This document shows positions 1 to 64,000 of a stretch of DNA of 64,000 bases, piece after piece. A program made the position numbers and the translations under genes. Numbering within the stretch: position 1 is the first letter of the stretch; the number at the start of each line of letters is the position of its first letter. This stretch comes from Alphaproteobacteria bacterium. Lineage in GTDB: Bacteria > Pseudomonadota > Alphaproteobacteria > Micavibrionales > Micavibrionaceae. The notes under the pieces are model-generated. The model was not told where the DNA came from and ran no database searches. It saw only the letters and a program-made list of their open reading frames with translations. The DNA lies in the NCBI GenBank assembly GCA_016794305.1, contig JAEUKN010000002.1:62001-126000 (forward strand), written 5' to 3'.

Positions 1-161
1 AAAGCGGCTATAAATCCTATGATAATTCTGATTCCCAACACGAAGCGCAATTTGAGGTTATTGATGAACCTCTCCCGCCTGCCGAGATGCTGGAACCCCG
101 GACCGAGTCTTCTCCGTCCCCCAATGGCTCCACCCTTCAAGGAACGGGGGGGTTGTATTAG
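1..161 (+). CDS. C-terminal end of a gene truncated by the window edge (possible penicillin-binding protein 1A)
   Basis: An open frame enters from the left edge; its first complete codon is at 3 and it stops with TAG at 159-161. The 52 visible residues are hydrophilic and rich in Ser, Pro and Glu, and end in GTGGLY. A low-complexity tail ending GTGGLY is, as I recall, common in alphaproteobacterial penicillin-binding protein 1A (bifunctional transglycosylase/transpeptidase of peptidoglycan synthesis in the periplasm); this identification rests on the tail alone, with no catalytic domain in view. The nucleotide composition of the frame and the tail look coding. The alternative open frame that starts at 19 is shorter in meaning, rich in Arg and Pro, and is rejected as a shadow. 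Confidence 0.4.
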   Translation, partial: SGYKSYDNSDSQHEAQFEVIDEPLPPAEMLEPRTESSPSPNGSTLQGTGGLY

Positions 162-165
162 GCAT

Positions 166-256
166 TTTGCGATTAAGTGGAAGCCGGTTAATCGTAACAA
201 AATGCAACAAAACAAATAGTTAGGCCATTTTTTCGAGTCTATATAACCAAAAAATG
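166..256 (+). repeat. Dispersed repeat family 2, copy 1
   Basis: Contains the core GATTAAG-N8-CCGGTTAATC followed by an A-rich stretch with AACAAAAT and ACAAAACAAAT, then TTTTTTCGAGTCTAT. The same series of blocks recurs at 53126-53219, and the core recurs in inverted orientation at 38562-38606. GATTAA and TTAATC can pair, so the core may form a hairpin in RNA. It lies between a gene end (161) and the stop codon of the next gene (259). Function unknown. Confidence 0.7.
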
Positions 257-258
257 GT

Positions 259-579
259 CTAGCGAGTGGGAGCCGGTGGGGGAGCGTCTGTGTAAACAAC
301 ATAAGTCCCTTGTCCAGAATGACTCGCCAGGAACGCTTTTAGAGCGGCACATTCTTGTAAGGGCATCCTCATCATGGGCTCGCCTTTCTTGCCGCATCCA
401 ACAAATCCCGTGGCCTCAAGCGCCGTCCTTTCAGCATGATTTTGTCCTTGAACATACGTCAAAGACGCGAATATCACGGCTATTGATGTCGCTACCAAAG
501 TGCCACCGGCAATTGCAAGGGGCTCAAAATATCTGCCAAGTTTAACATTACCTCTTCTTACTAAATTTAGTTTACCCAT
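259..579 (-). CDS. Small single-span membrane protein, unknown function
   Basis: 106 codons starting at ATG 579, preceded by a good ribosome site (GGAGAG about 3 nt before AAG-ATG). A basic N-terminus (residues 1-18) is followed by one hydrophobic segment at about 21-45, which predicts an inner-membrane anchor, N-in. The remaining ~60 residues hold two Cys (VGCGKKG and QECAAL), consistent with a periplasmic disulfide, and a Pro-rich tail. I recognise no family. The gene stands alone, tail to tail with the gene ending at 161 and divergent from the gene at 908. The antisense open frame at 276-545 is a shadow: it has no ribosome site. Confidence rests on the start signals and the sensible topology. 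Confidence 0.6.
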   Translation of the reverse strand: MGKLNLVRRGNVKLGRYFEPLAIAGGTLVATSIAVIFASLTYVQGQNHAERTALEATGFVGCGKKGEPMMRMPLQECAALKAFLASHSGQGTYVVYTDAPPPAPTR

Positions 580-907
580 CTTCTCTCCTACTATTAGAAA
601 AATTTTTCAACAACTATTGTCATATACAAAAATTTAGGGCATTGTCAATAGAAAATTTGTGATGGATATAACCATAACTGAGACGGAATAATTCATGTGG
701 AATAAAAAACTTCGTGCTCTCTTCGTGAACTTTGTGTCTTCGTGGTGAACCCAAGATTGCGACGTAAAATGTGCAAAAATAATCCAAAAAGGCCTTAAAA
801 ATTTATTCAAAAATTATTAATCATTATGTCATAGTGTGGGGTCAGATATTCGGGATTCCGCCCCCATGGAATTTTAATAAAGGGGATTTAACCAAAAGGA
901 TTGTCAC
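580..907. other. AT-rich intergenic region between divergent genes
   Basis: 328 bp without a supported gene; it must hold the promoters of the divergent genes at 579 and 908. It includes a cluster of TTCGTG/TTTGTG words at 711-745 (four in about 35 bp), a pattern seen again at 846-885 of the 40-kb block (40846-40885). An AAAAGGA ribosome site at 894-900 serves the GTG start at 908. I see no RNA gene or convincing terminator. Confidence 0.5.
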
Positions 908-1795
908 GTGCCGCATGAATTTTTTGTCTCCAGCGTCTTAACCAAGGCACTCTCACAGCAAAATAAAGACGCGAGCAAAGGGTCGGCATCGCCTGCTGCC
1001 GCGCATGAATCATACACAAATGGGCCGCTGCGCCCACATATTGTGGAATTCAGCAAAAAAACCCGCAAAGATTTCCTGACAATGATCATGGTGTTAGATC
1101 ACGCCATTGACTGGCTGGAAACAAATCTGGAGCGGGTAAAGCTGGTGATCGCCGGCATGGAAGAGGCCGGTGGCTATACGGTTCGCGCCAAAAATTACCT
1201 GACTGATGTCACGGACATCACGCCCTTTCTGGGAAAATTAAAAGAGATCGAAAATTTTTATAACGCGGCCATCGCCAAAAATGACGCCCTGATCAATACG
1301 CCCTTTGCGCCATCCGGACTGTCGGATGAGGGGGGGGCCACGTCATCCTCTCTCGGCAATTTGTTAAAGGGTGAGACAATGAATGTGACACTTTACCCCC
1401 AGGATAGCGCGCAATATGTCATCCAAGGGATTGACCTGCGCAGCGCGACCTTGGGCGTACGGCAACCGGATTTCACCCACTTGGCGGCTGCGCAAAATTC
1501 ACGCATTGATGTCGCCAATATGATTGATATCGCGGTGACGTTGAAAAATATTATTGCGGCGGATATCATGACTCTCTCAACCCGGCGCGAGTTTTGTGAG
1601 AGTGCGATGGCATCGCTCACAGCAATTCAAGATTTACTGAAATCCGGGCAAGGGATCTCTGAACTCTCAGCTATTCAGCAATTGGCGACCGCAAAATTGC
1701 GCGATGAACTCCTGCCGCTGGCGTTCGAACCGCAAAGCCTTATACTCGACCAATTCACCCAATTACAATCCCCGCTTGAGAGCGAGGGAGAATAA
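908..1795 (+). CDS. Uncharacterised protein, possibly flagellin/FlgL-like
   Basis: 295 codons; start GTG 908 chosen because AAAAGGA lies 7 nt upstream. There is no signal peptide and no membrane span. Two features recall the flagellin/FlgL fold: an N-terminal helical part (residues 50-100) containing a GGYTVRAKNYLTD segment, and a C-terminal helix with STRREFCESAMASLTAIQDLL, resembling the C-terminal flagellin helix pattern with a conserved Arg and Phe. Between them, around residues 150-190, is a beta-rich piece with IQGIDLRSATLGV, which also resembles flagellin variable regions. Length fits a small flagellin. The match is by pattern only, so the family is uncertain. It has its own promoter region and is convergent with the SIR2 gene ending at 1816. 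If it is a flagellin, it would be secreted by the flagellar export system whose parts (fliL, fliM) lie 4-8 kb away. Confidence 0.4.
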   Translation: MPHEFFVSSVLTKALSQQNKDASKGSASPAAAHESYTNGPLRPHIVEFSKKTRKDFLTMIMVLDHAIDWLETNLERVKLVIAGMEEAGGYTVRAKNYLTDVTDITPFLGKLKEIENFYNAAIAKNDALINTPFAPSGLSDEGGATSSSLGNLLKGETMNVTLYPQDSAQYVIQGIDLRSATLGVRQPDFTHLAAAQNSRIDVANMIDIAVTLKNIIAADIMTLSTRREFCESAMASLTAIQDLLKSGQGISELSAIQQLATAKLRDELLPLAFEPQSLILDQFTQLQSPLESEGE

Positions 1796-1815
1796 TCATC
1801 TTGCGCATGATGAGG

Positions 1816-2898
1816 CTAAGCTAACTCATTCGCCGTTGCACTTAAACTCCTAAAATATTGTTGGAAAAATTCCACACAACGAATATTATCCAACCCAATT
1901 TTAATATTTCCTTTCGAGGCACCTAAGCGTTTGTCCAGATTAAGCGTAGTGTATATAGCGATTTTCACGATAGCTTCATCCGCCTTTGACAGGCCAAAAG
2001 TCGTAGCAAAAATTCTGGTCACTTTTGTGGGCTGATCATTAGGTTTCAGTAGTTTCATATTAATAGGGTGAAAGGCAAATCCCAAAAACACAATTGTTTC
2101 TGCCTCAGAAATGGCAGAATGTATAGGGGCGATCATCTCTTTGTCGGCCATGCCTTCGGTAAAAGTTTTAATCTGCTCCGCCAGAATGAGGTTTTCTCCT
2201 TTATCGCTTCCGTAAGGTACAGACGGCGATTTTTCTTGCCAGGGTAGATAACCGACAACCCCATAGGGATGATAGATATGAATTTTACGTACTATTTTTT
2301 CTGCTTCAGCCATAGTGATTCTATAATAATCAGAAAGAGCCTGAACCAAAAAATGTTCCACGCAACGATCATAATTAAAGACAATGAACGTGACATTATC
2401 AAAGATTGTTTCAATATCTTGACTTTTTACATCTTCATTCAACATGCGAAAAAAATATTCATACCAATTTGGCTTCGCCATATTCAAATCATAACGATCA
2501 GGGCTGCGTGATGCGGAATCTAATCGAAAGATACTTTCTCTTTCGGCATCCAGAATACTCGTTACAATCCCCAATTTGCCGCATAATTCTATCTCTTTAT
2601 CCTCATGGTGAGAGTGCAAGAAATTATCAATTGAGATTGCAAGCCTAGGCAATGCATCCCGAATTTGCAATGCACTATGGACATACTGTGTAATATCTGT
2701 TTTACCTTCCATTTTAACTTTTTCGCGCATTGAAGCCACGATATCATGGCTACCGCTTATTTGTGTAGAACCGAACTCTTTGAAACGTATGTCTAAAAGT
2801 TCAGCAATCTTGAGCTTTAATTCTTCATTGGTGGGTAGTCCGGCCTCAACGCTTGCTCCCGCGCCTACAATAAAAACTGTTCTAGTGCCCCGCTTCAT
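1816..2898 (-). CDS. Orphan SIR2-like (SIR2_2 type) domain protein
   Basis: 360 residues from ATG 2898. The frame stays open to 3294 but that extension is antisense to the transposase, so it is rejected; 2898 also places the nucleotide-binding GAGAS loop (residues 12-16) near the N-terminus as in the family. Other SIR2-like signs: SIDNFL (about 89-94), FIVFNYDR with a candidate catalytic Asn (about 175), IHIYHPYG with candidate catalytic His (207 or 210), and a late FLGFAFHPIN motif. Family knowledge: SIR2_2-type proteins bind or cleave NAD and several are effectors of anti-phage systems (Thoeris, DSR, SIR2-Argonaute); others are uncharacterised. No partner gene is adjacent on the same strand. 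The upstream side is interrupted 22 bp away by an IS630 element, so its native promoter has probably been displaced. Codon use is more AT-rich than the flanking flagellar genes, which hints at transfer. Confidence 0.75.
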   Translation of the reverse strand: MKRGTRTVFIVGAGASVEAGLPTNEELKLKIAELLDIRFKEFGSTQISGSHDIVASMREKVKMEGKTDITQYVHSALQIRDALPRLAISIDNFLHSHHEDKEIELCGKLGIVTSILDAERESIFRLDSASRSPDRYDLNMAKPNWYEYFFRMLNEDVKSQDIETIFDNVTFIVFNYDRCVEHFLVQALSDYYRITMAEAEKIVRKIHIYHPYGVVGYLPWQEKSPSVPYGSDKGENLILAEQIKTFTEGMADKEMIAPIHSAISEAETIVFLGFAFHPINMKLLKPNDQPTKVTRIFATTFGLSKADEAIVKIAIYTTLNLDKRLGASKGNIKIGLDNIRCVEFFQQYFRSLSATANELA

Positions 2899-2964
2899 TT
2901 CGGTTGACGTATTTAGAAATAGATGATTCACTCTCATTGTTGAGGAACAGCAATGGAGGAAATT

Positions 2965-3426
2965 ATGGCTGTAAAATACGTTGTGAAATTGACATCCGAA
3001 GAAAGAGGTTATCTTGAGGGTCTGATCCGGTACGGGCGGGATGAGGCGGGTCGGCTGTTGAAGGCGCGGATATTGCTCAAAGCCGATGAAGGCTGGAGCG
3101 TTGGCCGGATTGTGGAGGCTCTGGAAACGAGCCGATCGACGGTGGAGCGTGTCCGCAGGCAGTTTGTGGAAGAAGGCCTTGAAGCTTCTATCAGCCGCAA
3201 GAAGCGGGAGACACCGCCGATTGCGCCGATTTTCGACGGAGAGAAGGAAGCGCGGCTCATTCAACTGGCCTGTTCGGAGCCGCCGGAGGGTCACAGCCGC
3301 TGGAGCCTGCGCCTTCTGGAAGACAAAGTCGTCGAGCTGGGCATTGTGGACAAGGCCTCCGACAGCACGATTGCGCGTGTTTTTAAAAAAACAAACTTCA
3401 GCCTCACCGCCGGAAGCAATGGGTAA
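2965..3426 (+). CDS. IS630 transposase, upstream frame (OrfA, DNA-binding part)
   Basis: N-terminal half of an IS630-family transposase. ATG 2965 is preferred over 2953 because GGAGGA ends 4 nt before it. The protein has a helix-turn-helix, winged domain: LKADEGWSVGRIVEALETSRSTVERVRRQF spans both helices (quoted here only as positions about 43-70), followed by the linker seen in IS630 proteins. The frame stops at 3424-3426. A run of seven A at 3385-3391 preceded by five T permits a -1 shift: reading from AAC at 3390 continues without a stop through Trp-Val-Ile-Pro-Pro-Lys into the downstream frame. The full product 2965-4082 would be about 373 residues, normal for the family. Confidence 0.85.
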   Translation: MAVKYVVKLTSEERGYLEGLIRYGRDEAGRLLKARILLKADEGWSVGRIVEALETSRSTVERVRRQFVEEGLEASISRKKRETPPIAPIFDGEKEARLIQLACSEPPEGHSRWSLRLLEDKVVELGIVDKASDSTIARVFKKTNFSLTAGSNG

Positions 3427-3461
3427 TTCCGCCGAAGGATAATGCTGCCTTTGTTGCGGCT

Positions 3462-4082
3462 ATGGAGGATATCCTTGAAGTTTACACCCGTCCGCGCGAT
3501 CCGGACCGGCCGCTTGTTTGCCTTGATGAAGCGACAAAACAACTCGTGAAGGAAACTCGCGTACCGATCCCCATGGGGCCGGGATGCCCCGCCCGCATCG
3601 ATTATGAGTATGAGCGAGGTGGCACAGCCAACCTGTTTATGCTCTTCGCGCCGCTTGAAGGCTGGCGGCACGTCGAGGTGACGGACCGTCATACCGCCGG
3701 GGACTATGCGCATCTTCTCAGGGAGCTGAGCGATGTTCACTTTCCGCGGGCCGAGAAGATCGTGCTGGTGCAGGATAATCTGAACACGCATTGCCCGGCT
3801 TCGCTCTACCGGACGTTCCCGCCGGAGGAAGCGCGGCGGCTTGTGGAGCGGTTTGAATGGCACTTTACGCCCAAACACGGCTCGTGGCTCAATATGGCTG
3901 AAACCGAACTCAGCGTCCTGTCCTCCCAATGCCTCGACCGCCGTATCCCCGCCAAGGACACTCTTGCTTCAGAGGTGCGCGCATGGCAAACATACCGCAA
4001 TATGCACAATGCCAAAGCCGACTGGCAGTTCTCAAACAAACAGGCCCGCACCAAACTCAAGCGCCTCTACCCGGCAATTTAA
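3462..4082 (+). CDS. IS630 transposase, downstream frame (OrfB, DDE catalytic part)
   Basis: Catalytic RNase H-fold half of the IS630 transposase, which cuts at the element ends and joins them to a TA target. The three acidic positions are visible: Asp in VCLDEATK, Asp in VLVQDNLNTH, and Glu in WLNMAETELS, in the family's DDE order. ATG 3462 is merely the first Met in frame; the true protein is probably the -1 frameshift fusion with the upstream frame, since the frame is open back to 3390. No separate ribosome site is seen before 3462. The C-terminus (FSNKQARTKLKRLYP) is the usual end of this family, so the copy looks full-length and possibly active. Confidence 0.85.
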   Translation: MEDILEVYTRPRDPDRPLVCLDEATKQLVKETRVPIPMGPGCPARIDYEYERGGTANLFMLFAPLEGWRHVEVTDRHTAGDYAHLLRELSDVHFPRAEKIVLVQDNLNTHCPASLYRTFPPEEARRLVERFEWHFTPKHGSWLNMAETELSVLSSQCLDRRIPAKDTLASEVRAWQTYRNMHNAKADWQFSNKQARTKLKRLYPAI

Positions 4083-4096
4083 ATGAATCAAGGTAC

Positions 4097-4172
4097 TAGG
4101 AGCGAGAAACGCAGGACCGTAAGTGTACATTGATGTACATGCGGATCCGAGTATCGCAGCGACGCAGGAGAT
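4097..4172. repeat. Imperfect long palindrome with GTACAT hairpin
   Basis: Just outside the right end of the IS. The tip TGTACAT-TG-ATGTACA is a perfect hairpin; outward the arms GCGAGAAACGCAGGACCG and CGGATCCGAGTATCGC remain partly complementary. The words CGCAGGA and GCAGCGACGCAGGAGATCG recur within it. It resembles a structured intergenic repeat unit, but no second copy is visible in this window. Confidence 0.4.
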
Positions 4173-4409
4173 CGCCGCAAGACGGAGGTTTTTAGAAGTG
4201 CCCTATATACTCGCTCACCTCTTTCCCATGAGGTACTGTTTGGATCGGATAATTTTATCCCGTTATGATTTCCAAAATAGATTATACCACATTGGTATAA
4301 CCTCTCACCTACGGCGAATTTCCTTAACTTTGTGCCGACTGTCTCTTACCTATTTTCCAAAATCACTAGCTTGCGTTCCTTAACCTTTTGACCGAAAGGA
4401 TGATTTTCC
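4173..4409. other. Leader region of the first phoH gene
   Basis: Together with the palindrome at 4097-4172 this forms a 316-bp gene-free stretch between the IS and phoH. It contains the TTATACCA-N3-TGGTATAA palindrome (listed separately) and an AAAGGATG ribosome site before the ATG at 4410. The open frame 4123-4383 has no ribosome site and an improbable composition, so I do not call it a gene. Confidence 0.5.
4282..4300. promoter_or_regulatory. Operator-like palindrome TTATACCA-N3-TGGTATAA, site 1
   Basis: Perfect 8-bp inverted repeat with spacer CAT, 110 bp upstream of the phoH start. The same palindrome occurs twice upstream of fliL (9435-9457 and 9470-9486). The right arm ends in TATAA, so the site may overlap a -10 element. 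The regulator is unknown. Confidence 0.5.
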
Positions 4410-5207
4410 ATGGCTAAAGACTCCTCCAAATCCCACAAATCCCGCAAAGACCACATCGCCCGCGCCAAAATCCACCACCATGACAATATTGTCCATACGG
4501 CGTTTGATCACGCGGAATGGGACCCCTTATCTCATCATGCGGGTGATGAGTTCGCGCGCACCATTGACGGCCGACGCGATCAATCCTATGTCCGCACCGT
4601 GCGCCCGCGATCAAACGGTCAACGCGCGTTAATGGCGGCGATTATGGATAAAAACCTGACGCTGGCGTTGGGTCCTGCGGGAACGGGGAAGACCTATCTC
4701 GCGATTTCGGCGGCGGTGGAGGCACTCGAAAATGGGCGGATTGAGCGCATCATCCTCTCCCGCCCCGCGATGGAGGCCGGGGAGTCGCTCGGTTATCTGC
4801 CGGGGGACATGCATGAAAAAATGGCGCCGTATTTGCGGCCGCTTTATGATGCGTTGGGCGATCGTTTGGGCGGTAAGCGCGTGCGGCAATTGCTGGAGGA
4901 CGGCACGATTGAAATCGCGCCGGTCGGGTTTATGCGCGGGCGCACGCTTAATAATGCCTTTGTGGTGATTGACGAGGCGCAGAATTGCACCTATGCGCAG
5001 TTGAAAATGCTGCTCTCTCGGCTTGGCTGGCATTCCACCATGGTGGTGACGGGCGACCCGGATCAGAGCGACTTGCTCGAAGGGCTTTCAGGGTTAGCGG
5101 AGATTGCGCGGAAATTGGAAACTATTGCGGGAATCTCAGTGGTCCGGCTCAAAGCCGAAGATATCGTCCGGCACCCGCTGGTCGCCGAGATGCTGGATGT
5201 GATATAG
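4410..5207 (+). CDS. PhoH-family P-loop ATPase (first copy)
   Basis: 265 residues, start ATG 4410 after AAAGGATG. A PhoH-type ATPase domain covers residues about 60-265: Walker A in LGPAGTGKTYLA (about 88-99), Walker B VIDEAQN, and the sensor motif VTGDPDQSDL. PhoH proteins are cytoplasmic ATPases related to the helicase core of superfamily I and linked to RNA metabolism; the exact role of this short form is not settled. The first 60 residues are His/Lys-rich and divergent. A second, longer PhoH lies at 58383-59354 in the classical ybeY operon; this one lacks the N-terminal KH-like extension of that copy and stands alone, so it is a paralogue of separate role. No partner gene is adjacent on the same strand. 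Confidence 0.9.
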   Translation: MAKDSSKSHKSRKDHIARAKIHHHDNIVHTAFDHAEWDPLSHHAGDEFARTIDGRRDQSYVRTVRPRSNGQRALMAAIMDKNLTLALGPAGTGKTYLAISAAVEALENGRIERIILSRPAMEAGESLGYLPGDMHEKMAPYLRPLYDALGDRLGGKRVRQLLEDGTIEIAPVGFMRGRTLNNAFVVIDEAQNCTYAQLKMLLSRLGWHSTMVVTGDPDQSDLLEGLSGLAEIARKLETIAGISVVRLKAEDIVRHPLVAEMLDVI

Positions 5208-5216
5208 AAAATTTTA

Positions 5217-5513
5217 TTATAAATCAAACCTTTTTGCGATGGCGGCTGAGGCGGCTTCTTTTATACCTAGGGCTAAAAAACTTGACATAAGATCGAGAAA
5301 AAGTATGAAGTCGATAAAGGCACTAGCGGAGTTAAATGTTGCCGCTAACGCACCCAAGGCCTGGGCAGCACTTGGGCGGCCATCAGCAGCGCAACGTGTT
5401 TGCGCTGCTTTGAGAAAATCTGCGGCCAAGTCGAAGCGCTGCGAAGTCCACTCTCTTATTATAGAAAGATCTCTTACAGCAGGTGAGATATCATCATCTT
5501 CAGAACGCATCAT
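5217..5513 (-). CDS. Small helical protein, unknown function
   Basis: About 98 residues from ATG 5513 (or ATG 5510), with GGAGG immediately upstream, better placed for the second ATG. The frame is open further to a TTG at 5549, but without a ribosome site. Acidic N-terminus (MRSEDDD), then helices with Ala-rich repeats and a hydrophobic stretch ASAFIDFILFLDLMSSFLAL at about residues 62-81 that could be a membrane-associated helix. No family recognised. The opposite strand also has an open frame (5239-5580), but it is Lys/Arg/Ser-rich and lacks a ribosome site at its start. It is tail to tail with phoH, 9 bp apart. Confidence 0.5.
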   Translation of the reverse strand: MMRSEDDDISPAVRDLSIIREWTSQRFDLAADFLKAAQTRCAADGRPSAAQALGALAATFNSASAFIDFILFLDLMSSFLALGIKEAASAAIAKRFDL

Positions 5514-5605
5514 ACCCTCCACACAAATATTTGTGGAGCTTGTACACAATAATGAAAATATTTACAATGAAAAAATTTAGCCTCGAAATAATATTTCCGA
5601 TATTT

Positions 5606-6445
5606 TTACTGCGACGGCAGGTCGGGGAGTTTCTTTTGTTCCATCAACAGCGCGGTGAGGGCGCGGGCGCGGTCGGCATCCATCGCCGCGACAATGGGGG
5701 ATACTTTGGCTTCGGGCATTTTGCCCACCACATCGACCAAAATATCCATATCCAGCGTGTTAAAAATCCGCGCCGCGTCTTTGGGTTTCATGCCGGTATA
5801 GATTTTGACCAGGCTTTGGATGCGGGTTTGCTCCTCCTCCGTTTGTTTTTTGAGGAGGGATTGAATCTGGTCGCGCAGTCCCGTGAGTTCGGTGTATTTG
5901 CGGTCGAGTTCTTTCTGTCCGGCCTCCAGCAAGGCTTCACGTTGCGATAGGGTTTTGTCGCGCGTATCCAGTTCGGCGCGCCGCGCTGTCAGATCCTTAT
6001 ATAAATCGGCCTTAATATCCGAACATTCGGTGTCAATGTCCTTGGCATCATCCCAATTTTTTGGGGGCGAATTTTGTGTCTCAGAGTCCGCATCCCCTGT
6101 CGACTTCGCATGGGCATCGGGCAGGGTTAAATCATCCGGCCCGCCGGCGGTGTCTTTGCTCTCTAAACTATCGGCCGATTTTAACTCATCAAGCGAGGGG
6201 GGCGGAGCAGGGGAGTTTTCCGTTGAAGCGTTTGAATTTTCGGCTATCTTTTCACCTGTTTTTTCATCTGTTTTTTCATCTGTTTTTTCTGGGCTTTGGG
6301 CAGCCAAGACTTCGCCCGATAGTGCGCGGTAACTCATCACACTGTCCCCCACCCGCACCATAAAGGTGAGCCCCGCCACCACAATCATGATCGGCAGCAG
6401 CCGTAGTTTTTTGAGGAATTTTTTATGGGGGGCTTGGTTGTCCAT
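5606..6445 (-). CDS. motE: MotE-like flagellar motor protein (MgtE-N fold)
   Basis: 279 residues. A membrane segment at about 17-37 follows a basic N-terminus; then comes a disordered acidic/Ser/Pro linker (about 45-140), a coiled coil (about 140-205, with REALLEAGQKELDRK), and a C-terminal domain (about 205-275) with KIYTGMKPKDAARIFNTLD and AKVSPIVAAMD, typical of MotE/MgtE intracellular N domains. In alphaproteobacteria MotE is a periplasmic chaperone of MotC, needed for motor function. Last gene of the fliL-fliM-DUF6468-motE cluster, 267 bp after the DUF6468 stop, where a palindromic element intervenes. The linker shows a 12-bp in-frame tandem repeat (EKTD EKTD EKTG) at about 6250-6290. 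Confidence 0.85.
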   Translation of the reverse strand: MDNQAPHKKFLKKLRLLPIMIVVAGLTFMVRVGDSVMSYRALSGEVLAAQSPEKTDEKTDEKTGEKIAENSNASTENSPAPPPSLDELKSADSLESKDTAGGPDDLTLPDAHAKSTGDADSETQNSPPKNWDDAKDIDTECSDIKADLYKDLTARRAELDTRDKTLSQREALLEAGQKELDRKYTELTGLRDQIQSLLKKQTEEEQTRIQSLVKIYTGMKPKDAARIFNTLDMDILVDVVGKMPEAKVSPIVAAMDADRARALTALLMEQKKLPDLPSQ

Positions 6446-6516
6446 CGGTTGATCCTGTGGTTATCTTATTTTTATAGCTAAGGATGAAATTATTTGTACA
6501 AATATTATCCCTGAGA

Positions 6517-6668
6517 CGTCATCCCCGACAAGGGAGGCAAGACCGACCGATGTTCGGGGATCCGGCCTTTTTCTTGGGGGGGAGTATGGACTATGGCTGC
6601 AGCTTCGCTGCACAGGATTCCAGATCCCCGCAGTATAAACAAGCCTCCAGCTTGTCGCGGGGATGACG
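6517..6668. repeat. Palindromic element, family 4 (GTCATCCCCG ends)
   Basis: 152 bp between the DUF6468 gene and motE. Ends are inverted repeats: CGTCATCCCCGACAAG at 6517 and CTTGTCGCGGGGATGACG ending at 6668, with inner inverted words GGCTTGT/AGGAGGC-like and GCAGCTTCGCTGC (a small perfect hairpin around 6598-6610). Elements with GTCATCCCCG termini are widespread intergenic repeats in bacteria. It lies inside an operon, where it may shape mRNA processing. Confidence 0.7.
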
Positions 6669-6712
6669 GAATATTCATGGGCATGTCTGCATTTCTTCAT
6701 TCTTCTATGTCT

Positions 6713-7399
6713 TCATTTCTTACGTGATTTGAGCGCGGCGGCGAGGTCCTGTTCCGACTGACTAAGGCCGGAAACCTGGCCCGGTTCGTCGCGTTCAAAA
6801 TCCGCATCATGAATGGTAAAGCTTGGGGGTTGGTCGGGAAGCGGTTCGGGCGGAATGACTTTTTCCCTATTGGCGCGCGGCAACATTTCGGCATATTTCG
6901 GTGAGGATTTGCGATGCGCCGTTCCCGAAGCGGTTTCGTGCGGGGCATCAGTTTCTTTTTCGGCTTGCCCCAGCGGTCTGCCCAATGGCCTTCCTAATGG
7001 CCTACGTTGTGCCGCTGGTGCAGTCGGAGTCGGCGCGTCCCGATTGGCCCTTGCGGGGGCGGTACTGCGTTGCGGCATCGCTGAATTTTCCAAACGATTG
7101 GCCACGGAATTGGCGGATTCGGTCATAATAGCCAGCTCATCCATCAATGCCCGCGCCTTGGCCACCATTTTGCGTAGGTCTTCGCCTTGGGTTTTTGAGA
7201 TATCATCGAGCGTTGTAATGCCCTCTTGCGCGCGGGTGATTTGGGTGGTGAGTTCACGGATCAGTCGCTCCATCTCATTGCGGTTGGAACGAAAGACACT
7301 CAGGTGTTTATTGAGCCGCAACGCGCAGATAATCGTGGCCGCCAGCATCACCATCATGCCGACATCAAAGATAAAAGAGATTAAGGCGTAATGGTCCAT
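6713..7399 (-). CDS. DUF6468 flagellar-operon membrane protein
   Basis: 228 residues, start ATG 7399, 17 bp after the fliM stop. A single N-terminal membrane helix (about 5-26) is followed by a long coiled coil (about 35-105) with heptad-like Leu/Ile/Met spacing, then a Pro/Arg/Ala-rich disordered tail. This architecture and the position directly after fliM match the DUF6468 family found in alphaproteobacterial flagellar operons; its precise role in the motor is not established. The tail carries an in-frame repeat of Leu-Gly-Arg-Pro (GRPLGRPLGRPLG, near 6970-7003), a slippage-type expansion. The large antisense frame 6813-7391 is a shadow. Confidence 0.8.
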   Translation of the reverse strand: MDHYALISFIFDVGMMVMLAATIICALRLNKHLSVFRSNRNEMERLIRELTTQITRAQEGITTLDDISKTQGEDLRKMVAKARALMDELAIMTESANSVANRLENSAMPQRSTAPARANRDAPTPTAPAAQRRPLGRPLGRPLGQAEKETDAPHETASGTAHRKSSPKYAEMLPRANREKVIPPEPLPDQPPSFTIHDADFERDEPGQVSGLSQSEQDLAAALKSRKK

Positions 7400-7416
7400 G
7401 GGATTGCTTTCTCAAC

Positions 7417-8541
7417 TCATTCTTTTTCGGGCGGAATATAGCGTTCAATGCGCACCGCGATATTGCCTTCTTTTTGCCCCATCGGCCCCGCAAACATTGG
7501 GAAATCACCGCATCGCAACTCCACCTCGTCACTCGGTTTGGTGTTAAACAGCACCAAAGTGCCTTTTTTCCAATTGAGCATATCGCGCAGCATCACGGTC
7601 TTTTCGCCCATCACCGCCTGAAGATACACATCGGTCATATAAAGTTCGTTGGTCAGGTGGGTTTCCCAAATCGAGTCGCGGCCGAATTTTTCCCCCATAA
7701 ACATCTGGAGCAATAATTCCCGAATGGGTTCGAGCGTGGCATAGGGAATGAGGATTTCAATCCGCCCGCCGCGGTCGCCCATATCAATGCGCATGCGTAC
7801 TAGAACACAGGCATTACCGGCCTGGGTAATCGCCGCAAAACGCGGGTTGGTTTCGATGTTATCGAGTTTAAAACTGACAGGCGAGAGCGGGTCAAACGCC
7901 GTGGACATGTCATGAAGCGCGACATTGAGCATCCGTTCCACCAGCTTGGTTTCAATGGTGGTGTAGGGGCGTCCCTCCACCCGTATCGACGGCGTTCCCT
8001 TGCGTCCGCCAAGCAAGACATCCACAACCGAGTAAATCAGCGAGCTATCGACCACCATCAGCCCGTTATTGTCCCATTCTTCGGCCTTAAACACCGACAG
8101 CATTGCGGGAAGCGGGATAGAGTTCAGGTAATCGCCAAAACGTACGGTGGAGATTTGATCGAGCGAGACTTCGACATTATCCGATGTCAAATTACGCAGC
8201 GACGTGGTCATAAGGCGTACCAAACGATCAAACACCACATCCAGCATCGGTAGGCGTTCGTAGTTGACCAGGGCCGCGTTGATCAGGGCCATGACGCCGG
8301 AGGCTTCCTCCTGATGGCCATCGCCGTCAAAACCGAGCAGAGAGTCAATTTCCGCCTGATTCAGGATGCGCGTGCCGCCGCCCCCGTCCGAATCCATCGA
8401 ACCTGATGCGGAACCCGAAACGGCCGGGACTTCATCCATCACCGGTTGGGGCGTGTCTTCGGCACTATCCGCCATGGCTTCCCATTCGGCCATCATGCGG
8501 CGTTCTTCTTCGCTCATCTGATCCAATTCGGTATCAGCCAT
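7417..8541 (-). CDS. fliM: Flagellar motor switch protein FliM
   Basis: 374 residues from ATG 8541 (a TTG five codons upstream is less likely). FliM is a C-ring subunit of the flagellar switch: it binds phospho-CheY through its N-terminus and contacts FliG and FliN. The CheY-binding peptide is seen at about residues 59-71 (LNQAEIDSLLGF). The middle domain (about 90-280) includes MTTSLRNLTSDNVEVSLD and the conserved GGRKGTPSIRVEGR region; the C-terminal FliN-like (SpoA) domain follows at about 290-370. The N-terminal 58 residues are an acidic, Ser/Gly-rich extension longer than in enterics. Follows fliL by 162 bp on the same strand, the canonical fliL-fliM order. Confidence 0.96.
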   Translation of the reverse strand: MADTELDQMSEEERRMMAEWEAMADSAEDTPQPVMDEVPAVSGSASGSMDSDGGGGTRILNQAEIDSLLGFDGDGHQEEASGVMALINAALVNYERLPMLDVVFDRLVRLMTTSLRNLTSDNVEVSLDQISTVRFGDYLNSIPLPAMLSVFKAEEWDNNGLMVVDSSLIYSVVDVLLGGRKGTPSIRVEGRPYTTIETKLVERMLNVALHDMSTAFDPLSPVSFKLDNIETNPRFAAITQAGNACVLVRMRIDMGDRGGRIEILIPYATLEPIRELLLQMFMGEKFGRDSIWETHLTNELYMTDVYLQAVMGEKTVMLRDMLNWKKGTLVLFNTKPSDEVELRCGDFPMFAGPMGQKEGNIAVRIERYIPPEKE

Positions 8542-8703
8542 ATTTTTTAACCCCAATGAACTTAACTTACACTATAGATATGCATGAGATATGCACGAAA
8601 CGGGCCAATATCAGTCTGAATGATTGCTCCCCCATCTGACCTCCCGCCTCAAGAGGGGAGGGAAAGGAGGGGCAGAACAGGAGGGCCTGCAAGTCATCAA
8701 GTC

Positions 8704-9399
8704 CTATTGTATCAAAATTTCCTGAAAAAGAATATCCTTAACCTCAACCGGGGATGCGGCGGCATTGACGCGGGCCAATAATTCCATCTGAAGCCGATAA
8801 ATCCCCTTGGATCCCTTCAAATCCTCCACCCGCAGCTCACGCAAATAAGTTTGAAATTGGTCAATCACGCGCGGCAGGACCATTTCCACTTTCTTTTGAT
8901 CCTCTTCGTTGGCCAATTCCAACTGAACCGAAAGCCGCAGATATCTTTGCGGGCCGCTGCCGGAGCTTGCCAAATTTACAATTAAATCGGGAATTTTCAT
9001 GAAGACCGCATCGGCGGGGTGGGCCGACTCACTCTCTGCGGATTCCTTTTTTTCGCCTTTTTTACCCTCTTCTTTGCCACCTTCTTTGGACTCACCATGG
9101 CCTTTTTCGGACTTGCCTTCTGAAGTTTCCTTGGATGAGTCTTTGCTCTCGCCGTGGCCCTTTTCGTCTGCTTTTTCCCCTTCTTTCTTGTCCCCGTCTT
9201 TGCCTTCATGCCCCGTTTCCTCGGTCGGGGCTTTACCCAGCATTTTATCCAGCATACCCGAAAAATACAGCCCCGCGCCGCCGCCGATCAGCAGCAGCAA
9301 AGGAATCAAAATCAACAAAATTTTCTTCTTTTTACCGCCGCCATCATCAATCGGGGTGATGGTGTCATCATTTTCGGCGGGGGTGGGGGCATCGCTCAT
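8704..9399 (-). CDS. fliL: Flagellar basal body-associated protein FliL
   Basis: 231 residues, start ATG 9399 with GAGG nearby. One membrane helix at about 27-47 after a KKKK stretch, then an unusually long Lys/Glu/Gly/His/Ser linker (about 55-130) made of imperfect repeats (KGHGESK twice), and the C-terminal periplasmic FliL domain (about 132-231) with FMKIPDLIVNL and YLRLSVQLEL. FliL surrounds stator units and supports torque. The linker is far longer than in enteric FliL and is low-complexity, compatible with repeat expansion. First gene of the flagellar operon; two operator-like palindromes lie 36-87 bp upstream of its start. Confidence 0.95.
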   Translation of the reverse strand: MSDAPTPAENDDTITPIDDGGGKKKKILLILIPLLLLIGGGAGLYFSGMLDKMLGKAPTEETGHEGKDGDKKEGEKADEKGHGESKDSSKETSEGKSEKGHGESKEGGKEEGKKGEKKESAESESAHPADAVFMKIPDLIVNLASSGSGPQRYLRLSVQLELANEEDQKKVEMVLPRVIDQFQTYLRELRVEDLKGSKGIYRLQMELLARVNAAASPVEVKDILFQEILIQ

Positions 9400-9434
9400 G
9401 GGAACCTCATTTGCGCTTAATTATTCAAAAAATA

Positions 9435-9457
9435 CATTATACCATTTTGGTATAATG
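9435..9457. promoter_or_regulatory. Operator-like palindrome, site 2 (fliL promoter region)
   Basis: Perfect 10-bp inverted repeat CATTATACCA-TTT-TGGTATAATG, 36 bp upstream of the fliL start. On the fliL strand its distal arm ends TATAAT, so it probably overlaps a -10 element; a bound repressor would block transcription. Shares its half-site with 4282-4300 and 9470-9486. Confidence 0.55.
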
Positions 9458-9469
9458 AAATTATTGTGA

Positions 9470-9486
9470 TATACCAAAATGGCATA
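9470..9486. promoter_or_regulatory. Operator-like palindrome, site 3 (one mismatch)
   Basis: TATACCA-AAA-TGGCATA, the same half-sites and 3-nt spacer as site 2, with one mismatch. It lies 35 bp from site 2 centre to centre, close to three and a half helical turns, which could allow paired binding upstream of fliL. Confidence 0.45.
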
Positions 9487-9554
9487 ATTCGACTCAGACA
9501 AAAACTCACCCAAGTGTAGCGAACAAATCACCAAGAGGAAATAGTGATTTTATA

Positions 9555-10202
9555 TCACGAACAATTTCTCAGTAACGACGATGGGCATAGAGATTCAATA
9601 ATGCATTCGCCACAGAGCGGGCTGCGGGCCTTGCAAATATATCGCCCGTGGAGGATAAGCCAGTGATGGGCGTGCGATTTATAAATGGGCGGGATGCGGC
9701 TTTCCAATTGAGACTCAACCTCCGCAACGTTTTTGCCATCGGCCAATCCGGTGCGATTGGCCACCCGAAACACATGCGTATCCACCGCAATTGTGGGATG
9801 CCCAAAGGCGATATTGAGCACAACATTGGCGGTTTTGCGCCCCACGCCGGGCAGCTTGATGAGCGCGTCCAGTGTGTTTGGAACCTCGCCGCCATATTCA
9901 CGCACCAAAATTTCGGATGTGGCCATAATATGTGCGGCTTTGGAATGATAAAGCCCGATGGATTTTATAGCGTTTTTGAGGTTTTCCAAACCAAAATCCA
10001 GCATTTTTTGCGCATTGTCCACCTGCGCGAACAGGGGCCCGGTCGCAAGGTTAACGCCGCGATCTGTGGCCTGGGCCGAAAGAATCACCGCCACCAGCAA
10101 GGTGTAAGAGTTGGTGTAATGCAGTTCCCCCCGCGGTTCAGGGGCGCGCAGCCTGAACCGTTCGAATAACTCCACAATCTCATGCTTGTTCAAAAGTTTC
10201 AT
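9555..10202 (-). CDS. nth: Endonuclease III
   Basis: 215 residues from ATG 10202; the frame is open to 10244 but that would overlap the upstream peroxiredoxin gene, and MKLLNKHEI fits the family N-terminus. DNA glycosylase/AP lyase that removes oxidised pyrimidines in base excision repair. Helix-hairpin-helix with the catalytic Lys at LPGVGRKTANVVL (about 110-122), catalytic Asp in VDTHVFRV, and the C-terminal iron-sulfur ligands in CKARSPLCGECIIESLC (Cys-X6-Cys-X2-Cys-X5-Cys). Complete and of normal length. Starts 17 bp after the peroxiredoxin stop, so the two oxidative-stress genes are probably cotranscribed. Confidence 0.96.
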   Translation of the reverse strand: MKLLNKHEIVELFERFRLRAPEPRGELHYTNSYTLLVAVILSAQATDRGVNLATGPLFAQVDNAQKMLDFGLENLKNAIKSIGLYHSKAAHIMATSEILVREYGGEVPNTLDALIKLPGVGRKTANVVLNIAFGHPTIAVDTHVFRVANRTGLADGKNVAEVESQLESRIPPIYKSHAHHWLILHGRYICKARSPLCGECIIESLCPSSLLRNCS

Positions 10203-10219
10203 CAATGTGGTTAGCGCGC

Positions 10220-10711
10220 CTAAGCCGCGAGGCGCGTGAGGCACATTTGCGCCCCCGAAAGCTCAGCATCGCCGCCTTTAGGTTCAATCTGCAGATCTTT
10301 GACAATGCCGCGATCAATCACCATCATAAAACGCTGGGACCGCAGCCCAAGCCCTGCGCCGCTCGCGTCCATCGTTAATCCGAGCTTTTTCACCAATTCC
10401 GCATTACCGTCCGGAATCATCATGACTTTGCCATCTGCGCCCGCAACCTCGCCCCAATGCTGCATCACAAAGGGATCGTTGACCGAAAGGCACAAAATTG
10501 CATCCACGCCCGTGGCCTTAATCTGCTCTGCCTGGCTCACATATCCGGGGAGGTGTTTTTGCGAACAGGTGGGGGTAAAGGCACCGGGAACCGCGAATAA
10601 AACGACTTTTTTATCCTTTAAAAACGCCGCCACGTCAAAATCTTCTAACCCCGCTGCGCCCAAAATTTTAAGCGTTGCGGCAGGAAATTGATCACCGATT
10701 GCAATGGTCAT
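10220..10711 (-). CDS. Peroxiredoxin (Prx5/AhpC-TSA type)
   Basis: 163 residues from ATG 10711, with AGAGG upstream; a 12-codon extension to 10747 lacks a ribosome site. Thiol peroxidase of the Prx5 (redoxin) group that reduces hydrogen peroxide and alkyl peroxides in the cytoplasm. Peroxidatic Cys is in VPGAFTPTCSQKHLPG (about residue 49), the family signature; a second Cys near ILCLSVND (about 75) is conserved in several Prx5 proteins. The active-site Arg is expected in GLRSQRFMMV (about 128). Lies directly upstream of nth. Confidence 0.93.
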   Translation of the reverse strand: MTIAIGDQFPAATLKILGAAGLEDFDVAAFLKDKKVVLFAVPGAFTPTCSQKHLPGYVSQAEQIKATGVDAILCLSVNDPFVMQHWGEVAGADGKVMMIPDGNAELVKKLGLTMDASGAGLGLRSQRFMMVIDRGIVKDLQIEPKGGDAELSGAQMCLTRLAA

Positions 10712-10813
10712 GATAAAACCTCTTTCTCTAATAAATATGGGGGACATATCGCTGTAAATATTCCAAATATAGCGTTACTAACTATAGAGCAAACGCAATT
10801 TATCGCAAGTGGT

Positions 10814-11134
10814 TTACAAATCAAAAGGATTGCGGCCGTCGCGATCCTCAATTTCCACCACCCACACATCCGGATCACGGTGCATGGCGCGGGTTACATA
10901 GTCCGAAATGGGGGATTCGTCCATAATTTCATCACGCAACACTGGTGACCAGACGAGTTGATCACCATCAACCCGCATAAGGGTTAAAAGCTTTGAAGTT
11001 CCATTAAGGAGATTGATTTTCAGCAGGACCGCCGCACCGTCATAGGCACCCTTGTGCAAAATATAATAGGCTTGCCCGGTTTGATTGAGGCGGCGCAAAT
11101 GCGCCTCAATCCAGAGGCTGAGCGGTAAACTCAT
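10814..11134 (-). CDS. DUF1491 family protein
   Basis: 106 residues, start ATG 11134 overlapping the fur stop by 4 bp (ATGA), so translation is probably coupled. The sequence matches the alphaproteobacterial DUF1491 pattern: an N-terminal LPLSLWIEAHLRRLNQTG helix, a beta sheet with YYILHKGAYDGAAVLLKI, and a C-terminal DPDVWVVEIEDRDGRNPFDL end. Function unknown. The strict coupling to a Fur-type regulator is worth noting but does not prove a link to metals. Confidence 0.8.
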   Translation of the reverse strand: MSLPLSLWIEAHLRRLNQTGQAYYILHKGAYDGAAVLLKINLLNGTSKLLTLMRVDGDQLVWSPVLRDEIMDESPISDYVTRAMHRDPDVWVVEIEDRDGRNPFDL

Positions 11135-11550
11135 GATGATGAGCTTTTCTTGCGGCCATATAATTCCAACCGATGATCGAGCAAATCATAGCCCAAATCG
11201 CGCGCGATTTTTAGCTTTAACGCTTCGAGCTCTTCATTCTTAAACTCGATCACCGCGCCGGACTCCATATCTATCAAGTGATGATGATGATCAATATTTG
11301 TGTCATATCGAGCATAGGAGTCATTAAAATCACGCTTGATGATCAGGTCCATTTCCTCAAGCAAGCTCAAGGTTCTATAAACGGTCGCAAGGCTAATGCT
11401 GGGGTCGATCTGGCGCGCGCGGGCATAGACGGTTTCAACCGACGGGTGGTCGCTCGCTTCATCCAAAATTTTAATGATGGTGCGCCGTTGCCCGGTCATT
11501 TTAAGGCCGGATTTTAGGTAGCGTGATTCTAAATTTTCAGTCTCCGTCAT
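11131..11550 (-). CDS. Fur-family metal-responsive regulator
   Basis: 139 residues from ATG 11550, chosen because GAGG lies 8 nt upstream; a TTG at 11571 has none. N-terminal winged helix (about 10-85) with the recognition-helix motif PSISLATVYRTLSLLEE, then a dimerisation domain whose metal-binding run HHHH occurs in IDHHHHLID (about 92-97) and a Glu-rich GAVIEFKNEELEAL segment. The C-terminal Cys pairs found in Zur or in some Fur are absent, as in many alphaproteobacterial Fur/Irr-group proteins. Could be Fur, Mur or Irr; I cannot decide from sequence alone. It lies 31 bp after parA on the same strand. Confidence 0.9.
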   Translation of the reverse strand: MTETENLESRYLKSGLKMTGQRRTIIKILDEASDHPSVETVYARARQIDPSISLATVYRTLSLLEEMDLIIKRDFNDSYARYDTNIDHHHHLIDMESGAVIEFKNEELEALKLKIARDLGYDLLDHRLELYGRKKSSSS

Positions 11551-11581
11551 CGATTTAACCTCATTTTTCAATAGTTTTTGA

Positions 11582-12226
11582 TTATTTTTTAAGCTCTTTG
11601 TGGCGTTTGATTTCTTTCAACAGAGCCTTGATTTCCTCGGCGGCATGGCCGCGCGGTTCAAATTCAATTACGCCCAACCCCTGAAGCATGGACGAAGCAA
11701 AACTAACACGGTTGCCAAGTGAAGTCTTTGCGAGGTGGATGTTCATGCCGCTCAATTTATCCTTAATCGTGTCATTGAGTTTTGATTTGGGCGGGAGCCG
11801 GTTCATCACCAGCATCAGCGGCTTTTTCTCCTGCATGATAATTTTAATGGTGGGGGCGCAGGCCCAGACATCAAGCGGTGAGGGTTGCATCGGCATGAGG
11901 ACAAGGTCGCTGAGGCGAATGGCAATGCTGGACTCGCTTTCAGCATGGGGCGGAGTGTCAATGAAAACAAAGTCAAATTCGCGTTGGATGCGCGGCAATT
12001 CCCGCACCAATTTCCACCCCTGAGTTTGGAATAAGGTGATCTTATTTTTTCGCCCCAAAGTTTGGGACCGCATTTTGTGCCATTCAGTCAGCGATCCTTG
12101 AGGGTCCACGTCCACCATCAGAACTTTAAATCCTGCCTGATCGAACGCCGCAGCCAACTGAGCGGTCAGCGTGGTTTTACCGGCTCCCCCCTTATGTTGG
12201 GCAATGGTGATAATTTTGGCGGACAT
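11582..12226 (-). CDS. Orphan ParA-family ATPase
   Basis: 214 residues. Deviant Walker A KGGAGKTT at 12-19 with both Lys (12 and 17), Walker A' DVDPQGS (about 39-45), and Walker B FIDTPPH. No N-terminal extension and no parB neighbour, so it is not the chromosomal parAB pair; its size resembles small ParA proteins that position protein clusters (PpfA, McdA) or plasmid-type ParA. What cargo it moves cannot be told; a chemoreceptor or flagellar cargo is possible but speculative. Upstream is the SAM-hydrolase-like operon (126 bp gap), downstream fur and DUF1491, so a parA-fur-DUF1491 transcript is likely. Confidence 0.85.
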   Translation of the reverse strand: MSAKIITIAQHKGGAGKTTLTAQLAAAFDQAGFKVLMVDVDPQGSLTEWHKMRSQTLGRKNKITLFQTQGWKLVRELPRIQREFDFVFIDTPPHAESESSIAIRLSDLVLMPMQPSPLDVWACAPTIKIIMQEKKPLMLVMNRLPPKSKLNDTIKDKLSGMNIHLAKTSLGNRVSFASSMLQGLGVIEFEPRGHAAEEIKALLKEIKRHKELKK

Positions 12227-12352
12227 AGGCGATCATCGCTATTTTATCGGCGAAAATCAAGTGATTTGGTGGCACCGCACGCACATGTCCACAAAATTAA
12301 TTATTTTGGAGAGTTATCCAAACCAAAATTGTGCCATGAAAAATCGAAAAAA

Positions 12353-13168
12353 TTAATCCACCACGCGCCATTTGATCGGGAGGCCGCCGGGGGGTTTGCC
12401 AAAGACTTTGGCGGCATTGCCACCGCGTTTGACGATTTCCGTGGATTTGAAGACGCGGCCATCGGGGTATTTCCACCCTGCGGAGCCTTGAGAAACGCAA
12501 AACTCGCCGTCCGCCACGCCAAAAATCCCGCCGGCCGCGCGGGCAATTGATTGACGGCCGTTAATATCCACAATCATATGTTTATTTTGGACTTCGGCGA
12601 AATTTTCAGGATCAATGGATGTTTTCATGTTTCCGTAACCATCGGTGTAGCACACCACATCCTTAGGAAAGTCAGGAACGCAATCGCGAATATCCTCACC
12701 CAAGATGGAGTAATCGCCGCGCAAAATCTTGCCAAATGCCATCGGGAAAATATCGCGAGAGCGGAATTGTGACCCATCCGTATCGCATTTCACATGACGA
12801 ATTTCCAGCGCAGCATCCTTAATGAAGGAAAGCGAATGGCCGCTATTCACCGCGCAAATTTCAATACCGTTATGAAGTTTGGCATAGGCGAACCCTTCAC
12901 CGGAGTTTTTGACCCGCGGACTCAAATCATCCTTGCGCGGCGCGGTGTTGACAAAAAATTTCTGGTTTTGACCCAATTTTGAGTTAATCGCGGTTTGCGC
13001 CAACGCAAATCCGGTGGCATATGTATCAAAGGCCGGAACGGCGAAATTTTGAATATCAAACGATAATCCTCGCAATTCCGTGTAAATTTTCTGCGTGACC
13101 TCTGCAAAGGCCAAATCATGCAAATCACCATAATCGGCAATCACATACACCAGCGTGCGATCCACCAT
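12353..13168 (-). CDS. SAM hydrolase/halogenase-family (DUF62-like) protein
   Basis: 271 residues; ATG 13168 follows the deacetylase stop directly, and its ribosome site AAGGAGA sits inside the end of that gene. Pattern of the SAM hydroxide adenosyltransferase family: an N-terminal YVIADYGDLHDLAFAEV in place of the usual TDFGxxDxYVG, a central FVNTAPRKDD and HNGIEICAVNSGHSLSF region, and a C-terminal domain with VVCYTDGYGNMKTSI resembling the IDxFGNxxTN motif. Family members hydrolyse S-adenosylmethionine to adenosine, or use chloride or fluoride. The usual DxxH after strand two reads DIQN here, so activity may be altered. The family call is by motif and is moderately secure. Third gene of a compact operon. 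Confidence 0.6.
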   Translation of the reverse strand: MVDRTLVYVIADYGDLHDLAFAEVTQKIYTELRGLSFDIQNFAVPAFDTYATGFALAQTAINSKLGQNQKFFVNTAPRKDDLSPRVKNSGEGFAYAKLHNGIEICAVNSGHSLSFIKDAALEIRHVKCDTDGSQFRSRDIFPMAFGKILRGDYSILGEDIRDCVPDFPKDVVCYTDGYGNMKTSIDPENFAEVQNKHMIVDINGRQSIARAAGGIFGVADGEFCVSQGSAGWKYPDGRVFKSTEIVKRGGNAAKVFGKPPGGLPIKWRVVD

Positions 13169-13978
13169 TTAATTCTCCTTAAATTGCAAAAATGTGAAGT
13201 TTGAGTTCAGCATATGCTCTATCATATTTTCGGTAATTGTCAATAAATTCTCTCGGTCATCATGCATTAAAATCACATTGGCACTGCTTTCATCATTCAA
13301 AATTTCGTCGTGATCAATATGGCGTTTCAGGTCATCCGGAGTTTGATAACGCCATTTGCCCACATGCCGCGGGTTGAGCATCCAATCACAGCTTGAAAAA
13401 GTGATCAGCGAGTCGATGGCACCCCCCAATTCTGATTGATGCCACCAGGGAAAAGTGAGCTCCGGAGTTGGTAATTTTTGGTACTGATTCTGCGCAAACC
13501 AAGCTTGCAGCCTTTGTTTCAGCTCGCGTTGCGCGGCCGTGGGGGGATCAAATTTTTCCGCACGCACTCCTATGCCGAACATGGATTTGACTTTGTCCCG
13601 ATTAGCGTTAGGGACGCTATCAAAATCAATCGGCCAGACACTGGTGGTGCCGCGGTCAAGATGCGGAAAGCGAACATAGCGCGCATAGTTTGAAACGCCG
13701 GCATCGCGATAGGCACGCGCAATCATCGCCTGAGTGGCTTCAAATTGCCGCACCTGTTCATCAAACCCGATATCTGAGGCCCGATCATGCGCATAGGAAT
13801 GATTGCCGACCAAAAAGCCGTTTTCAATCGCGCGGGTGATGGACGCAGTGCCGAGCCGGGCCATCATATCCCCGCGCACGAATAAAATCGCGGGGATGTT
13901 CTTGTTCACCAAATAATCCACCAATTGATCGGTATAGGGCGACGGGCTGTCGTCAATCGTGAGGTAAAGTTTTTTCAT
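13169..13978 (-). CDS. NodB-type polysaccharide deacetylase
   Basis: 269 residues from ATG 13978, overlapping the end of the upstream hydrolase by 26 bp. NodB-fold metal-dependent de-N-acetylase: LYLTIDDSPSPYT holds the Asp-Asp motif 1 (about 3-15), GNHSYAH is motif 2 with the two metal His, and VRFPHLDRG stands for motif 3 (usually RPPxG). No signal peptide, so it would act in the cytoplasm or on a soluble substrate, unlike most peptidoglycan deacetylases. The C-terminal third (WHQSELGG, VILMHDDRENLL) holds the usual LxLH-like motif as VILMHD. Substrate unknown. It ends in TAA at the base adjacent to the next start. Confidence 0.85.
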   Translation of the reverse strand: MKKLYLTIDDSPSPYTDQLVDYLVNKNIPAILFVRGDMMARLGTASITRAIENGFLVGNHSYAHDRASDIGFDEQVRQFEATQAMIARAYRDAGVSNYARYVRFPHLDRGTTSVWPIDFDSVPNANRDKVKSMFGIGVRAEKFDPPTAAQRELKQRLQAWFAQNQYQKLPTPELTFPWWHQSELGGAIDSLITFSSCDWMLNPRHVGKWRYQTPDDLKRHIDHDEILNDESSANVILMHDDRENLLTITENMIEHMLNSNFTFLQFKEN

Positions 13979-14723
13979 GAAACTGTTCAAAAAACGTGAG
14001 AGTGTGGGAAAGCAGTTCGTCAACCTTGTCGTTTTCATCAAAGCAATGGCCTGCATCCTCAATCATAACGCGGCAATTCTTATCGTGTCCTGCTGAGTGC
14101 CATGACGTATCAGTAACAAAAGTCCCCTGACGCGGGTGAATGACCTGAATAGGAGTTTGGGCAAGTTTTTTTGATAGTTCCAGAGAGTCTGAGGGGCCAT
14201 AGAGGCAAGCTTCATCGACCATTTTTTTGCCAATGAGAAATTGGATGTTCCAGATAATGAGATAATGCCCCGGATCGATTTCTTGGGCAATTTGACTTTG
14301 AAAAAAACTTTTCAAATCAAAACAAGGGTCCCACAAGCTAATGGCTTTAATATTGCGCGGTTGCGCCAGCATAATGACGGCCCCGCCCAAAGAATGCCCC
14401 GTTAAATAAACTTCCTCATAATCCTTGGCAAAATGTTCAAGGACGGCATTTAAGTCGCTTGCATGATCACTCAGACCACAATCCATTAATTTTCGACAAT
14501 TGGGAAAATTGGCATGAAGTTGAAACCTGAAAACATCATATCCTTGTTTTAAAAAAGACTTCAGTAGTGATTTATCTAAATATTCGTTTGTACGGCTAAT
14601 GATGCCATGGACATGAAACACGGCTCTTTTGGATGGTTTGTCCTCTGACACAGCAAAATTCTTAATTCCGCGAATACTTAATTGTTGATCTGCGGTGGGG
14701 ATTTCAAACAGAATATCTTTCAT
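13953..14723 (-). CDS. Alpha/beta hydrolase
   Basis: 256 residues from ATG 14723 (GAGG 6 nt upstream). Serine-hydrolase fold: oxyanion loop HVHGIIS (about 36-42), nucleophile elbow TGHSLGGAV (Ser at about 113), an acidic residue candidate in SLWDPCFD, and the final His in EDAGHCFDEND. No signal peptide. Likely acts on an ester or thioester. First gene of the operon with the NodB deacetylase (26 bp overlap) and the SAM-hydrolase-like gene (abutting), suggesting the three work on a common compound or cell component. The substrate is not known. Confidence 0.82.
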   Translation of the reverse strand: MKDILFEIPTADQQLSIRGIKNFAVSEDKPSKRAVFHVHGIISRTNEYLDKSLLKSFLKQGYDVFRFQLHANFPNCRKLMDCGLSDHASDLNAVLEHFAKDYEEVYLTGHSLGGAVIMLAQPRNIKAISLWDPCFDLKSFFQSQIAQEIDPGHYLIIWNIQFLIGKKMVDEACLYGPSDSLELSKKLAQTPIQVIHPRQGTFVTDTSWHSAGHDKNCRVMIEDAGHCFDENDKVDELLSHTLTFFEQFHEKTLPHD

Positions 14724-14787
14724 AAGAGGCCTCAATAGAATATTTAGATTTTTAATAGGGAGAACCGGGCCACGCCAATTGGTCAGC

Positions 14788-15252
14788 TTACCCCGCTAAT
14801 TTTTGTTTTACGACGGCGCCGGCTTTGGCCATATCGAGTTGCCCGGCATAATTGGCCTTGAGTTCCGCCATGATTTTGCCCATATCTTTGACCCCGGCCG
14901 CACCGGTTTTGGCAATAATCCCGGCGATGACATCGGCGATTTGATCATCATTCATCTGCGCGGGTAAGAATTGCTCAATAATCTTGATTTCCGCATCTTC
15001 CTTATCCGCCAATTCTGGCCGCCCGCCATCACGATACATTTTGGCCGATTCCTGGCGTTGTTTGATCATGCCCTGCATCAGTGTGAGCAATTCAGGATCG
15101 GCAATGCCGTTCATATTGCCGCTCACCCGTGCTTCAATATCCCGTTCTTTCATCTTGGAGATAATCATGCGCACGGTGGTGAGTGTGTTTTCATCCTTTG
15201 CTTTCATAGCGGTTTTGAGTGTTTGGCTTAAATTTTCACGAATAGAAGACAT
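14788..15252 (-). CDS. GatB/YqeY domain protein
   Basis: 154 residues from ATG 15252. YqeY-family protein: the fold of the tRNA-binding tail domain of GatB. Visible are N-terminal LSQTLKTAMKAKDENTLTTVRMI, KERDIEARV, the central QRQESAKMYRDGGRPELADKEDAEIKIIEQFLP signature (residues about 75-105), and the C-terminal KDMGKIMAELKANYAGQLDMAKAG. Its biochemical role is not firmly known. In many alphaproteobacteria it sits beside carA, as here: divergent from carA with a 108-bp shared promoter region. Confidence 0.93.
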   Translation of the reverse strand: MSSIRENLSQTLKTAMKAKDENTLTTVRMIISKMKERDIEARVSGNMNGIADPELLTLMQGMIKQRQESAKMYRDGGRPELADKEDAEIKIIEQFLPAQMNDDQIADVIAGIIAKTGAAGVKDMGKIMAELKANYAGQLDMAKAGAVVKQKLAG

Positions 15253-15360
15253 TTTTATGATCTTTCCCAAGCTTTTATGTTGTATTTACCGGCGATATTA
15301 TCTATAGAATTTTCTTCTAGTGCCCCTCAGTGAAAAATTTTTAGACCAAGAGCACCGGAC

Positions 15361-16614
15361 ATGTCATCTATACCCGAAAACGCCCCCCTTTCTCAAGACC
15401 AAAACGCACAGCCGAAATTGGCGAGTGCGGTGATCGTGCTCGATAGCGGTGAAGTCTTTTGGGGTAAGGGCTTTGGGGCGCAAGGCGTGCAGGTGGGTGA
15501 GATATGCTTTAACACCTCTATGACCGGGTATCAGGAAATTTTAACCGACCCGAGCTATGCGGGGCAGATCATCAATTTTACCTTTCCCCATATCGGAAAT
15601 GTGGGCGTGAATCATCAGGATATTGAAACCGTGACCCCCGTGGCGCGCGGCATGATCACGGCGCAAGATATCACGCAACCATCCAATTGGCGTGCGGCCG
15701 GAGCCCTTGATCAATGGTTGAAACAACACGGAATTCCGGGGATTTGCGGGGTTGATACACGCGCACTCACCCGCCGCATTCGGGACCGTGGCGCCCCCAA
15801 GGGGGTGATGGCGGTCAATGATCAGGGAATATTTGATCTGGCGTCGCTGCGGGCAATGGCGCGCGATTGGTCGGGGCTTGACGGGCTTGATCTGGCTAAG
15901 GAAGTCAGCTGTACCCAGCGTTATGAATGGGATGAAACCCTGTGGTGTTTGGATGGGCATTTGGGCGGGCATTTGGATGGGGCGCAGAGCGGGTACGGAC
16001 GGCAAACCAATCCAAAATATCATGTGGTGGCGATGGATTTTGGTGCCAAGCGCAATATTTTGCGGTGCCTTGCGGCCAGCGGATGCCGTGTTACGGTTGT
16101 GCCCGGCAAAACGAGTGCGGAGGAGATTCTGGCACTCAAGCCCGATGGGGTGTTCCTGAGCAATGGACCGGGCGACCCGGCGGCCACAGGGGTTTATGCG
16201 GTGCCGACCATTCGCACCCTTTTGGATCAAAATATTCCGATTTTCGGCATTTGTTTGGGGCATCAGATGTTGGCGATTGCCCTTGGCGGGAAGACCGCGA
16301 AGATGGAGCTGGGGCATCGCGGGGCCAATCACCCGGTGAAGGATCTGGCGACGGGCCGCGTGGAAATTACCTCACAAAATCACGGGTTTCAGGTTCTGGC
16401 CGAAACCTTGCCGGATGATGTGGAAATCACGCATATCAGCCTGTTTGATCAAACCAATGAAGGGTTGCGTGCGCTCAATCGCCCGGCGTTCAGTGTGCAA
16501 TATCACCCCGAAGCCTCCCCCGGTCCGATGGACAGTCATTATTTATTTGATCGGTTTGTAGAGATGATGGAACAACAAAAATCGCAGCCTCAATCCCAGT
16601 CTCGCGCGAGTTAG
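15361..16614 (+). CDS. carA: Carbamoyl-phosphate synthase small subunit
   Basis: 417 residues. Glutamine amidotransferase subunit that passes ammonia to CarB for carbamoyl phosphate, the entry to arginine and pyrimidine synthesis. N-terminal domain (about 20-165) has GxxxxGxxCFNTSMTGYQEILTDPSYAGQ (positions about 50-75), and the class-I amidotransferase domain (about 215-400) has the nucleophile in FGICLGHQML (about 298-307), and the His-Glu pair in VQYHPEASPGP. The N-terminal 20 residues are a short extension. A small duplicate HLGGHLDG occurs at about 15951-15980. carB is not adjacent; a flavoprotein gene follows instead. Confidence 0.97.
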   Translation: MSSIPENAPLSQDQNAQPKLASAVIVLDSGEVFWGKGFGAQGVQVGEICFNTSMTGYQEILTDPSYAGQIINFTFPHIGNVGVNHQDIETVTPVARGMITAQDITQPSNWRAAGALDQWLKQHGIPGICGVDTRALTRRIRDRGAPKGVMAVNDQGIFDLASLRAMARDWSGLDGLDLAKEVSCTQRYEWDETLWCLDGHLGGHLDGAQSGYGRQTNPKYHVVAMDFGAKRNILRCLAASGCRVTVVPGKTSAEEILALKPDGVFLSNGPGDPAATGVYAVPTIRTLLDQNIPIFGICLGHQMLAIALGGKTAKMELGHRGANHPVKDLATGRVEITSQNHGFQVLAETLPDDVEITHISLFDQTNEGLRALNRPAFSVQYHPEASPGPMDSHYLFDRFVEMMEQQKSQPQSQSRAS

Positions 16615-16642
16615 GCATTAAACCAATGAACAAGGCAAACGC

Positions 16643-17653
16643 ATGAGCAAAATAATCACCGATATTGCCATTATCGGCGCGGGTCCTGCGGGGCTGTTTA
16701 CCGTGTTCCAGTGCGGCATGTTGGGGTTAAAATGCCATGTGTTTGACTCGCTCAACCATATTGGCGGGCAATGCTGTGCGCTCTATCCCGAAAAGCCGAT
16801 CTATGATATTCCGGCCTTTCCCGAAATTGCCGCCGGTGAATTGATTGACCGGTTAGAGGCGCAGGCCGCCCCCTTTGCCCCCCATTATCATCTGAACCAA
16901 CAAGTGGTGGGGATCAGCGGGGAACAGGGGGATTTCACCCTTACCACCGCAAAGGGGTTGCAGGTACGGGCGCATTCCATCATCATTGCCGCGGGGGGCG
17001 GTGCGTTTGGCCCCAATCGTCCGCCATTGGCAAATATTGAGGATTATGAAGGGCAATCAGTCTTTTACGCCGTGCGTAATCGCGCCCAATTTGCGGGCAA
17101 ACATATTGTCATTGCGGGGGGCGGTGATTCGGCGATTGATTGGGCGATTGCGTTGTGTGATCAGGCCAAATCGGTGGCACTGATTCATCGGCGGGAGAAG
17201 TTCCGCGCGGCCGAGGCATCCTTAACAAAGCTGCACGGCTTGATTGATGCGGGCAAAATCACACTTTATGCGCCCGCGCAATTGCATGGGTTGGTCGGGG
17301 AAAACGGACGGTTGCACGCCGTCATTATTGATAATTTGGCGGGGGAGCAGCGGAGCCTCCCTTGCGATGATCTATTGGCGTTTTTCGGCCTCACCGCCCA
17401 ATTGGGGCCGATTGCGGAATGGGGATTGGCACTTGATCATCATACCGTTCAAATTGATCCGCTTACGGCGCAGACCTCACAACCCGGCATTTATGCGGTG
17501 GGGGATATTGCCACATATCCGCACAAACTCAAACTCATCCTCACCGGTTTTGCGGAATGCGCCCAGGCCGCCCACCATATTAAAAGCTGCCAAAACCCCG
17601 ATCACGCCCTCCATTTCGAATATTCCACAAGCAAGGGAAAACCGGGATTATAG
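16643..17653 (+). CDS. Ferredoxin/flavodoxin-NADP+ reductase, thioredoxin reductase-like
   Basis: 336 residues. FAD motif IGAGPAGLF (about 11-19), NADPH motif GGGDSAIDWA (about 161-170), and a late AVGDIATYP (about 288-296) that binds FAD. It lacks the CxxC redox centre of true thioredoxin reductases (the corresponding place holds no Cys pair), which is the mark of the YumC-type FNR family. Electrons flow between NADP(H) and ferredoxin or flavodoxin. It lies 28 bp after carA and may share its transcript; the 3' end overlaps the convergent unknown gene by 6 bp. Confidence 0.9.
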   Translation: MSKIITDIAIIGAGPAGLFTVFQCGMLGLKCHVFDSLNHIGGQCCALYPEKPIYDIPAFPEIAAGELIDRLEAQAAPFAPHYHLNQQVVGISGEQGDFTLTTAKGLQVRAHSIIIAAGGGAFGPNRPPLANIEDYEGQSVFYAVRNRAQFAGKHIVIAGGGDSAIDWAIALCDQAKSVALIHRREKFRAAEASLTKLHGLIDAGKITLYAPAQLHGLVGENGRLHAVIIDNLAGEQRSLPCDDLLAFFGLTAQLGPIAEWGLALDHHTVQIDPLTAQTSQPGIYAVGDIATYPHKLKLILTGFAECAQAAHHIKSCQNPDHALHFEYSTSKGKPGL

Positions 17654-19156
17654 GCCGCCTTTTTGTTCAGAGGTTGATTCCCCTTCAGGTTTTTCTTTGG
17701 TCTGCACATCGCGCAGAGCCTGTAAAATAACGGGATCTTCAAGGCCTGAACGCAGTAGAAGCGCAGAGGAGAGCCGAGTTAAGTCAGACAAATGTGACGG
17801 TTGTGAAGGTGATGGGGCAGTAGCAGGGGCAGGGGTTGCGGCAGCGGGGGCCAAGGCAGCGGGAGATTTGAGGAGTGCGTTCAGCATTCCCGTACCGCCC
17901 CAGGCCAGTAGAGTCAGCGGGTCCGTTTCATTGAGTTTGGCAAGGCCGGAGGGAAGAGAATTAGGTGTGTTTTGATGCGTGGCGGCCAGATAGAGACGCG
18001 CGGCATTGATCCATTTTTTGCGGGATTCTAACTGTGCTAACTTAACCGAGTCCATTAATCCGTCAGGGTTTTGCGTGGGGGAGAGTCCCGCCTTTGATCC
18101 GTCTTTTTCAGCGGCTTTTGGGCTATTTTTGGATTTTGAATCTTTGGGTTTATTTTTTGCATCAATTTCGGGGCTTGGGCCGCTCGCAGCCGGGCTAACC
18201 AGCGCGTTGCAAAACACACCCATATGAGCCCAAAAGGCAGCGGGATTTTGCCTGAATTCAGGATTTCCGGCCTTATATTCCAGGCACGCCAAAGCCTGAT
18301 CACCCGTTGCGAGCATGGACACCACGCCAGCGTACAGCGCATCAGCGGACGGCGGTGCGCCGTCATTCATTTTATAAAGTTGGATAATTTTTTCAAATTC
18401 ACCGAATTCCAGCAATTTTTTCAACCGCACCGAATAAAGTTCAGCGGAATTTTTGGGCGGGGTTTTTTGCGACTTTGACTCTTCGGCTAAATCTGCGGGA
18501 ACATAGCTTGAGAGGGCGGCAACGGCGTTTTTGGCTTCGGTCGGGGAGAGTTGGTCGGCGTTAATTTGCGAAAATTTTTCGATTAAATCCTTGGTTTTCA
18601 GTTTGGTCCATTCATTGCCCACATGTTCATCCTCGCTCAAAGTCAGCGTTAACAGCCCCAAAGATTGGGCGGATGCGGTGGTTGACTCCTCGCTGATCTG
18701 GGCCGTGGATTGGATGGGGGCCGCCGCCCGCGAAAGCCCGTCTTCGCTTCCCCCGTCATGAACGGGTTTAATTTTACTCGGCAAAATCGTGGTGGGTTGA
18801 AAGGCCGGGGCCGATGCGGTTTCACCCTTTGATGGCTCACCAGACTCAGGCGATTTTTGCGCGGGGTCGGTTAAAGGAAGATCACCACTTTGACCATTAT
18901 TTTGCCCATTATTTTTTTCATCATTTTGAACTTCGGTTTTTTCGTTTGAGTTCGGAGACTCCGGCTCTAGAATCTCATCCTGAAGCTTTTGAAAATTTTC
19001 GGTTGTCTCTGTGGTTTTGCTTGCCGCTTGGGCCGGTGTGATTGAGAAAAATTTAGGCGCCGTGTTCGGGGCAAAAACCCCCGCACCCAGATAAATCAGT
19101 GTGAGAGCGGACGCCGAAGCGACCAAAGAGAATTTTTTGGGAAAAACAAAACGCAT
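17648..19156 (-). CDS. Exported Ser/Pro/Lys-rich protein of unknown function
   Basis: 502 residues. A signal-like N-terminus (basic MRFVFPKKF, hydrophobic stretch about 10-30, Ala-rich PAQAA at about 40-44) predicts export. A low-complexity region follows (about 45-150, rich in Glu, Asn, Ser, Pro), then helical, TPR-like segments (about 165-340: SLLTLTLSEDEHV, KKLLEFGEFEKIIQLYKM, ADALYAGVVSMLATGDQALACLEYK) and a second disordered stretch before the C-terminal helical piece. No family recognised. Likely cell envelope. It ends 6 bp inside the convergent reductase gene. A similar exported helical-repeat gene beside a carA-like cluster is not something I can identify. Confidence 0.7.
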   Translation of the reverse strand: MRFVFPKKFSLVASASALTLIYLGAGVFAPNTAPKFFSITPAQAASKTTETTENFQKLQDEILEPESPNSNEKTEVQNDEKNNGQNNGQSGDLPLTDPAQKSPESGEPSKGETASAPAFQPTTILPSKIKPVHDGGSEDGLSRAAAPIQSTAQISEESTTASAQSLGLLTLTLSEDEHVGNEWTKLKTKDLIEKFSQINADQLSPTEAKNAVAALSSYVPADLAEESKSQKTPPKNSAELYSVRLKKLLEFGEFEKIIQLYKMNDGAPPSADALYAGVVSMLATGDQALACLEYKAGNPEFRQNPAAFWAHMGVFCNALVSPAASGPSPEIDAKNKPKDSKSKNSPKAAEKDGSKAGLSPTQNPDGLMDSVKLAQLESRKKWINAARLYLAATHQNTPNSLPSGLAKLNETDPLTLLAWGGTGMLNALLKSPAALAPAAATPAPATAPSPSQPSHLSDLTRLSSALLLRSGLEDPVILQALRDVQTKEKPEGESTSEQKGGL

Positions 19157-19197
19157 GATTTATCTAAATCCTGATATAAAGAAAACAATCCTAGAGC

Positions 19198-19458
19198 CTA
19201 TTCATCGGGGCTGTGGGCGGCCGGTGCCGTGCCTGATGTGGTGGCCGGAGCCTCTTCAGGCATCGGGGTGAGGGGTTGAGCTTGAGGTTGCGGCTGCGGC
19301 GGCAAAGGGGACGTAGTCGCGGGCTGATCAGCTGTGGTGCCTTTATAATCAACGGTTACGGGCTTTTGTTCAATTTTGACATCCGCCATCCCCAAATATA
19401 AAATGCCGCCAACGATTAACAATAAAATTATGGCCAAAAGTAGTTTTACCAGTTTCAT
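19198..19458 (-). CDS. Small membrane-anchored Pro/Ala/Thr-rich protein
   Basis: 86 residues from ATG 19458, with AAGGA 8 nt upstream. A hydrophobic helix at about 3-25 (KLLLAIILLLIVGGILYLG) is followed by a Pro/Gln/Thr/Ala-rich tail of about 60 residues, presumably periplasmic and disordered. No family recognised; architecture resembles the protein at 50262-50645. It lies 42 bp upstream of the 502-residue exported protein on the same strand and may be cotranscribed. Confidence 0.65.
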   Translation of the reverse strand: MKLVKLLLAIILLLIVGGILYLGMADVKIEQKPVTVDYKGTTADQPATTSPLPPQPQPQAQPLTPMPEEAPATTSGTAPAAHSPDE

Positions 19459-19635
19459 GAATCCGTTCCTTGCAAATTAAAATAGTAATTAAAATATACT
19501 ATAGCTGAGAAATTCTCTTTATGAAGAGGATTTTTTCATTTATATTACATTTCATTAAAAATAGGATATTTTTAATGAAAGCCCTCAACGCCGGGCAAGC
19601 TTTCGGGCCAAGCCCGCCTCGCCTTGCTCGGTACA

Positions 19636-19673
19636 ATTTCAAAAGAACATAGGAGGCTATGTTCTTTTGAAAT
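19636..19673 (+). promoter_or_regulatory. Perfect 16-bp inverted repeat upstream of aroKB
   Basis: Arms ATTTCAAAAGAACATA and TATGTTCTTTTGAAAT pair without mismatch around the loop GGAGGC. It starts 59 bp before the aroKB start and is preceded by a GC-rich stretch with GGGCAAG and its partial complement. No T tract follows, so it is not a simple terminator. The loop holds a Shine-Dalgarno-like GGAGG while no ribosome site lies close to the ATG at 19695. Could be a repeat-derived palindrome, a leader hairpin or an RNA processing site. Confidence 0.6.
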
Positions 19674-19694
19674 CATTACAAAAACATATTTATT

Positions 19695-21476
19695 ATGATT
19701 GAAATTGAGCATTGTCGAGACGAAGTTAAAAAATTATTGCGCCGCCCGATTGTTTTGGTCGGGATGATGGGCGCGGGAAAAACCACGGTGGGGCGGTTGT
19801 TGGCAACGACACTCGGTTGGCCGTTCTATGATTCGGATGACGAGATTGTGCGCAATGTCGGCAAGTCTATTTCCGATATTTTCTCAGAAGACGGTGAGCC
19901 GGCCTTTCGCGAGATTGAACGCACCACCATCAAACATCTTTTGGCGGCGGGGCCGTGCGTGATATCTTCGGGCGGCGGCGGGATCACAATCCCCGAAACG
20001 GCGCAGGCGATTAAGGATCGCGGCTTGTGTGTATGGTTGGATGCGCCGGTGCAGGTGTTGGTGGACCGCACCAAGGGAACGGATCGCCCGTTGCTCAAAC
20101 ACGGCAATGCCGATGATGTGTTAAAAAATTTGTTGGAAAAACGTAAATTGGCCTATGGCCAGGCGCATATTCATGTGCTCGATGACGGTTTAACGCCCCA
20201 GCAAATTGTCTCCCGGTGCTTGCTGCAAATTCGCGAATATTTATATATGCATTCGGCAAAAAATGAAACCGAAGAAAACACGCCCGATGCGCTGTGTTTG
20301 ACGGTGACTTTGCCGGATCGCAGCTATCCGATTTTCATTGGCTCAGGGTTGTTAAAACAGCCCGATTTATGGCTGGCGCATGATTTGCAGGGGAAAAACG
20401 GCTTTATCATCACTGATTATAACGTCCGCGAACGGCTGGCCGATGGGTTACAGGAAAAATTGCGCCCCTATATGAGGTCGGTGACGATGATGGAGCTGCC
20501 GCCCGGTGAACAGACAAAGTCGTTCGATCGGTATCAGGCCGTGATTGAATGGATGATTGATAATAATATCAAGCGTGATTCGGTGGTTTTTGGCGTGGGC
20601 GGCGGCGTGATTGGTGATTTGTCGGGGTTTGCCGCGGCCACCATCCTGCGCGGTGTGCCGTTTGTGCAAATTCCGACCACTTTGCTCTCGCAAGTTGACA
20701 GTTCGGTGGGCGGCAAAACCGGGATTAATTCTCAATCGGCCAAAAATATGGTGGGGGCGTTTTATCAACCGCGCACCGTGGTGATTGATTTGGAAAGTTT
20801 GATGACGTTGCCTAAGCGTGAATGGCTCGCCGGATATGCTGAAATCCTCAAATACAGTCTGTTGGGTGATGCTGATTTTTTTGAGTGGTTGGAAGAGCAT
20901 GGCAGCGATGTGTTGGACGGGGATATCAGCGCACTCACCCGCGCAGTGGAAACCAGTTGCCACATGAAGGCAGAGATTGTAAATCAGGATGAACGCGAGG
21001 AAAGCGGCACGCGCGCATTGCTCAATCTGGGGCATACGTTCGGCCATGCGTTGGAGGCCGCCGCAGGTTATGACGGGACATTGCTGCATGGGGAGGGCGT
21101 GTCCATCGGTTTGGTTTTGGCGGCACGTTTATCGCATGATTTGGGGTATTTATCGGCCGAGGATTTAACGCGCGTTGAAAATCATATTCGCTCGGTAGGT
21201 ATGATGAGTGAAATTGCCCAGATAAAATTTAAAGCCCCCGTTACGGCGGCTGAATTGCTCGAACTCATGCGTATGGATAAAAAAGCCGATGTTCACGGGC
21301 TGAAATTCATCATCCTCAAACATATTGGCGATGCCGAAATTATGCCGAATGTGCCGGAGGATGTCGTGCTCAAAATCCTCGAAGACTCCTTGGCAAAACC
21401 GGATTTGGCAAAATCGGATTCGGCAAAATCGGGAAATGGGGCTGGGTCGCTTGGTCGCGCGGGGGCATCTTCATGA
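19695..21476 (+). CDS. aroKB: Bifunctional shikimate kinase / 3-dehydroquinate synthase (AroK-AroB fusion)
   Basis: 593 residues, longer than either enzyme alone. Residues about 1-190 are shikimate kinase: Walker A GMMGAGKTT (about 24-32), the substrate motif SDDEIV, DRPLLK in the lid region. Residues about 200-570 are 3-dehydroquinate synthase: GGGVIGDLSGFAA, PTTLLSQVDSSVGGKTGIN, and the metal-binding His in NLGHTFGHALE and LLHGEGVSIG. They catalyse non-consecutive steps of the shikimate pathway. The junction (about 188-200) has no stop or start. The C-terminus carries three 15-bp units (21390-21434) encoding LAKPD LAKSD SAKSG, a slippage expansion. No good ribosome site precedes ATG 19695. 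The stop overlaps the next gene by 4 bp. Confidence 0.94.
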   Translation: MIEIEHCRDEVKKLLRRPIVLVGMMGAGKTTVGRLLATTLGWPFYDSDDEIVRNVGKSISDIFSEDGEPAFREIERTTIKHLLAAGPCVISSGGGGITIPETAQAIKDRGLCVWLDAPVQVLVDRTKGTDRPLLKHGNADDVLKNLLEKRKLAYGQAHIHVLDDGLTPQQIVSRCLLQIREYLYMHSAKNETEENTPDALCLTVTLPDRSYPIFIGSGLLKQPDLWLAHDLQGKNGFIITDYNVRERLADGLQEKLRPYMRSVTMMELPPGEQTKSFDRYQAVIEWMIDNNIKRDSVVFGVGGGVIGDLSGFAAATILRGVPFVQIPTTLLSQVDSSVGGKTGINSQSAKNMVGAFYQPRTVVIDLESLMTLPKREWLAGYAEILKYSLLGDADFFEWLEEHGSDVLDGDISALTRAVETSCHMKAEIVNQDEREESGTRALLNLGHTFGHALEAAAGYDGTLLHGEGVSIGLVLAARLSHDLGYLSAEDLTRVENHIRSVGMMSEIAQIKFKAPVTAAELLELMRMDKKADVHGLKFIILKHIGDAEIMPNVPEDVVLKILEDSLAKPDLAKSDSAKSGNGAGSLGRAGASS

Positions 21477-22771
21477 CAACCGCACTGATTGTCACAATAT
21501 TGGTTATTGTTGTTTTATTGATGTTATCGGCCTTTTTTTCGGGGTCGGAAACGGCCCTCACGGCGGCGTCTTCAGTACGCATGCATGCGGCGGAAAAGGA
21601 TGGCAATAAACGCGCCAAAATGGTCAATAAGATTCTGGATGACAAGGAAACTATGATCGGGGCTTTGCTGCTCGGAAATAATATCGTCAATATTTTGGCC
21701 TCTTCCCTCGCTGCGGGCGCATTTATTACTCTGTTCGGCGAGTCAGGCGTGTTTTATGCATCTGCTATTATGACGGTTTTGGTGGTGTTGTTTTCAGAGG
21801 TTTTACCCAAAACCTATGCCGTGAATCATGCCGATAAAATGTCCAAATTTGTGGCACCGTTTATTCTGGCGGTTATCTATATTTTTGCGCCCATAACATC
21901 CATTATCACGCGGATTGTGCGGATAGTTCTCAAGATGATGGGGGCGGATATTTCAAAAACCTATGCCGGATCGCATATGGAGATTTTGCGCGGTGTGATT
22001 GATATGCACACCGGCCCCGAAGCCGAGGTGCAAAAACAACGTGCGATGTTGCGCTCTATCCTTGATCTGGCTGATGTCACGGTCGAAGAGGTGATGATCC
22101 ACCGCAAAAACGTGTTGATGATTGACGTGAGCGAGCCAATCCAAAAATTGGTTGATGAAATTATGCGGTGCCCCTATTCGCGCATTCCGCTTTATCGCGA
22201 AACGCCCGATAATATCGTGGGGGTGTTGCATACCAAATGGTTGATGCGCGAATTGAAAGCCGCGGGGGGCAATGTTGACCTGATAAAATTGGAAGAGATT
22301 GCCAATGCGCCGTGGTTTATTCCATCCACCACGATTTTATATGATCAGCTGCAGGCTTTTCGTTCCCGCGGGGAGCATTTCGCCTTTATCGTCGATGAAT
22401 ATGGTTCATTCCAGGGGATTGTGACGTTAGAAGATATTTTAGAGGAAATTGTCGGCGAAATCAGTGATGAGCATGACATGCATATCACCGGTGTGCGCGC
22501 GCAACCGAACGGGTCATATCTGGTGAATGGCGATGTCACGATCAGGGATTTGCGCCGTGAATTGGATTGGGATTTGCCCGATGAACATTACACCACGATT
22601 GCCGGGCTCTTGCTCTATGAGACGCGCGAGATTCCCGGGCCGGGGCAAAAATTCCGCTTTTATGATTTTGACTTTGAAATTGTGCGTAAGCAACGCAACC
22701 AAATCACCGTGGTGCGTGTGATCCCGCCGCTCAAGACTGAGGCTCAGTCAACCACTCCGCAATCGGCTTAA
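21473..22771 (+). CDS. CNNM/CBS-CorC membrane protein (HlyC/CorC family)
   Basis: 432 residues; the ATG overlaps the aroKB stop (ATGA). The N-terminal DUF21 transmembrane domain (about 1-150, with FFSGSETALTAASSVRMHAAEK), a pair of CBS domains (about 205-330, with VPYSRIPLY-type motif CPYSRIPLYRETPDNIVG and DEYGSFQGIVTLEDILEEIVGEI) and the C-terminal CorC/HlyC transporter-associated domain (about 345-420). Family members are linked to magnesium/cobalt efflux or ion homeostasis and, in older annotation, to haemolysin. Position after aroKB is common in alphaproteobacteria. It overlaps the convergent hydrolase by 41 bp. Confidence 0.92.
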   Translation: MTTALIVTILVIVVLLMLSAFFSGSETALTAASSVRMHAAEKDGNKRAKMVNKILDDKETMIGALLLGNNIVNILASSLAAGAFITLFGESGVFYASAIMTVLVVLFSEVLPKTYAVNHADKMSKFVAPFILAVIYIFAPITSIITRIVRIVLKMMGADISKTYAGSHMEILRGVIDMHTGPEAEVQKQRAMLRSILDLADVTVEEVMIHRKNVLMIDVSEPIQKLVDEIMRCPYSRIPLYRETPDNIVGVLHTKWLMRELKAAGGNVDLIKLEEIANAPWFIPSTTILYDQLQAFRSRGEHFAFIVDEYGSFQGIVTLEDILEEIVGEISDEHDMHITGVRAQPNGSYLVNGDVTIRDLRRELDWDLPDEHYTTIAGLLLYETREIPGPGQKFRFYDFDFEIVRKQRNQITVVRVIPPLKTEAQSTTPQSA

Positions 22772-23642
22772 TCTGGTGATCGGGGTAGAGTGAGGGCACA
22801 TGCCCGCAATCATCGAATGTGATCACATCCATGGGCGCGCCGATTTTGCGGCGTTGCATTTCCTCCAGAGTTTTGAGCGGAAATAGACTTGAGAGAGCTC
22901 CGCGCAGTGCCAAAACCGGTTGGGTGATGCGGTCCCAACAATGCCATAAATTCTCACTCCCCAATGGGTGAGTTTCAAAAACCTCGACAATTTTTGGATC
23001 AAAATTGCGGATGTATTTGCCCGTCGCGTGGTCAAGTTTTAATGAGGTTTTGGCGAAATGAATCCACATTTCTTCATCCATCGCGCCGCGGGAATAGGCG
23101 GTGCCAAGAAACCTCTTCATAATCGGTACGGCGTCTTCAATTCGCGTGTAAGCCACATTCATTTTGATCACCATGGCGATAAAATCAAGATCGGCCTGCG
23201 GGACATCGGGGCCAATGTCGGAGAGGATTAATTTGCGAATGCGCGCGGACCCGGCCGCCATATGAAACCCCAACAGTCCCCCCATTGAGACACCAAGCCA
23301 GTCACAAGGTCTTTGCGCCGAAATGCCGATGATGTCAAAGGCCGCATGAATATCTTTTAAATATTGCACGAAACAATAATCCTGCGGGTCATCAAACCAT
23401 GCGCTTTGCCCGCGCCCCGGCATATCAATTGCGATCACGCGCCGCGATAAAATCTGCGCCATATAGCGGCCCAGATAGGCAAAATCCTGTGTGGTGCCGG
23501 TGAGGCCATGCACGCAAAATAAGGGCGGTTGTTTCGCGTGCTCATTCGTGTGACCGTCCGTGTGTTCATCGCCCCAGCTCTCAAGATGCAGATCATAAGA
23601 TTGCCCCGATTTGGTCGTGGTGGTGAAGTAAAATGATGTCAT
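22731..23642 (-). CDS. Alpha/beta hydrolase
   Basis: 303 residues. Typical catalytic triad: oxyanion region FCVHGLTGTTQDF (about 42-54), nucleophile WLGVSMGGLLGF (Ser at about 120), acidic residue in the late VLALRGALSSLFP region or ITFDD, and His in DCGHVPSLY. The first 40 residues are soluble with a DHxH-like low-complexity HTDGHTNEHAK segment. Cytoplasmic esterase- or lipase-like enzyme of unknown substrate. It has 41 bp of coding overlap with the convergent CBS protein. Confidence 0.88.
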   Translation of the reverse strand: MTSFYFTTTTKSGQSYDLHLESWGDEHTDGHTNEHAKQPPLFCVHGLTGTTQDFAYLGRYMAQILSRRVIAIDMPGRGQSAWFDDPQDYCFVQYLKDIHAAFDIIGISAQRPCDWLGVSMGGLLGFHMAAGSARIRKLILSDIGPDVPQADLDFIAMVIKMNVAYTRIEDAVPIMKRFLGTAYSRGAMDEEMWIHFAKTSLKLDHATGKYIRNFDPKIVEVFETHPLGSENLWHCWDRITQPVLALRGALSSLFPLKTLEEMQRRKIGAPMDVITFDDCGHVPSLYPDHQIKPIAEWLTEPQS

Positions 23643-23687
23643 GATTCTAAGCTCTCTTAATGTCGCAGCTTCGCTTGAGCCGTCACC

Positions 23688-23728
23688 GGCAATTCAGTCT
23701 TCCCAGCATAAGCATAAGTATAAGTATA
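23688..23728. repeat. Partial copy of repeat family 1 (right half)
   Basis: CCGGCAATTCAGTCTTCCCAGCATA matches the right end of the 105-bp family; the left half is missing. It is followed by the imperfect tandem AAGCATAAGTATAAG. It lies between the hydrolase start and tkt. Confidence 0.5.
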
Positions 23729-23818
23729 ACAAAAAAACCTTTAAAAACCATTCGCAAAGCCTAAAAAATCAGTATAATCTGAGGCAAAATAAATTCCATT
23801 AGAGTTAGGACCAAATTT

Positions 23819-25882
23819 ATGAACGCTCAATCATCCGTAACACCAAAAGCCGCTCAAAATTCTTGCGATGCGAAAGCCGCCGCCTGTGCGGGCTCCCTCA
23901 CCATTGATCAACTGCGCGACATGTCGAACGCCATCAGGTTTTTGGCGGCGGATGCGGTGGATCAGGCCAATTCGGGTCATCCCGGTATGCCCATGGGAAT
24001 GGCCGATGTCGCCACCATCCTGTGGTCAAAATTTTTGAAATTTGATGCGTCCTGCCCCACATGGTTTGACCGTGATCGCTTTATTCTTTCCGGCGGGCAT
24101 GGGTCTATGTTGCTTTATGCCGTTAATCATTTGACCGGATATAAAAAAATGACAATGGCAGAGATTAAAAATTTCCGTCAGTTGCATTCGCTCACTCCCG
24201 GCCACCCCGAGGTCATGGCGGATGCAGGGATTGAAATGACCACGGGTCCGCTGGGGCAGGGGATTTCGAGTGCCGTGGGCTTTGCGCTCGCTGAACGAAT
24301 TTTGGCAGCGCGGTTCGGGCAAGACATCATCAATCACAAAACCTATGTTTTTTGTGGGGATGGTGATTTGATGGAGGGAATCTCTCACGAGGCTTGCTCG
24401 CTGGCGGGGCATTTGAAGCTGGGCAATTTGATTGTGATGTATGATGATAATGAAATTTCGATTGACGGTGCGACTTCGCTGTCCTTTACCGAGGATGTGC
24501 TCAAACGTTTTGAGGCCTATGGCTGGCGGGCGCAGCGCATTAACGGCCATGATTTCGGTGAAATTGAGGCAGCGTTGAGCATGGCGCAAAATAGCGACCG
24601 CCCCGTATTGATTGCCTGTAAAACCAAAATTGGTTACGGCGCACCGAATAAACAGGGGACCCACGGCGTGCACGGCTCACCCTTGGGGGCTGCGGAAACG
24701 GCCGCCGCGCGGGCCCATATGAATTGGGCGCATGAACCGTTTACGGTGCCTGAAGACATTGGGCAATTGTGGCGGGCTGTGGGATCACGCGCGGCGCAAA
24801 TGCAAAAAGATTGGCATGAAAATTTGGAAAAATCAGGGCATAAAAATTCCCTCGCGGCTGCGTGTGCGGTTGATATTTCGGCGCAAGTCAAGGATATTTT
24901 GGCGGGGCTCAAGGCCGAATTTGCCACTTCCCGGCCCAAATTGGCGACTCGCGCTGCATCGGGTAAGGTGCTGGAGGCTTTGGTGCCTGCGCTGCCGCAG
25001 CTCATTGGCGGGTCAGCGGACTTGACTCCGTCCAATAACACGCAAACCAAATCATCGAAGGTGATATCCGCCAATTCAGCCTATGAAGGGCAATATATCC
25101 ATTACGGCGTGCGCGAATTTGCCATGTGCGCGGTGATGAACGGGTTGGCGTTGCATGGCGGTTGCATCCCCTATGGCGGCACGTTTATGAGCTTTACCGA
25201 TTATTGCCGCCCGGCCATTCGGTTGGCGGCACTCATGAAACAGCGCGTGATTTATGTGATGACTCATGACTCAATCGGTCTTGGGGAGGATGGCCCCACT
25301 CACCAGCCGGTTGAACATTTGGCGGCTCTGCGGGCTATCCCCAACCTTTTGGTGTTGCGCCCCTGTGATGCCATGGAAACTTTGGAGGCATGGGAGATTG
25401 CGATCAATAACACCACGGGCCCGACAGTGTTGGCATTAACGCGCCAGGCTTTGCCGGCCTTGCGTGCGGAGGCGCAAGAAAACCTCTCGGCGCGCGGGGG
25501 GTATATTATCTCACCCGCTCAAGCCACGCCTAAAGTGGTGATTGCGGCCACCGGGTCGGAGGTTTCGATCGCGGTGGAGGCGCAAAAAATGTTAGAGCAA
25601 GAGAATATCCCAACGCAAGTGATCTCCCTTCCATCTTTTGAACTTTTTGCGCAGCAAAATGAGGGCTATCGCACCGAGGTTTTGGGCGATGATCGCGCCG
25701 TGCGTATTGGGGTCGAGGCCGCCATCCGCATGGGGTGGGATGGTGTACTTGGTTCCCGCGCCGGCTTTATCGGCATGAAGGGGTTTGGAGAGTCTGCGCC
25801 GGCCGAGGTGCTCTATCAACATTTCGGCATAACTTGCCAAGCGATTGTGCAACTGGCTAAGGAGAAACTCTCTGCATCGTGA
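23819..25882 (+). CDS. tkt: Transketolase
   Basis: 687 residues, normal length. Thiamine-diphosphate enzyme of the non-oxidative pentose phosphate pathway, moving two-carbon units between sugar phosphates. N-terminal domain has the conserved NSGHPGMPMGMAD (about 52-64), PGHPE (about 128-132), TGPLGQGIS (about 141-149), and the ThDP-binding GDGDLMEGISHEA (about 178-190). Middle domain has the GSADLTPSNNT and the DSIGLGEDGPTHQPVEHL motif (about 482-499), with catalytic Glu and His at the expected places; C-terminal domain ends with GxKGFGESAPAEVLYQHFGIT. A repeat fragment separates it from pepN. Confidence 0.97.
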   Translation: MNAQSSVTPKAAQNSCDAKAAACAGSLTIDQLRDMSNAIRFLAADAVDQANSGHPGMPMGMADVATILWSKFLKFDASCPTWFDRDRFILSGGHGSMLLYAVNHLTGYKKMTMAEIKNFRQLHSLTPGHPEVMADAGIEMTTGPLGQGISSAVGFALAERILAARFGQDIINHKTYVFCGDGDLMEGISHEACSLAGHLKLGNLIVMYDDNEISIDGATSLSFTEDVLKRFEAYGWRAQRINGHDFGEIEAALSMAQNSDRPVLIACKTKIGYGAPNKQGTHGVHGSPLGAAETAAARAHMNWAHEPFTVPEDIGQLWRAVGSRAAQMQKDWHENLEKSGHKNSLAAACAVDISAQVKDILAGLKAEFATSRPKLATRAASGKVLEALVPALPQLIGGSADLTPSNNTQTKSSKVISANSAYEGQYIHYGVREFAMCAVMNGLALHGGCIPYGGTFMSFTDYCRPAIRLAALMKQRVIYVMTHDSIGLGEDGPTHQPVEHLAALRAIPNLLVLRPCDAMETLEAWEIAINNTTGPTVLALTRQALPALRAEAQENLSARGGYIISPAQATPKVVIAATGSEVSIAVEAQKMLEQENIPTQVISLPSFELFAQQNEGYRTEVLGDDRAVRIGVEAAIRMGWDGVLGSRAGFIGMKGFGESAPAEVLYQHFGITCQAIVQLAKEKLSAS

Positions 25883-25892
25883 TAACCGATCA

Positions 25893-25932
25893 ATACTTGG
25901 AATACTGAACTCCTGGACGTTATTCCAAGTAA
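25893..25932. repeat. Internally deleted copy of repeat family 1
   Basis: ATACTTGGAATACTGAACTCC at the left and ATTCCAAGTA at the right leave about 40 bp of the 105-bp element, as if the middle had been deleted. The 10-bp terminal inverted repeat TACTTGGAAT/ATTCCAAGTA remains perfect. Lies 11 bp after the tkt stop. Confidence 0.65.
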
Positions 25933-25959
25933 AGATTGATAAAAAAGGATTTTATAAGC

Positions 25960-28626
25960 ATGTCCCAAATCTCCTCTGGCCCCAAGCAAGCCGTCTATTT
26001 GAAGGATTATCAAGCCTGTTCGTTTAGCGTCCAAAAAATTGATCTGGAGTTTGATATTAACCCTCCTCACGCGCCGGATTTGGTGGTGGTGAGTGCTCTT
26101 GGAATCTATCAGAAAACGGACAAGACCGCGCAGCATCTCATGCTCAATGGGGAGTGGATGAAATTCCTCTCCGTTGAGATGGATGGGCGCGAGTTGCGCG
26201 CGGATGAATTTTCGCAAGATGATGAGGGATTAAAAATTTATAACGTTCCCGACCGTTTTAGTGTCATGGTGCGGACCTGTTTTAATCCTTTGGAAAATAC
26301 GGCGTTGGACGGGCTTTATGAATCGGGCGGTAACCTCACCACCCAATGTGAACCGCACGGATTCCGCCGCATTACCTATTATCTGGATCGCCCCGATGTG
26401 TTGAGCATTTTCACCACGAAAATTATAGCGGATAAGCAAAAATTCCCCGTACTGCTCTCAAACGGTAATTTGGTGGAGGAGGGGGCGAGTGATGATCATC
26501 GCCACTATGCCGTGTGGCATGATCCGTTCCCGAAACCTTGTTATTTATTCGCGTTGGTGGCGGGCGATTTGAAATTCATTCAGGATGAATTTGTGACAAT
26601 GACAGGCCGCAAGGTGGATTTGCGCATTTATGTGCGCGATGGCGATCAACGGCAATGTTACCATGCCATGGACTCACTTAAAAAATCCATGAAATGGGAT
26701 GAGGATGTCTATGGTCGCGATTACCAATTGGACCGGTTTAACATTGTGGCTGTGTCTGATTTTAACATGGGGGCGATGGAAAATACTTCGCTTAACATCT
26801 TTAACACCGCCCTTGTTCTGGCGCATGAAGAAACGGCGACAGACCTTGATTTTATGCGGGTTGAGGCCGTGATCGCCCATGAATATTTTCACAATTGGAC
26901 GGGCAACCGTGTGACCTGCCGCGATTGGTTTCAACTCTCGCTGAAGGAAGGATTGACGGTTTACCGCGAGCATGAATTTTCATCCGATATGAATTCACGC
27001 GCGGTCGGGCGGATTGATAATGTGGAATTGTTGCGCACCACACAGTTTCCCGAGGATGCAGGGCCGCTCGCGCACCCTGTGCGCCCTGATCACTACATTC
27101 AGATCAATAATTTTTACACCACAACCGTCTATGAGAAAGGATCGGAAGTCGTGCGGATGCAGGCAATTTTGCTCGGCCCCGAATTATACCGCGCGGCAAC
27201 GGATTTGTATTTCAACCGCTTTGATGGTCATGCCGTCACATGCGATGATTTTGTTGCCTGTATGGCGGAGGTTTCGGGCAAGGATTTGCAGCAGTTTAAA
27301 CTGTGGTACACCCAGGCCGGCACACCTGAAATTACGGCGGCGAGTCATTATGATGACGCGCGTGAGCAATTCAGCCTCACGCTTTCGCAACATATTCCCG
27401 ACACGCCGGGGCAAACCAACAAATTGCCCATGCATATTCCGATTAAATTCGGCCTTTTATCCCGGGACGGGCGAGAGGTAATCGCGCCGCAAGTGTTGGA
27501 GCTCAAGGAACGCAGCGAAACTTTTATCTTTGATAATATCGCGTCCCGTCCGGTGCCCTCTTTGTTACGCGATTTTTCGGCCCCTGTGCGGTTGACCACT
27601 GACCTTTCCGAGGATGATTTGCGGCTTTTGATGGTGCATGATACGGATGGGTATAACCGGTGGGAATGCGCACAAATCCTCTCGCTCCGGCTTATCAACC
27701 GCATGATGGATGCGCTGGAGTCGGGGCATACGGCGCTCACCGATCGCGCCTATCTGGACACGGTGTCAACCTTGTTAAAATCTGCACAAGATCAGTTAAA
27801 CGGTAGGCAAGCGGGGGGTAATCAGGACCTCGCCTTAATCGCGCGTATGCTCGCTTTGCCGCACTACGCCATGATTGCACAGGAACGCAGCATTGTGGAT
27901 CCTGAACATATCTATCTGGTCACCCGAAGAATTGAACTTGATATAGTCTCGCATAATGAAGGAGTATTGCGCGAGATTTACCAACTATTGAATCGCCGCG
28001 AAGCCTATCATTTTGATGCAGATTCAATGGCGCGCAGGGCGCTCAAATCACTGGTTTTGGGGTTATTAAGTGCGCGATATGATGATGGCGCTGCGCAATT
28101 ATGTGCGGATCATTACATTCAGGCCAATAACATGACCGACCGTATGGCCGCGCTTAAAACTCTGGTGAATTGTGAAGGACAATTGCGAGAGAAAATCTTG
28201 GCGGAGTTTTATCATAGCTATGCCGAATATCCGTTGGTGGTCGATAAATGGTTTGCCGCGCAGGCAAGCGCAATCAGGCCGCAAACGATTGATGATATAA
28301 GCACCCTCCAAACCCACGCAGATTTCAACATTAAAAACCCAAATCGGGTTCGTTCACTGTTCGGCACATTGGGGCTGCGCAATTTGGTGATGTTTCACCG
28401 GGCGGATGGTGCGGGGTATGAATTGTTGGGTGATTTTATCGCACGCCTGGATCCGATCAACCCGCAAATTGCCTCACGCTTGCTGACGTCATATCGTGAA
28501 TGGAAACAATATTCACCGGCGCGCCAAGCCCATGTGGCGCGGGTGTTGCAAAATATTTTGGCGCAAAAAAACCTCTCGGCCAACGCCTATGAAATCGCCA
28601 GCAAAATTTTGGGTGAGATTAAATAA
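25960..28626 (+). CDS. pepN: Aminopeptidase N (M1 family)
   Basis: 888 residues from ATG 25960, which has AAGGAT nearby; the TTG at 25936 is less likely. Zinc aminopeptidase that removes N-terminal residues from peptides in the cytoplasm. The substrate motif GAMEN (about 268-272), the zinc motif HEYFH (about 303-307) with the third ligand Glu 18-19 residues later in LKEGLTVYRE, and the catalytic Tyr region (NNFYTTTVYEKG). C-terminal domains (about 450-888) follow the E. coli PepN arrangement, DUF3458 type. Complete. Confidence 0.96.
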   Translation: MSQISSGPKQAVYLKDYQACSFSVQKIDLEFDINPPHAPDLVVVSALGIYQKTDKTAQHLMLNGEWMKFLSVEMDGRELRADEFSQDDEGLKIYNVPDRFSVMVRTCFNPLENTALDGLYESGGNLTTQCEPHGFRRITYYLDRPDVLSIFTTKIIADKQKFPVLLSNGNLVEEGASDDHRHYAVWHDPFPKPCYLFALVAGDLKFIQDEFVTMTGRKVDLRIYVRDGDQRQCYHAMDSLKKSMKWDEDVYGRDYQLDRFNIVAVSDFNMGAMENTSLNIFNTALVLAHEETATDLDFMRVEAVIAHEYFHNWTGNRVTCRDWFQLSLKEGLTVYREHEFSSDMNSRAVGRIDNVELLRTTQFPEDAGPLAHPVRPDHYIQINNFYTTTVYEKGSEVVRMQAILLGPELYRAATDLYFNRFDGHAVTCDDFVACMAEVSGKDLQQFKLWYTQAGTPEITAASHYDDAREQFSLTLSQHIPDTPGQTNKLPMHIPIKFGLLSRDGREVIAPQVLELKERSETFIFDNIASRPVPSLLRDFSAPVRLTTDLSEDDLRLLMVHDTDGYNRWECAQILSLRLINRMMDALESGHTALTDRAYLDTVSTLLKSAQDQLNGRQAGGNQDLALIARMLALPHYAMIAQERSIVDPEHIYLVTRRIELDIVSHNEGVLREIYQLLNRREAYHFDADSMARRALKSLVLGLLSARYDDGAAQLCADHYIQANNMTDRMAALKTLVNCEGQLREKILAEFYHSYAEYPLVVDKWFAAQASAIRPQTIDDISTLQTHADFNIKNPNRVRSLFGTLGLRNLVMFHRADGAGYELLGDFIARLDPINPQIASRLLTSYREWKQYSPARQAHVARVLQNILAQKNLSANAYEIASKILGEIK

Positions 28627-28647
28627 AACTCCCCATGAAAAATCGGA

Positions 28648-29397
28648 ATGACGCAGGTCGCTATGGTGCCTTCGATTTATGATCTTCAGGATTTTTACGC
28701 GGCACCGGGGGGCCGCACCGTCAGGCGCGCCATCGCCCATCATATTGAAACATGGTGGGACAGTGTGCGCGGGTTGCGCGTGATTGGCATTGGTTATGCT
28801 CAACCCTATCTGGATAGTTTTTTGGAAGAGGCCGAGCGAGTCATTTGTCTTGCTCCTGCGGCCCAGGGAAGCCACCCATGGCCCAAATCCGCGCCCAATT
28901 TAACGGCATTGGTTGAGGAAACCGAACTCCCCTTGGAAACCAATTCGGTGGACCGTATTTTGCTGATACACTCACTGGAATATGCGGAATTGCCGAGTAT
29001 GAATTTACAGGAAATTTGGCGGGTTTTGAAAAGCAGCGGGCGGTTGATTGTGGTGGTTCCCAATCGGCGGGGATTGTGGTCGCGTGCGGAATGGTCGCCC
29101 TTTGGTCACGGCACGCCCTATTCTTATGATCAACTACGCAATATTTTGCGTGATCAATTATTTGTGCATGAACGTTCCACATCGGCACTTTATATGCCGC
29201 CCACACGGTCAAAATTGCTGCGCAATATTGGGGAAAAGTTAGAGCATACTCTTCCCTATCTCCTTCCCGGAATTGGCGGTGTGCATATTGTGGAGGTAAG
29301 TAAGCAAATCTACTCCGGTCTGCTCAAACCTGCCTCCAACCGAATTATCATCCGCACCCGCCCCGAATTGGCCCCGACTCCGCGAGTTGGCCAGTGA
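28648..29397 (+). CDS. Class I SAM-dependent methyltransferase
   Basis: 249 residues. SAM-dependent Rossmann-fold methyltransferase of the type-11 group: GIGYAQPYLDSF (about 52-63) occupies motif I; an acidic residue follows in AERVICLAP; a DRILLIHSLEY (about 106-116) and WRVLKSSGRLIVVVPN (about 126-141) fit motifs II and III. The ORF and the similar protein upstream of gloB in alphaproteobacteria match in pattern; substrate is not known. The ORF ends with duplicate GGCCAGTGA words just past the stop (29390-29415). Follows pepN by 21 bp. Confidence 0.82.
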   Translation: MTQVAMVPSIYDLQDFYAAPGGRTVRRAIAHHIETWWDSVRGLRVIGIGYAQPYLDSFLEEAERVICLAPAAQGSHPWPKSAPNLTALVEETELPLETNSVDRILLIHSLEYAELPSMNLQEIWRVLKSSGRLIVVVPNRRGLWSRAEWSPFGHGTPYSYDQLRNILRDQLFVHERSTSALYMPPTRSKLLRNIGEKLEHTLPYLLPGIGGVHIVEVSKQIYSGLLKPASNRIIIRTRPELAPTPRVGQ

Positions 29398-29453
29398 TGG
29401 GGGTGGCCAGTGACGGTTTGGCTTGACGGTTTGTCTTGATGGTTAAAATTTTT

Positions 29454-30629
29454 TTATGCGCATAAGCGTTCGGGGGAGAGGGAGAGTTCAGTCCCGCTGA
29501 TCCATCCCCCGCCGATCATGCGGTCGCCGATAAAGCACACGGCGGCCTGACCCGGTGAGATGCCATATTGGGGAGTGGGGAGCGTCAAGACTGCGCGCCC
29601 CGCACCAAGCCGTTGCAGCGAGGCAGGACCCGCGCGCGTGGCTGAACGCAGTTTGACCTCGATCTCCATCTGATCTGCCGGCATATCATCCGCGATCAAC
29701 CAATTACACTGCTGAAGATGGACAATGTCGCGGGCGAGCGCGTGTTTCGGCCCCACAATAATTTGCGCTTGTTCGGCATCGATTTTGATCACATAGAGCG
29801 GCTCATTATTCTCGGTAATCCCGCCGCCCACACCGATGCCTTTGCGTTGGCCGATCGTGTAATGGATGATGCCGTCATGCCGCCCCAATACGCGCCCGTC
29901 CAGATGCACAATATTTCCTGCGCGGGCGGATTGCGGCGCGATTTTCTTCACCACCGCCGCATAATCGCCGTTCGGCACAAAACAGATATCCTGAGAGTCC
30001 GGCTTTGCGGCGTTGACCAGTCCCAGACGCTCTGCCTCCATCCGCGTTTTTTCCTTGGTCCAACCGCCCAAGGGAAAGCGCAGAAAATCAAGCTGTTCTT
30101 GAGTGGTCGCAAAGAGGAAATAACTCTGGTCCTTGCTGGTGTCCACGGCGCGGTGAAGTTGTGATCCTTGGGGCCCGCCGAGACGCTGCACATAATGGCC
30201 GGTGGCCATGCAATCGGCACCCAGATCATGCGCAACCTTCAAAAGGTCATGAAATTTCACGGTTTGATTGCATTTCACACAGGGAATAGGGGTTTCGCCC
30301 TTCAGGTAACTCCCCACAAAATCATCAATCACCGATTGGCGGAAATTACTTTCGTAATTGAGCACATAGTGCGGAAATCCGCGCTCCTGCGCCACTTGCT
30401 TGGCGTCATAAATATCTTTACCGGCACAGCACGCGCCCTTTTTGGCGATGGCTTCCCCGTAATCGTAAAGTTGCAATGTAATGCCCACCACATCATAGCC
30501 CTGTTCATGAAGAAGGGCCGCAACAACCGATGAATCCACCCCGCCCGACATGGCAACCACCACGCGGGTTTGAGACGGGGGCTTGGCAAAACCAAGCGAG
30601 TTGAGGGCGGTATCCGGCTGCGTATCCAT
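29454..30629 (-). CDS. mnmA: tRNA-specific 2-thiouridylase MnmA
   Basis: 391 residues from ATG 30629; the frame runs to 30692 through repeat family 1, so the shorter start is chosen although its ribosome site is weak. Installs the sulfur at the wobble U34 of tRNA-Lys, -Glu and -Gln. PP-loop [14 protein letters not shown] (about 26-39), the first catalytic Cys in [10 protein letters not shown] (about 112-121), the tRNA-binding region SKDQSYFLF, and the second catalytic Cys in [12 protein letters not shown] (about 203-214). C-terminal PRMT-like beta-barrel end. Complete. Confidence 0.95.
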
Positions 30630-30657
30630 CAAAGCAATCGCATGATCAAAATCTATA

Positions 30658-30762
30658 TATACTTGCAATACTGAACTCCCGGACGTTGTCACTTCGCTCC
30701 TAACGTAGTCTCCCTACGCTTCGTCGCTTGTTCCTAGCCGGCAATTCAGTATTCCGAGTATA
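30658..30762 (+). repeat. 105-bp palindromic repeat, family 1, copy A
   Basis: Begins TATACTTGCAATACTGAA and ends TTCAGTATTCCGAGTATA, an imperfect inverted repeat. The inner part includes ACGTAGTCTCCCTACG, a perfect small stem. Located upstream of mnmA between mnmA and the GNAT gene. Confidence 0.85.
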
Positions 30763-30919
30763 GTTGGGACTATACCCGTATTTTAACCGAAAAACAATAT
30801 TTTGTCATATGGCTTTTTAATATACATATAAAATATTGCAATTTTTATTTGTGAAGACAAACGTTTTAAGGCACCATGGATAAAATAAGATTATTTAGTT
30901 GTGATAAGGTGGATATGTT

Positions 30920-31435
30920 ATGAATTATAAAATTCGCCCCGCAGGTTCGGGTGACTTACCTAAATTTGCTGAAATCCATGTGAAGTCTTGGAGTAATGCC
31001 TATCAGAATATTGTGCCACAAAATATTCTTGACGACATGACAGAGCAAAAATCTCTTCAGATTTGGCAGAGGACATTTCAAAAATATCCTCAAAATTTGA
31101 CTCTAGTTGAGCAAGAGCAGGGTGAAATTGTGGCTATATGCTGCGCTGGACCTTGCGATTATCCGGGCGAGGGGGTTGATTGGGAAATATATGGGCTTCA
31201 TGTGATGCCAAGCCTCCGTAGTCAAGGGATTGGGGCGGCCTTGTTGCAAGATGCTTTGGCCCGTGCGCGCCTTGCCAGAGCACAAAAAGCAATCGTATGG
31301 ACCATTGAAAAACTTGATCGCAGCCGAAAATTTTACCAAAGAGAGGGCGGTCAGTATTACAAAACAAAGCAATGGCCCCTTATCCCTAGCCTCAATGAGG
31401 TATCTTATTATTGGGATATTAAAGTCTCATCATAA
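30920..31435 (+). CDS. GNAT-family N-acetyltransferase
   Basis: 171 residues. Acetyl-CoA-dependent acetyltransferase fold: N-terminal IRPAGSGDLPKFAEIHVKSW (about 4-23), the acetyl-CoA pyrophosphate loop LRSQGIGAALLQDAL (about 96-110), and WTIEKLDRSRKFYQREGG (motif B, about 135-152). Substrate cannot be predicted from the sequence. It is flanked upstream by a family 1 repeat and lies tail to tail with sdhA, 14 bp apart, hence a recent accessory insertion is possible, but codon use is ordinary. Confidence 0.85.
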   Translation: MNYKIRPAGSGDLPKFAEIHVKSWSNAYQNIVPQNILDDMTEQKSLQIWQRTFQKYPQNLTLVEQEQGEIVAICCAGPCDYPGEGVDWEIYGLHVMPSLRSQGIGAALLQDALARARLARAQKAIVWTIEKLDRSRKFYQREGGQYYKTKQWPLIPSLNEVSYYWDIKVSS

Positions 31436-31449
31436 AGCATGAATAAGCC

Positions 31450-33234
31450 TTAATACACCCGCTTCTTAGGCGGGATAACATCCACTTCATCGGTCAGGGT
31501 TTTGAGAATCACGGGGCGGTAATCAATTGATGTTTTGCCCGCCGGGTCCACCCATACCACACTATGTTTCATCCATACATCATCGTTGCGATCGGGGAAG
31601 TCTTCGCGGGCGTGGGCGCCGCGGCTTTCCTCACGATTAACCGCCGAATACATCGTCGCCACAGCTTGGGAAAGCAGATTATCCAATTCCAAAGTTTCAA
31701 CCAAATCCGTGTTAAAGACCATGGAACGGTCCCCCACGCGCACGTCCCGGAGCGTATCAAAAACTGCGGAAATTTGCGTGCATCCTTCGCGCAAACTCTC
31801 CCCTGTTCGGAAGACGGCGGCGTGATTTTGCATGGTGCGTTGCATGTTCATGCGAATATCGGCGGTTGGTGTTTGGCCGCCGGCATTGCGGAAACGGTCA
31901 AATCGCGCCAAGGCCTTTTCAATGCCCTGGCCGGAAATTTTGCGGTGGCGGCTTTTGGGTTTGACAGTCTCTGCCGCGCGAATGGCTGCCGCGCGCCCGA
32001 ACACCACCAGATCAAGCAGGGAGTTTGATCCCAAACGGTTGGCCCCGTGGACAGAGACGCACGCGGCCTCCCCAATCGCCATTAAGCCGGGCACGACATG
32101 GTTCGGATCACCCGCCACCGGTGTGACCACTTCGGTCCGCCAATTGGTCGGAATGCCGCCCATATTATAATGCACGGTGGGGAGGACGGGAATCGGTTCC
32201 TTCGTCACATCTACGCCCGCAAAAATCTTGGCGGTTTCGGCAATGCCGGGTAGTCGAGAATGAATAATATCGGGGTCCAGATGCTCGAGATGCAAATGGA
32301 TATGATCCTTATGCGGTCCCACCCCGCGGCCTTCGCGGATTTCGATAGTCATGGAACGCGAGACCACATCGCGGCTCGCTAAATCCTTGGCGGATGGGGC
32401 GTAGCGGAGCATGAAACGCTCCCCCTCTGAATTGGTTAAATATCCGCCTTCACCGCGCACACCTTCGGTAATTAGGCACCCGGCGCCGTAAATGCCCGTG
32501 GGGTGAAATTGCACAAACTCCATATCCTGCAGCGGTAATCCCGCGCGCAGCACCATCGCGTTGCCGTCCCCCGTACAAGTATGGGCGGAGGTGCAGGAGA
32601 AATAAGCGCGGCCATATCCACCGGTGGCCAACACGGTTTGATGCGCGCGGAAAACATGGATGGTGCCGTCATTGAGGTTCCACGCCACAACGCCGACGCA
32701 GCTTCCGTCATCTTCCATGATCAAATCAAGCGCAATAAATTCGATAAAAAATTCAGTTTTGTATTTGAGTGCCTGAGTATATAGCGTGTGCAAAATCGCG
32801 TGGCCCGTGCGGTCGGCTGCGGCGCAGGTCCGTTGTGCCGTGCCCTGTCCGTAATGGGTGGTCATACCGCCAAAGGCGCGTTGGTAAATTTTCCCCTCTG
32901 CCGTGCGGGAAAACGGTACGCCGAAATGCTCCAGTTCAATAATCGCGGGAATGGCTTCCTTACACATATATTCGATTGCGTCTTGGTCACCGAGCCAATC
33001 CGACCCCTTAATCGTATCATAAAAATGGAATCGCCAATCATCTTCGCCCATATTGCCGAGCGCGGCGGAAATTCCGCCCTGCGCCGCCACAGTGTGTGAG
33101 CGGGTGGGGAAAACCTTGGAGAGGCACGCGACCTTTAACCCGCTTTGTGCCATGCCCATCGCGGCGCGCAACCCCGCACCGCCGCCGCCGACAACCACAA
33201 CATCATACTCATGGGTAATAACTTCATAGGCCAT
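31450..33234 (-). CDS. sdhA: Succinate dehydrogenase flavoprotein subunit
   Basis: 594 residues. FAD-linked subunit of complex II (TCA cycle and respiratory chain, inner-membrane face). FAD loop [12 protein letters not shown] (about 16-27), the covalent FAD His in [10 protein letters not shown] (about 45-54), the catalytic [21 protein letters not shown] segment (about 241-261), and [29 protein letters not shown] (about 375-403). The usual neighbours sdhC, sdhD and sdhB are not visible: it is followed by a convergent acetyltransferase and preceded by mreB 165 bp away. Its leader contains a four-copy 15-bp tandem repeat. Confidence 0.97.
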
Positions 33235-33260
33235 TTTTGATGATTTCCACTTGAATTTTT

Positions 33261-33320
33261 AAAGACTGGTATCTTAAAGATTCGTATCTCAAAGATTCTT
33301 ATTCTAAAGACTGGCATCCT
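33261..33320. repeat. Four 15-bp imperfect tandem repeats in the sdhA leader
   Basis: Units begin AAAGA(C/T)T: AAAGACTGGTATCTT, AAAGATTCGTATCTC, AAAGATTCTTATTCT, AAAGACTGGCATCCT. They start 27 bp upstream of the sdhA start codon on its leader. A protein-binding or slippage-generated array is possible. Confidence 0.75.
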
Positions 33321-33399
33321 TTTTACCATGCCAATCAAAAAGATAAAGGGGAAAATGTCAGTCTTCCACTGAAAAAATATAGAGTCGATGAGGAGGTTT

Positions 33400-34449
<1,050 letters not shown>

Positions 34450-34582
34450 TTACATGACAGCAACCAAAGATTAAAAAAGAGCCATCACAAGATGCAATGA
34501 ATCCCGTAAGGACAAGGACGATCTACCGAGTAATTTACCCAAGATGTCACCCGGAGAATACCCCAGGAGTCTACCTAAAATT

Positions 34583-34708
34583 CTAGCCTTGGCGCGCCTT
34601 GCAACGCGGGTCTTTTTTATTAATCACATAGACGCGGCCCTTACGGCGCACGACACGGCAATTACGGTCACGGGTTTTGAGGGTTTTGAGCGAGTTGACG
34701 ACTTTCAT
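34583..34708 (-). CDS. rpmJ: 50S ribosomal protein L36 (short gene)
   Basis: 41 codons from ATG 34708 to TAG at 34583-34585, with AAGGA 8 nt upstream. The translation begins [17 protein letters not shown] and continues [16 protein letters not shown], ending PRCKARQG: the C-terminal L36 zinc-ribbon-like pattern with Cys at 17 and 36 and an Arg/Lys-rich composition. L36 completes the large ribosomal subunit near helix 89-91 of 23S rRNA. It is a lone gene, transcribed towards mreB, 145 bp upstream of the mreB start. It is short enough to be missed by simple ORF scans. Confidence 0.9.
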
Positions 34709-34922
34709 CGTAAGAATCCTTTTTAAAAATCTGATATAATCTTCTTGTAAATCGCGACTTTAGTGACTCTCACCCTCGAAGTCAATCTTTTTTTGCGTGC
34801 CGATAATGGTTTGAAAAATGCCCTTCAAACGTTTCACGACATCGAAAAATTTTCTTGCGATTCTAGAAATTATTTTGTATTCAATGGCCGTAATTGCGTA
34901 ACTTTAAACGGTGAGACTCCGT

Positions 34923-36356
34923 ATGACTGAGACAGTTCTGGCTCCGACAGCTCCGACAGGCCCAATGGCCCCAATGGCCTCAACTGCCCCGCCGGCACCC
35001 TGCCTTGCGGGGGACGTCCGAAAGGAAAACCATTACAAGACCATCGTTATTTCCGATACTCATATGGGTGATCCGGCCGCGTTAGCGGCCTTTCTTTTGG
35101 AGTTTTTTCGGCATAATTCCTGTGACCGATTGATTCTCAACGGCGATATCATCGACGGGTGGGAAATGATACGCAAAAAATCCCGACCTTTCACGGAAAT
35201 GGAAGCGCGGGTTTGGGATGCCATTAACCATTTGTCATCACAAGGTGCCGAAGTCATTTATATCCGCGGCAATCATGATGAGGAAATTACACTCAAAAAA
35301 CATGGACTTGTCGGCAAAACACCGCACGAATTTAAGGATCCGGAATCGGGCAGATCGGCAGAAATTTTATTCAAGCGGTGCCATATATTTGAGGATTCTC
35401 GCGGGCGATCTGTCTTTGCTCTGCATGGGGACACGTTGGACAAAGATTTAAAGTTTTTGGTTGAGCATTTTTTGGGGCCTCATTTAGATCATGCAATTGA
35501 GGATTTGGATGCATTAAACGCACAATTGAGAGCGTTCCTTTCAGGAAAAGGGCGCATACGACGTTCAGCGTTAAAATCAGTTAAAGATATTGTTTTTAAA
35601 CATTTAAAAAGAAAATACAAACTCGATAAAGAGTTTATTAAGTATTGGAAAAATCAGGATTTTGATATCGTTTTGATGGGGCATATTCATATCCCGTCCA
35701 AAAAAACCTATTATCGTCCCCATTCAAAAACCGGCGAAGAACATAAAGTAAAAGTCCTTAATTCGGGTGACTGGGTTGAGAATTGTACTTTTATCGTGGA
35801 GACCGAGGAAGGGAAATGGCATTTAAAACATTTTGACAAACAGCTAAAGCGAAAAAATATCAAAGTCTTGCCGTCGGAAGCTGCCCCCAATGAATATGCG
35901 GGCATACGCGGGGTAACGTTTGAAGGACTAGAAAAATTTCGTGACATTTGGCCGGGGAAAGACGTTGATAGGCTAAGCGGAAAATTTGCAAAACATGCCC
36001 ATCGCTATGCTAGCTATCTGGATGGTTATTATAACATATCCTGCATAAATGCGTTCAGTAGGGCTGCCGCTCAAAACAAGGAGGACCAAGGACTAGAGGT
36101 TCTGTTAAAACTCTGTCATCGGACTCATCTTGAGCTGTTCTCAATCGCAAAACAATTATTTCCGGTTAAAGTTGATTTTAATAAAGAATTTGAAACATCG
36201 ATTTATTTGGGATTGATGAGGGAGTTCAATAGAGCGCATTTTAATGATGGCAAATCGACCCAAAAAGATGTCACGCTAGAGCAATATTTGAAAATGATGA
36301 AAAAAGTTTATATGGAGCAGTATGAGAGGCTTTCACGCGCGCCTCAAGCGGCTTAA
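34923..36356 (+). CDS. LpxH-like metallophosphoesterase with C-terminal extension
   Basis: 477 residues from ATG 34923 (GGTGAG nearby; a GTG at 34911 is possible). Metallophosphatase motifs in order: ISDTHMGD (about 42-49), LNGDIIDGW (about 74-82), RGNHDEE (about 113-119), LHGDTLD (about 160-166), GHIHIPSKKTY (about 250-260). Calcineurin-like family, closest in pattern to UDP-2,3-diacylglucosamine hydrolase, lipid A synthesis step. The N-terminal 30 residues are Pro/Ala/Thr-rich and low-complexity. A further 160 or so residues after about 310 form a helical domain not seen in E. coli LpxH; it includes a KFAKHAHRYASYLDGYYN stretch. It may be a related phosphodiesterase. It stands alone. Confidence 0.8.
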   Translation: MTETVLAPTAPTGPMAPMASTAPPAPCLAGDVRKENHYKTIVISDTHMGDPAALAAFLLEFFRHNSCDRLILNGDIIDGWEMIRKKSRPFTEMEARVWDAINHLSSQGAEVIYIRGNHDEEITLKKHGLVGKTPHEFKDPESGRSAEILFKRCHIFEDSRGRSVFALHGDTLDKDLKFLVEHFLGPHLDHAIEDLDALNAQLRAFLSGKGRIRRSALKSVKDIVFKHLKRKYKLDKEFIKYWKNQDFDIVLMGHIHIPSKKTYYRPHSKTGEEHKVKVLNSGDWVENCTFIVETEEGKWHLKHFDKQLKRKNIKVLPSEAAPNEYAGIRGVTFEGLEKFRDIWPGKDVDRLSGKFAKHAHRYASYLDGYYNISCINAFSRAAAQNKEDQGLEVLLKLCHRTHLELFSIAKQLFPVKVDFNKEFETSIYLGLMREFNRAHFNDGKSTQKDVTLEQYLKMMKKVYMEQYERLSRAPQAA

Positions 36357-36482
36357 TAAAATTTTGCCGCCAGTTTTGAAAATGACTTTGATAATGATTT
36401 TATGATGTGGATTTTAACCATTTCTTCTGTAATCTTGTGTAATCTAGGGACCTGATTCAACCCAAAATCACCCATCGATAGC

Positions 36483-38549
36483 ATGACCACATTATCATCA
36501 AGCTCTGAATTATCGGCCACTGAAACTCGTTCCGGGTTGCCGAATACGGCCCCGAATACGGGCCCCCTCTGGACAGCTTCGCATGAACGCCGCGCGCAAT
36601 CGCATTTGATGAAATTTGCCGTGTTAAACGGATTTAATGCGGATGTGGATTATGCCACGCTTCACCATTGGTCAGTGACCCAAATCGGGCCGTTTTGGTC
36701 GGCTTTTTGGGATTATGCGGGCATTATCGGCGATAAGGGCCAAGTGATTATTGAGCATGAAGGGGAGATGGAGCGGGCGCAATTTTTCCCCGATGCCCAC
36801 CTGAACTGGGCGGAAAACATGCTGAAGCGGCGTGATCGTTCCACGGCCATTATCTTTCGGGATGAGCAAGGGCGCGAGCGCAGCTATAGTTTTGAAACAT
36901 TGGCGCAGCTTGTCTCGCGGTTACAACAGGCATTACAGGCCGCGGGAATTGTGGCGGGGGACCGTATCGCGGGATATCTTCCAAATTTGCCTGAAACATT
37001 AATTTCTGCGATGGCCTGTGCTTCATTGGGGGCCGTATGGTGCTCGGCGTCTCCTGATTTTGGCGCGCAAGGGGTGGTCGATCGTTTCGGCCAAATTGAA
37101 CCCAAAATCATGATCACGGTTGACGGATATTTTTATGGCGGCAAAACCATTGATATTCGCCCCAAAATCAAAGAAATTTTACCGCAATTGCCGAGTGTTG
37201 AACGGGTGATCATGATTCCGTTTGTGGATGAGGCCCTGGATGAGGCCCTGGATAAAGCCTTGGATAAAGCCTTGGATAAATCCGGCGTGATTGACGATAT
37301 TTCCGGCGCGCAATCCATTCATGATTTTATGGCGCCCTATGCGGCTCAGGACCCCATATTCCGGCGTGTCCCGTTTAATCATCCGCTCTTTATCATGTTT
37401 TCATCCGGCACCACGGGCATACCGAAATGTATTGTACACGGGCATGGCGGCACGTTGTTGCAACATATGAAGGAACACCAGTTGCAATGTGATATTAAGC
37501 CGAATGACCGGGTTTTTTACTTCACCACCTGTGGGTGGATGATGTGGAATTGGCAGATTTCAGCGTTGGCCAGCGGGGCCTGTGTTCTGCTTTACGACGG
37601 TTCGCCATTTTATCCCGACCCCTATGCGTTGTGGGATTATACCGACCGGCATGAAGTGACATTATTCGGCACCGGGGCGAAATATATTGATGCGCTCAAG
37701 GCCGAAGGATGCTGCGTCAAAAATCATTTTAAACTTGAGCATCTGAAAACCATCACCTCCACCGGGTCACCGTTGGTGCATGAGAGTTTTGAGTATGTCT
37801 ATGACACGATTAAATCCGATGTGCATTTGGCCTCAATTTCCGGTGGCACCGACATTGTGTCATGCTTTGTGATCGGGAATGTGTTTGATCCCGTCTGGCG
37901 CGGCGAAATTCAGGGTGCAGGATTGGGCTATGCCATTGATGTGTATGATGACACAGGGGCCCCTGCGCCTGTGAGTCAGGCAGGTGAAATGGTCTGCACC
38001 CGCCCCTTTCCCTCCATGCCGATTTATTTTTGGAATGATGAGGGGCGCGCGCGGTATCATAAGGCCTATTTCGACCGGTTTGAAAATGTCTGGTGCCACG
38101 GGGATTGGATTGAACGCACGCATCACGGCGGATTTATCATTATGGGCCGATCAGATGCAACGCTTAATCCCGGCGGCGTACGGATCGGTACAGCCGAAAT
38201 TTATCGCCAGGTGGAAAACATCCCGGAGGTCGCAGAATCCCTCGCGGTTGGGCAATTATGGGAGAATGATGAGCGGGTTATTTTATTCGTACGCTTAAAA
38301 AACGGCATCACATTGGACGAAGATTTAAAAATGCGGATTAAACAGAAAATTCGCACCGGGGCCTCGCCGCGCCACGTCCCCGCCAAAATCATCGCGGTGG
38401 CCGATATTCCGCGCACAAAAAGCAATAAAATTGTGGAATTGGCCGTCAAGGAAATTATTCACAACCGCCCCGTGCGCAATATCCATTCCCTCGCGAACCC
38501 CGAATCGCTAGAGCTCTATAAGGATTTGGCGGAGCTGAAACTGGCGTGA
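36483..38549 (+). CDS. Acetoacetyl-CoA synthetase
   Basis: 688 residues, ATG 36483. Adenylate-forming ligase that activates acetoacetate, as in ketone-body use and polyhydroxybutyrate turnover. Motifs: FSSGTTGIPKCIVHGHGG (about 300-317, the P-loop-like AMP motif), YDGSPFYPDP, TGSPLVHESF, GGTDIVSCFV (about 446), and ATLNPGGVRIGTAEIYRQVE (about 560), C-terminal PRTKSNKIVELAVKE with the conserved catalytic Lys. A 12-bp unit is tandemly repeated at 37227-37280, adding four copies of a DEALD/DKALD pattern around residues 249-266, an expansion on the surface. The reaction fits the acetoacetyl-CoA reductase (phaB) at the right edge. Confidence 0.93.
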   Translation: MTTLSSSSELSATETRSGLPNTAPNTGPLWTASHERRAQSHLMKFAVLNGFNADVDYATLHHWSVTQIGPFWSAFWDYAGIIGDKGQVIIEHEGEMERAQFFPDAHLNWAENMLKRRDRSTAIIFRDEQGRERSYSFETLAQLVSRLQQALQAAGIVAGDRIAGYLPNLPETLISAMACASLGAVWCSASPDFGAQGVVDRFGQIEPKIMITVDGYFYGGKTIDIRPKIKEILPQLPSVERVIMIPFVDEALDEALDKALDKALDKSGVIDDISGAQSIHDFMAPYAAQDPIFRRVPFNHPLFIMFSSGTTGIPKCIVHGHGGTLLQHMKEHQLQCDIKPNDRVFYFTTCGWMMWNWQISALASGACVLLYDGSPFYPDPYALWDYTDRHEVTLFGTGAKYIDALKAEGCCVKNHFKLEHLKTITSTGSPLVHESFEYVYDTIKSDVHLASISGGTDIVSCFVIGNVFDPVWRGEIQGAGLGYAIDVYDDTGAPAPVSQAGEMVCTRPFPSMPIYFWNDEGRARYHKAYFDRFENVWCHGDWIERTHHGGFIIMGRSDATLNPGGVRIGTAEIYRQVENIPEVAESLAVGQLWENDERVILFVRLKNGITLDEDLKMRIKQKIRTGASPRHVPAKIIAVADIPRTKSNKIVELAVKEIIHNRPVRNIHSLANPESLELYKDLAELKLA

Positions 38550-38561
38550 GGGTCTGTTGAG

Positions 38562-38606
38562 AGCATTTTGTTGTGATTAACCGGCCTCCGCTTAATCGCC
38601 AAAAGC
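38562..38606 (-). repeat. Dispersed repeat family 2, copy 2 (inverted)
   Basis: GCATTTTGTTGTGATTAACCGG then CTCCGCTTAATCGCC on the plus strand; its complement matches the core of the copies at 166-256 and 53126-53219. Between the acetoacetyl-CoA synthetase gene and the small peptide gene. Confidence 0.7.
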
Positions 38607-38611
38607 TTTAG

Positions 38612-38642
38612 CAAAAGAAAAAGGGGAAGAATGATCCTCCCC
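38612..38642 (-). terminator. Intrinsic terminator of the small peptide gene
   Basis: On the minus strand, GGGGA-N10-TCCCC pairs as a stem followed by TTTTTCTTTT. It lies 41 bp after the stop codon of the peptide gene at 38683. The stem is short but the T tract is strong. Confidence 0.6.
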
Positions 38643-38682
38643 TTACTCCCTGTTGAACGTTCCGGTTCGAAATTACCAAGTG

Positions 38683-38763
38683 TCATAAAACATAGAGCAG
38701 AACACCCGCCCATACGATTGCAAGACTTGCTAATGTGATCCCTGCTTTTACAACTTGTGGCAT
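38683..38763 (-). CDS. 26-residue membrane peptide (short gene)
   Basis: 27 codons including the stop, from ATG 38763 to TGA 38683-38685. The start is preceded by AGGAGGTGG, a near-perfect Shine-Dalgarno sequence, 3 nt before the ATG. The peptide (M-P-Q-V-V-K-A-G, then about 18 hydrophobic residues, ending VLLYVL) is a single predicted membrane helix with one Lys near the N-terminus. A candidate promoter TTGTCG (38815-38820) and TATGTT (38793-38798, 16 nt apart, read on the minus strand) and the downstream terminator complete a compact transcription unit. No known family; by size it resembles known tiny membrane peptides that regulate larger proteins. Not detectable with a usual ORF length limit. 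Confidence 0.6.
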   Translation of the reverse strand: MPQVVKAGITLASLAIVWAGVLLYVL

Positions 38764-38779
38764 GTCCACCTCCTGTCAG

Positions 38780-38789
38780 AAGACGTCTT
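38780..38789. promoter_or_regulatory. Palindrome AAGACGTCTT in the leader
   Basis: Perfect 10-bp palindrome 16 bp upstream of the peptide ATG, between the candidate -10 and the ribosome site. It could be an operator or a small hairpin. Confidence 0.4.
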
Positions 38790-38811
38790 TACAACATAGT
38801 CTATATTCATT

Positions 38812-38830
38812 ATGCGACAAGCCGTCGCAT
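38812..38830. promoter_or_regulatory. Inverted repeat ATGCGAC-N5-GTCGCAT at the candidate -35
   Basis: Perfect 7-bp arms overlap the candidate -35 element of the peptide gene at 38815-38820. This placement is typical of a repressor site. The binding protein is not known. Confidence 0.4.
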
Positions 38831-38907
38831 GTGTCAAATAGTCCGTGTGCTGCAAAGCCGCAGAAATTAAGGGTTTATTCATAATTTGGTTGATAGGTGA
38901 AGTGACG

Positions 38908-38930
38908 GCCTTTTAATCGCAAAATGCTTT
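38908..38930 (-). repeat. Partial copy of repeat family 2
   Basis: On the minus strand AAAGCATTTTGCGATTAAAA followed by GGCCG matches the first part of the family 2 unit. It flanks the peptide gene on the other side from 38562-38606, before hemH. Confidence 0.4.
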
Positions 38931-40044
38931 AATTGTTGCCGAATTGGCGTTGGCAGCAATCCTTGTGCGCGCACGGGCAGACAGGCGGGTTGGAAATGAT
39001 GAGGGACGGCGGTGCGCTGGTTAACTCCGCAACCCTCTTGACGGCCCCCTCCCTATCCCTCTCAATATCCCCATTCAGCGTTTCCAAAGCCAACTCCTTT
39101 AATCCGTTGATAAACTCCGGGTGGGTGCCCACCGTGGGAACACGTTCAAAATCGGGAACGCCGATGGAATGCGCCAAATGGCGATATTCTTCCTCAATTT
39201 CCACCAAAGTTTCCACGTGCTCGCTGACAAAGGCATGGGGGTAGATGAGGATCGGCACCTGATCGAGCGCAGCCTTTTGAATCGCTTCATCTGTACTGGG
39301 GCCGATCCAGGTCAGCCGCCCCACGCGACTTTGGTAACACACCATCCAATCAAGATCGGAGATGCCCAACGCCGCCACAATTTTTTTGGCCGTTTCTTCG
39401 CATTGCCATTGATACGGGTCGCCCTGTTTGATGATGATTTCGGGGAGGCCGTGGGCGGAGAATAATACACGCGGCGCGCGGCCCAATTCCCGCGTCATGT
39501 CATCATATTTTTGTCGGATGAGCGCGGCGGAGGCCCCGATAAACCCGTCCTCAAACGGGTAACAACACACCATGCGCGTGGGGAATTTCACCCCTGCATC
39601 GCTGCAGGCCTGCGTCCATGCCTGAAGCGACGACCGCGTCGTGGTTGTGGAATATTGCGGATAAAGCGGCAGCAAAATCACGCGGTCGGGGGCGAAATCC
39701 GCGACCTCACTAACCACCTGCGGGGCCATCGGGTGCCAATAACGCATGCAGGTAAAAACTTTGAAAGTTTGCGTTTCATCAGTGCTATTAAGCACGGATT
39801 CGAGTGCATTTGCCTGTGCCGTCGTGTTTTCCAACAGGGGGCTTTTGCCGCCCAAACGACCGTAAGCGTTGCCGGCCTCAACTTTCGTGCGTCGGCGCGC
39901 AATCAAGCGAGAGACCAAATACCGCACCGGCCACGGCGCGCGGATAATGTTTTTATCCATAAAGAAATTGATCAAGAACGGATAAATCGACTCTTTGCGG
40001 TCCGGCCCGCCAAGGTTAAATAGGATCACTGCGGTTTTGGGCAT
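38929..40044 (-). CDS. hemH: Ferrochelatase
   Basis: 371 residues from ATG 40044 (AGGA about 9 nt upstream); the frame is open to 40083. Inserts ferrous iron into protoporphyrin IX, the last step of haem synthesis. Motifs: FNLGGPD (about 8-14), LPLYPQYSTTTTRSS (about 131-145), the catalytic His in FSAHGLPE (about 195), and the Glu side in HVETLVEIEEEYRHLA. The C-terminus holds four Cys in VCPCAHKDCC (CxC-x4-CC), as in ferrochelatases with a [2Fe-2S] cluster, for example the Caulobacter enzyme. No haem pathway partner is adjacent; fliX lies upstream. Confidence 0.95.
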   Translation of the reverse strand: MPKTAVILFNLGGPDRKESIYPFLINFFMDKNIIRAPWPVRYLVSRLIARRRTKVEAGNAYGRLGGKSPLLENTTAQANALESVLNSTDETQTFKVFTCMRYWHPMAPQVVSEVADFAPDRVILLPLYPQYSTTTTRSSLQAWTQACSDAGVKFPTRMVCCYPFEDGFIGASAALIRQKYDDMTRELGRAPRVLFSAHGLPEIIIKQGDPYQWQCEETAKKIVAALGISDLDWMVCYQSRVGRLTWIGPSTDEAIQKAALDQVPILIYPHAFVSEHVETLVEIEEEYRHLAHSIGVPDFERVPTVGTHPEFINGLKELALETLNGDIERDREGAVKRVAELTSAPPSLIISNPPVCPCAHKDCCQRQFGNN

Positions 40045-40116
40045 GGCGGGTTTTCCTGACGGGTTTTCCTGAAATAAGAACATGATCGGGGGATGATGAT
40101 AGGGATATAGGGGGCT

Positions 40117-40563
40117 TTACAAAATCGTCGAGGCCTCAAGCGCCATGCGCATTTTGGCGATTTCGATTTGCGCGCGCAGGTCGATTTCATCCAAAAGACT
40201 ACTCAGTTCCGCATCCTGAAGCCGTTCGCGGTGCGACGCCACCACATCGGCAATATCAATCAAATTGCCCACCGACAACGTCCCCGTGAGCATCCCAAGG
40301 CGGATTTTATCCAGTTCCTTTAGGATGTCATGCGCGCGTTTGCCCATGCGTTTGCGCGATGATTTTTCGCGCGGATCTTCGCTTTCTTGAGCGAGCAGCA
40401 AACTATCAATCCCCGCAATCATCGATGTGGCGCGCGTGTGTGCCGGGGCTTCGTTTTCCGTGTGAATGAGTTTGTCAAACTCCCCCGATTTGGACGATGA
40501 TCCGGTCGCAGATTTGCGCGCGGCAGAGGTTTTTGCGGTGGAGTCTGGACCCTGGATTTTCAT
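40117..40563 (-). CDS. fliX: Flagellar assembly regulator FliX
   Basis: 148 residues from ATG 40563 (the frame extends further upstream without a good start). FliX is an alphaproteobacterial protein that couples assembly of the flagellar base to class III gene expression through FlbD. The sequence MKIQGPDST at the N-terminus and the C-terminal helical segment with LLDEIDLRAQIEIAKM fit the family. The N-terminal region is Ser/Lys/Ala-rich and disordered (about 10-45). Separated from other flagellar genes; upstream is a repeat-rich gap. Confidence 0.85.
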   Translation of the reverse strand: MKIQGPDSTAKTSAARKSATGSSSKSGEFDKLIHTENEAPAHTRATSMIAGIDSLLLAQESEDPREKSSRKRMGKRAHDILKELDKIRLGMLTGTLSVGNLIDIADVVASHRERLQDAELSSLLDEIDLRAQIEIAKMRMALEASTIL

Positions 40564-41003
40564 GATCAACTGAACCTTTTTTAATGGGCCGATTTTAATG
40601 GGCAGAAAGAGCGTACGGCACGGAAACACCCCTCCATTATACACTATTTTTTCGCGCTGTGCAGTCGGCATATTTTGCCGAGCTCTTCGGTTTTTTCCCC
40701 TGTGGGTAGGAACGGGGCTCCACTTTCGCAACCCCGTAAAAGAAAAAGTCGAATGAATGAGACTTTTTCGCATATACGGGGTCTGGAGAGTAGATTTAGA
40801 CCCCGCATCAAGTGCGGGGTTACGAAATTTGACGGGTGGTGGAATTCGTGTTTATTTGTGACTATTCGTGCACATTCGTGGCTGAAAAAGCCACGAAATC
40901 CCTTGCGGTTTTGCGGTTAAAAACTCAGTCCGCGCCCATTCCAAAATATATTCATGACCACGCAAAATTCAAAAAATCGGCAGTAATTTTTTGGGCTCAA
41001 AAA
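40564..41003. other. Repeat-rich intergenic region
   Basis: 440 bp without a supported gene, between fliX and mutT. Contains the family 3 palindrome (40710-40833) and a TTCGTG/TTTGTG/TTCGTG/TTCGTG cluster at 40846-40885. A TTTTTTGGGCT-N7-AGCCC hairpin at about 40987-41010 has no T tract on its downstream side. Short open frames here lack ribosome sites. Confidence 0.5.
40710..40833. repeat. Family 3 palindromic element, copy 1 (nested CCCCG stems)
   Basis: Outer arms ACCCCGTA and TACGGGGT enclose a perfect 9-bp hairpin GAAAAAGTC-N10-GACTTTTTC; a second stem CCCCGCA-TCAAG-TGCGGGG follows. Closely related stems appear at 51501-51594. Confidence 0.65.
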
Positions 41004-41468
41004 CTAGCCCCCAAGAATGGACTCCAGCACTGAAATCAACGGCAAATCAGCTTCCGGCATGCCTATATTATAAAGTTCGTGCGCATGGACCCATTGCAAA
41101 TTCTGGTGGACCAAGGGGGTTGGATCGCCCTTCCACACGCGAATCATAAAAAGCGGCATCAAAAGGTGAAAATCCGGATAAGTGTGCGATGTAAACCCCG
41201 CCGCCATCATGCCGCACGGGCGGGTTTCGATGGCCAATTCTTCGCGTAATTCGCGCATCAGGGCAAATTCAGGGGTTTCGCCCGGCTCAATCTTACCGCC
41301 CGGAAATTCCCATAACCCGCCCATATCCTTATCCATCGGCCGTTGCCCGATCAAAATTTGTTTTTTGCGGTTGATCAGGGCCGCGGCCACCACCATCAAT
41401 GTCTTTTTGTTCGGCGGGTCAGGCGGGGGCGCGAGTAGGGCTTCGGTACAACTGAGAAATTGAGCCAT
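41004..41468 (-). CDS. mutT: 8-oxo-dGTP diphosphatase (MutT/Nudix)
   Basis: 154 residues from ATG 41468. Nudix hydrolase that sanitises 8-oxo-dGTP. The Nudix box GGKIEPGETPEFALMRELREEL (positions about 64-85) fits G-X5-E-X7-R-E-X2-E-E. Strand motifs VVAAALINRKKQILIGQRP and GLWEFPGG precede it; HELYNIGMPEADLPLI is near the end. The N-terminus is Pro-rich (ALLAPPPDPPNKK). Family with many substrates, so the MutT function is likely but unproven. Confidence 0.88.
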   Translation of the reverse strand: MAQFLSCTEALLAPPPDPPNKKTLMVVAAALINRKKQILIGQRPMDKDMGGLWEFPGGKIEPGETPEFALMRELREELAIETRPCGMMAAGFTSHTYPDFHLLMPLFMIRVWKGDPTPLVHQNLQWVHAHELYNIGMPEADLPLISVLESILGG

Positions 41469-41615
41469 GAATATGCCTATATGTTGAAAAATTAAAAAAC
41501 TATACAGCAGCATGAGTTGTTTTCAAGGCCTATTCCGTAAGCCTATTTTTGTATAACTTGACGAAAACCGTTGTTTATCGTACGACATGCGGGAGATTTA
41601 ACAATGTGAGGGATC

Positions 41616-42173
41616 ATGAAAAAGCCAAGCGATCAAAATTTATCACCATCAACCAAAGCCAATTCATCCGCCCTGTCCGGCGCCCTGTCCGGCCTGTCAT
41701 TTGATACGCCGCCGCATGTGTTGATCCTTGAGGCCAGATTTTATGATGAAATCAACGATCTCTTGCTGGCGGGGGCGCAAAAGTTCCTGGAGGATGCCGG
41801 ATGCAGCTATGAAGTGATCACGGTTCCCGGGGCATTGGAATTGCCGTCTGCGTTGAATTTCGCCGCGACGGCTGCGTTTACCCTAGAGCATGATGAGTTT
41901 GCCTATGATGCCTATGTGGTTCTGGGGTGCGTGATTCGCGGCGAAACCACACATTATGAGTTGGTATCCGAGAATTGCGTGCGCGGAATTATGGATGTTT
42001 CTCTGGGACAAAATTTGGCCGTGGGCAACGGGGTTTTGACGGTTGAAAATGTTGAACAGGCGATGGAGCGCGCGGATCCGGAGCGACTCAATAAAGGGGC
42101 AGGCGCGGCCGAGGCTGCGCTCAGGATGCTCAAAATCGCACAAAAATTCGGAGTCTCATCATGGGGGATGTGA
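41616..42173 (+). CDS. ribH: 6,7-dimethyl-8-ribityllumazine synthase
   Basis: 185 residues. Penultimate step of riboflavin synthesis: condenses 5-amino-6-ribitylamino-uracil with dihydroxybutanone phosphate. FYDEINDLLLAGA (about 43-55), VPGALELPSAL (about 71-81), GCVIRGETTHYELV (about 109-122), and GNGVLTVEN (about 137-145) are the active-site loops. N-terminal about 30 residues are a Ser/Leu-rich extension. Overlaps nusB by 13 bp, the usual ribH-nusB arrangement. Confidence 0.95.
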   Translation: MKKPSDQNLSPSTKANSSALSGALSGLSFDTPPHVLILEARFYDEINDLLLAGAQKFLEDAGCSYEVITVPGALELPSALNFAATAAFTLEHDEFAYDAYVVLGCVIRGETTHYELVSENCVRGIMDVSLGQNLAVGNGVLTVENVEQAMERADPERLNKGAGAAEAALRMLKIAQKFGVSSWGM

Positions 42174-42628
42174 AAAAAGCGCGGGGCGGAAAACCTTCGC
42201 CCAAGGCGCGGCGAACCACGGCGCGATTACAGGCGGTTCAGGCCGTCTATCAGTCCTTGCAAAACAAAGTCTCTCCCTTATCGCTCTATCAGGAATATGT
42301 CGATCATCGTCGCGGCATGGACATGGACGGCGAACAAATGATTGAATGTGACGCGGAACTATTTCGCCTGATTTTATCCGGCGTGACGGAACGGTGGGGC
42401 GATCTTGAACAGATCATCAAACCGCGGGTAGAAAAATTGGGGAGTTTGGCTAATTTACTCGCGGCTATTCTTATTTGCGGTACCTATGAACTCTTGGCGC
42501 ATGGCGATATTGATAAGCCGATCATCATCAATGATTATATCAACATTACATCGGATTTTTATGCCGGAAATGAGCCAAAATTGATCAACGGTGTGTTGGA
42601 TGATATTGCCAAGGAAGTGAGATTTTAA
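42161..42628 (+). CDS. nusB: Transcription antitermination factor NusB
   Basis: 155 residues, start ATG 42161 within the ribH end. RNA-binding helical protein of rRNA antitermination (with NusE). N-terminal basic extension KKARGGKPSPKARRTTARLQAVQAVYQSL (RNA-binding arm) and the C-terminal LLAAILICGTYELLAHGDIDKPIIINDYINIT and NGVLDDIAKE patterns are typical. Confidence 0.94.
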   Translation: MGDVKKARGGKPSPKARRTTARLQAVQAVYQSLQNKVSPLSLYQEYVDHRRGMDMDGEQMIECDAELFRLILSGVTERWGDLEQIIKPRVEKLGSLANLLAAILICGTYELLAHGDIDKPIIINDYINITSDFYAGNEPKLINGVLDDIAKEVRF

Positions 42629-42717
42629 AGTGACTCTAAAGTGAGTCTAAAGTGATTTTAAGTCTTCTAGCCACGAACGACCGCGAACGGCCACAAAAAA
42701 GAAACCAGGCATAAAAA

Positions 42718-43602
42718 ATGATCGTACCTTTATGGGCTATTTTGGGCATGATTGCCGCCTTTTTCTCTGCAGCAACGATGTTATTGCAAGAGCGCCTTAA
42801 GGTCAACGGGTTGGCTTTGGCGGTGTGGTGTAAAATTGCCTGTGTGGCGGCAACCTTTCCGTTTGTTTTAATGTTTGGCATTCCCGATGATCCGCTGTTT
42901 TATGGATTTCTTGCTATACAGGCGGTTACATTTGCCATTAGTGATGTGATTTGGTACCGCGAATTGCCGCATATCGGGGCGGGAGTCATCTCGCGGCTAT
43001 TTCCGCTTACGGTGATTATCGGCTTTGGGCTATGGGTGGCGATTGAGCCTACGCAGATTCATAAATTTTTTGATCAACCCGTGATTGGTTCAGGCATTAT
43101 TTTGACAATGGTCATGAGCATCTATTTCGCGATGTCGTTGCGAAAATGTCATTTGTCGATGGTGGCGTTGCGTAAAATATGGTTTGTATTGTTGGCAAAT
43201 ATCACGGGCCCGATTGTGGCCATGCTCTTGGCGTTGCATTCCAACCCGCAACAGGGTCCATGGGCGTATTTGTTTATTGAAGCCCTGATGATGTTTCCCT
43301 TGTGGCTTGGGTATATCGCCATCAAAAAACCTATTCCGTGGTCGGCGTTGATTGAGAAAAAAACTTGCCAAGGCGGGCTGATCATCGGGTTGGTGATGGT
43401 CGGCATGATTTACAGCTATGTTATCGGGTTTTATTATATTGATAACCCCGGATATTTAGGGGCTGTGCGCTTGCTTGACTCTGTGATCATTATCGCGGTT
43501 CACAAATACCTGAATAAATATGATGAAAGCAATATAAAGGCCGGGCTGGGGATTGTCGCCTGCGCCGTTGTGCTCATTATCCTTAAAAATAATTTCGGGT
43601 GA
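42718..43602 (+). CDS. DMT/EamA-like integral membrane protein
   Basis: 294 residues with about ten predicted membrane helices, the drug/metabolite transporter topology of two five-helix repeats (first half to about 145, second from about 150). Basic/Gly-rich loop after helices (GIPDDPLFYG, RKCHLSMVALRKIW). No substrate indication. Ends with VVLIILKNNFG. Stands alone between nusB and the convergent smc. Confidence 0.75.
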   Translation: MIVPLWAILGMIAAFFSAATMLLQERLKVNGLALAVWCKIACVAATFPFVLMFGIPDDPLFYGFLAIQAVTFAISDVIWYRELPHIGAGVISRLFPLTVIIGFGLWVAIEPTQIHKFFDQPVIGSGIILTMVMSIYFAMSLRKCHLSMVALRKIWFVLLANITGPIVAMLLALHSNPQQGPWAYLFIEALMMFPLWLGYIAIKKPIPWSALIEKKTCQGGLIIGLVMVGMIYSYVIGFYYIDNPGYLGAVRLLDSVIIIAVHKYLNKYDESNIKAGLGIVACAVVLIILKNNFG

Positions 43603-43637
43603 AAATGCGCTCAAGATTCGTGGCTAAAATATAAAGC

Positions 43638-46600
43638 CTATGCCGCTTCAAGAAAATCAAATTTTTGCTGGAGATCTACGGACACGAGTTGCGAGACTCC
43701 GCGTTCCGACATTGTGACGCCATAGAGCCGGTCCATGCGCGCCATAGTGAGGCGATGGTGCGTAATCACAATAAATCGCGTACGGCATTTTTGCACAATT
43801 TCCTCTAACATGCTGCACACGCGGTCCACGTTGGCATCATCGAGCGGCGCATCAATTTCATCCAATACGCAAATCGGGGCGGGGTTGGTTAAAAACATCG
43901 CAAAGATCAAGGCGGTGGAGGCCATGGTTTTCTCACCCCCCGAAAGGAGCGAGAGCGATTGCAAACTTTTTCCCGGCGGTGAAGCATAAATTTCGAGTGC
44001 TGCATCAAGCGGATCATCGGATTCAATGAACGCCAAATGCGCCGACCCGCCGCCGAACAGCCGCGTAAATAAGATTTGGAAATGGTGGTTGACGCTGTCA
44101 AAGGCTTGCTGCAATCGTTCGCGTGCTTCCCTGTTGAGTTTTTGAATGGCGCCGCGCAATTCCTGGATGGCCTGCATCAGGTCACTGCGCTCGGTTAATA
44201 ATTTTTGCAGGGCTTGCTCAACCTCGGCCATTTCCACATCGGCGCGCAGATTAACCGGGCCCATCCCGTCGCGCTCGCGCACCAGGCGATCGCGCTTCCC
44301 GCGCAGCCGATCCATCGGTTCGGCATTGAGTGTCTCAAGAGTCATTTGTGAATGACTCCAAAGCTCCTCCGCACTCATCGCAAACTGATTATGAATGGAT
44401 TGATGACATATGTTTAGTGTATCGTGCGCAGACTCAAGCATCGCCTGATTTTTCGCCCGTGACTCGCGTAAATTCATCAAGGATTGCTCGGCTTGTTTCA
44501 GATTTTGTGAGACGTTTGTGAGCGCACGTTCTTGCTCCGCTAATGCATCGGCCGCTTGATTTTTTGCGTTTTCCATGGTCTTGAGGTGATCCAACAAAGC
44601 CAAGCGACGCTGCGAAATCGTGTCGGGCCGGTTGGCGATATCATCCAATTTGCCCTGAAAAACTTGGGCGCGGTCATTCAATTCGCTCAAATGCTCTTGC
44701 GCGCGTGCAACCCGCTTTTCCAAACTTGCCAATTCTTCACCAATCGCCTGGCGGCGTGCAACCGCGCGGGCAATATCCTTTTGGAATGAATCGGCATGGG
44801 ATTTGGCTTCGCTGAATGCGACCTGCGCCGCGGTCAGGGCCAATTTGCGTTGTTCAACCTCGACCGCTTCGCGTTGCAATGCGGCCTCATCAAACTGCGC
44901 CAATTCATTTGTCATGTCGTGCAATTGCGTGGCCACGTGATCATGGTCATGTTGCGCGATGGATTTTGCCTCTTCCAATTTGGCAATTTCTTGCCCCGTA
45001 TGGGCGCGTTGTTCGATCAAACGATGCAATTCACTGCGTTTTGACGCTAGGCTTTGTTCATGCTGCCGCACGGAGGACTCGGAGGTCATGAGGGCTTGCT
45101 TGGCGGCCTGAAGGTTGTTTTGTGCGGCCCTGAGGGCTTGTTCACTATCCTCATACGCGGATTTCAGGGCGGGATGATCGGCGCGCAAATCATCCAATCG
45201 ATTTTTATTTTTTAACCGAATGGCGTTGCGGTCCAGTGCCGCGGCATGGACGCGGTACCCGTCCCAGCGCCAATAGGTGCCGTTGCGTGAGACGATGGAT
45301 TGCCCGGCTTTCAGATCACGGGCGGCCCTGTCGCCATCTTCATCCTGTTCGACAAATCCGATGAAATTGAGTGCGGTCGCGAGTGCGGGCGGGGCGTGAA
45401 TATGCGCGGCCAAACAGGATACGCCCGCACCAAAAATTTCTGCCTGCCCCGCAGCGGAATGAGTAGGGGGAGGGGCAGAGAGTGCAGACTCATTCAATCC
45501 AGACTCCCTCACTCCAGAGTCATTCACTCTAGACTCTCTCACATCCACCCAATGTGCCGGGGATTTCGGATCAAGCGCAGCCATCACCGAATCACCCAAT
45601 GCCTTTGAAAGGGCCAATTCAAACCCTTCGTCAACTTTGATATCCTCTAAGATAGGGCGAAAGCCGCTCTGGGCATCGGCTTTGAGGATATTTTCAAGCG
45701 CGCTGAGCTCTGATCCGCTGCGGCTAAGGGCTTCGCGGCTGCTATGCTGGGTCTGGCGGGCATGATCCAATGATGCCTGCGCGGCTTCAAAAGTCTCTCT
45801 CGCATGGGATTGTTGCCCACGCGCAGTATTGAGCTGCTGTTCAATTTCTTCAATCGCGGTGCGCAATTTTTCGATCGGGTGGTCTTGCTCCTGTTGAGTT
45901 TTTTTACGTTCAATTTGTTCGGATAATTGCGTGATACGTGATTTCAGGGCATTGAACTGCGCCGTGAGCTGCGAAAACCGTGATTGCAAATTCCCACGCG
46001 CCGCCCGTAAATTCGCGGAATTTTCCAATGCAAATTGATAATTTTCTTCGAAACGCCGCGCTTCGCCGCCCAATTCATCGCATTTGAGTTTTAAATTCGC
46101 AATCTCCTCATCAACATTTTCAGGGATGTGAATTGCGGATAATTCAGCCAATAATTTTTCACTCAGCTTACCGCCTTCGGCAATGGTTTGCTCTTCATGT
46201 TTTTGATCATTTTGCACATGTTGAAGCGAATCGCGAGATTCCTTAATCTGTTGCGCGATTTGTTTTTCTTCGTCATCCAATCGGCGCAATTCGAAATTCT
46301 GCGCCTGCCAAGCGGCCGCAGTTTCGGCCTGTTTTTCCCGCATGGGGGTGATGTGCTGCGAAATTTCACCATGTTGACGATTATATCCGGCGACCTCGGC
46401 CATCATGGCGGCGGTTTCAGTTTCAGAGTGGCGCAATGCGGATTGCATCTGGGCCACATGCTCGCGCGCAGCCACCCATTCCAACAAAACCAACCGCGTT
46501 TCCAATTCTTTGATATCGGCACTGATATTTTTATAACGCGCAGCCTGGCGGGCCTGACGTTTGAGTGAGTCAATTTGACTCTCCAACCCTGCCACGACAT

Positions 46601-47189
46601 CCTGAAGCCGCGCGAGATTTTGGTCAGCCGCCTTAAATTTCAACTCTGCCTCATGGCGGCGGGCGTAAAGGCCGGAAATTCCCGCCGATTCCTCTAAAAC
46701 TTGCCGCCGTTCGGCCGGTTTGGCATTGATGATCGCGGCGATACGCCCCTGGGAGACAATCGCCGCCGATTGCGCCCCAATTCCCAAATCAGCAAAGAGC
46801 ATCTGGACATCACGTGCACGCACCGGTTTGCTGTTCACATAGTAATTCGATCCGCTGCCGCGTTCAATCCTGCGCACCACTTCGATTTCATCAACCGCAT
46901 TGAATAATGGCGGGGCGGATCGGTCGTGATTATCGAGGATTACCGAGACTTCGGCATGGCTGCGCGCGGGGCGGCGACTGGTGCCGTTGAATATCACGTC
47001 ATCCATATCGGTGCCGCGCAAACGCTTGGCTGAACTTTCGCCCATGACCCACGTTAAGGCTTCAACCAAATTGGATTTGCCGCACCCATTGGGCCCGACA
47101 ATGCCCGTTAATCCCGGCCCAATATTCAGGTCGGTTTTATCAACAAAGGATTTAAATCCCTGCAAACGGAGTCGGCTGAAATTGGCCAT
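43638..47189 (-). CDS. smc: Chromosome segregation ATPase SMC
   Basis: 1183 residues from ATG 47189 (MANFSRLRL). Structural maintenance of chromosomes ATPase that extrudes DNA loops with ScpA and ScpB. N-terminal Walker A GPNGCGKSNL (about 32-41), long coiled coils (about 165-500 and 690-1010), a hinge between (about 510-680), and the C-terminal signature LSLLSGGEKTMAS and Walker B CVLDEIDAPLDD. The hinge includes an unusual Ser/Arg/Glu/Asn insertion (SRVNDSGVRESGLNESAL) from a tandemly repeated DNA unit at about 45490-45545. scpA and scpB are not adjacent. Upstream is a thioredoxin-fold protein gene. Confidence 0.97.
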   Translation of the reverse strand: MANFSRLRLQGFKSFVDKTDLNIGPGLTGIVGPNGCGKSNLVEALTWVMGESSAKRLRGTDMDDVIFNGTSRRPARSHAEVSVILDNHDRSAPPLFNAVDEIEVVRRIERGSGSNYYVNSKPVRARDVQMLFADLGIGAQSAAIVSQGRIAAIINAKPAERRQVLEESAGISGLYARRHEAELKFKAADQNLARLQDVVAGLESQIDSLKRQARQAARYKNISADIKELETRLVLLEWVAAREHVAQMQSALRHSETETAAMMAEVAGYNRQHGEISQHITPMREKQAETAAAWQAQNFELRRLDDEEKQIAQQIKESRDSLQHVQNDQKHEEQTIAEGGKLSEKLLAELSAIHIPENVDEEIANLKLKCDELGGEARRFEENYQFALENSANLRAARGNLQSRFSQLTAQFNALKSRITQLSEQIERKKTQQEQDHPIEKLRTAIEEIEQQLNTARGQQSHARETFEAAQASLDHARQTQHSSREALSRSGSELSALENILKADAQSGFRPILEDIKVDEGFELALSKALGDSVMAALDPKSPAHWVDVRESRVNDSGVRESGLNESALSAPPPTHSAAGQAEIFGAGVSCLAAHIHAPPALATALNFIGFVEQDEDGDRAARDLKAGQSIVSRNGTYWRWDGYRVHAAALDRNAIRLKNKNRLDDLRADHPALKSAYEDSEQALRAAQNNLQAAKQALMTSESSVRQHEQSLASKRSELHRLIEQRAHTGQEIAKLEEAKSIAQHDHDHVATQLHDMTNELAQFDEAALQREAVEVEQRKLALTAAQVAFSEAKSHADSFQKDIARAVARRQAIGEELASLEKRVARAQEHLSELNDRAQVFQGKLDDIANRPDTISQRRLALLDHLKTMENAKNQAADALAEQERALTNVSQNLKQAEQSLMNLRESRAKNQAMLESAHDTLNICHQSIHNQFAMSAEELWSHSQMTLETLNAEPMDRLRGKRDRLVRERDGMGPVNLRADVEMAEVEQALQKLLTERSDLMQAIQELRGAIQKLNREARERLQQAFDSVNHHFQILFTRLFGGGSAHLAFIESDDPLDAALEIYASPPGKSLQSLSLLSGGEKTMASTALIFAMFLTNPAPICVLDEIDAPLDDANVDRVCSMLEEIVQKCRTRFIVITHHRLTMARMDRLYGVTMSERGVSQLVSVDLQQKFDFLEAA

Positions 47190-47209
47190 TGTCACCAAAT
47201 TTTTTTGAA

Positions 47210-48223
47210 TCAGTTTTTATTCAACAGCTCGTTAAAAACATCCTTGTAAATTGACACGGGTTGATCACCCACGATGATTTTTTCACCGTCATTAATCACA
47301 AAGGTTGGTGTGGATTTAATGCTGTATTTTTTTTCGGCATTTTGAATTTCGGCGGCCAAAGCGTTTTTCAGTTCAACGCTGTTTAAGCACGCATTCACCT
47401 GCGCTTCGCCCAATCCCGCCAATTTGGCGTATTGAGTGAGTTTCACCTTATATTCCGGCACATATGCCCAATTTTTTTGTTGTTCGAACAGCAAATTCAT
47501 AAAATTCACGAATTTATCTTCGGGCATACAGCGCAAAACTTGGGATGCCACCAACGCCGGGCCGTTTAGCGGATATTCCTTAAAAATAAACTGGACCTTA
47601 CCGGTGTCCACATAATCTTGTTTGATCATAGGGAGTATCTTCGTATGAAAATCCGCACAATGCCCGCAGGTGAGCGAGGAATATTCAGTCACCTTGATTT
47701 TCGCGGTGGCACTGCCCAATGTACGCGGCTGCATCATGTGATCAATAGCGGCTTTGTCCAAGTTGAGCGGGGCAGCATCCTGGGGCTGCGAGTCCTCTAA
47801 ATCAAGGGCATCAGTACTTGAAGCCGCAGGACGAATTTCATTGGCCGATTGCGGGGAAGTGGCGGCAGGGGCGGCAGGGGTAGGGGGGGATAATTCCGAT
47901 TGCGGCTGCAGGTCCTTACTGTCCTGAGTATCTTGGCTTTCCGGGCTAAGGGATTGCGGAGCCGATTCAGGCAGTGTCGATGGGGAACCGGGTTCCCCTG
48001 TTTCTTGAGCGGGCATATCAAGCTGTGCCTGAATGGGGGCGGGTTGCGGTGGGAATTGGCCATGAGACTCTCTCACGGCATCTACCTTCGATTCCAGCAT
48101 ATCAACGGCGCGATTGGATGGTAACATGCCTTTCTGCACGGCAAAATAATAGGCTCCGGCCGCGGCAATTAATAATATAACAACCAAAATAACGATTTTC
48201 GATGAACCGGATTGCGTGCGCAT
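47210..48223 (-). CDS. DsbA-like thioredoxin-fold membrane-anchored protein
   Basis: 337 residues from ATG 48223 (AGAGGT upstream). One N-terminal membrane helix (about 8-28), a long Pro/Gln/Ser/Ala-rich linker (about 50-150), then a DsbA/thioredoxin domain (about 160-335) with the redox motif TCGHC in EYSSLTCGHCADFH (about 185) and a cis-Pro region STPTFVIN. Likely a periplasmic disulfide-forming oxidoreductase like Caulobacter or Silicibacter DsbA-like proteins. Sits directly upstream of smc, as in many alphaproteobacteria. Confidence 0.9.
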   Translation of the reverse strand: MRTQSGSSKIVILVVILLIAAAGAYYFAVQKGMLPSNRAVDMLESKVDAVRESHGQFPPQPAPIQAQLDMPAQETGEPGSPSTLPESAPQSLSPESQDTQDSKDLQPQSELSPPTPAAPAATSPQSANEIRPAASSTDALDLEDSQPQDAAPLNLDKAAIDHMMQPRTLGSATAKIKVTEYSSLTCGHCADFHTKILPMIKQDYVDTGKVQFIFKEYPLNGPALVASQVLRCMPEDKFVNFMNLLFEQQKNWAYVPEYKVKLTQYAKLAGLGEAQVNACLNSVELKNALAAEIQNAEKKYSIKSTPTFVINDGEKIIVGDQPVSIYKDVFNELLNKN

Positions 48224-48307
48224 AGTAACCTCTTTCACTAATTGTTTAGTCGTTTATCCTTGAACAAACCCCAAAAAATTTGCAAGGAAAAAAATGTTTC
48301 AACTCTA

Positions 48308-48841
48308 TCACTTTGCGGCGATTCCCGTGGACCCAAATCCGCCGCATCCGCGTGCCGTATCATCCAGTTCCGCAACCTCGTTCCAATCAAGCCGTGTGTA
48401 ACGTGCAACGACCATTTGCGCAATGCGCATGCCGCGCTCAATGACAAAATCCGCCGATGAATGATTGATCAAAATCACCTTGATTTCGCCGCGATAATCC
48501 GCATCAACCGTTCCCGGTGCGTTTAAAACCGTGATGCCATGCTTGGCGGCCAGCCCTGACCTCGGGCGCACCTGACATTCATATCCGTGGGGCAGAGCAA
48601 TGGCCATGCCCGTGGGGATCATTAGAAATTCATGACTTTTGATCGTGACTGGGGCGTCAATCGCCGCCATTAAATCCATACCGGCGGCATGTTCACTGGC
48701 AAAACTCGGCAAATCCAGCCCCTTAGCATGGGGGAATAATTTAATCGGAATGGATAAAGCTTGATTTTGCAAAGCTTGGTTTTTTAATTCTCGATTTTGC
48801 TCCGGTACAGCCGATAATTTGCGTTGCAGTGATACCGCCAT
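48308..48841 (-). CDS. dut: Deoxyuridine triphosphatase (dUTPase)
   Basis: 177 residues. Hydrolyses dUTP to dUMP, lowering uracil in DNA and feeding thymidylate synthesis. The five motifs are seen: [11 protein letters not shown] (about 49-59), [11 protein letters not shown] (about 92-102), [20 protein letters not shown] (about 105-124), [10 protein letters not shown] (about 138-147), and the C-terminal [10 protein letters not shown] (motif V, about 164-173). A 30-residue N-terminal extension contains the repeat [10 protein letters not shown]. Confidence 0.95.
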
Positions 48842-48880
48842 TTTGTATGCCTAAAAATCCGTAAATAAATCAGTTTAATT

Positions 48881-50164
48881 TTATCGTTCAAAAAATTTTA
48901 CAATTTCCGCCACCAAGTTTTTGGCAAGCTCTTGCTTGCTCATCAATTTCCATGGAATCTGTGCGGATTGTGTGAGCAGTATAGCCTGATTTTTATCAGA
49001 TCCAAAGACCCCGCCGCAAGTTTTCCCCAACATATTTGGCTCAATATCCGACTCTTTATCCGACTCTTTTGGCCCAACATCATTGGCCACAATCCAGTCA
49101 CAATTTTTGCTTTTAAGTTTTTTGGCTGCAAACCCAAGCAAATTTTCAGTTTCCGCCGCGAATCCGACCACCAATTTGGGCCGATTGTGATGGTTGGAAA
49201 TCATCTTTAAAATATCGTCATTCTGCGTTAACTCAAGCTGCAACCCCGCTTGGTCACCGGATTTTTTGATCTTATGCTGTGCCGGCTCCGATACGCGCCA
49301 ATCAGCCACAGCCGCGGCACACACGGCGATATCTATGCCTTGGGGCAAAAGGCCGGTACAGGCATCGCGCATTTGCACTGCGGTTTCAACCTTTATCATA
49401 TGCGCAACCGTGGGCGGGGGAATTTGAACGGGGCCGGTTATCAATGTCACTTCTGCGCCCATCGCGGCCAATTCCGCGGCAATCGCATGTCCCTGTTTCC
49501 CCGATGAGCGGTTGCCGATAAACCTTACGGGGTCAATCGGCTCATAGGTTGGTCCGGATGTAACCAGCGCGCGCAGTCCCCTTAGCGGGCGTAACTCTAG
49601 ATTTCGTTGCAGCATCAGGGTGATTTTTTCGAAAATCTCTGCGGCCTCCACCATGCGTCCTGATCCCACCTCTCCGCATGCCAGATCACCATGTGCGGGC
49701 CCAATGACCTCCGCACCGTCATGCCTGAGTGTTGATAGATTGCGTTGAAAGGCCGGCTTTGACCACATTTCACAATTCATGGCCGGGGCAATCAGGATTG
49801 GTTTGTTGCAGGCCAGTAGAGTGGTGGACGCCAAATCATCGGCGCGGCCCTGGGCCATTTTGGCAATAAAATCGGCACTGGCGGGGGCCACCACCACCAA
49901 ATCCGCTTCACGGCTCAGGCGAATATGGCCCATCTCGGTTTCGTCCTTCAGGGAAAATAAATCCTGATAGGCAGCGTGCCCACTGAGCGCAGCAACGCTA
50001 AGCGGGGTCACAAATTCGGCCCCACCCTTGGTGAGAATCGCGCGCACTTCCGCACCCGATTTCCGCAACAACCTTATGAGCTCAAGCGATTTATACGCCG
50101 CTACTCCCCCCGTGATCACGAGCAAAATCGTCTTAGATCGGAGGGGCAAAAAATCATCATTCAT
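48881..50164 (-). CDS. coaBC: Phosphopantothenoylcysteine decarboxylase / phosphopantothenate-cysteine ligase
   Basis: 427 residues from ATG 50164; the frame is open to 50227 but crosses the terminator there. Bifunctional enzyme of coenzyme A synthesis: N-terminal FMN decarboxylase CoaC domain (about 10-185) with TGGVAAYKSLELIRLL, APASADFIAKMA and the conserved PAMNCEMW; C-terminal CoaB domain (about 195-425) with LVTSGPTYEPIDPVRFIGNRSSGKQG (about 201-226) and VGFAAETEN. A KESDKESD repeat lies in the CoaB half (about 49039-49062). Confidence 0.96.
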   Translation of the reverse strand: MNDDFLPLRSKTILLVITGGVAAYKSLELIRLLRKSGAEVRAILTKGGAEFVTPLSVAALSGHAAYQDLFSLKDETEMGHIRLSREADLVVVAPASADFIAKMAQGRADDLASTTLLACNKPILIAPAMNCEMWSKPAFQRNLSTLRHDGAEVIGPAHGDLACGEVGSGRMVEAAEIFEKITLMLQRNLELRPLRGLRALVTSGPTYEPIDPVRFIGNRSSGKQGHAIAAELAAMGAEVTLITGPVQIPPPTVAHMIKVETAVQMRDACTGLLPQGIDIAVCAAAVADWRVSEPAQHKIKKSGDQAGLQLELTQNDDILKMISNHHNRPKLVVGFAAETENLLGFAAKKLKSKNCDWIVANDVGPKESDKESDIEPNMLGKTCGGVFGSDKNQAILLTQSAQIPWKLMSKQELAKNLVAEIVKFFER

Positions 50165-50186
50165 CGTAAAAATTTTTCGAAAAAGA

Positions 50187-50216
50187 AAAGGCTCTGAAGT
50201 ATATCTCGGAGCCTTT
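50187..50216 (-). terminator. Intrinsic terminator after the small Ala/Glu/Pro-rich gene
   Basis: AAAGGCTC (50187-50194) pairs with GAGCCTTT (50209-50216); on the minus strand a T-rich CTTTTTC follows the stem. It lies between the gene ending at 50262 and coaBC. The plus strand also has T after the right arm, so it may act in both directions. Confidence 0.7.
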
Positions 50217-50261
50217 TGAAAAATCAATCATTTAAAATCGGTTCGAAAACCGTAGCAAAAA

Positions 50262-50645
50262 TTACTCAGCTGCTTTGTTTTCTTCGGTCGCAGGAGCTTC
50301 TGTTGCAGGGGTTTCAGCAGCTGGAGTTTCAGCAGCAGGAGCATCCGTTGCAGGGGTTTCAGCAGCCGGAGCTTCAGCAGCAGGAGCAGCATCTGTTTTT
50401 TCTTCAGTTGCAGCATCTTTCATCTCAGTAGCAGCTTCATGGGCAGCTTCGCTCACTTTATCAGAAGCTTGCTCAACAGCGGTTGGAGCAGCGTCATTGT
50501 TCATGGTCGCAGCAGCTTCACCGGCAGCAGGAGCTACAGCTTGCATATCACCGGCTGGTTGTTGTTTTTGGCTGTTCATGATTCCGAAAGCTGCCAAAGC
50601 AACAACGATCGCGGCAGCAACAATGGTCAAAGTAGTTTTGTTCAT
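50262..50645 (-). CDS. Small Ala/Glu/Pro/Thr-rich membrane protein
   Basis: 127 residues. An N-terminal hydrophobic helix (about 5-22) follows MNK; the remainder is highly biased: APAAETPATDAPAAE-like repeats of Ala, Glu, Thr and Pro, from about residue 85 to the end, encoded by 18-bp-like tandem units at about 50285-50395. Presumably a membrane-anchored, disordered, acidic protein. No family recognised. A perfect CGGTT-CGAA-AACCG hairpin lies past its stop (50239-50252), then an intrinsic terminator. Confidence 0.75.
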   Translation of the reverse strand: MNKTTLTIVAAAIVVALAAFGIMNSQKQQPAGDMQAVAPAAGEAAATMNNDAAPTAVEQASDKVSEAAHEAATEMKDAATEEKTDAAPAAEAPAAETPATDAPAAETPAAETPATEAPATEENKAAE

Positions 50646-50908
50646 AATGGTATTCCTTCCAAAGAGAGTTAGATTTATTTAATTGGCAATTTTTCCCCCG
50701 TTCTTCACAACTGAAGTGTGGGTGAAAACATTCATAAACTATTTTCGCCAAAAAATTCAAGTTAAATTTCACGATTATGTCCAGAATATTTTGTCGCAAC
50801 CTGAAATGGCGCATTTCCAATGAATTTAGAGCGTTTTCAGAGTGATTTGAAACCAACTCATCCACGATGGATGGCCCATCGTGTCGATAAAACAATCCGC
50901 GCCGTTTT
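50646..50908. other. AT-rich gap
   Basis: Promoter region for the small gene that starts at 50645. ACATGTTTTC-like and CCACGATGGATGGCCCATCGTG stretches occur; the latter (around 50861-50882) contains CACGATGG and CCATCGTG as a perfect inverted repeat, arms 8 bp with a 6-nt loop, followed by no T tract. Confidence 0.4.
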
Positions 50909-51304
50909 TTAAACTTGGGTGCGTAGAGTTGGGGCGGGGGGCGCAGCTGTTGTAAAATCTGCCCGCCACATTTTTTCAATATTATAAAACTCACGCACTT
51001 CGGGGCGGAAAAGATGCACAATCACATCCACGCAATCGACCACCACCCAATCTGCCGTGGGAAGTCCTTCGGTGCGTAAAACTTCAAATCCTTGGGGGGG
51101 GAGCTTTTCCGCGAGTTTTTGGGCCAGGGAGGCCACAAGACGGGACGATGTCCCACTCGCGACCACCATATAATCAGCCAAAGATGACTGACCGCGCAGG
51201 TCAATACATTCAATATTTTCGGCCTTATGCTCATCTAATATGCTTAAAACAGAGTCCTTTAATTTTGTTGAAGATGATTCTTCAATTTTGACACGCGATC
51301 CCAA
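50909..51304 (-). CDS. rsfS: Ribosome silencing factor RsfS
   Basis: 131 residues. Ribosome silencing factor that binds L14 and blocks joining of the subunits in starvation. Conserved segments: AENIECIDLRGQSSLADYMVVASGTSSRLVASLAQKL (residues about 29-65), and ADWVVVDCVDVIVHLFRPEVREFYNIEKMW (about 83-112). The only in-frame start with the right placing is TTG 51304, with AAGG 12 nt upstream, so the start is uncertain. The usual neighbour nadD is not adjacent. Confidence 0.9.
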   Translation of the reverse strand: MGSRVKIEESSSTKLKDSVLSILDEHKAENIECIDLRGQSSLADYMVVASGTSSRLVASLAQKLAEKLPPQGFEVLRTEGLPTADWVVVDCVDVIVHLFRPEVREFYNIEKMWRADFTTAAPPAPTLRTQV

Positions 51305-51500
51305 GTGGTGACTAACCTTTCGTTAAGTTGACATTTCACCGTTCAAAACATTTGAACGATAAGCGGGAAATTTATTTCACTTCCCTTACCTTTATTTTAT
51401 AAAATTTTGTCCATGAATGCAAATAAATGAATATTTGCAATGACTCCTCCTAAGAACCTGTTCATGATTTAGCTATGGCACAGGATTTTTTTATCACTTT

Positions 51501-51594
51501 CGTAACCCCGTGCTTGACACGGGGTCTTATTTTTTAAATCAATGCAACTTGATGATACCCAGACCCCGCATTGAATGCGGGGTTACGGAATTAT
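51501..51594. repeat. Family 3 palindromic element, copy 2
   Basis: Stems ACCCCGTG-CTTGA-CACGGGGT and ACCCCGCA-TTGAA-TGCGGGGT, with outer arms CGTAACCCCG and CGGGGTTACG. It shares its second stem with the copy at 40710-40833. Adjoins a family 1 repeat. Confidence 0.7.
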
Positions 51595-51696
51595 ACTCGG
51601 AATACTGAACTCCTGGACGTTGTCACTTCGCTCCTGACGTAGTTTCCCTACGCTGCGTCGCTTGTTCCTAGCCAGCAATTCAGTCTTCCAAGTATA
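51592..51696 (+). repeat. 105-bp palindromic repeat, family 1, copy B
   Basis: Begins TATACTCGGAATACTGAAC, ends TTCAGTCTTCCAAGTATA. It lies 14 bp downstream of the decarboxylase stop and could be in its 3' RNA. Confidence 0.85.
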
Positions 51697-51710
51697 GAGG
51701 GGGGATAAGT

Positions 51711-53033
51711 TCAAAAATCAACATTGATAATTTCAAATTCTCGGAATCCATTGAACTGGGTGCGGCATGCGTTGCTATAGGCTCCCGTTAACCCCACCAT
51801 AATCCAATCGCCTTCGCGGATTGTATCGGGCAGGATAAACGGCCCTTTCATCATATCCACCGAATCACATGTCGGCCCGCAAAATCGAAATTCATTGAAG
51901 CTATCGTCGGCGCCATCAGGAATCCTACCAGGAACCTTGTGAGGAGCCAAATCGGAGGTTTTGTCGGGTGACTCTAGAATTGGAGCAAAGTCAACGCCGT
52001 GATAGGTGGTTTTGGGGGCTATGTTATCACCCTGCGGCCTATAATCCTGACTGATATGCATGACGGGATAGCGCAGTTCCCCTTGCCATTTCGCGGCCTC
52101 AACCAACCCGCCATAGACACCGTCATTGAGATAGAGCGAGCGTCCGCGCCGTTGCTCGACCCGCACAATCAGAGATCCGCTCTCCGCAACGAGTGCGCGG
52201 CCCGGCTCACAATATAACTCCAAATCCTGCAATTCATGATCCTTGACGGCCTGTGCGATGACCGCCATGTAGACCGCGAGCGGTGGATGATCTGATCCCA
52301 AATAGGGGGCCGGGAAACCGCCGCCGACATCAAGCGCATCAATTTTGACCCGTGATTTGCGCATAATTTCGGCAGCTGTCGCAATCCCGCGGGCATAGAT
52401 TTCAGGGTTGGTTGATTGCGTGCCGGGGTGGAACATCACGCCGATTTTGGCACTCACCAGGCGTGCTTCGCGCAATAACTTTACACTTTCCTTCGGCGTT
52501 GCGCCGAATTTGGCAGAAAAATCAACTGCGGCTTCTTTGTTTTTTGGCAAAGCCACCCGCACGAAAATTTCCAAATCATTCGCCAGATCAGTTTCATGGA
52601 CGATTTTATGCAGTTCACTCAAATGGTCAATCACGAACACGCGCACTTGGTGGGTGAAATAGGCCTCCCGAATCGCCTCACGCGATTTCACCGTATGCAT
52701 AAAATGGATTTTGGCGGTGGGGGCGATGCGGCGAATCAAACGCACCTCATCAATCGACGCTGCATCAAATATCCCAATTCCCGCATGATGAAGTGTTTCA
52801 ATAACGGACTCCAGCGGGTTGCTTTTCACCGCATACATTACCCGGCCGGGAAATAAATCTATAAATTCGCGCGCATTTTTGCGAAGAACGGCATGATTGA
52901 AAATATGGAGCGGAGCCCTAGGCCGCAGCTCAGCCGTCAGGTTCAAAATCTTTTGTTGGGGAGTTAAAACAGACGGTTCAGATAAAAAGGACGCAGACAC
53001 TTCACCCACTATCCCCATCATCTCATGATCCAT
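51711..53033 (-). CDS. PLP-dependent type III (ornithine/lysine) decarboxylase
   Basis: 440 residues from ATG 53033 (an in-frame ATG lies at 53021). Fold III PLP enzyme: the Schiff-base Lys in MYAVKSNPLESV (about 72-83), the PLP phosphate loop GGGFPAPYLG, CEPGRALVAESGSLIVRV (about 285-302), and the C-terminal catalytic Cys in CGPTCDSVDM (about 390-399). Substrate is probably ornithine or lysine, giving putrescine or cadaverine; meso-diaminopimelate is also possible within the family. The start overlaps nothing; upstream lies a 411-bp gap rich in repeats. Confidence 0.9.
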   Translation of the reverse strand: MDHEMMGIVGEVSASFLSEPSVLTPQQKILNLTAELRPRAPLHIFNHAVLRKNAREFIDLFPGRVMYAVKSNPLESVIETLHHAGIGIFDAASIDEVRLIRRIAPTAKIHFMHTVKSREAIREAYFTHQVRVFVIDHLSELHKIVHETDLANDLEIFVRVALPKNKEAAVDFSAKFGATPKESVKLLREARLVSAKIGVMFHPGTQSTNPEIYARGIATAAEIMRKSRVKIDALDVGGGFPAPYLGSDHPPLAVYMAVIAQAVKDHELQDLELYCEPGRALVAESGSLIVRVEQRRGRSLYLNDGVYGGLVEAAKWQGELRYPVMHISQDYRPQGDNIAPKTTYHGVDFAPILESPDKTSDLAPHKVPGRIPDGADDSFNEFRFCGPTCDSVDMMKGPFILPDTIREGDWIMVGLTGAYSNACRTQFNGFREFEIINVDF

Positions 53034-53125
53034 TCGCCCAGACCTTTCCGCCGCTCACGGCAAAAAATTGTTTTTATACGAATCAATCATAGATCAAAAT
53101 ATATAAGAAACAATAAATATAGAGT

Positions 53126-53219
53126 GTTTGTGATTAGGCGGAAGCCGGTTAATCGTAATAAAATACGACAAAACAAATGCTTAGACAATTTTTTCGAGTC
53201 TATCCAAATCAAAAGATGG
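53126..53219 (+). repeat. Dispersed repeat family 2, copy 3
   Basis: GATTAGGCGGAAGCCGGTTA, then AATCGTAATAAAATACGACA, AAACAAAT and TTTTTTCGAGTCTAT: block-for-block match to 166-256. Confidence 0.8.
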
Positions 53220-53257
53220 TTTGGTTGTAACGGAAAAATACCATCGTATTCACAAGG

Positions 53258-53362
53258 TATACTCGAAATACTGAATTGCCGGCTAGGAACAAGCGACGCA
53301 GCGTAGGGAGGCTACGTTAGGAGCTTGTTGACAACGTCCGGTAGTTCAGTATTTCGAGTATA
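53258..53362 (-). repeat. 105-bp palindromic repeat, family 1, copy C (inverted)
   Basis: Begins TATACTCGAAATACTGAATT and ends GTTCAGTATTTCGAGTATA; the interior GCTAGGAACAAGCGACGCAG is complementary to the interior of copies A, B and D. Located upstream of the response regulator. Confidence 0.85.
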
Positions 53363-53445
53363 AAATAGAAAAATTAACTATCGTTTCATAGTGTTAGGTG
53401 TAGAATAGGGATGCAAAAATGACCAAAATTGTCGGGAGAATATGA

Positions 53446-54141
53446 ATGCATTTACTGATTGCGGACGACCACACGATGTTTCGTGATGCGATGTCACAAT
53501 ATTTGACACGGTCGAACCCACAAGCAAAAGTTGCAACGGTTAAAAATTTGGATGAGGCAGTTGAGTATGTGGCCAAAAGCGAAGACGCGCCCGAATTGGT
53601 ATTGTTGGACCTGAATATGCCCGGGATGAACGGGTTGGAAGGATTTAAAACTTTCCGCACCAAATTTCCAAAAGTATCGGTGGCCTTGCTCTCAGGTGTT
53701 GCAGAAATTGATGATGTTCAAAATGCAATGGATTTGGGGGCGGTGGGCTATTTTCCCAAAACCTTATCCGGGCGTACGATGCTCAAAGCCATTGAACTCG
53801 TGCTCTCGGGTGAAAAATTTATTCCTGTTGATCATGCCACAAACGGACTAATGCCGTCCTATTTTATTGATCAAACTCAGGGTCGCGCAACTGCACCGCT
53901 CCCGCTTCATACGAGCGCACCAAAGGGGGGGCGGCCCGCCGTCAACCTCACACCGCGCGAAGAAGAAGTGTTGGAGCGACTGGTGCGCGGACTTAGCAAT
54001 AAAGATATCGCCCGCGAATTGGATTTGCAAGAGGTTACGATCAAACTTCACATTCGCGGAATTTGTCGGAAATTAGGCGCCAATAACCGGACTCAGGCTG
54101 CCTTAAAAGCTTATGAGCTGGGCTTGGTTAAGAAGGTCTGA
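53446..54141 (+). CDS. NarL/FixJ-family response regulator
   Basis: 231 residues, ATG 53446. Receiver domain (about 1-120): acidic pair DD (7-8), phospho-acceptor Asp55 in LLDLNMPGMNG, conserved Lys in FPKTLSG (about 105). Linker, Pro/Gly-rich (about 125-160), then a LuxR helix-turn-helix (about 165-228) with LTPREEEVLERLVRGLSNKDIARELDLQEVTIKLHIRGICRKLG. It binds DNA when phosphorylated. The partner kinase gene starts 20 bp after its stop. Targets are not known; it resembles regulators of motility and cell-cycle programmes only in architecture. Confidence 0.92.
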   Translation: MHLLIADDHTMFRDAMSQYLTRSNPQAKVATVKNLDEAVEYVAKSEDAPELVLLDLNMPGMNGLEGFKTFRTKFPKVSVALLSGVAEIDDVQNAMDLGAVGYFPKTLSGRTMLKAIELVLSGEKFIPVDHATNGLMPSYFIDQTQGRATAPLPLHTSAPKGGRPAVNLTPREEEVLERLVRGLSNKDIARELDLQEVTIKLHIRGICRKLGANNRTQAALKAYELGLVKKV

Positions 54142-54161
54142 AGATATTTAGTGAGTAGTCT

Positions 54162-54938
54162 ATGGCTCGTTCAAACACGCGAAGTAAAGATCAATATGAA
54201 GAATTAGGGCGTTTGACCCAAGGGTTGCTTCATAATATTAACAACTCTCTGGCTGGAATCGGCGGGTTTGCTGAGCTATTGATTGACGACCTCACGCCTG
54301 AGTCTCCTGACCGCGTGTTTGCCGAAAAAATCCTTTCATCCTCTGAGCATTTAAAACTTTTAATCAAGGAAATTTGGATGCTCAATGCCTTGCGGCGCTA
54401 TATTCCTGAAACTATTGTGGATGTGGGGGCCGTACTCGATGAAATTTTAATGAATATGGATGTGGAGCAATTAGCCGCCAAAAATATTTTCGTTGAATAT
54501 GAGGCCGAGGATAATGGGGAGGCTCTGCGCGCCCTGGGCAATCCCGAGTATATTAAAATGGCCGTGGATCATTTGATTGCCAATGCCCTCGAATCATTTG
54601 ACTTATCACCCCGCGGTTCCAAGCACCATCATCCCGATGTCATTAAAATTACGATGACAAGTGATGAGGAAAATATTTTTATCACCCTTGAAGATAATGG
54701 CATAGGGATGCCAGAGAATGTTGAACGGGACTGTATGATGCCCCTGTTTACTACTAAGGACCCCTCAAAACATCATGGCTTAGGGTTAAATATCGTAGAG
54801 GCGATCATGAAAGCCATGCGGGGAAATTTTTCCATTCTTTCTCAAAACGGTATTTGCACCACGGCCTGCATGATGATCCCGCGCAAAGATACCGTGAAAA
54901 GCCAACGCCAGAGTAGTGATCATAAACAGGTTTTTTAA
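54162..54938 (+). CDS. Sensorless histidine kinase, partner of the response regulator
   Basis: 258 residues, soluble, with no sensory domain: the phospho-acceptor His24 lies in LLHNINNSLAG (about 22-32), close to the N-terminus. The catalytic domain (about 120-250) has N-box HLIANALESFD, G1 box LEDNGIGMPENV, and G2 box HGLGLNIVEAIMKAM. The short dimerisation helix pair is intact. A kinase without an input domain must be controlled by a partner protein or by its own expression. It overlaps the convergent lnt by 4 bp. It is the likely kinase of the adjacent regulator, but cognate pairing is inferred from position. Confidence 0.9.
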   Translation: MARSNTRSKDQYEELGRLTQGLLHNINNSLAGIGGFAELLIDDLTPESPDRVFAEKILSSSEHLKLLIKEIWMLNALRRYIPETIVDVGAVLDEILMNMDVEQLAAKNIFVEYEAEDNGEALRALGNPEYIKMAVDHLIANALESFDLSPRGSKHHHPDVIKITMTSDEENIFITLEDNGIGMPENVERDCMMPLFTTKDPSKHHGLGLNIVEAIMKAMRGNFSILSQNGICTTACMMIPRKDTVKSQRQSSDHKQVF

Positions 54939-56506
54939 AACTCTTCAAACCGCGAATAAAGCGTAGGTTTGGCAGCAGGACGCGGGAGGAAGCTATCTAC
55001 GCTGCCCGCCACCATGAGCGGGAGGGAGGATATAACGCGGCCATACGGGTCCACCACAACCGAGAGCCCCGTATTGGTCCCGCGCACAACCGGCAAACCC
55101 GTTTCAATTGCACGATAGATTGCATGTGACATATGTTGGAACGGGCCGGGGGAGATGCCATACCATGCATCGTTGCTCACATTCACAATCCATTCTGCGC
55201 GTTTGGGGTTTGTGCTGGTGACCTCGCCCGGAAAGATCACCTCATAACACACCAGCGGGGAAAAGGGCGGGATGTCATCCACCATCGCCGTTTGCGGGCC
55301 CGGACCCGCTGTAAACCCCGAAAAATTGTTGAGGGGGCCAAAGGGAATATATTTTTGCATCGGCATATATTCGCCAAACGGTACCAGATGAAATTTATCG
55401 AATTTATATTTCAAACGCAAATCATGATCCATCACCACCAAACTGTTATGATATCCTTCGCGGTCACCCAATAAGGCCCCGGCAAGGATATAGCTTGGTT
55501 CCCTATAATGGAGCATGGCGCCCTTGAGGGCCTCCAGCGCGGCCGGTTCGCTCAATTCATTGGATGTCACCGAAGTTTCGGGAAGAATGAGCAGACGCGC
55601 CGCATGCGGTCCCGTGGCCGTGAGGGTTTGATCATTGCGAATGACATTGAGCAAGGCGCGGTAATTCTCCCATTTTTGCTCAGGGTCCCATTTCATGGAT
55701 TGCGCGATATTGGGTTGGATAAGTTGCACAACAGTATCTTGGCGCAGCTCAGTCGGGTGATGCGCGAGCCGCTCGGTCCCAAAGATATAAAGCCCGATCC
55801 CGATTGCCAACGCCGCAACCCCGCCCAGTATGCGCACGAGAGGCGGCGCATGCCCCTTGATCATAAATCCCGGCATGGCAAACATGAAAACCGTCAGAAA
55901 ACTGAGGAAATAAATCCCGCCAATTGAGAGGATTTGCAGCATCGGTAGGATTGCGGTCCAACTCATGCCAAACAAATTCCACGGAAACCCCGAAAATAAA
56001 TGCCCGCGCGCATATTCCGCCACCATGAGCAGGGCGATAAAGATGCAAAAACTTACCGCTCCGCGGCCCTTACAGATACGGCGTGAGAGATAGGCCGCAA
56101 GGCCGGTATAAAGGCTTAAAAAAATCGGCAACCCCACGAGCGCAAACGGATAGGCCCATTTGTAAGGATTGCCGTTGATCAGCAGCGCATTGCCGATCCA
56201 ATAAAGGCTATAGGTGAAAAACCCCATGCCGAACAACCAACCGCAGAGGAACGATTTCCACCTGTGATCATCCGCAAAACTGGTGGTAATAATCCAAAAT
56301 CCCGAGAGCGCAATCACAAGAGCCGGCCAGATGTAAAACGGCCCCATGCCAAGCCCCCCCAGTGCCCCAAGCAAGACCAGATTAAACATCCGCCCGAGTG
56401 TTGATTGCGGAAAAAACCGATCCCATCCGCGGGGCGCAGGGGAAGCAGCGTCAGAAGCAGTTTCAGAATCAGCGTGAACGGGGGGGCATAATTTTTTAAA
56501 ATTCAT
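54935..56506 (-). CDS. lnt: Apolipoprotein N-acyltransferase
   Basis: 523 residues. Inner-membrane enzyme that adds the third acyl chain to lipoproteins. Six to seven N-terminal membrane helices (about 35-230) and a nitrilase domain (about 245-495) with catalytic Glu in LILPETSV, Lys in YKFDKFHLVPFGEYMP, and Cys in LVCYEVIFPGE. Full length. Last gene of the phoH-ybeY-corC-lnt order, 33 bp after corC. Confidence 0.96.
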   Translation of the reverse strand: MNFKKLCPPVHADSETASDAASPAPRGWDRFFPQSTLGRMFNLVLLGALGGLGMGPFYIWPALVIALSGFWIITTSFADDHRWKSFLCGWLFGMGFFTYSLYWIGNALLINGNPYKWAYPFALVGLPIFLSLYTGLAAYLSRRICKGRGAVSFCIFIALLMVAEYARGHLFSGFPWNLFGMSWTAILPMLQILSIGGIYFLSFLTVFMFAMPGFMIKGHAPPLVRILGGVAALAIGIGLYIFGTERLAHHPTELRQDTVVQLIQPNIAQSMKWDPEQKWENYRALLNVIRNDQTLTATGPHAARLLILPETSVTSNELSEPAALEALKGAMLHYREPSYILAGALLGDREGYHNSLVVMDHDLRLKYKFDKFHLVPFGEYMPMQKYIPFGPLNNFSGFTAGPGPQTAMVDDIPPFSPLVCYEVIFPGEVTSTNPKRAEWIVNVSNDAWYGISPGPFQHMSHAIYRAIETGLPVVRGTNTGLSVVVDPYGRVISSLPLMVAGSVDSFLPRPAAKPTLYSRFEEF

Positions 56507-56538
56507 GGCATAGCTGCGGTTAAAATTTGATAAGGAGA

Positions 56539-57627
56539 CTATTCTTTCGACTCAATTTCCCTTGCCACGGGGCGCACACGGATGCGCGTCACACGGCGGG
56601 GGTCCGCGTCAATAATTTCAAAATCCAATCCTGTTTCCTCGTGATGGAGCACCTCCCCACGCGCAGGCACGCGCCCGGCCAGTGTGAAAATAAACCCGCC
56701 CAGCGTGTCGGCCACATCGCGTTCTTCGGCAGAGAGGATTTGGCCAAACTCCTCTTCAAAGTCCCCAATTTCCATGCGGGCATCCACCAGATAACTGCCG
56801 TCTTCGTGTTGTTCCATCTCTGGAATCGCCGTGTTGTAATAATCATCATGGAGTTCGCCCACAATGCTGCCCAAAATATCGCCCAGCGTCACCAAACCGT
56901 CAATCCCGCCATATTCATCCACCACAAACATCATATGTTGACGTTTATGGCGCATCAGCATTAACAGGTCAAAAATCGGCATAGCGGGGGAAATCACCGA
57001 CGGTTCCCGCATCAAAGATTTAATCTCAATTTTTCCGGTACTGACCAATGCGCGAAACGCATCCTTAATATAAATAATCCCCATAATGTCATCGAGCGTT
57101 TCACGATACACGGGAATGCGGCTGTGGCGCGTTTTGACCAATAGATTCAGCAATTCTTCTTCGGGTGTGGCCAAATCAATCGCCACAATATCCGCGCGCG
57201 GCACCATGATGTCTTCGGCCGTCATGTCCTTGAGGTCCAGCACGTTACTGAGCATATTGAGCTCATGAATCTCCGCGCTTTCCTTGACATCGTTCGATGA
57301 CGACATTTCTTCAATATATTCCTCAATCACATGACGCAGCGATTCGTCATTATCCGGTTTCGCGGTGAGGAGGTTTTTCAACCACAGCATCAACCCCTGT
57401 CCCGTACCGGAGCCGATATTTGCAGGCGGAGTGGCAAGAGGCGATTGAGAAGCAGAAGAAGCAAGTGATGCGGACTCTAAAGGGGCATCATCCGCGCCGT
57501 TACTTTGGCTAGCTGGTTCGGACGGCGTATCATCAGCCGATTTGTTGATGGCAGTATCAAGCGGAACAGGATCATCAGGCATGGTATCAATCAATTCTAT
57601 AGTTTTTAAGGCGTGGGTTTGTTTCAT
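56539..57627 (-). CDS. corC: CBS/CorC-domain protein (hemolysin C family)
   Basis: 362 residues. Acidic, disordered N-terminus (about 1-85), a CBS pair (about 130-250) with HSRIPVYRETLDDIMGIIYIKD and MMFVVDEYGGIDGLVTLGDILGSIVGEL, and a C-terminal CorC/HlyC domain (about 265-350). No membrane segment, as in the soluble CorC proteins. Classical gene of the ybeY-corC-lnt operon, linked to magnesium/cobalt homeostasis or membrane integrity. Start ATG 57627 is close to the repeat element. Confidence 0.92.
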   Translation of the reverse strand: MKQTHALKTIELIDTMPDDPVPLDTAINKSADDTPSEPASQSNGADDAPLESASLASSASQSPLATPPANIGSGTGQGLMLWLKNLLTAKPDNDESLRHVIEEYIEEMSSSNDVKESAEIHELNMLSNVLDLKDMTAEDIMVPRADIVAIDLATPEEELLNLLVKTRHSRIPVYRETLDDIMGIIYIKDAFRALVSTGKIEIKSLMREPSVISPAMPIFDLLMLMRHKRQHMMFVVDEYGGIDGLVTLGDILGSIVGELHDDYYNTAIPEMEQHEDGSYLVDARMEIGDFEEEFGQILSAEERDVADTLGGFIFTLAGRVPARGEVLHHEETGLDFEIIDADPRRVTRIRVRPVAREIESKE

Positions 57628-57641
57628 AAAAATCTTTCATC

Positions 57642-57744
57642 ATACTAGGGATACTGAACTCCTGGACGTTGTCATCAAGCTCCTAACGTAGTCTCCCTAC
57701 GCTTCGTCGCTTGTTTCTAGCCAGCAATTCAGTCTTCCTAGTAT
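57642..57744 (+). repeat. 105-bp palindromic repeat, family 1, copy D
   Basis: ATACTAGGGATACTGAACTCC to TTCAGTCTTCCTAGTAT, about 103 bp, with interior TCACGTAG-like GTAGTCTCCCTACG. It lies inside the ybeY-corC junction, within the operon, so it would be transcribed. Confidence 0.8.
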
Positions 57745-57818
57745 AAGTCACACATTGTTTTATTCATCTTACAATTTTCACTCTTTGGGACTCAATTTAT
57801 CGCTAACATATTATATTT

Positions 57819-58334
57819 TTACAGTTTTTCAAAATATGGATTTTTGATGCCGAGTTTTTTCAGAATTTTAACCTCCAACGCCTCCATGGCCTCGGCGTCT
57901 TTCTCCTCAATATGATCATATCCCAAAAGGTGCAAAAACCCGTGAATCGTGAGGTGTGTGAGGTGATCGCGGAGTTTTTTCTCCTGCGCATGCGCCTCAT
58001 CGCGAATGGTTTCAAAAGACACAAATATATCGCCAATCGGCACATGATCCCCCATAACGGGAATGTGTGAGTAATGATCCCAATCGGGGAAAGAGAGCAC
58101 GTTGGTGGCCTTATCCTTATCCCGATGCGCATGATTGAGCGTGCGAATCTCGGCGTCATTGGTCAGTGTCACGCATAATTCCATCTGCAGGTTTGGCGGG
58201 CGCCTTGGCATATTTTCCCACGCAGTTGCAATAGCGTTTTTAATGAGCGCGCGCGCGCCAACCCGTGAGGCCACCCATTGCGGGTCAGCAAAAATAACAT
58301 CGACCTTTGGCGGGGGAAAACGCGGGTCGATCAT
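57819..58334 (-). CDS. ybeY: Endoribonuclease YbeY (rRNA maturation factor)
   Basis: 171 residues from ATG 58334 (or 175 from 58346). Metal-dependent single-strand RNase in 16S rRNA 3'-end maturation and ribosome quality control. Zinc motif HGFLHLLGYDH (about 130-140), and the conserved RxRxAxKATNVLSFPD-type sequence as NHAHRDKDKATNVLSFPD. Normal length. The repeat element of family 1 is found 75-180 bp downstream, between this gene and corC. Confidence 0.94.
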   Translation of the reverse strand: MIDPRFPPPKVDVIFADPQWVASRVGARALIKNAIATAWENMPRRPPNLQMELCVTLTNDAEIRTLNHAHRDKDKATNVLSFPDWDHYSHIPVMGDHVPIGDIFVSFETIRDEAHAQEKKLRDHLTHLTIHGFLHLLGYDHIEEKDAEAMEALEVKILKKLGIKNPYFEKL

Positions 58335-58382
58335 GTTAAGCCGCAAATGAGATGCACATCAGATAATAAACAGGTGCGGCGT

Positions 58383-59354
58383 TCATCGCTTGCGCCCCAC
58401 TAGATTCGCATCATGTCGATCATACGCCGTGAGGATCTTACCCACCAATTTATGCCGCACCACATCGGCATTTTCAAAACGAACAAACGCAATATCCTCA
58501 ATATGTTTTAAAATTTCCATCGATTCGTTTAACCCCGAAATTTGGCCCATCGGCAAATCGGTTTGGCTAGGGTCGCCGGTGATGATCATGGATGAATTTT
58601 CGCCCATACGGCTCAAAAACATTTTCATTTGGGTCGATGTGGTGTTTTGCGCCTCGTCCAACACCACGTAGGCATGCGAGAGGGTGCGCCCCCGCATAAA
58701 GGCCAGCGGCGCGATTTCAATTTCTCCCCGCTCTAACATTTTTTCCGTCCGTTCAGGACCCAGAAAATCATTCAGCGCATCATAAATCGGCCGTAAATAG
58801 GGGTCAATTTTATCACGCATATCACCGGGCAAAAATCCCAATTTTTCTCCCGCTTCAACTGCGGGCCGACAAAATACCAGCCGCTCAACCTCACCCCGTT
58901 CATATTTTTCGACCCCGACAGCCACCGCCAGATAAGTCTTACCCGTTCCGGCCGGTCCCACGCCATACACCATTTCCTTATGCCGCAATGCCTCCACATA
59001 TCGCACTTGGTTTTCCGTACGCGGCATTAATGATCGGCGTTTCGTGGTAATGGCATTGGAATCCTGCGCATTATCTTGTTTTTCCAGCCGCAGCACAGCA
59101 TCAATATCCCCCGGCGTTATTTTTTGCGGATGGGCGGATTTTTCAATTTTAGACCATAATTTAGAAAGGATTTCCGCGGCTTTTTGCGCCCTATGATCTT
59201 CGCCGCCGATATGCACGACATTGCCCCGATCGGCAATTTGAACCGTTAACAGCTTTTCCAGATACTGCAGGTTGGAATTATGCTCACCATATAAAAACGG
59301 CAATTTCGATAGATCATCAAATTCTAAAGTAGGAATGGTCGTGGCCCTCTGCAA
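58383..59354 (-). CDS. phoH: PhoH-family ATPase of the ybeY operon
   Basis: 323 residues. N-terminal KH-like RNA-binding domain (about 20-85: LEFDDLSKLPFLYGEHNSNLQYLEKLL), then the PhoH ATPase domain (about 115-310): Walker A GVGPAGTGKTYLAVAVG (about 131-147), Walker B YVVLDEAQNTT, and the sensor ITGDPSQTDL. Works with YbeY and RNA in many bacteria. 36 bp upstream of ybeY. It is a paralogue of the gene at 4410-5207. The usual upstream gene miaB is not visible. Confidence 0.94.
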   Translation of the reverse strand: MQRATTIPTLEFDDLSKLPFLYGEHNSNLQYLEKLLTVQIADRGNVVHIGGEDHRAQKAAEILSKLWSKIEKSAHPQKITPGDIDAVLRLEKQDNAQDSNAITTKRRSLMPRTENQVRYVEALRHKEMVYGVGPAGTGKTYLAVAVGVEKYERGEVERLVFCRPAVEAGEKLGFLPGDMRDKIDPYLRPIYDALNDFLGPERTEKMLERGEIEIAPLAFMRGRTLSHAYVVLDEAQNTTSTQMKMFLSRMGENSSMIITGDPSQTDLPMGQISGLNESMEILKHIEDIAFVRFENADVVRHKLVGKILTAYDRHDANLVGRKR

Positions 59355-59478
59355 TTTTAGTGGTTTGCTCTTATTTTATTATATCACAATTTTGTGGAAA
59401 TAAAGAGGGTTATATTGAAGTGATTGAAATGTTGGTTTTTCCTCTCGCGGCGAGGGACCAAGAATGTTATAATTTTCT

Positions 59479-60453
59479 ATGTATAAATTCTTAGCACTGA
59501 TCGTAGGTTTTTTTTGTTTTCTGAATCTTCCCTTCGCTATGGCGACGGGGAGTGGTGGCGTTTCCCAAACATCACCCCCGGCACAACAAACACCTATCCC
59601 CACACCACCCACAACACAGCAAAATCTTTTCAGTAACACCCCCACCAACGATACCCCCGCTGCGGGGCCGTATTATTTCGGCTATGCGTGGCCCTATGGC
59701 GATATGGATATGCAGGCATTGGTGGGGGCTCAAGGAACTCAAGGAACCCAAGGAACCCAAGGAACTCAAGGAACTCAAGGAACCCAAGGAGCCCAAAGAG
59801 GGCCGATGCTGGTTGAGTTATATACCGATCCGGGGTGTATATATTCCCCATTGGGGCATCATTTGATGAATGACCTCATCCGGAAAACCAATGTGATTGC
59901 CTTTACGTGTCAGAGCGATTTGCTGCGCATGGCGTCCGGTGATCCAATGATTGTCCCGCAATGCAGTGACCGCCACGGATTTTATGCGTATAAAAATAAC
60001 CGGTCGCGCATGACTCCGCAGCTTGCGATCAATGGACATAGTTTGGTGAATGCATATTTATATGATCAGGTGATTAAGACCATCAAACTGATGAAATCCC
60101 TGACTCCACAGCGTTTGGAGATCAAACAAACAGGCAAAAAAGATGAATATTATGTGGCACTTCCCGCGATGCAGTTTGGCGAAACCACGGATTTTGATGA
60201 TCGGTTGAAAGTATCATTGGTGGAATATCAAAAGCCCATTCATCACAAGATTACCGAAGGTCCCAATGCAGGGGCGGAGATTGAAATCCTTCATGCCGTG
60301 TCGCGCATTATTCCGTTGCCCGATTGGTTTGGGCAGGCCGGAAAATATAATTTTACCTGGACTCCAACCCCCAATGCCCTAGGTGCCGTCCTGTTGTTCG
60401 AAAGCAAAGACACGGGGTTGTATGGGGTAGGGGAGATCAAGCTGACGCGTTAA
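59479..60453 (+). CDS. DUF1223-like exported protein with GTQ repeats
   Basis: 324 residues. Signal peptide (about 1-22, MYKFLALIVGFFCFLNLPFA). Then a low-complexity segment with six copies of Gly-Thr-Gln (about residues 84-105, from 9-bp units at 59731-59790) and a DUF1223-type thioredoxin-fold domain (about 109-324): MLVELYTDPGCIYSPLGHHLMNDL takes the place of the usual LFTSQGCSSCPPAD. The second Cys of the motif is replaced by Ser (CIYS). Conserved TPQLAINGHSL (about 176-186) and the C-terminal LHAVSRIIPLPDWFGQ fit the family. Function not established; possibly exported oxidoreductase-like. It overlaps ppdK by 4 bp tail to tail. Confidence 0.75.
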   Translation: MYKFLALIVGFFCFLNLPFAMATGSGGVSQTSPPAQQTPIPTPPTTQQNLFSNTPTNDTPAAGPYYFGYAWPYGDMDMQALVGAQGTQGTQGTQGTQGTQGTQGAQRGPMLVELYTDPGCIYSPLGHHLMNDLIRKTNVIAFTCQSDLLRMASGDPMIVPQCSDRHGFYAYKNNRSRMTPQLAINGHSLVNAYLYDQVIKTIKLMKSLTPQRLEIKQTGKKDEYYVALPAMQFGETTDFDDRLKVSLVEYQKPIHHKITEGPNAGAEIEILHAVSRIIPLPDWFGQAGKYNFTWTPTPNALGAVLLFESKDTGLYGVGEIKLTR

Positions 60454-63104
60454 ATCTTCTGTTGTTTTCGGATTACCGCTTGGGCGGCGGCGAAGCGCGC
60501 GATGGGCACGCGGTAGGCCGAACAGGACACATAGTCCAGCCCGACATTTTCACAAAAATCAATCGAGTCCGGATCACCGCCATGCTCCCCACAAATGCCG
60601 AGTTTCAGGTCAGGGCGAGTTTCGCGGCCGCGCGTCACCGCCATGCTGATCAACTGCCCCACGCCCTCTTGGTCGAGCGAGGCAAACGGGTCCTTGGCAA
60701 AAATTGATTTTTCAACATAGTGCGGTAGGAAGCTGCCGGCGTCATCGCGGCTCATACCCAGTGTGGTTTGGGTGAGATCGTTGGTGCCAAAGCTGAAAAA
60801 CTCGGCGTCCTCAGCAATCTCGCGCGCCATGAGGGCTGCGCGCGGCAGTTCAATCATCGTGCCGACGCTATAGGGTAAAACCTTACCATCGCGCACATAA
60901 ATACGCGCCGCCACGTCATCCACCAATTTTTTAAGCTTGCTCAGTTCTGCCCGCGTCGCGATCAGAGGGATCATGATTTCGGGGGTCACATCGACCTCAA
61001 GCGCGGCTTCGAAAATCGCCACCGCCTGAATCTCATAAATCTCAGGATAGGTGATGCCCAGACGGCAACCGCGATGGCCCAGCATCGGGTTGGATTCTGC
61101 GAGTTCGTTCAAACGGCGTTTCACGATATCAAGCGGAATTTTTGCCAGATCGGCAAAAATGCGAATATCCGATTCGGCATGCGGTAAAAATTCATGCAGC
61201 GGCGGATCGAGCAAGCGAATGGTCACCGGCAGCCCCTTCATGATCGTGAATAATTCCACAAAATCCGCGCGTTGTGCGGGCAGAATTTTGGTGAGCGCGG
61301 CGCGGCGCAAATCTTCGTTGGGGGCAAAGATCATTTCCCGCACATTTTGGATGCGCTCAGGGTCAAAAAACATATGTTCAGTCCGGCACAACCCGATGCC
61401 CTCGGCCCCGAATTCCCGCGCGGTTTTAGCATCAAGCGGGGTTTCGGCGTTCGCCCGCACCTTCATGCGCCGCACGTCATCCGCCCATCCCATGACGGTG
61501 GCAAAATCGCCCGATAATTGCGCCTTCAGGGTTGGTAATTCACCAATCATGACTTCACCCTTGCCGCCGTCAATGGTCAGGATGTCGCCCTCTTTAATCT
61601 CGCGCCCATTCGCATACATGATTTTTTTCACCATGTCGATTTGGATGGACCCGGCCCCGGCCACGCATGGGCGACCCATACCGCGGGCCACGACCGCCGC
61701 GTGCGAGGTCATCCCGCCGCGTGTCGTCAAAATCCCCTTGGCCGCATGCATGCCGTGAATATCTTCTGGTGACGTTTCAATGCGCACCAAAATCACCGAC
61801 TGGCCTTTTAAAGCGCGCTGTTCGGCTTCATCCGCCGAGAAAATAGCGGCACCGCTCGCGGCCCCCGGGGAGGCAGGCAAGCCGCGGCCGAACACATCAC
61901 GCTTGGCTTTGGGGTCAATGGTCGGGTGGAGTAATTGATCGAGAGAGCCGGCATCAATCCGCAGCAAAGCATCTTCCCGTGTGATCAAATTTTCGGCCAC
62001 CATATCCACCGCAATTTTGAGTGCAGCCGCCGATGTGCGTTTGCCGGAGCGGGTTTGCAGCATATAGAGTTTGCCTTGCTGGACCGTAAACTCAATATCC
62101 TGCATATCTTTATAGTGTTTTTCCAACTGGGCACGAACAGTGCAAAGTTGCCGATACACATTGGGCATGACCTCTTCCATTGAGGGCAAATTCCCGCCAT
62201 CCTTGGCTTTTGCGGCGATGGAAAGAGGTTGCGGCGTGCGAATCCCCGCCACCACATCTTCACCCTGAGCATTCACCAAATATTCGCCATAGAAATAATT
62301 TTCGCCCGTGGAGGGATCGCGGGTAAAGGCCACGCCGGTGGCGCAATCCGTCCCCATATTGCCAAACACCATGGCCTGAACATTCACCGCCGTTCCCCAA
62401 TTTTCGGGAATGGAGTGGATTTTGCGATATGTCACGGCGCGTGGAGTCATCCATGAGTCAAACACTGCACCGATGGCGCCCCATAATTGCTCCTCAACAT
62501 TCTGAGGGAAGGGGCGGCCTAACTCTGCCTTCACCAACTCAAGATATTGCGCCACAATATCTTGCCAGCCTTGCGCGGTGATGTCGGTGTCCTGAGCCAA
62601 TTTATTTTCATGCTTATGGGTATCAATAATCTTTTCAAACTCATCATGCGAAACGCCCAAAACCACATCGCTATACATTTGAATAAAGCGACGGTAGCTA
62701 TCCCAGGCAAAACGCGCATCACCTGATTTTTTGGCCAATCCCGCAACCGTTTGGTCATTTAACCCAAGATTTAAAACCGTGTCCATCATGCCCGGCATCG
62801 ACACGCGCGCGCCGGAGCGAACTGAAACCAAGAGCGGATTCTCCACATCGCCAAATTTTGCGCCGACAGAGGATTCAATTTCAAGCAACGCTGCGGAGAC
62901 TTGTGATTTTAACTCAGCCGGATAGGATTTTTGATGATCGTAAAAATAGGTGCATAATTTGGTGGTGATGGTAAATCCCGGCGGCACAGGAAGGCCCAAA
63001 GCGGCCATTTCGGCCAAGTTGGCACCCTTGCCGCCCAAAAGGTTCTTCATGGAAGAATTGCCCAGAGTTTGGCTCATTCCAAAACGATAAACCCAATCCG
63101 TCAT
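60450..63104 (-). CDS. ppdK: Pyruvate, phosphate dikinase
   Basis: 884 residues. Interconverts pyruvate + ATP + phosphate and phosphoenolpyruvate + AMP + pyrophosphate. N-terminal ATP-grasp nucleotide-binding domain (about 1-340) with LLGGKGANLAEMAALGLPVPPGFTI, central swivel His domain (about 420-520) with the phosphohistidine in GGMTSHAAVVARGMGRPCV, and the C-terminal TIM-barrel domain (about 530-880) with GTNDLTQTTLGMSRDD, GICGEHGGDPDSI and the catalytic Cys in DYVSCSAYRVPIAR. Full length. Single gene, convergent with the DUF1223 gene. Confidence 0.97.
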   Translation of the reverse strand: MTDWVYRFGMSQTLGNSSMKNLLGGKGANLAEMAALGLPVPPGFTITTKLCTYFYDHQKSYPAELKSQVSAALLEIESSVGAKFGDVENPLLVSVRSGARVSMPGMMDTVLNLGLNDQTVAGLAKKSGDARFAWDSYRRFIQMYSDVVLGVSHDEFEKIIDTHKHENKLAQDTDITAQGWQDIVAQYLELVKAELGRPFPQNVEEQLWGAIGAVFDSWMTPRAVTYRKIHSIPENWGTAVNVQAMVFGNMGTDCATGVAFTRDPSTGENYFYGEYLVNAQGEDVVAGIRTPQPLSIAAKAKDGGNLPSMEEVMPNVYRQLCTVRAQLEKHYKDMQDIEFTVQQGKLYMLQTRSGKRTSAAALKIAVDMVAENLITREDALLRIDAGSLDQLLHPTIDPKAKRDVFGRGLPASPGAASGAAIFSADEAEQRALKGQSVILVRIETSPEDIHGMHAAKGILTTRGGMTSHAAVVARGMGRPCVAGAGSIQIDMVKKIMYANGREIKEGDILTIDGGKGEVMIGELPTLKAQLSGDFATVMGWADDVRRMKVRANAETPLDAKTAREFGAEGIGLCRTEHMFFDPERIQNVREMIFAPNEDLRRAALTKILPAQRADFVELFTIMKGLPVTIRLLDPPLHEFLPHAESDIRIFADLAKIPLDIVKRRLNELAESNPMLGHRGCRLGITYPEIYEIQAVAIFEAALEVDVTPEIMIPLIATRAELSKLKKLVDDVAARIYVRDGKVLPYSVGTMIELPRAALMAREIAEDAEFFSFGTNDLTQTTLGMSRDDAGSFLPHYVEKSIFAKDPFASLDQEGVGQLISMAVTRGRETRPDLKLGICGEHGGDPDSIDFCENVGLDYVSCSAYRVPIARFAAAQAVIRKQQKI

Positions 63105-63369
63105 ATTTTTGCTCCGCTTTTAAACTTTATTCCAGTCTTGATTTTTCTCAATCTTCTCCTGCCGATATATAACATTTTGCGACAAAATTATAGTTTTAAA
63201 TGATGAGATCACAGAGTTTTTTAGGACGCAAAAATTTGCCACATTGCAGCATAGAAAAATGAAATTTATCAATTTTACCGCAGCATTTCTTATTGAACTT
63301 AACGCTATGGTTCTTTATTAAATCTTGGTATACCCATTCAAATTTTAAAGTTTATCAGAAAGACACGAC
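63105..63369. other. Intergenic region between divergent ppdK and phaB
   Basis: 265 bp AT-rich promoter region for two divergent genes. TTGCGACAAAATTATAG-like and TTGGTATACCCA (GGTATACC palindrome) occur. No gene supported, no clear repeat. Confidence 0.4.
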
Positions 63370-64000
63370 ATGACGAACGTAGCAATTGTCACCGGCGGCA
63401 CGCGCGGAATTGGTTTGGCGATTACGCAGGCTTTACGCGCGGAAAATTATCAGGTTGCGGCCTTTTATTTCGGCAACGAAGAGGCGGCGCAAAAATGCGC
63501 AGCCGATACCGGGGCCAAGACCTATAAGGTCAATGTCGCGGACTTTGCGGCGTGTCAAAAGGCGGTGGAGCAGGTGGAAACTGAGCTCGGTCCGGTGAGT
63601 GTTTTGGTCAATAATGCCGGCATCACCAAGGACGGCATGCTGCATAAAATGAGCCCGGAGAGTTGGTCCGACGTCATCGAAACCAATATGACATCGTGTT
63701 TTAACATGTGCCGCGCGGTGATTTCGGGCATGCGCGACCGCAAATTAGGACGCATCGTCAATATCAGCTCTATCAACGGGCAAAAGGGGCAATTGGGGCA
63801 GTGCAATTATTCCGCCGCCAAGGCCGGCATGCTGGGCTTTACCCGCGCTTTGGCCCAGGAAAGCGCAGCCAAGGGAATCACTGTGAATGCCATTTGCCCG
63901 GGCTATATCGCGACCGACATGACGGCCTCTATGCCGCAAGAAGTGCTGGAGTCCATCATTCGCCAAATACCTGCGGCACGTATGGGCAAACCGGAGGAAA
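63370..64000 (+). CDS. phaB: Acetoacetyl-CoA reductase (partial, runs off the right edge)
   Basis: 210 codons visible from ATG 63370; the stop lies beyond the window. Short-chain dehydrogenase: nucleotide loop VTGGTRGIG (about 7-15), NNAG (about 81-84), catalytic Ser in VNISSINGQKGQLGQ, Tyr and Lys in CNYSAAKAG (YSAAK, about 152-156), and PGYIATDMT. The N-terminus MTNVAIVTGGTRGIGLAI and the NGQKGQ motif are typical of NADPH acetoacetyl-CoA reductase PhaB of polyhydroxybutyrate synthesis, though FabG is closely related. Fits the acetoacetyl-CoA synthetase in the window. Confidence 0.88.
   Translation, partial: MTNVAIVTGGTRGIGLAITQALRAENYQVAAFYFGNEEAAQKCAADTGAKTYKVNVADFAACQKAVEQVETELGPVSVLVNNAGITKDGMLHKMSPESWSDVIETNMTSCFNMCRAVISGMRDRKLGRIVNISSINGQKGQLGQCNYSAAKAGMLGFTRALAQESAAKGITVNAICPGYIATDMTASMPQEVLESIIRQIPAARMGKPEE

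Follow-up and report, generated by a model that had tools for sequence, protein, structure and literature searches.

Known autoregulated repressors and the control of flagellar genes

The Cro/CI-type repressors of lambda and 434 are autoregulated proteins of the XRE family (Pfam HTH_3) with paired palindromic operators. In the Alphaproteobacteria, PraR has been described as an autoregulated XRE repressor, and an Azorhizobium praR mutant shows induction of two flagellar genes, according to the part of PMC4149787 used here. The consensus of PraR is CAAC-N5-GTTG in the corresponding part of PMC5527310, TTGCAA is given in PMC4149787, and the protein is disabled by the antirepressor CinS (PMC10688885, PMC4149787, both in part). 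RtrC from Caulobacter represses where its motif overlaps the -10/-35 elements and activates from further upstream (PMC9648850, in part). M. aeruginosavorus, the described member of the genus Micavibrio, shuts off flagellar genes when attaching to prey; the portion of PMC3189940 used here names no flagellar regulator and suggests sigma 32 as an attack-phase factor.

Palindromic sites before fliL and phoH

The window (the whole stretch of 64,000 nucleotides that was analysed) holds three palindromes with the half-site TATACCA and a 3-nt spacer, at the positions reported in the preliminary description. Two of them precede fliL on the minus strand. The perfect one, O2 (9437..9455; core 9438-9454), has two perfect 10-bp arms spanning 9435-9457 (CATTATACCA-TTT-TGGTATAATG), with 35 bp between the site and the fliL start at 9399. 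On the fliL strand it reads TTATACCAAAATGGTATAA, the right half of which, TGGTATAAT, forms an extended -10, and the overlap with a -10-like element proposed earlier for this site is confirmed for the minus strand, where the letters are TGGTATAATG. The other, O1 (9469..9487; core 9470-9486), is located 32 bp upstream of O2, a distance absent from the preliminary description; it has one mismatch to the 17-bp core (TATACCAAAATGGCATA, or TATGCCATTTTGGTATA on the fliL strand). The third site, on the plus strand at 4282..4300 (core 4283-4299), is the perfect palindrome TTATACCACATTGGTATAA, with no mismatches and the right half TGGTATAAC, and stands singly, separated from the phoH ATG (4410) by 109 bp. 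The matrix scores of O2, O1 and the phoH operator are 32.0, 27.4 and 28.7, each site being itself among those in the matrix. When up to three mismatches are allowed, the 19-bp pattern has exactly these three matches in the whole window, compared to a mean of 0.16 and a largest value of 1 in 100 dinucleotide shuffles.

The gene identities proposed for fliL (8704..9399, minus strand) and phoH (4410..5207, plus strand) are borne out by Pfam matches to FliL (E 9.9e-21) and PhoH (E 2e-81). The first gene behind the operator pair, fliL, presumably shares its operon with fliM (7417..8556; FliM, E 8.6e-64) and a DUF6468 gene (6713..7399; E 5.9e-17), and possibly with a gene holding an MgtE_N domain (5606..6445; E 3.9e-8), all of them on the minus strand. 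Directly upstream of fliL, on the same strand, lies nth (9555..10244), of the endonuclease III type (HhH-GPD, E 1.3e-20). A DDE_3 transposase-type gene (3462-4082) is found immediately upstream of the phoH promoter region.

A genome-wide family of sites

The window belongs to a 1.94-Mb draft genome of 143 contigs (G000), probably a member of the genus Micavibrio. The whole-genome search recommended in the preliminary description revealed an excess of sites over a reversed control, together with their downstream genes. The 19-mer with up to two mismatches has 12 matches against one for the control, the 17-mer TATACCANNNTGGTATA with up to one mismatch has 14 against one, and a wider exact pattern, TATRCSRNNNYSGYATA, has 13 against none (0-3 in 57 relatives). 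At three mismatches the signal of the 17-mer is lost (73 matches versus 99 in the control). When 141 further genomes from the order were searched for the 17-mer in the same way, with up to one mismatch, 24 of them gave matches (one match in 23 and two in the remaining one), none of them exact. TATAAT-like halves are common in promoters, and AT-rich promoter DNA might be thought to yield such palindromes by chance; this explanation, however, is refuted by the shuffles, the reversed control and the 141 other genomes, and we give it practically no weight.

The matrix was built from 13 of the 14 sites, with the glyS site omitted, and is symmetric by construction, as both orientations of each site were entered. 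It comprises the 17-bp core, whose arms hold 1.2-1.7 bits, and two weaker positions per side, while the flanks beyond these 21 bp (38 positions per side) hold at most 0.56 bits per position. Since sequence sharing is confined to approximately 17-21 bp, the sites look like binding sites and not like copies of a longer repeat. Dispersed palindromic repeats are known in several kinds, such as REP/MITE and the Rickettsia-palindromic-element type, and spreading by copying would account for a burst in one genome that is nearly absent from its congeners, as well as for three in-frame copies, 42 bp apart, within a DUF2155 gene. Nevertheless, the low information of the flanks, the variation of N3 and of the flanking letters, the phasing of the pairs, their intergenic bias and the pair at the promoter of an XRE gene in a sister species all argue against a dispersed repeat, which we regard as very improbable. 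Membership in the REP, RPE or MITE families, which share spacer and flanks, was rejected on the contrast between these flanks and the core arms.

An asymmetric form of the site, TATACCAAANNCGCATA, occurs in seven exact copies in G000, six of them beside another site. In several pairs, a TATGCG half makes the second site asymmetric (C50:30335, C55:77601, C61:19626, C77:29365 and others), and such sites may correspond to a heterodimer or to a weaker second site.

Placement, candidate targets and spacing

Instead of the random scatter through coding DNA that would speak against operators, 12 of the 14 genomic sites were judged intergenic when their neighbourhoods were read by eye. Five of these 12 fall within short mechanical ORFs that were taken as spurious, of 86 aa at the phoH site, 61 aa at both sites of the XRE promoter, 112 aa at the fliR site and 67 aa at the uppS site. 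A mechanical count was made over the window and nine loci. With a minimum ORF length of 60 aa, 9.5% of the DNA is outside ORFs and so are 7/14 sites (P 1.3e-4); the corresponding values are 12.1% and 11/14 for a minimum of 90 aa (P 2e-8), and 14.2% and 12/14 for 115 aa (P 5e-9). Of the two sites in clear coding DNA, one falls within a gene judged glyS-like by eye and the other within the DUF2155 gene, in its 3' part.

Paired sites are found before fliR (C61, 19585 and 19626), an XRE gene (C143, 4412 and 4444, at its own promoter), the gene of a secreted-looking EF-hand protein (C50, 30303 and 30335) and that of a 113-aa protein with no named function (C110, 32668 and 32700), and a further pair overlaps the start of a Mur ligase gene (C55, 77601 and 77634). 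Four interleaved sites precede uppS (C77, 29350-29423), and single ones are located at an ankyrin protein gene (C11, 3261) and at purE (C54, 1587), 2 bp before the start codon. A weaker site (C22, 9883; 16.9 bits) precedes a second XRE gene, of 219 aa, and weak sites of 17.6 and 14.5 bits lie within genes on C52 and C53. The uppS array (L062) consists of two 42-bp pairs offset by 15 bp, between a frr-like gene and uppS. The three sites of the DUF2155 gene (C55:46840-46940, L018) follow a 42-bp period in its low-complexity 3' part and translate as NIPN-type repeats, with a phosphoglucomutase gene next downstream.

Taking one distance per multi-site place (eight places, in a list typed by hand from the scan), the spacings are 32, 32, 32, 32, 33, 41, 42 and 42 bp, which correspond to approximately three or four helical turns at 10.5 bp. 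Their resultant of 0.93 was matched by a fraction of 5e-5 of 20,000 random draws; when the interleaved uppS array contributes each of its distances, 14 in all, the resultant falls to 0.44 and the phasing weakens.

A candidate regulator and its promoter in a sister species

The XRE gene preceded by a site pair (C143:4501-4770) encodes a 90-aa Cro/CI-type protein in which the HTH domain alone was found (HTH_3, PF01381; E 4.7e-14, 52.6 bits versus a curated cut-off of 23). At E 1e-13 it is matched in 6 of the 142 genomes, its own included. The closest homolog in the order is that of G005, a sister species of the same genus (50% identity, E 7e-19), and the other four show 38-41% identity. The family is a common one, a looser search having yielded XRE homologs with 25-50% identity from 53 of 58 genomes; among solved structures, only distant relatives were retrieved (four sequences, the best being PezA at E 2.7e-4).

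The sites, their number, placement and spacing, and their presence at the promoter of this gene in a second species are read directly from the genomes. In G005, the sole match to the 17-mer with up to one mismatch (C6:34616-34632) ends 34 bp upstream of the ATG with which the XRE homolog starts. A 15-mer with up to one mismatch has nine matches in the 2.3 Mb of that genome, two of which, at 34584 and 34617, form a pair 33 bp apart at the promoter of the homolog; by our own arithmetic, the probability that two of nine random matches fall in a given 150-bp stretch is about 1.5e-7. The matrix, which contains no site from G005, scores these two sites 17.7 and 17.3, the best values in 13 kb and the two best in 449,891 bases from 107 XRE-homolog loci of relatives, other genomes and viral contigs. 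The second promoter site of the XRE gene contains TATAAA in G000 and G005 alike. The site pair at the XRE promoter in G000, together with that before the G005 homolog, makes this XRE protein very probably the regulator of the palindromes, and one that would probably be autoregulated.

The sites might instead be operators of the 109-aa XRE protein encoded just upstream of the same pair (C143:4034-4363), of the 219-aa XRE protein on C22 or of an unrelated dimeric repressor. Both of these genes lie near a site, and a search of G000 with the 90-aa protein gives three matches at E 0.001. In G005, however, it is the homolog of the 90-aa protein that stands behind the two-site promoter, and the mechanical ORF list, with starts read by eye, includes no second XRE gene immediately upstream; moreover, among the 142 genomes the burst of sites coincides with the closest homolog of the 90-aa protein, in G000 and, in small, in G005. 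We consider a different regulator improbable, and the 90-aa protein is retained as the candidate.

Apart from the promoter of the homolog, G005 gives no sign of a regulon, as sites are not in excess there (87 versus 78 in the control at two mismatches), and thus the regulon looks expanded in G000. An exact 15-mer at G005:C16:55241 (score 19.6), located at convergent gene ends, was taken as chance, and a one-mismatch 15-mer at G005:C17:2689-2703 (L178) lies before a ribosomal-protein-like gene that could be a second target.

A phage origin of the C143 gene found no support: phage records show 33-36% identity among the best 10 of 17, and XRE homologs on viral contigs reach at most 48% identity among the matches listed (at least 46 loci; best site-like score 14.0, L201). 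Elsewhere on C143, at positions 9038-10310 of locus L185, two adjacent genes with near-identical protein starts, PgpA-like by eye, may reflect either tandem duplication or an artefact of assembly. On C88, a frame of 171 codons with 35% identity to the 90-aa protein could be a PraR-type gene of G000.

The fliL promoter in congeners

Conservation upstream of fliL in close relatives, which the preliminary description had expected of an operator, was not found: none of ten congeners has the site, and a genus-wide fliL operator was rejected. The best matrix score in the 300 bp upstream of fliL is 6.7 in nine congeners, and the tenth, G005, reaches 3.9 over a stretch of 550 bp, compared to 32.0 in G000, whose own site is in the matrix. 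Nine of the ten congeners lack a match to the C143 protein at E 1e-13, weaker matches being present, and the tenth, G005, has the regulator homolog with sites at its promoter and not at fliL. The gene neighbourhood differs as well, since fliL is divergent from flgF in nine of the ten congeners and has another neighbour in the remaining one (L142), whereas in G000 it lies behind nth and flgF is found on C143 at 42627. As the congeners have no fliL site and the neighbour of fliL has changed, the operator pair seems to have come with a replacement of the promoter, and the fliL operator looks like a lineage-specific rewiring. Several of the congeners (L141, L143, L145 and L146) share another promoter-like stretch at fliL, approximately GGTTTGAACA ... 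TAGAAT by eye, which was not seen before fliL in G000.

Overlap with the -10 element and proposed mechanism

In a set of 20 sites, from which those in coding DNA were omitted except for the ones at the Mur ligase start, the right half on the coding strand reads TGGTATA in 12. Six of these 12 run on as TATAAT, TATAAA or TATAAC, making an extended -10, the consensus of which is TGnTATAAT. Repression is likely, given the extended -10 present in several of the sites (TGGTATAAT in the case of fliL). The same sites and XRE protein could also serve mainly to activate fliL and the other genes, given that RtrC activates and represses by position (PMC9648850, in part) and that O1 lies upstream of the -10. 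O2, on the other hand, covers the extended -10 itself, the position from which RtrC represses in the same part of that source, and a mainly activating role appears unlikely to us.

We infer binding, dimerisation, cooperativity, repression and a relieving signal from sequence, and consider it likely that dimers of the C143 XRE protein occupy phased palindromes, block the -10 and repress their own gene as well as others. Each site of 17-21 bp, approximately AWTATACCA-N3-TGGTATAWT, would bind one dimer, and at a spacing of 32-33 or 41-42 bp two dimers would lie on the same helix face, probably in a cooperative manner. Where the right half of the site can form an extended -10, binding would block the RNA polymerase. 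The protein would thereby repress the gene that encodes it. Its further targets in this lineage would be the fliL operon, fliR and phoH, and probably also uppS, the Mur ligase gene, the ankyrin gene and others. The domain search of the 90-aa protein revealed no sensor domain, so the state of the system would depend on an antirepressor or on the level of the protein itself. The earlier idea of a dimeric-repressor operator common to phoH and a flagellar operon is thus supported as regards the operator, which now belongs to a genome-wide, phased and largely intergenic family, while repression remains a prediction and phoH, with its single site 109 bp upstream, a putative target.

A more far-reaching reading, to which we give little credence, is that a phage-repressor-like XRE protein, which in a sister species would control chiefly its own gene, became a global switch in one Micavibrio lineage, its operator being recruited to motility and growth genes. 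The operator would have offered a ready-made extended -10, recruited by the fliL operon after the loss of its flgF-divergent promoter and also by fliR, and it would control the growth genes uppS, Mur ligase and purE, possibly to switch between attack and attachment in a predatory life cycle. A role of the C143 regulator in the attachment-phase shut-off of flagellar genes is speculation.

A family of operators has been tied to a probable regulator from sequence alone. The regulon appears young and nearly confined to one genome, and its likely ancestral state is kept in sister species, in the form of the fliL/flgF divergence and the two-site regulator of G005, which makes the birth of a regulon testable.

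Comparison with known systems

The proposed system resembles those of lambda and 434 in its small HTH_3 protein and its paired 17-bp palindromes, spaced by a near-integral number of turns, placed over the -10 and present at the promoter of the regulator itself. It differs from them in the operator, here TATACCA-N3-TGGTATA, and in the location of the sites before chromosomal genes, flagellar ones included; moreover, phage structural genes were not recognised among those neighbours of the XRE gene that were examined. An operator of this sequence was not found among the literature matches listed, in the parts of the articles covered, and the motif letters in PMC3121763 occur in primers only. PraR, PhrR and CdxA (PMC5527310, PMC4149787, PMC10688885, in part) have the XRE family in common with the C143 protein. 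PraR is set apart by its described operator motif, and a PraR-type operator was rejected at these sites, as CAAC-N5-GTTG (PMC5527310, in part) differs from TATACCA-N3-TGGTATA. RtrC is not called an XRE protein in the part of PMC9648850 used here and is likened by description alone; it shares with the proposed system a pseudo-palindromic motif, the direct control of flagellar-motility genes and a regulatory sign that is set by the position of the motif.

Follow-up and report, generated by a model that had tools for sequence, protein, structure and literature searches.

The window analysed here is a stretch of 64,000 nucleotides from an alphaproteobacterium of the Micavibrionaceae (GenBank assembly GCA_016794305.1, contig JAEUKN010000002.1, positions 62,001 to 126,000). 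Between the acetoacetyl-CoA synthetase gene and hemH, the gene for ferrochelatase, lies a gap (38550-38928) in which no credible gene was found besides a very short open reading frame (ORF) on the strand of hemH (Table 1). The initial annotation had proposed a self-contained gene at this place with its parts in the right order, and the 26-codon ORF, the Shine-Dalgarno (SD) sequence and the terminator, a stem with a T-rich tail, were all found in the otherwise gene-free gap. In the window a terminator is seen after the ORF and none between hemH and the ORF; terminators resembling that of the window also lie 3' of the ORF in three related genomes (G001, G008 and G010). An Rfam match to ctRNA_p42d (23.2 bits against a cut-off of 50 bits) is sub-threshold and was dismissed as merely the terminator hairpin. 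The neighbouring acetoacetyl-CoA synthetase gene contains a short in-frame repeat at about 37260-37320 (DEALDEALDKALDKALDK).

Table 1. Features of the peptide locus in window coordinates
Feature	Position	Strand	Remarks
Acetoacetyl-CoA synthetase gene	36483-38549	+	convergent with the peptide gene
Intrinsic terminator, AAGGGGAGGATCATTCTTCCCCTT + TTTCTTTT	38611..38644, stem 38644-38621	-	T-rich tail; closes the unit 3' of the ORF
Peptide ORF, 26 codons + stop, MPQVVKAGITLASLAIVWAGVLLYVL	38763 (ATG)..38683 (stop)	-	kept in 11/11 congeneric genomes; purifying selection indicated by codon comparison
Shine-Dalgarno sequence, AGGAGG	38774-38769	-	5 nt before the ATG; purine-rich SD kept in relatives
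Sigma-70-type promoter, TTGACA-17-CATAAT	38837-38809	-	11/12 consensus matches; kept in 11/11 congeners
Dyad ATGCGAC-GGCTT-GTCGCAT, putative operator	38812..38830	-	in the promoter spacer, overlaps the -10
Upstream box, GCTTTGCAGCACA; putative activator site or upstream element	38846..38858, GCTTTGCAGCA at 38858-38848	-	8 nt before the -35
hemH (ferrochelatase)	38929..40083, likely start 40044 (MPKTAV...)	-	immediately upstream of the peptide ORF

The ORF was compared among the 11 sampled genomes of its genus, that of the window being G000. Named records with a match include Micavibrio sp. UBA5572 and UBA6212 and one labelled Rhodospirillaceae, and the genus is therefore regarded as a Micavibrio-like group of Alphaproteobacteria. 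In tblastn searches with the 26 residues, the ORF was found full-length or nearly so in all ten other congeners (E values of 5e-9 to 0.002, 46-77% identity), and the gene is single-copy. When 104 genomes of the family were searched with a profile, the 11 congeners were recovered at E <= 2e-13 and no homologue was found in the 93 genomes outside the genus, where the best match (E = 0.004) lies inside a longer frame. A class-wide draw of 385 genomes gave nothing at E <= 0.001 except the window's own genome, and no homologue was found in the viral contigs and plasmids searched. At the sensitivity of these sequence searches the gene is absent outside the genus. Within it the peptide has 26-27 residues and always begins MP[QKR], nearly all copies carry a clear purine-rich SD, and residues M1, P2, T10, L14, W18 and V21 are invariant. 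Compared with the window, nucleotides at codon positions 1/2/3 differ at 6/0/18 sites in the nearest relative (G007), 7/2/15 in G004 and 9/1/17 in G010, and G002 and G005 differ from each other at 0/0/5; pN is smaller than pS in all pairs listed. Because the changes crowd into third codon positions, we infer that the ORF is translated and selected; to judge from these codon comparisons, the amino acids of the peptide are under purifying selection.

The ORF is also preceded by a promoter of its own. A consensus scan of positions 38500-39000 on both strands found no promoter-like site except TTGACA-17-CATAAT, which is present in 11/11 genomes in the form TTGAC(A/T)-17/18-CATAAT, with CATACT and GATAAT as variants and with a weak -35 (TTGCTT) in G010; the predicted leader is mostly 39-41 nt long in the genus. 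The promoter named in the initial annotation, TTGTCG-16-TATGTT, is not the conserved one, which lies just upstream. The claim of a real gene for a tiny single-helix peptide, by contrast, is borne out by the frame, start, SD and own promoter in all 11 congeners and by the synonymous drift at third positions, and the proposed check of related genomes for indels or stops, now carried out, did not refute it. Taken together, these comparisons strongly support a real gene, tiny and not described before, that encodes a membrane-spanning peptide of 26 residues. No mention of it was found among the titles and abstracts listed by a literature search for small proteins in Micavibrio.

The peptide consists of a hydrophobic helix (residues 7-26, with a 17-residue hydropathy maximum of about 1.9-2.4) preceded by a single basic residue at position 6 (K6 or R); no charge follows this residue and there is no soluble domain. 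By the positive-inside rule, the basic residue before the helix predicts an N-in/C-out orientation. Variation along the helix is one-sided. The residue entropy of positions 6-25 is periodic as in a helix, with a peak at 98 degrees (permutation p = 0.0016 at 100 degrees; p = 0.006 with the angle left free between 90 and 110), so that T10, V21, L14, V17, K6, Y24, A7 and W18 form a conserved face and positions 8, 11, 12, 15, 16, 19, 22 and 23 a variable one. A single conserved face suggests a helix that docks on a membrane partner, and one-sided conservation would also fit a homodimer. It thus favours a protein partner of some kind; regulation of a transporter or kinase, the analogy drawn in the initial annotation, would be one candidate role.

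No significant match to the peptide was found in Pfam, NCBIfam, PHROGs or the PDB. CcmD (PF04995, TIGR04391) was rejected at 11.8 bits against a cut-off of 24, with no above-cut-off match in the genus and none at the locus, and so was MmpA (NF046122), to which the window's peptide scores 12.8 bits against a cut-off of 32. These resemblances, like those to CcoM and Coa3, fall far below the cut-offs and would be expected of any short hydrophobic helix. Since the ORF encodes little more than one transmembrane (TM) helix, the peptide is filed in the broad class of small single-TM proteins, which is a functional class and not a homology family, and is assigned to no sequence family. The main rival to a docking peptide tied to hemH, namely a micro-subunit of a respiratory complex (such as CydX, CydH and CcoM in the cytochrome oxidases) that is encoded apart from its complex, with a position behind hemH that is incidental or reflects haem demand, draws on the same properties: the size, the single helix, the one conserved face and the well-formed expression signals would suit a stoichiometric small subunit, and the weak likeness to the CcoM, CcmD-like and Coa3 models points the same way. 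We consider it unlikely, however, for none of these models is reached at its cut-off, the restriction to one genus would be odd for such a subunit, and the known ones are usually encoded in the operon of their complex.

The ORF lies directly behind hemH in 10/10 genomes that could be tested, in three different neighbourhoods; G009, whose contig starts a short distance before the ORF, was left out of this count. In nine genomes the order is hemE-hemH-peptide, followed in six by a CDF-family transporter gene and in three by a convergent parB, and in the window the hemH-peptide pair is kept although neither hemE nor the CDF transporter gene or parB flanks it. In most other genera of the order examined (related loci L098-L117) hemJ lies directly 3' of hemH. 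An intact hemJ is found elsewhere in 9/11 genomes of the genus, about 4-5 kb away where it shares the contig of hemH; in the window's genome it is on another contig. The peptide gene is therefore taken to be new to this genus and to stand in a haem locus that has been rearranged. The idea of the peptide as a remnant of HemJ was dropped in view of these intact copies and of the lack of convincing similarity by eye. In the window's genome the haem cluster appears to be broken up; hemE was not found in this assembly, which is 96% complete and may hold the gene in a gap, the search having had no positive control. In a hemH tree of 15 rows the window's genome sits on a long branch and is not firmly placed. 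The window's ferrochelatase has a cysteine cluster at its C-terminus (CPCAHKDCC at about 38932-38980 on the minus strand, CPMQFSQCC in relatives), which is reminiscent of the C-terminal [2Fe-2S] motif that is reportedly present in the Caulobacter enzyme.

The conserved gene order suggests a functional tie between the peptide and ferrochelatase. Linkage over about 150-170 nt can nevertheless persist passively, since a breakpoint seldom hits a gap of this size, and the well-formed promoter of the peptide gene argues against strict co-expression with hemH. Across the family hemH is found in genomes that lack the peptide, and ferrochelatase as such can therefore do without it. Gene order also bears on another reading, in which translation of the ORF would regulate a gene 3' of it, as in a leader peptide or attenuator. 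A short ORF with its own promoter would fit this role, and a CDF transporter gene indeed starts about 43 nt behind the stop codon in G002 and G005. The downstream gene varies from genome to genome, however, and is convergent in the window, G001, G003 and G008; a terminator closes the unit in several genomes; and what is selected is the amino-acid sequence of a membrane helix, not a run of one codon. A leader peptide is thus scarcely credible.

Two further elements accompany the promoter. The dyad ATGCGAC-N5-GTCGCAT is present as described in the initial annotation, but it sits between the -35 and the -10 and not over the -35. Of its seven arm pairs, 5-7 can form in G000 and six congeners and 0-1 in the four other genomes. 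In the former seven genomes it is the best of 168 choices of arm, gap and position, with the inner six pairs 90% complementary against a median of 24%, and one pair is compensated from A-T to G-C on both sides (GAC/GTC to GGC/GCC). Since these seven genomes are relatives and one of them served to choose the dyad, the figures count as support for it and not as proof. The leader palindrome AAGACGTCTT, present as written at 38789-38780 in the window, is absent in the other ten genomes of the genus and is most likely due to chance; by our own estimate, about 0.04 such palindromes are expected by chance in a leader of such length. Of the two palindromes that had been thought to bind a regulator, then, the promoter dyad retains support by its conservation in 7/11 genomes and its one compensated pair, and the leader palindrome, which is not kept, does not. 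The second element, a box upstream of the promoter (GCTTTGCAGCA), had been missed. Its distance to the -35 is exactly 8 nt in 10/11 genomes, one of which has it as GCTTTGCAACA; it is absent in G006, where hemH ends close to the -35.

Neither element points to a wider set of target genes. The only exact copy of the box in the window's genome is the one at the peptide promoter, nearly every exact copy elsewhere in the genus falls within a gene, and no second copy of the strict dyad occurs in any of the 11 genomes; therefore no regulon or regulator is inferred. PhaR, considered as a possible binder of the CTGC-N-GCAG arms, was dropped, as the box was not found at other promoters. Separately, a near-repeat around GCTTTGCTGCACA, continuing as GATCCCCGC..TATGAACAAGCCTT..GCTTGTC.CGGGGATGAC, occurs in at least three places of the window's own genome (L017, L024 and L036) and is probably a dispersed palindromic repeat. 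Alternatively, the control region may hold no operators: the dyad may act in RNA, as a hairpin in transcripts that read through from hemH, and the box may serve RNA polymerase as an upstream element. We regard this as plausible, if short of probable. It accords with the lack of further intergenic copies of the strict dyad and exact box that would point to a regulon, and the dyad would form an RNA hairpin of 7 bp with a 5-nt loop; on the other hand, the dyad sits within a conserved promoter, precisely between its -35 and its -10, the distance from box to -35 is fixed at 8 nt in 10/11 genomes, and no T tract follows the dyad. This alternative concerns the control region only and is compatible with any reading of the peptide.

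An operator dyad within the promoter would also resemble a tightly repressed gene, as expected of a type I toxin-antitoxin toxin or stress peptide like TisB, DinQ or ShoB; DinQ, a toxic single-TM peptide, provides the precedent (PMC3567139). The peptide does resemble TisB, DinQ and IbsC in length, in hydrophobicity and in having its own promoter. In contrast to these, it is encoded by a single copy in every congener, neither sporadic nor mobile, and its residues are conserved in detail on one face of the helix. With about 39-41 nt in most genomes, the leader is short for such a system, the plus strand showed no promoter-like site for an antisense RNA between 38500 and 39000 in a simple consensus scan, and the gene is still there in the 4/11 genomes that lack the dyad. 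We therefore consider a toxin very improbable.

We propose, with moderate confidence, that the gene encodes an expressed single-pass inner-membrane peptide of 26 residues that docks by one face on a larger membrane protein, which it would serve as accessory subunit or modulator. Its synthesis would be driven by a strong promoter that the gene has for itself behind hemH and that is probably tuned by the box and, in some members of the genus, by the spacer dyad. The peptide would lie in the inner membrane with its N-terminus in the cytoplasm and its C-terminus on the periplasmic side, and the face formed by K6, A7, T10, L14, V17, W18, G20, V21 and Y24 may pack against the partner. By linkage and by analogy with PufQ and with the CAB domain of certain ferrochelatases, the favoured candidate for this partner is ferrochelatase or one of its haem-pathway neighbours, which we put forward tentatively; in a role like that of PufQ in Rhodobacter, the peptide might hold the enzyme at the membrane or adjust the flux of porphyrins at that site. 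More doubtful is the specific proposal of a genus-specific microprotein of recent origin behind hemH that is dedicated, with a promoter switch of its own, to regulating a [2Fe-2S]-type ferrochelatase or anchoring it in the membrane. If ferrochelatase is bound, small-protein control of haem synthesis would reach beyond photosynthetic bacteria; if it is not, the gene would still represent a new family of microproteins whose interaction face is defined and whose promoter is probably regulated. In either case such a gene is easily overlooked, having 26 codons and lying outside all family libraries used, and yet it is found genus-wide with its promoter, SD and frame.

Among known systems, YohP of E. 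coli, with 27 amino acids and essentially one TM helix that is located in the membrane or acts on it (PMC7549839), and likewise AcrZ, MgtS and CydX, are similar to the peptide in size and one-TM architecture, though not in sequence at the level of a significant Pfam, NCBIfam, PHROGs or PDB match. In most related genera HemJ (PF03653) is encoded where the peptide gene lies here, behind hemH and on its strand; it has about 150 residues against the 26 of the peptide, and as hemJ is still present elsewhere in 9/11 genomes of the genus, the peptide does not replace it. The CAB-type domain of cyanobacterial and plant ferrochelatases is a membrane helix fused to the enzyme, with the chlorophyll-binding motif EXXNXR (PMC8529089). 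Both it and the peptide are membrane helices linked to ferrochelatase, whereas the peptide is encoded by a separate gene and lacks the EXXNXR motif. PufQ of Rhodobacter is a single-TM protein, and FLAG pull-downs retrieve a complex of it with ferrochelatase (PMC5725709). It differs from the peptide in its mass of 8.7 kDa (about three times the length), in its soluble flanks on both sides and in its place in the photosynthesis puf operon, the 26-residue peptide being encoded outside any photosynthesis operon; likeness in sequence was judged via Pfam only, which gave no significant family match. What PufQ and the peptide have in common is that each is a small single-TM protein of an alphaproteobacterium with a tie to ferrochelatase, a tie that in the case of the peptide is genetic and makes binding a candidate function.
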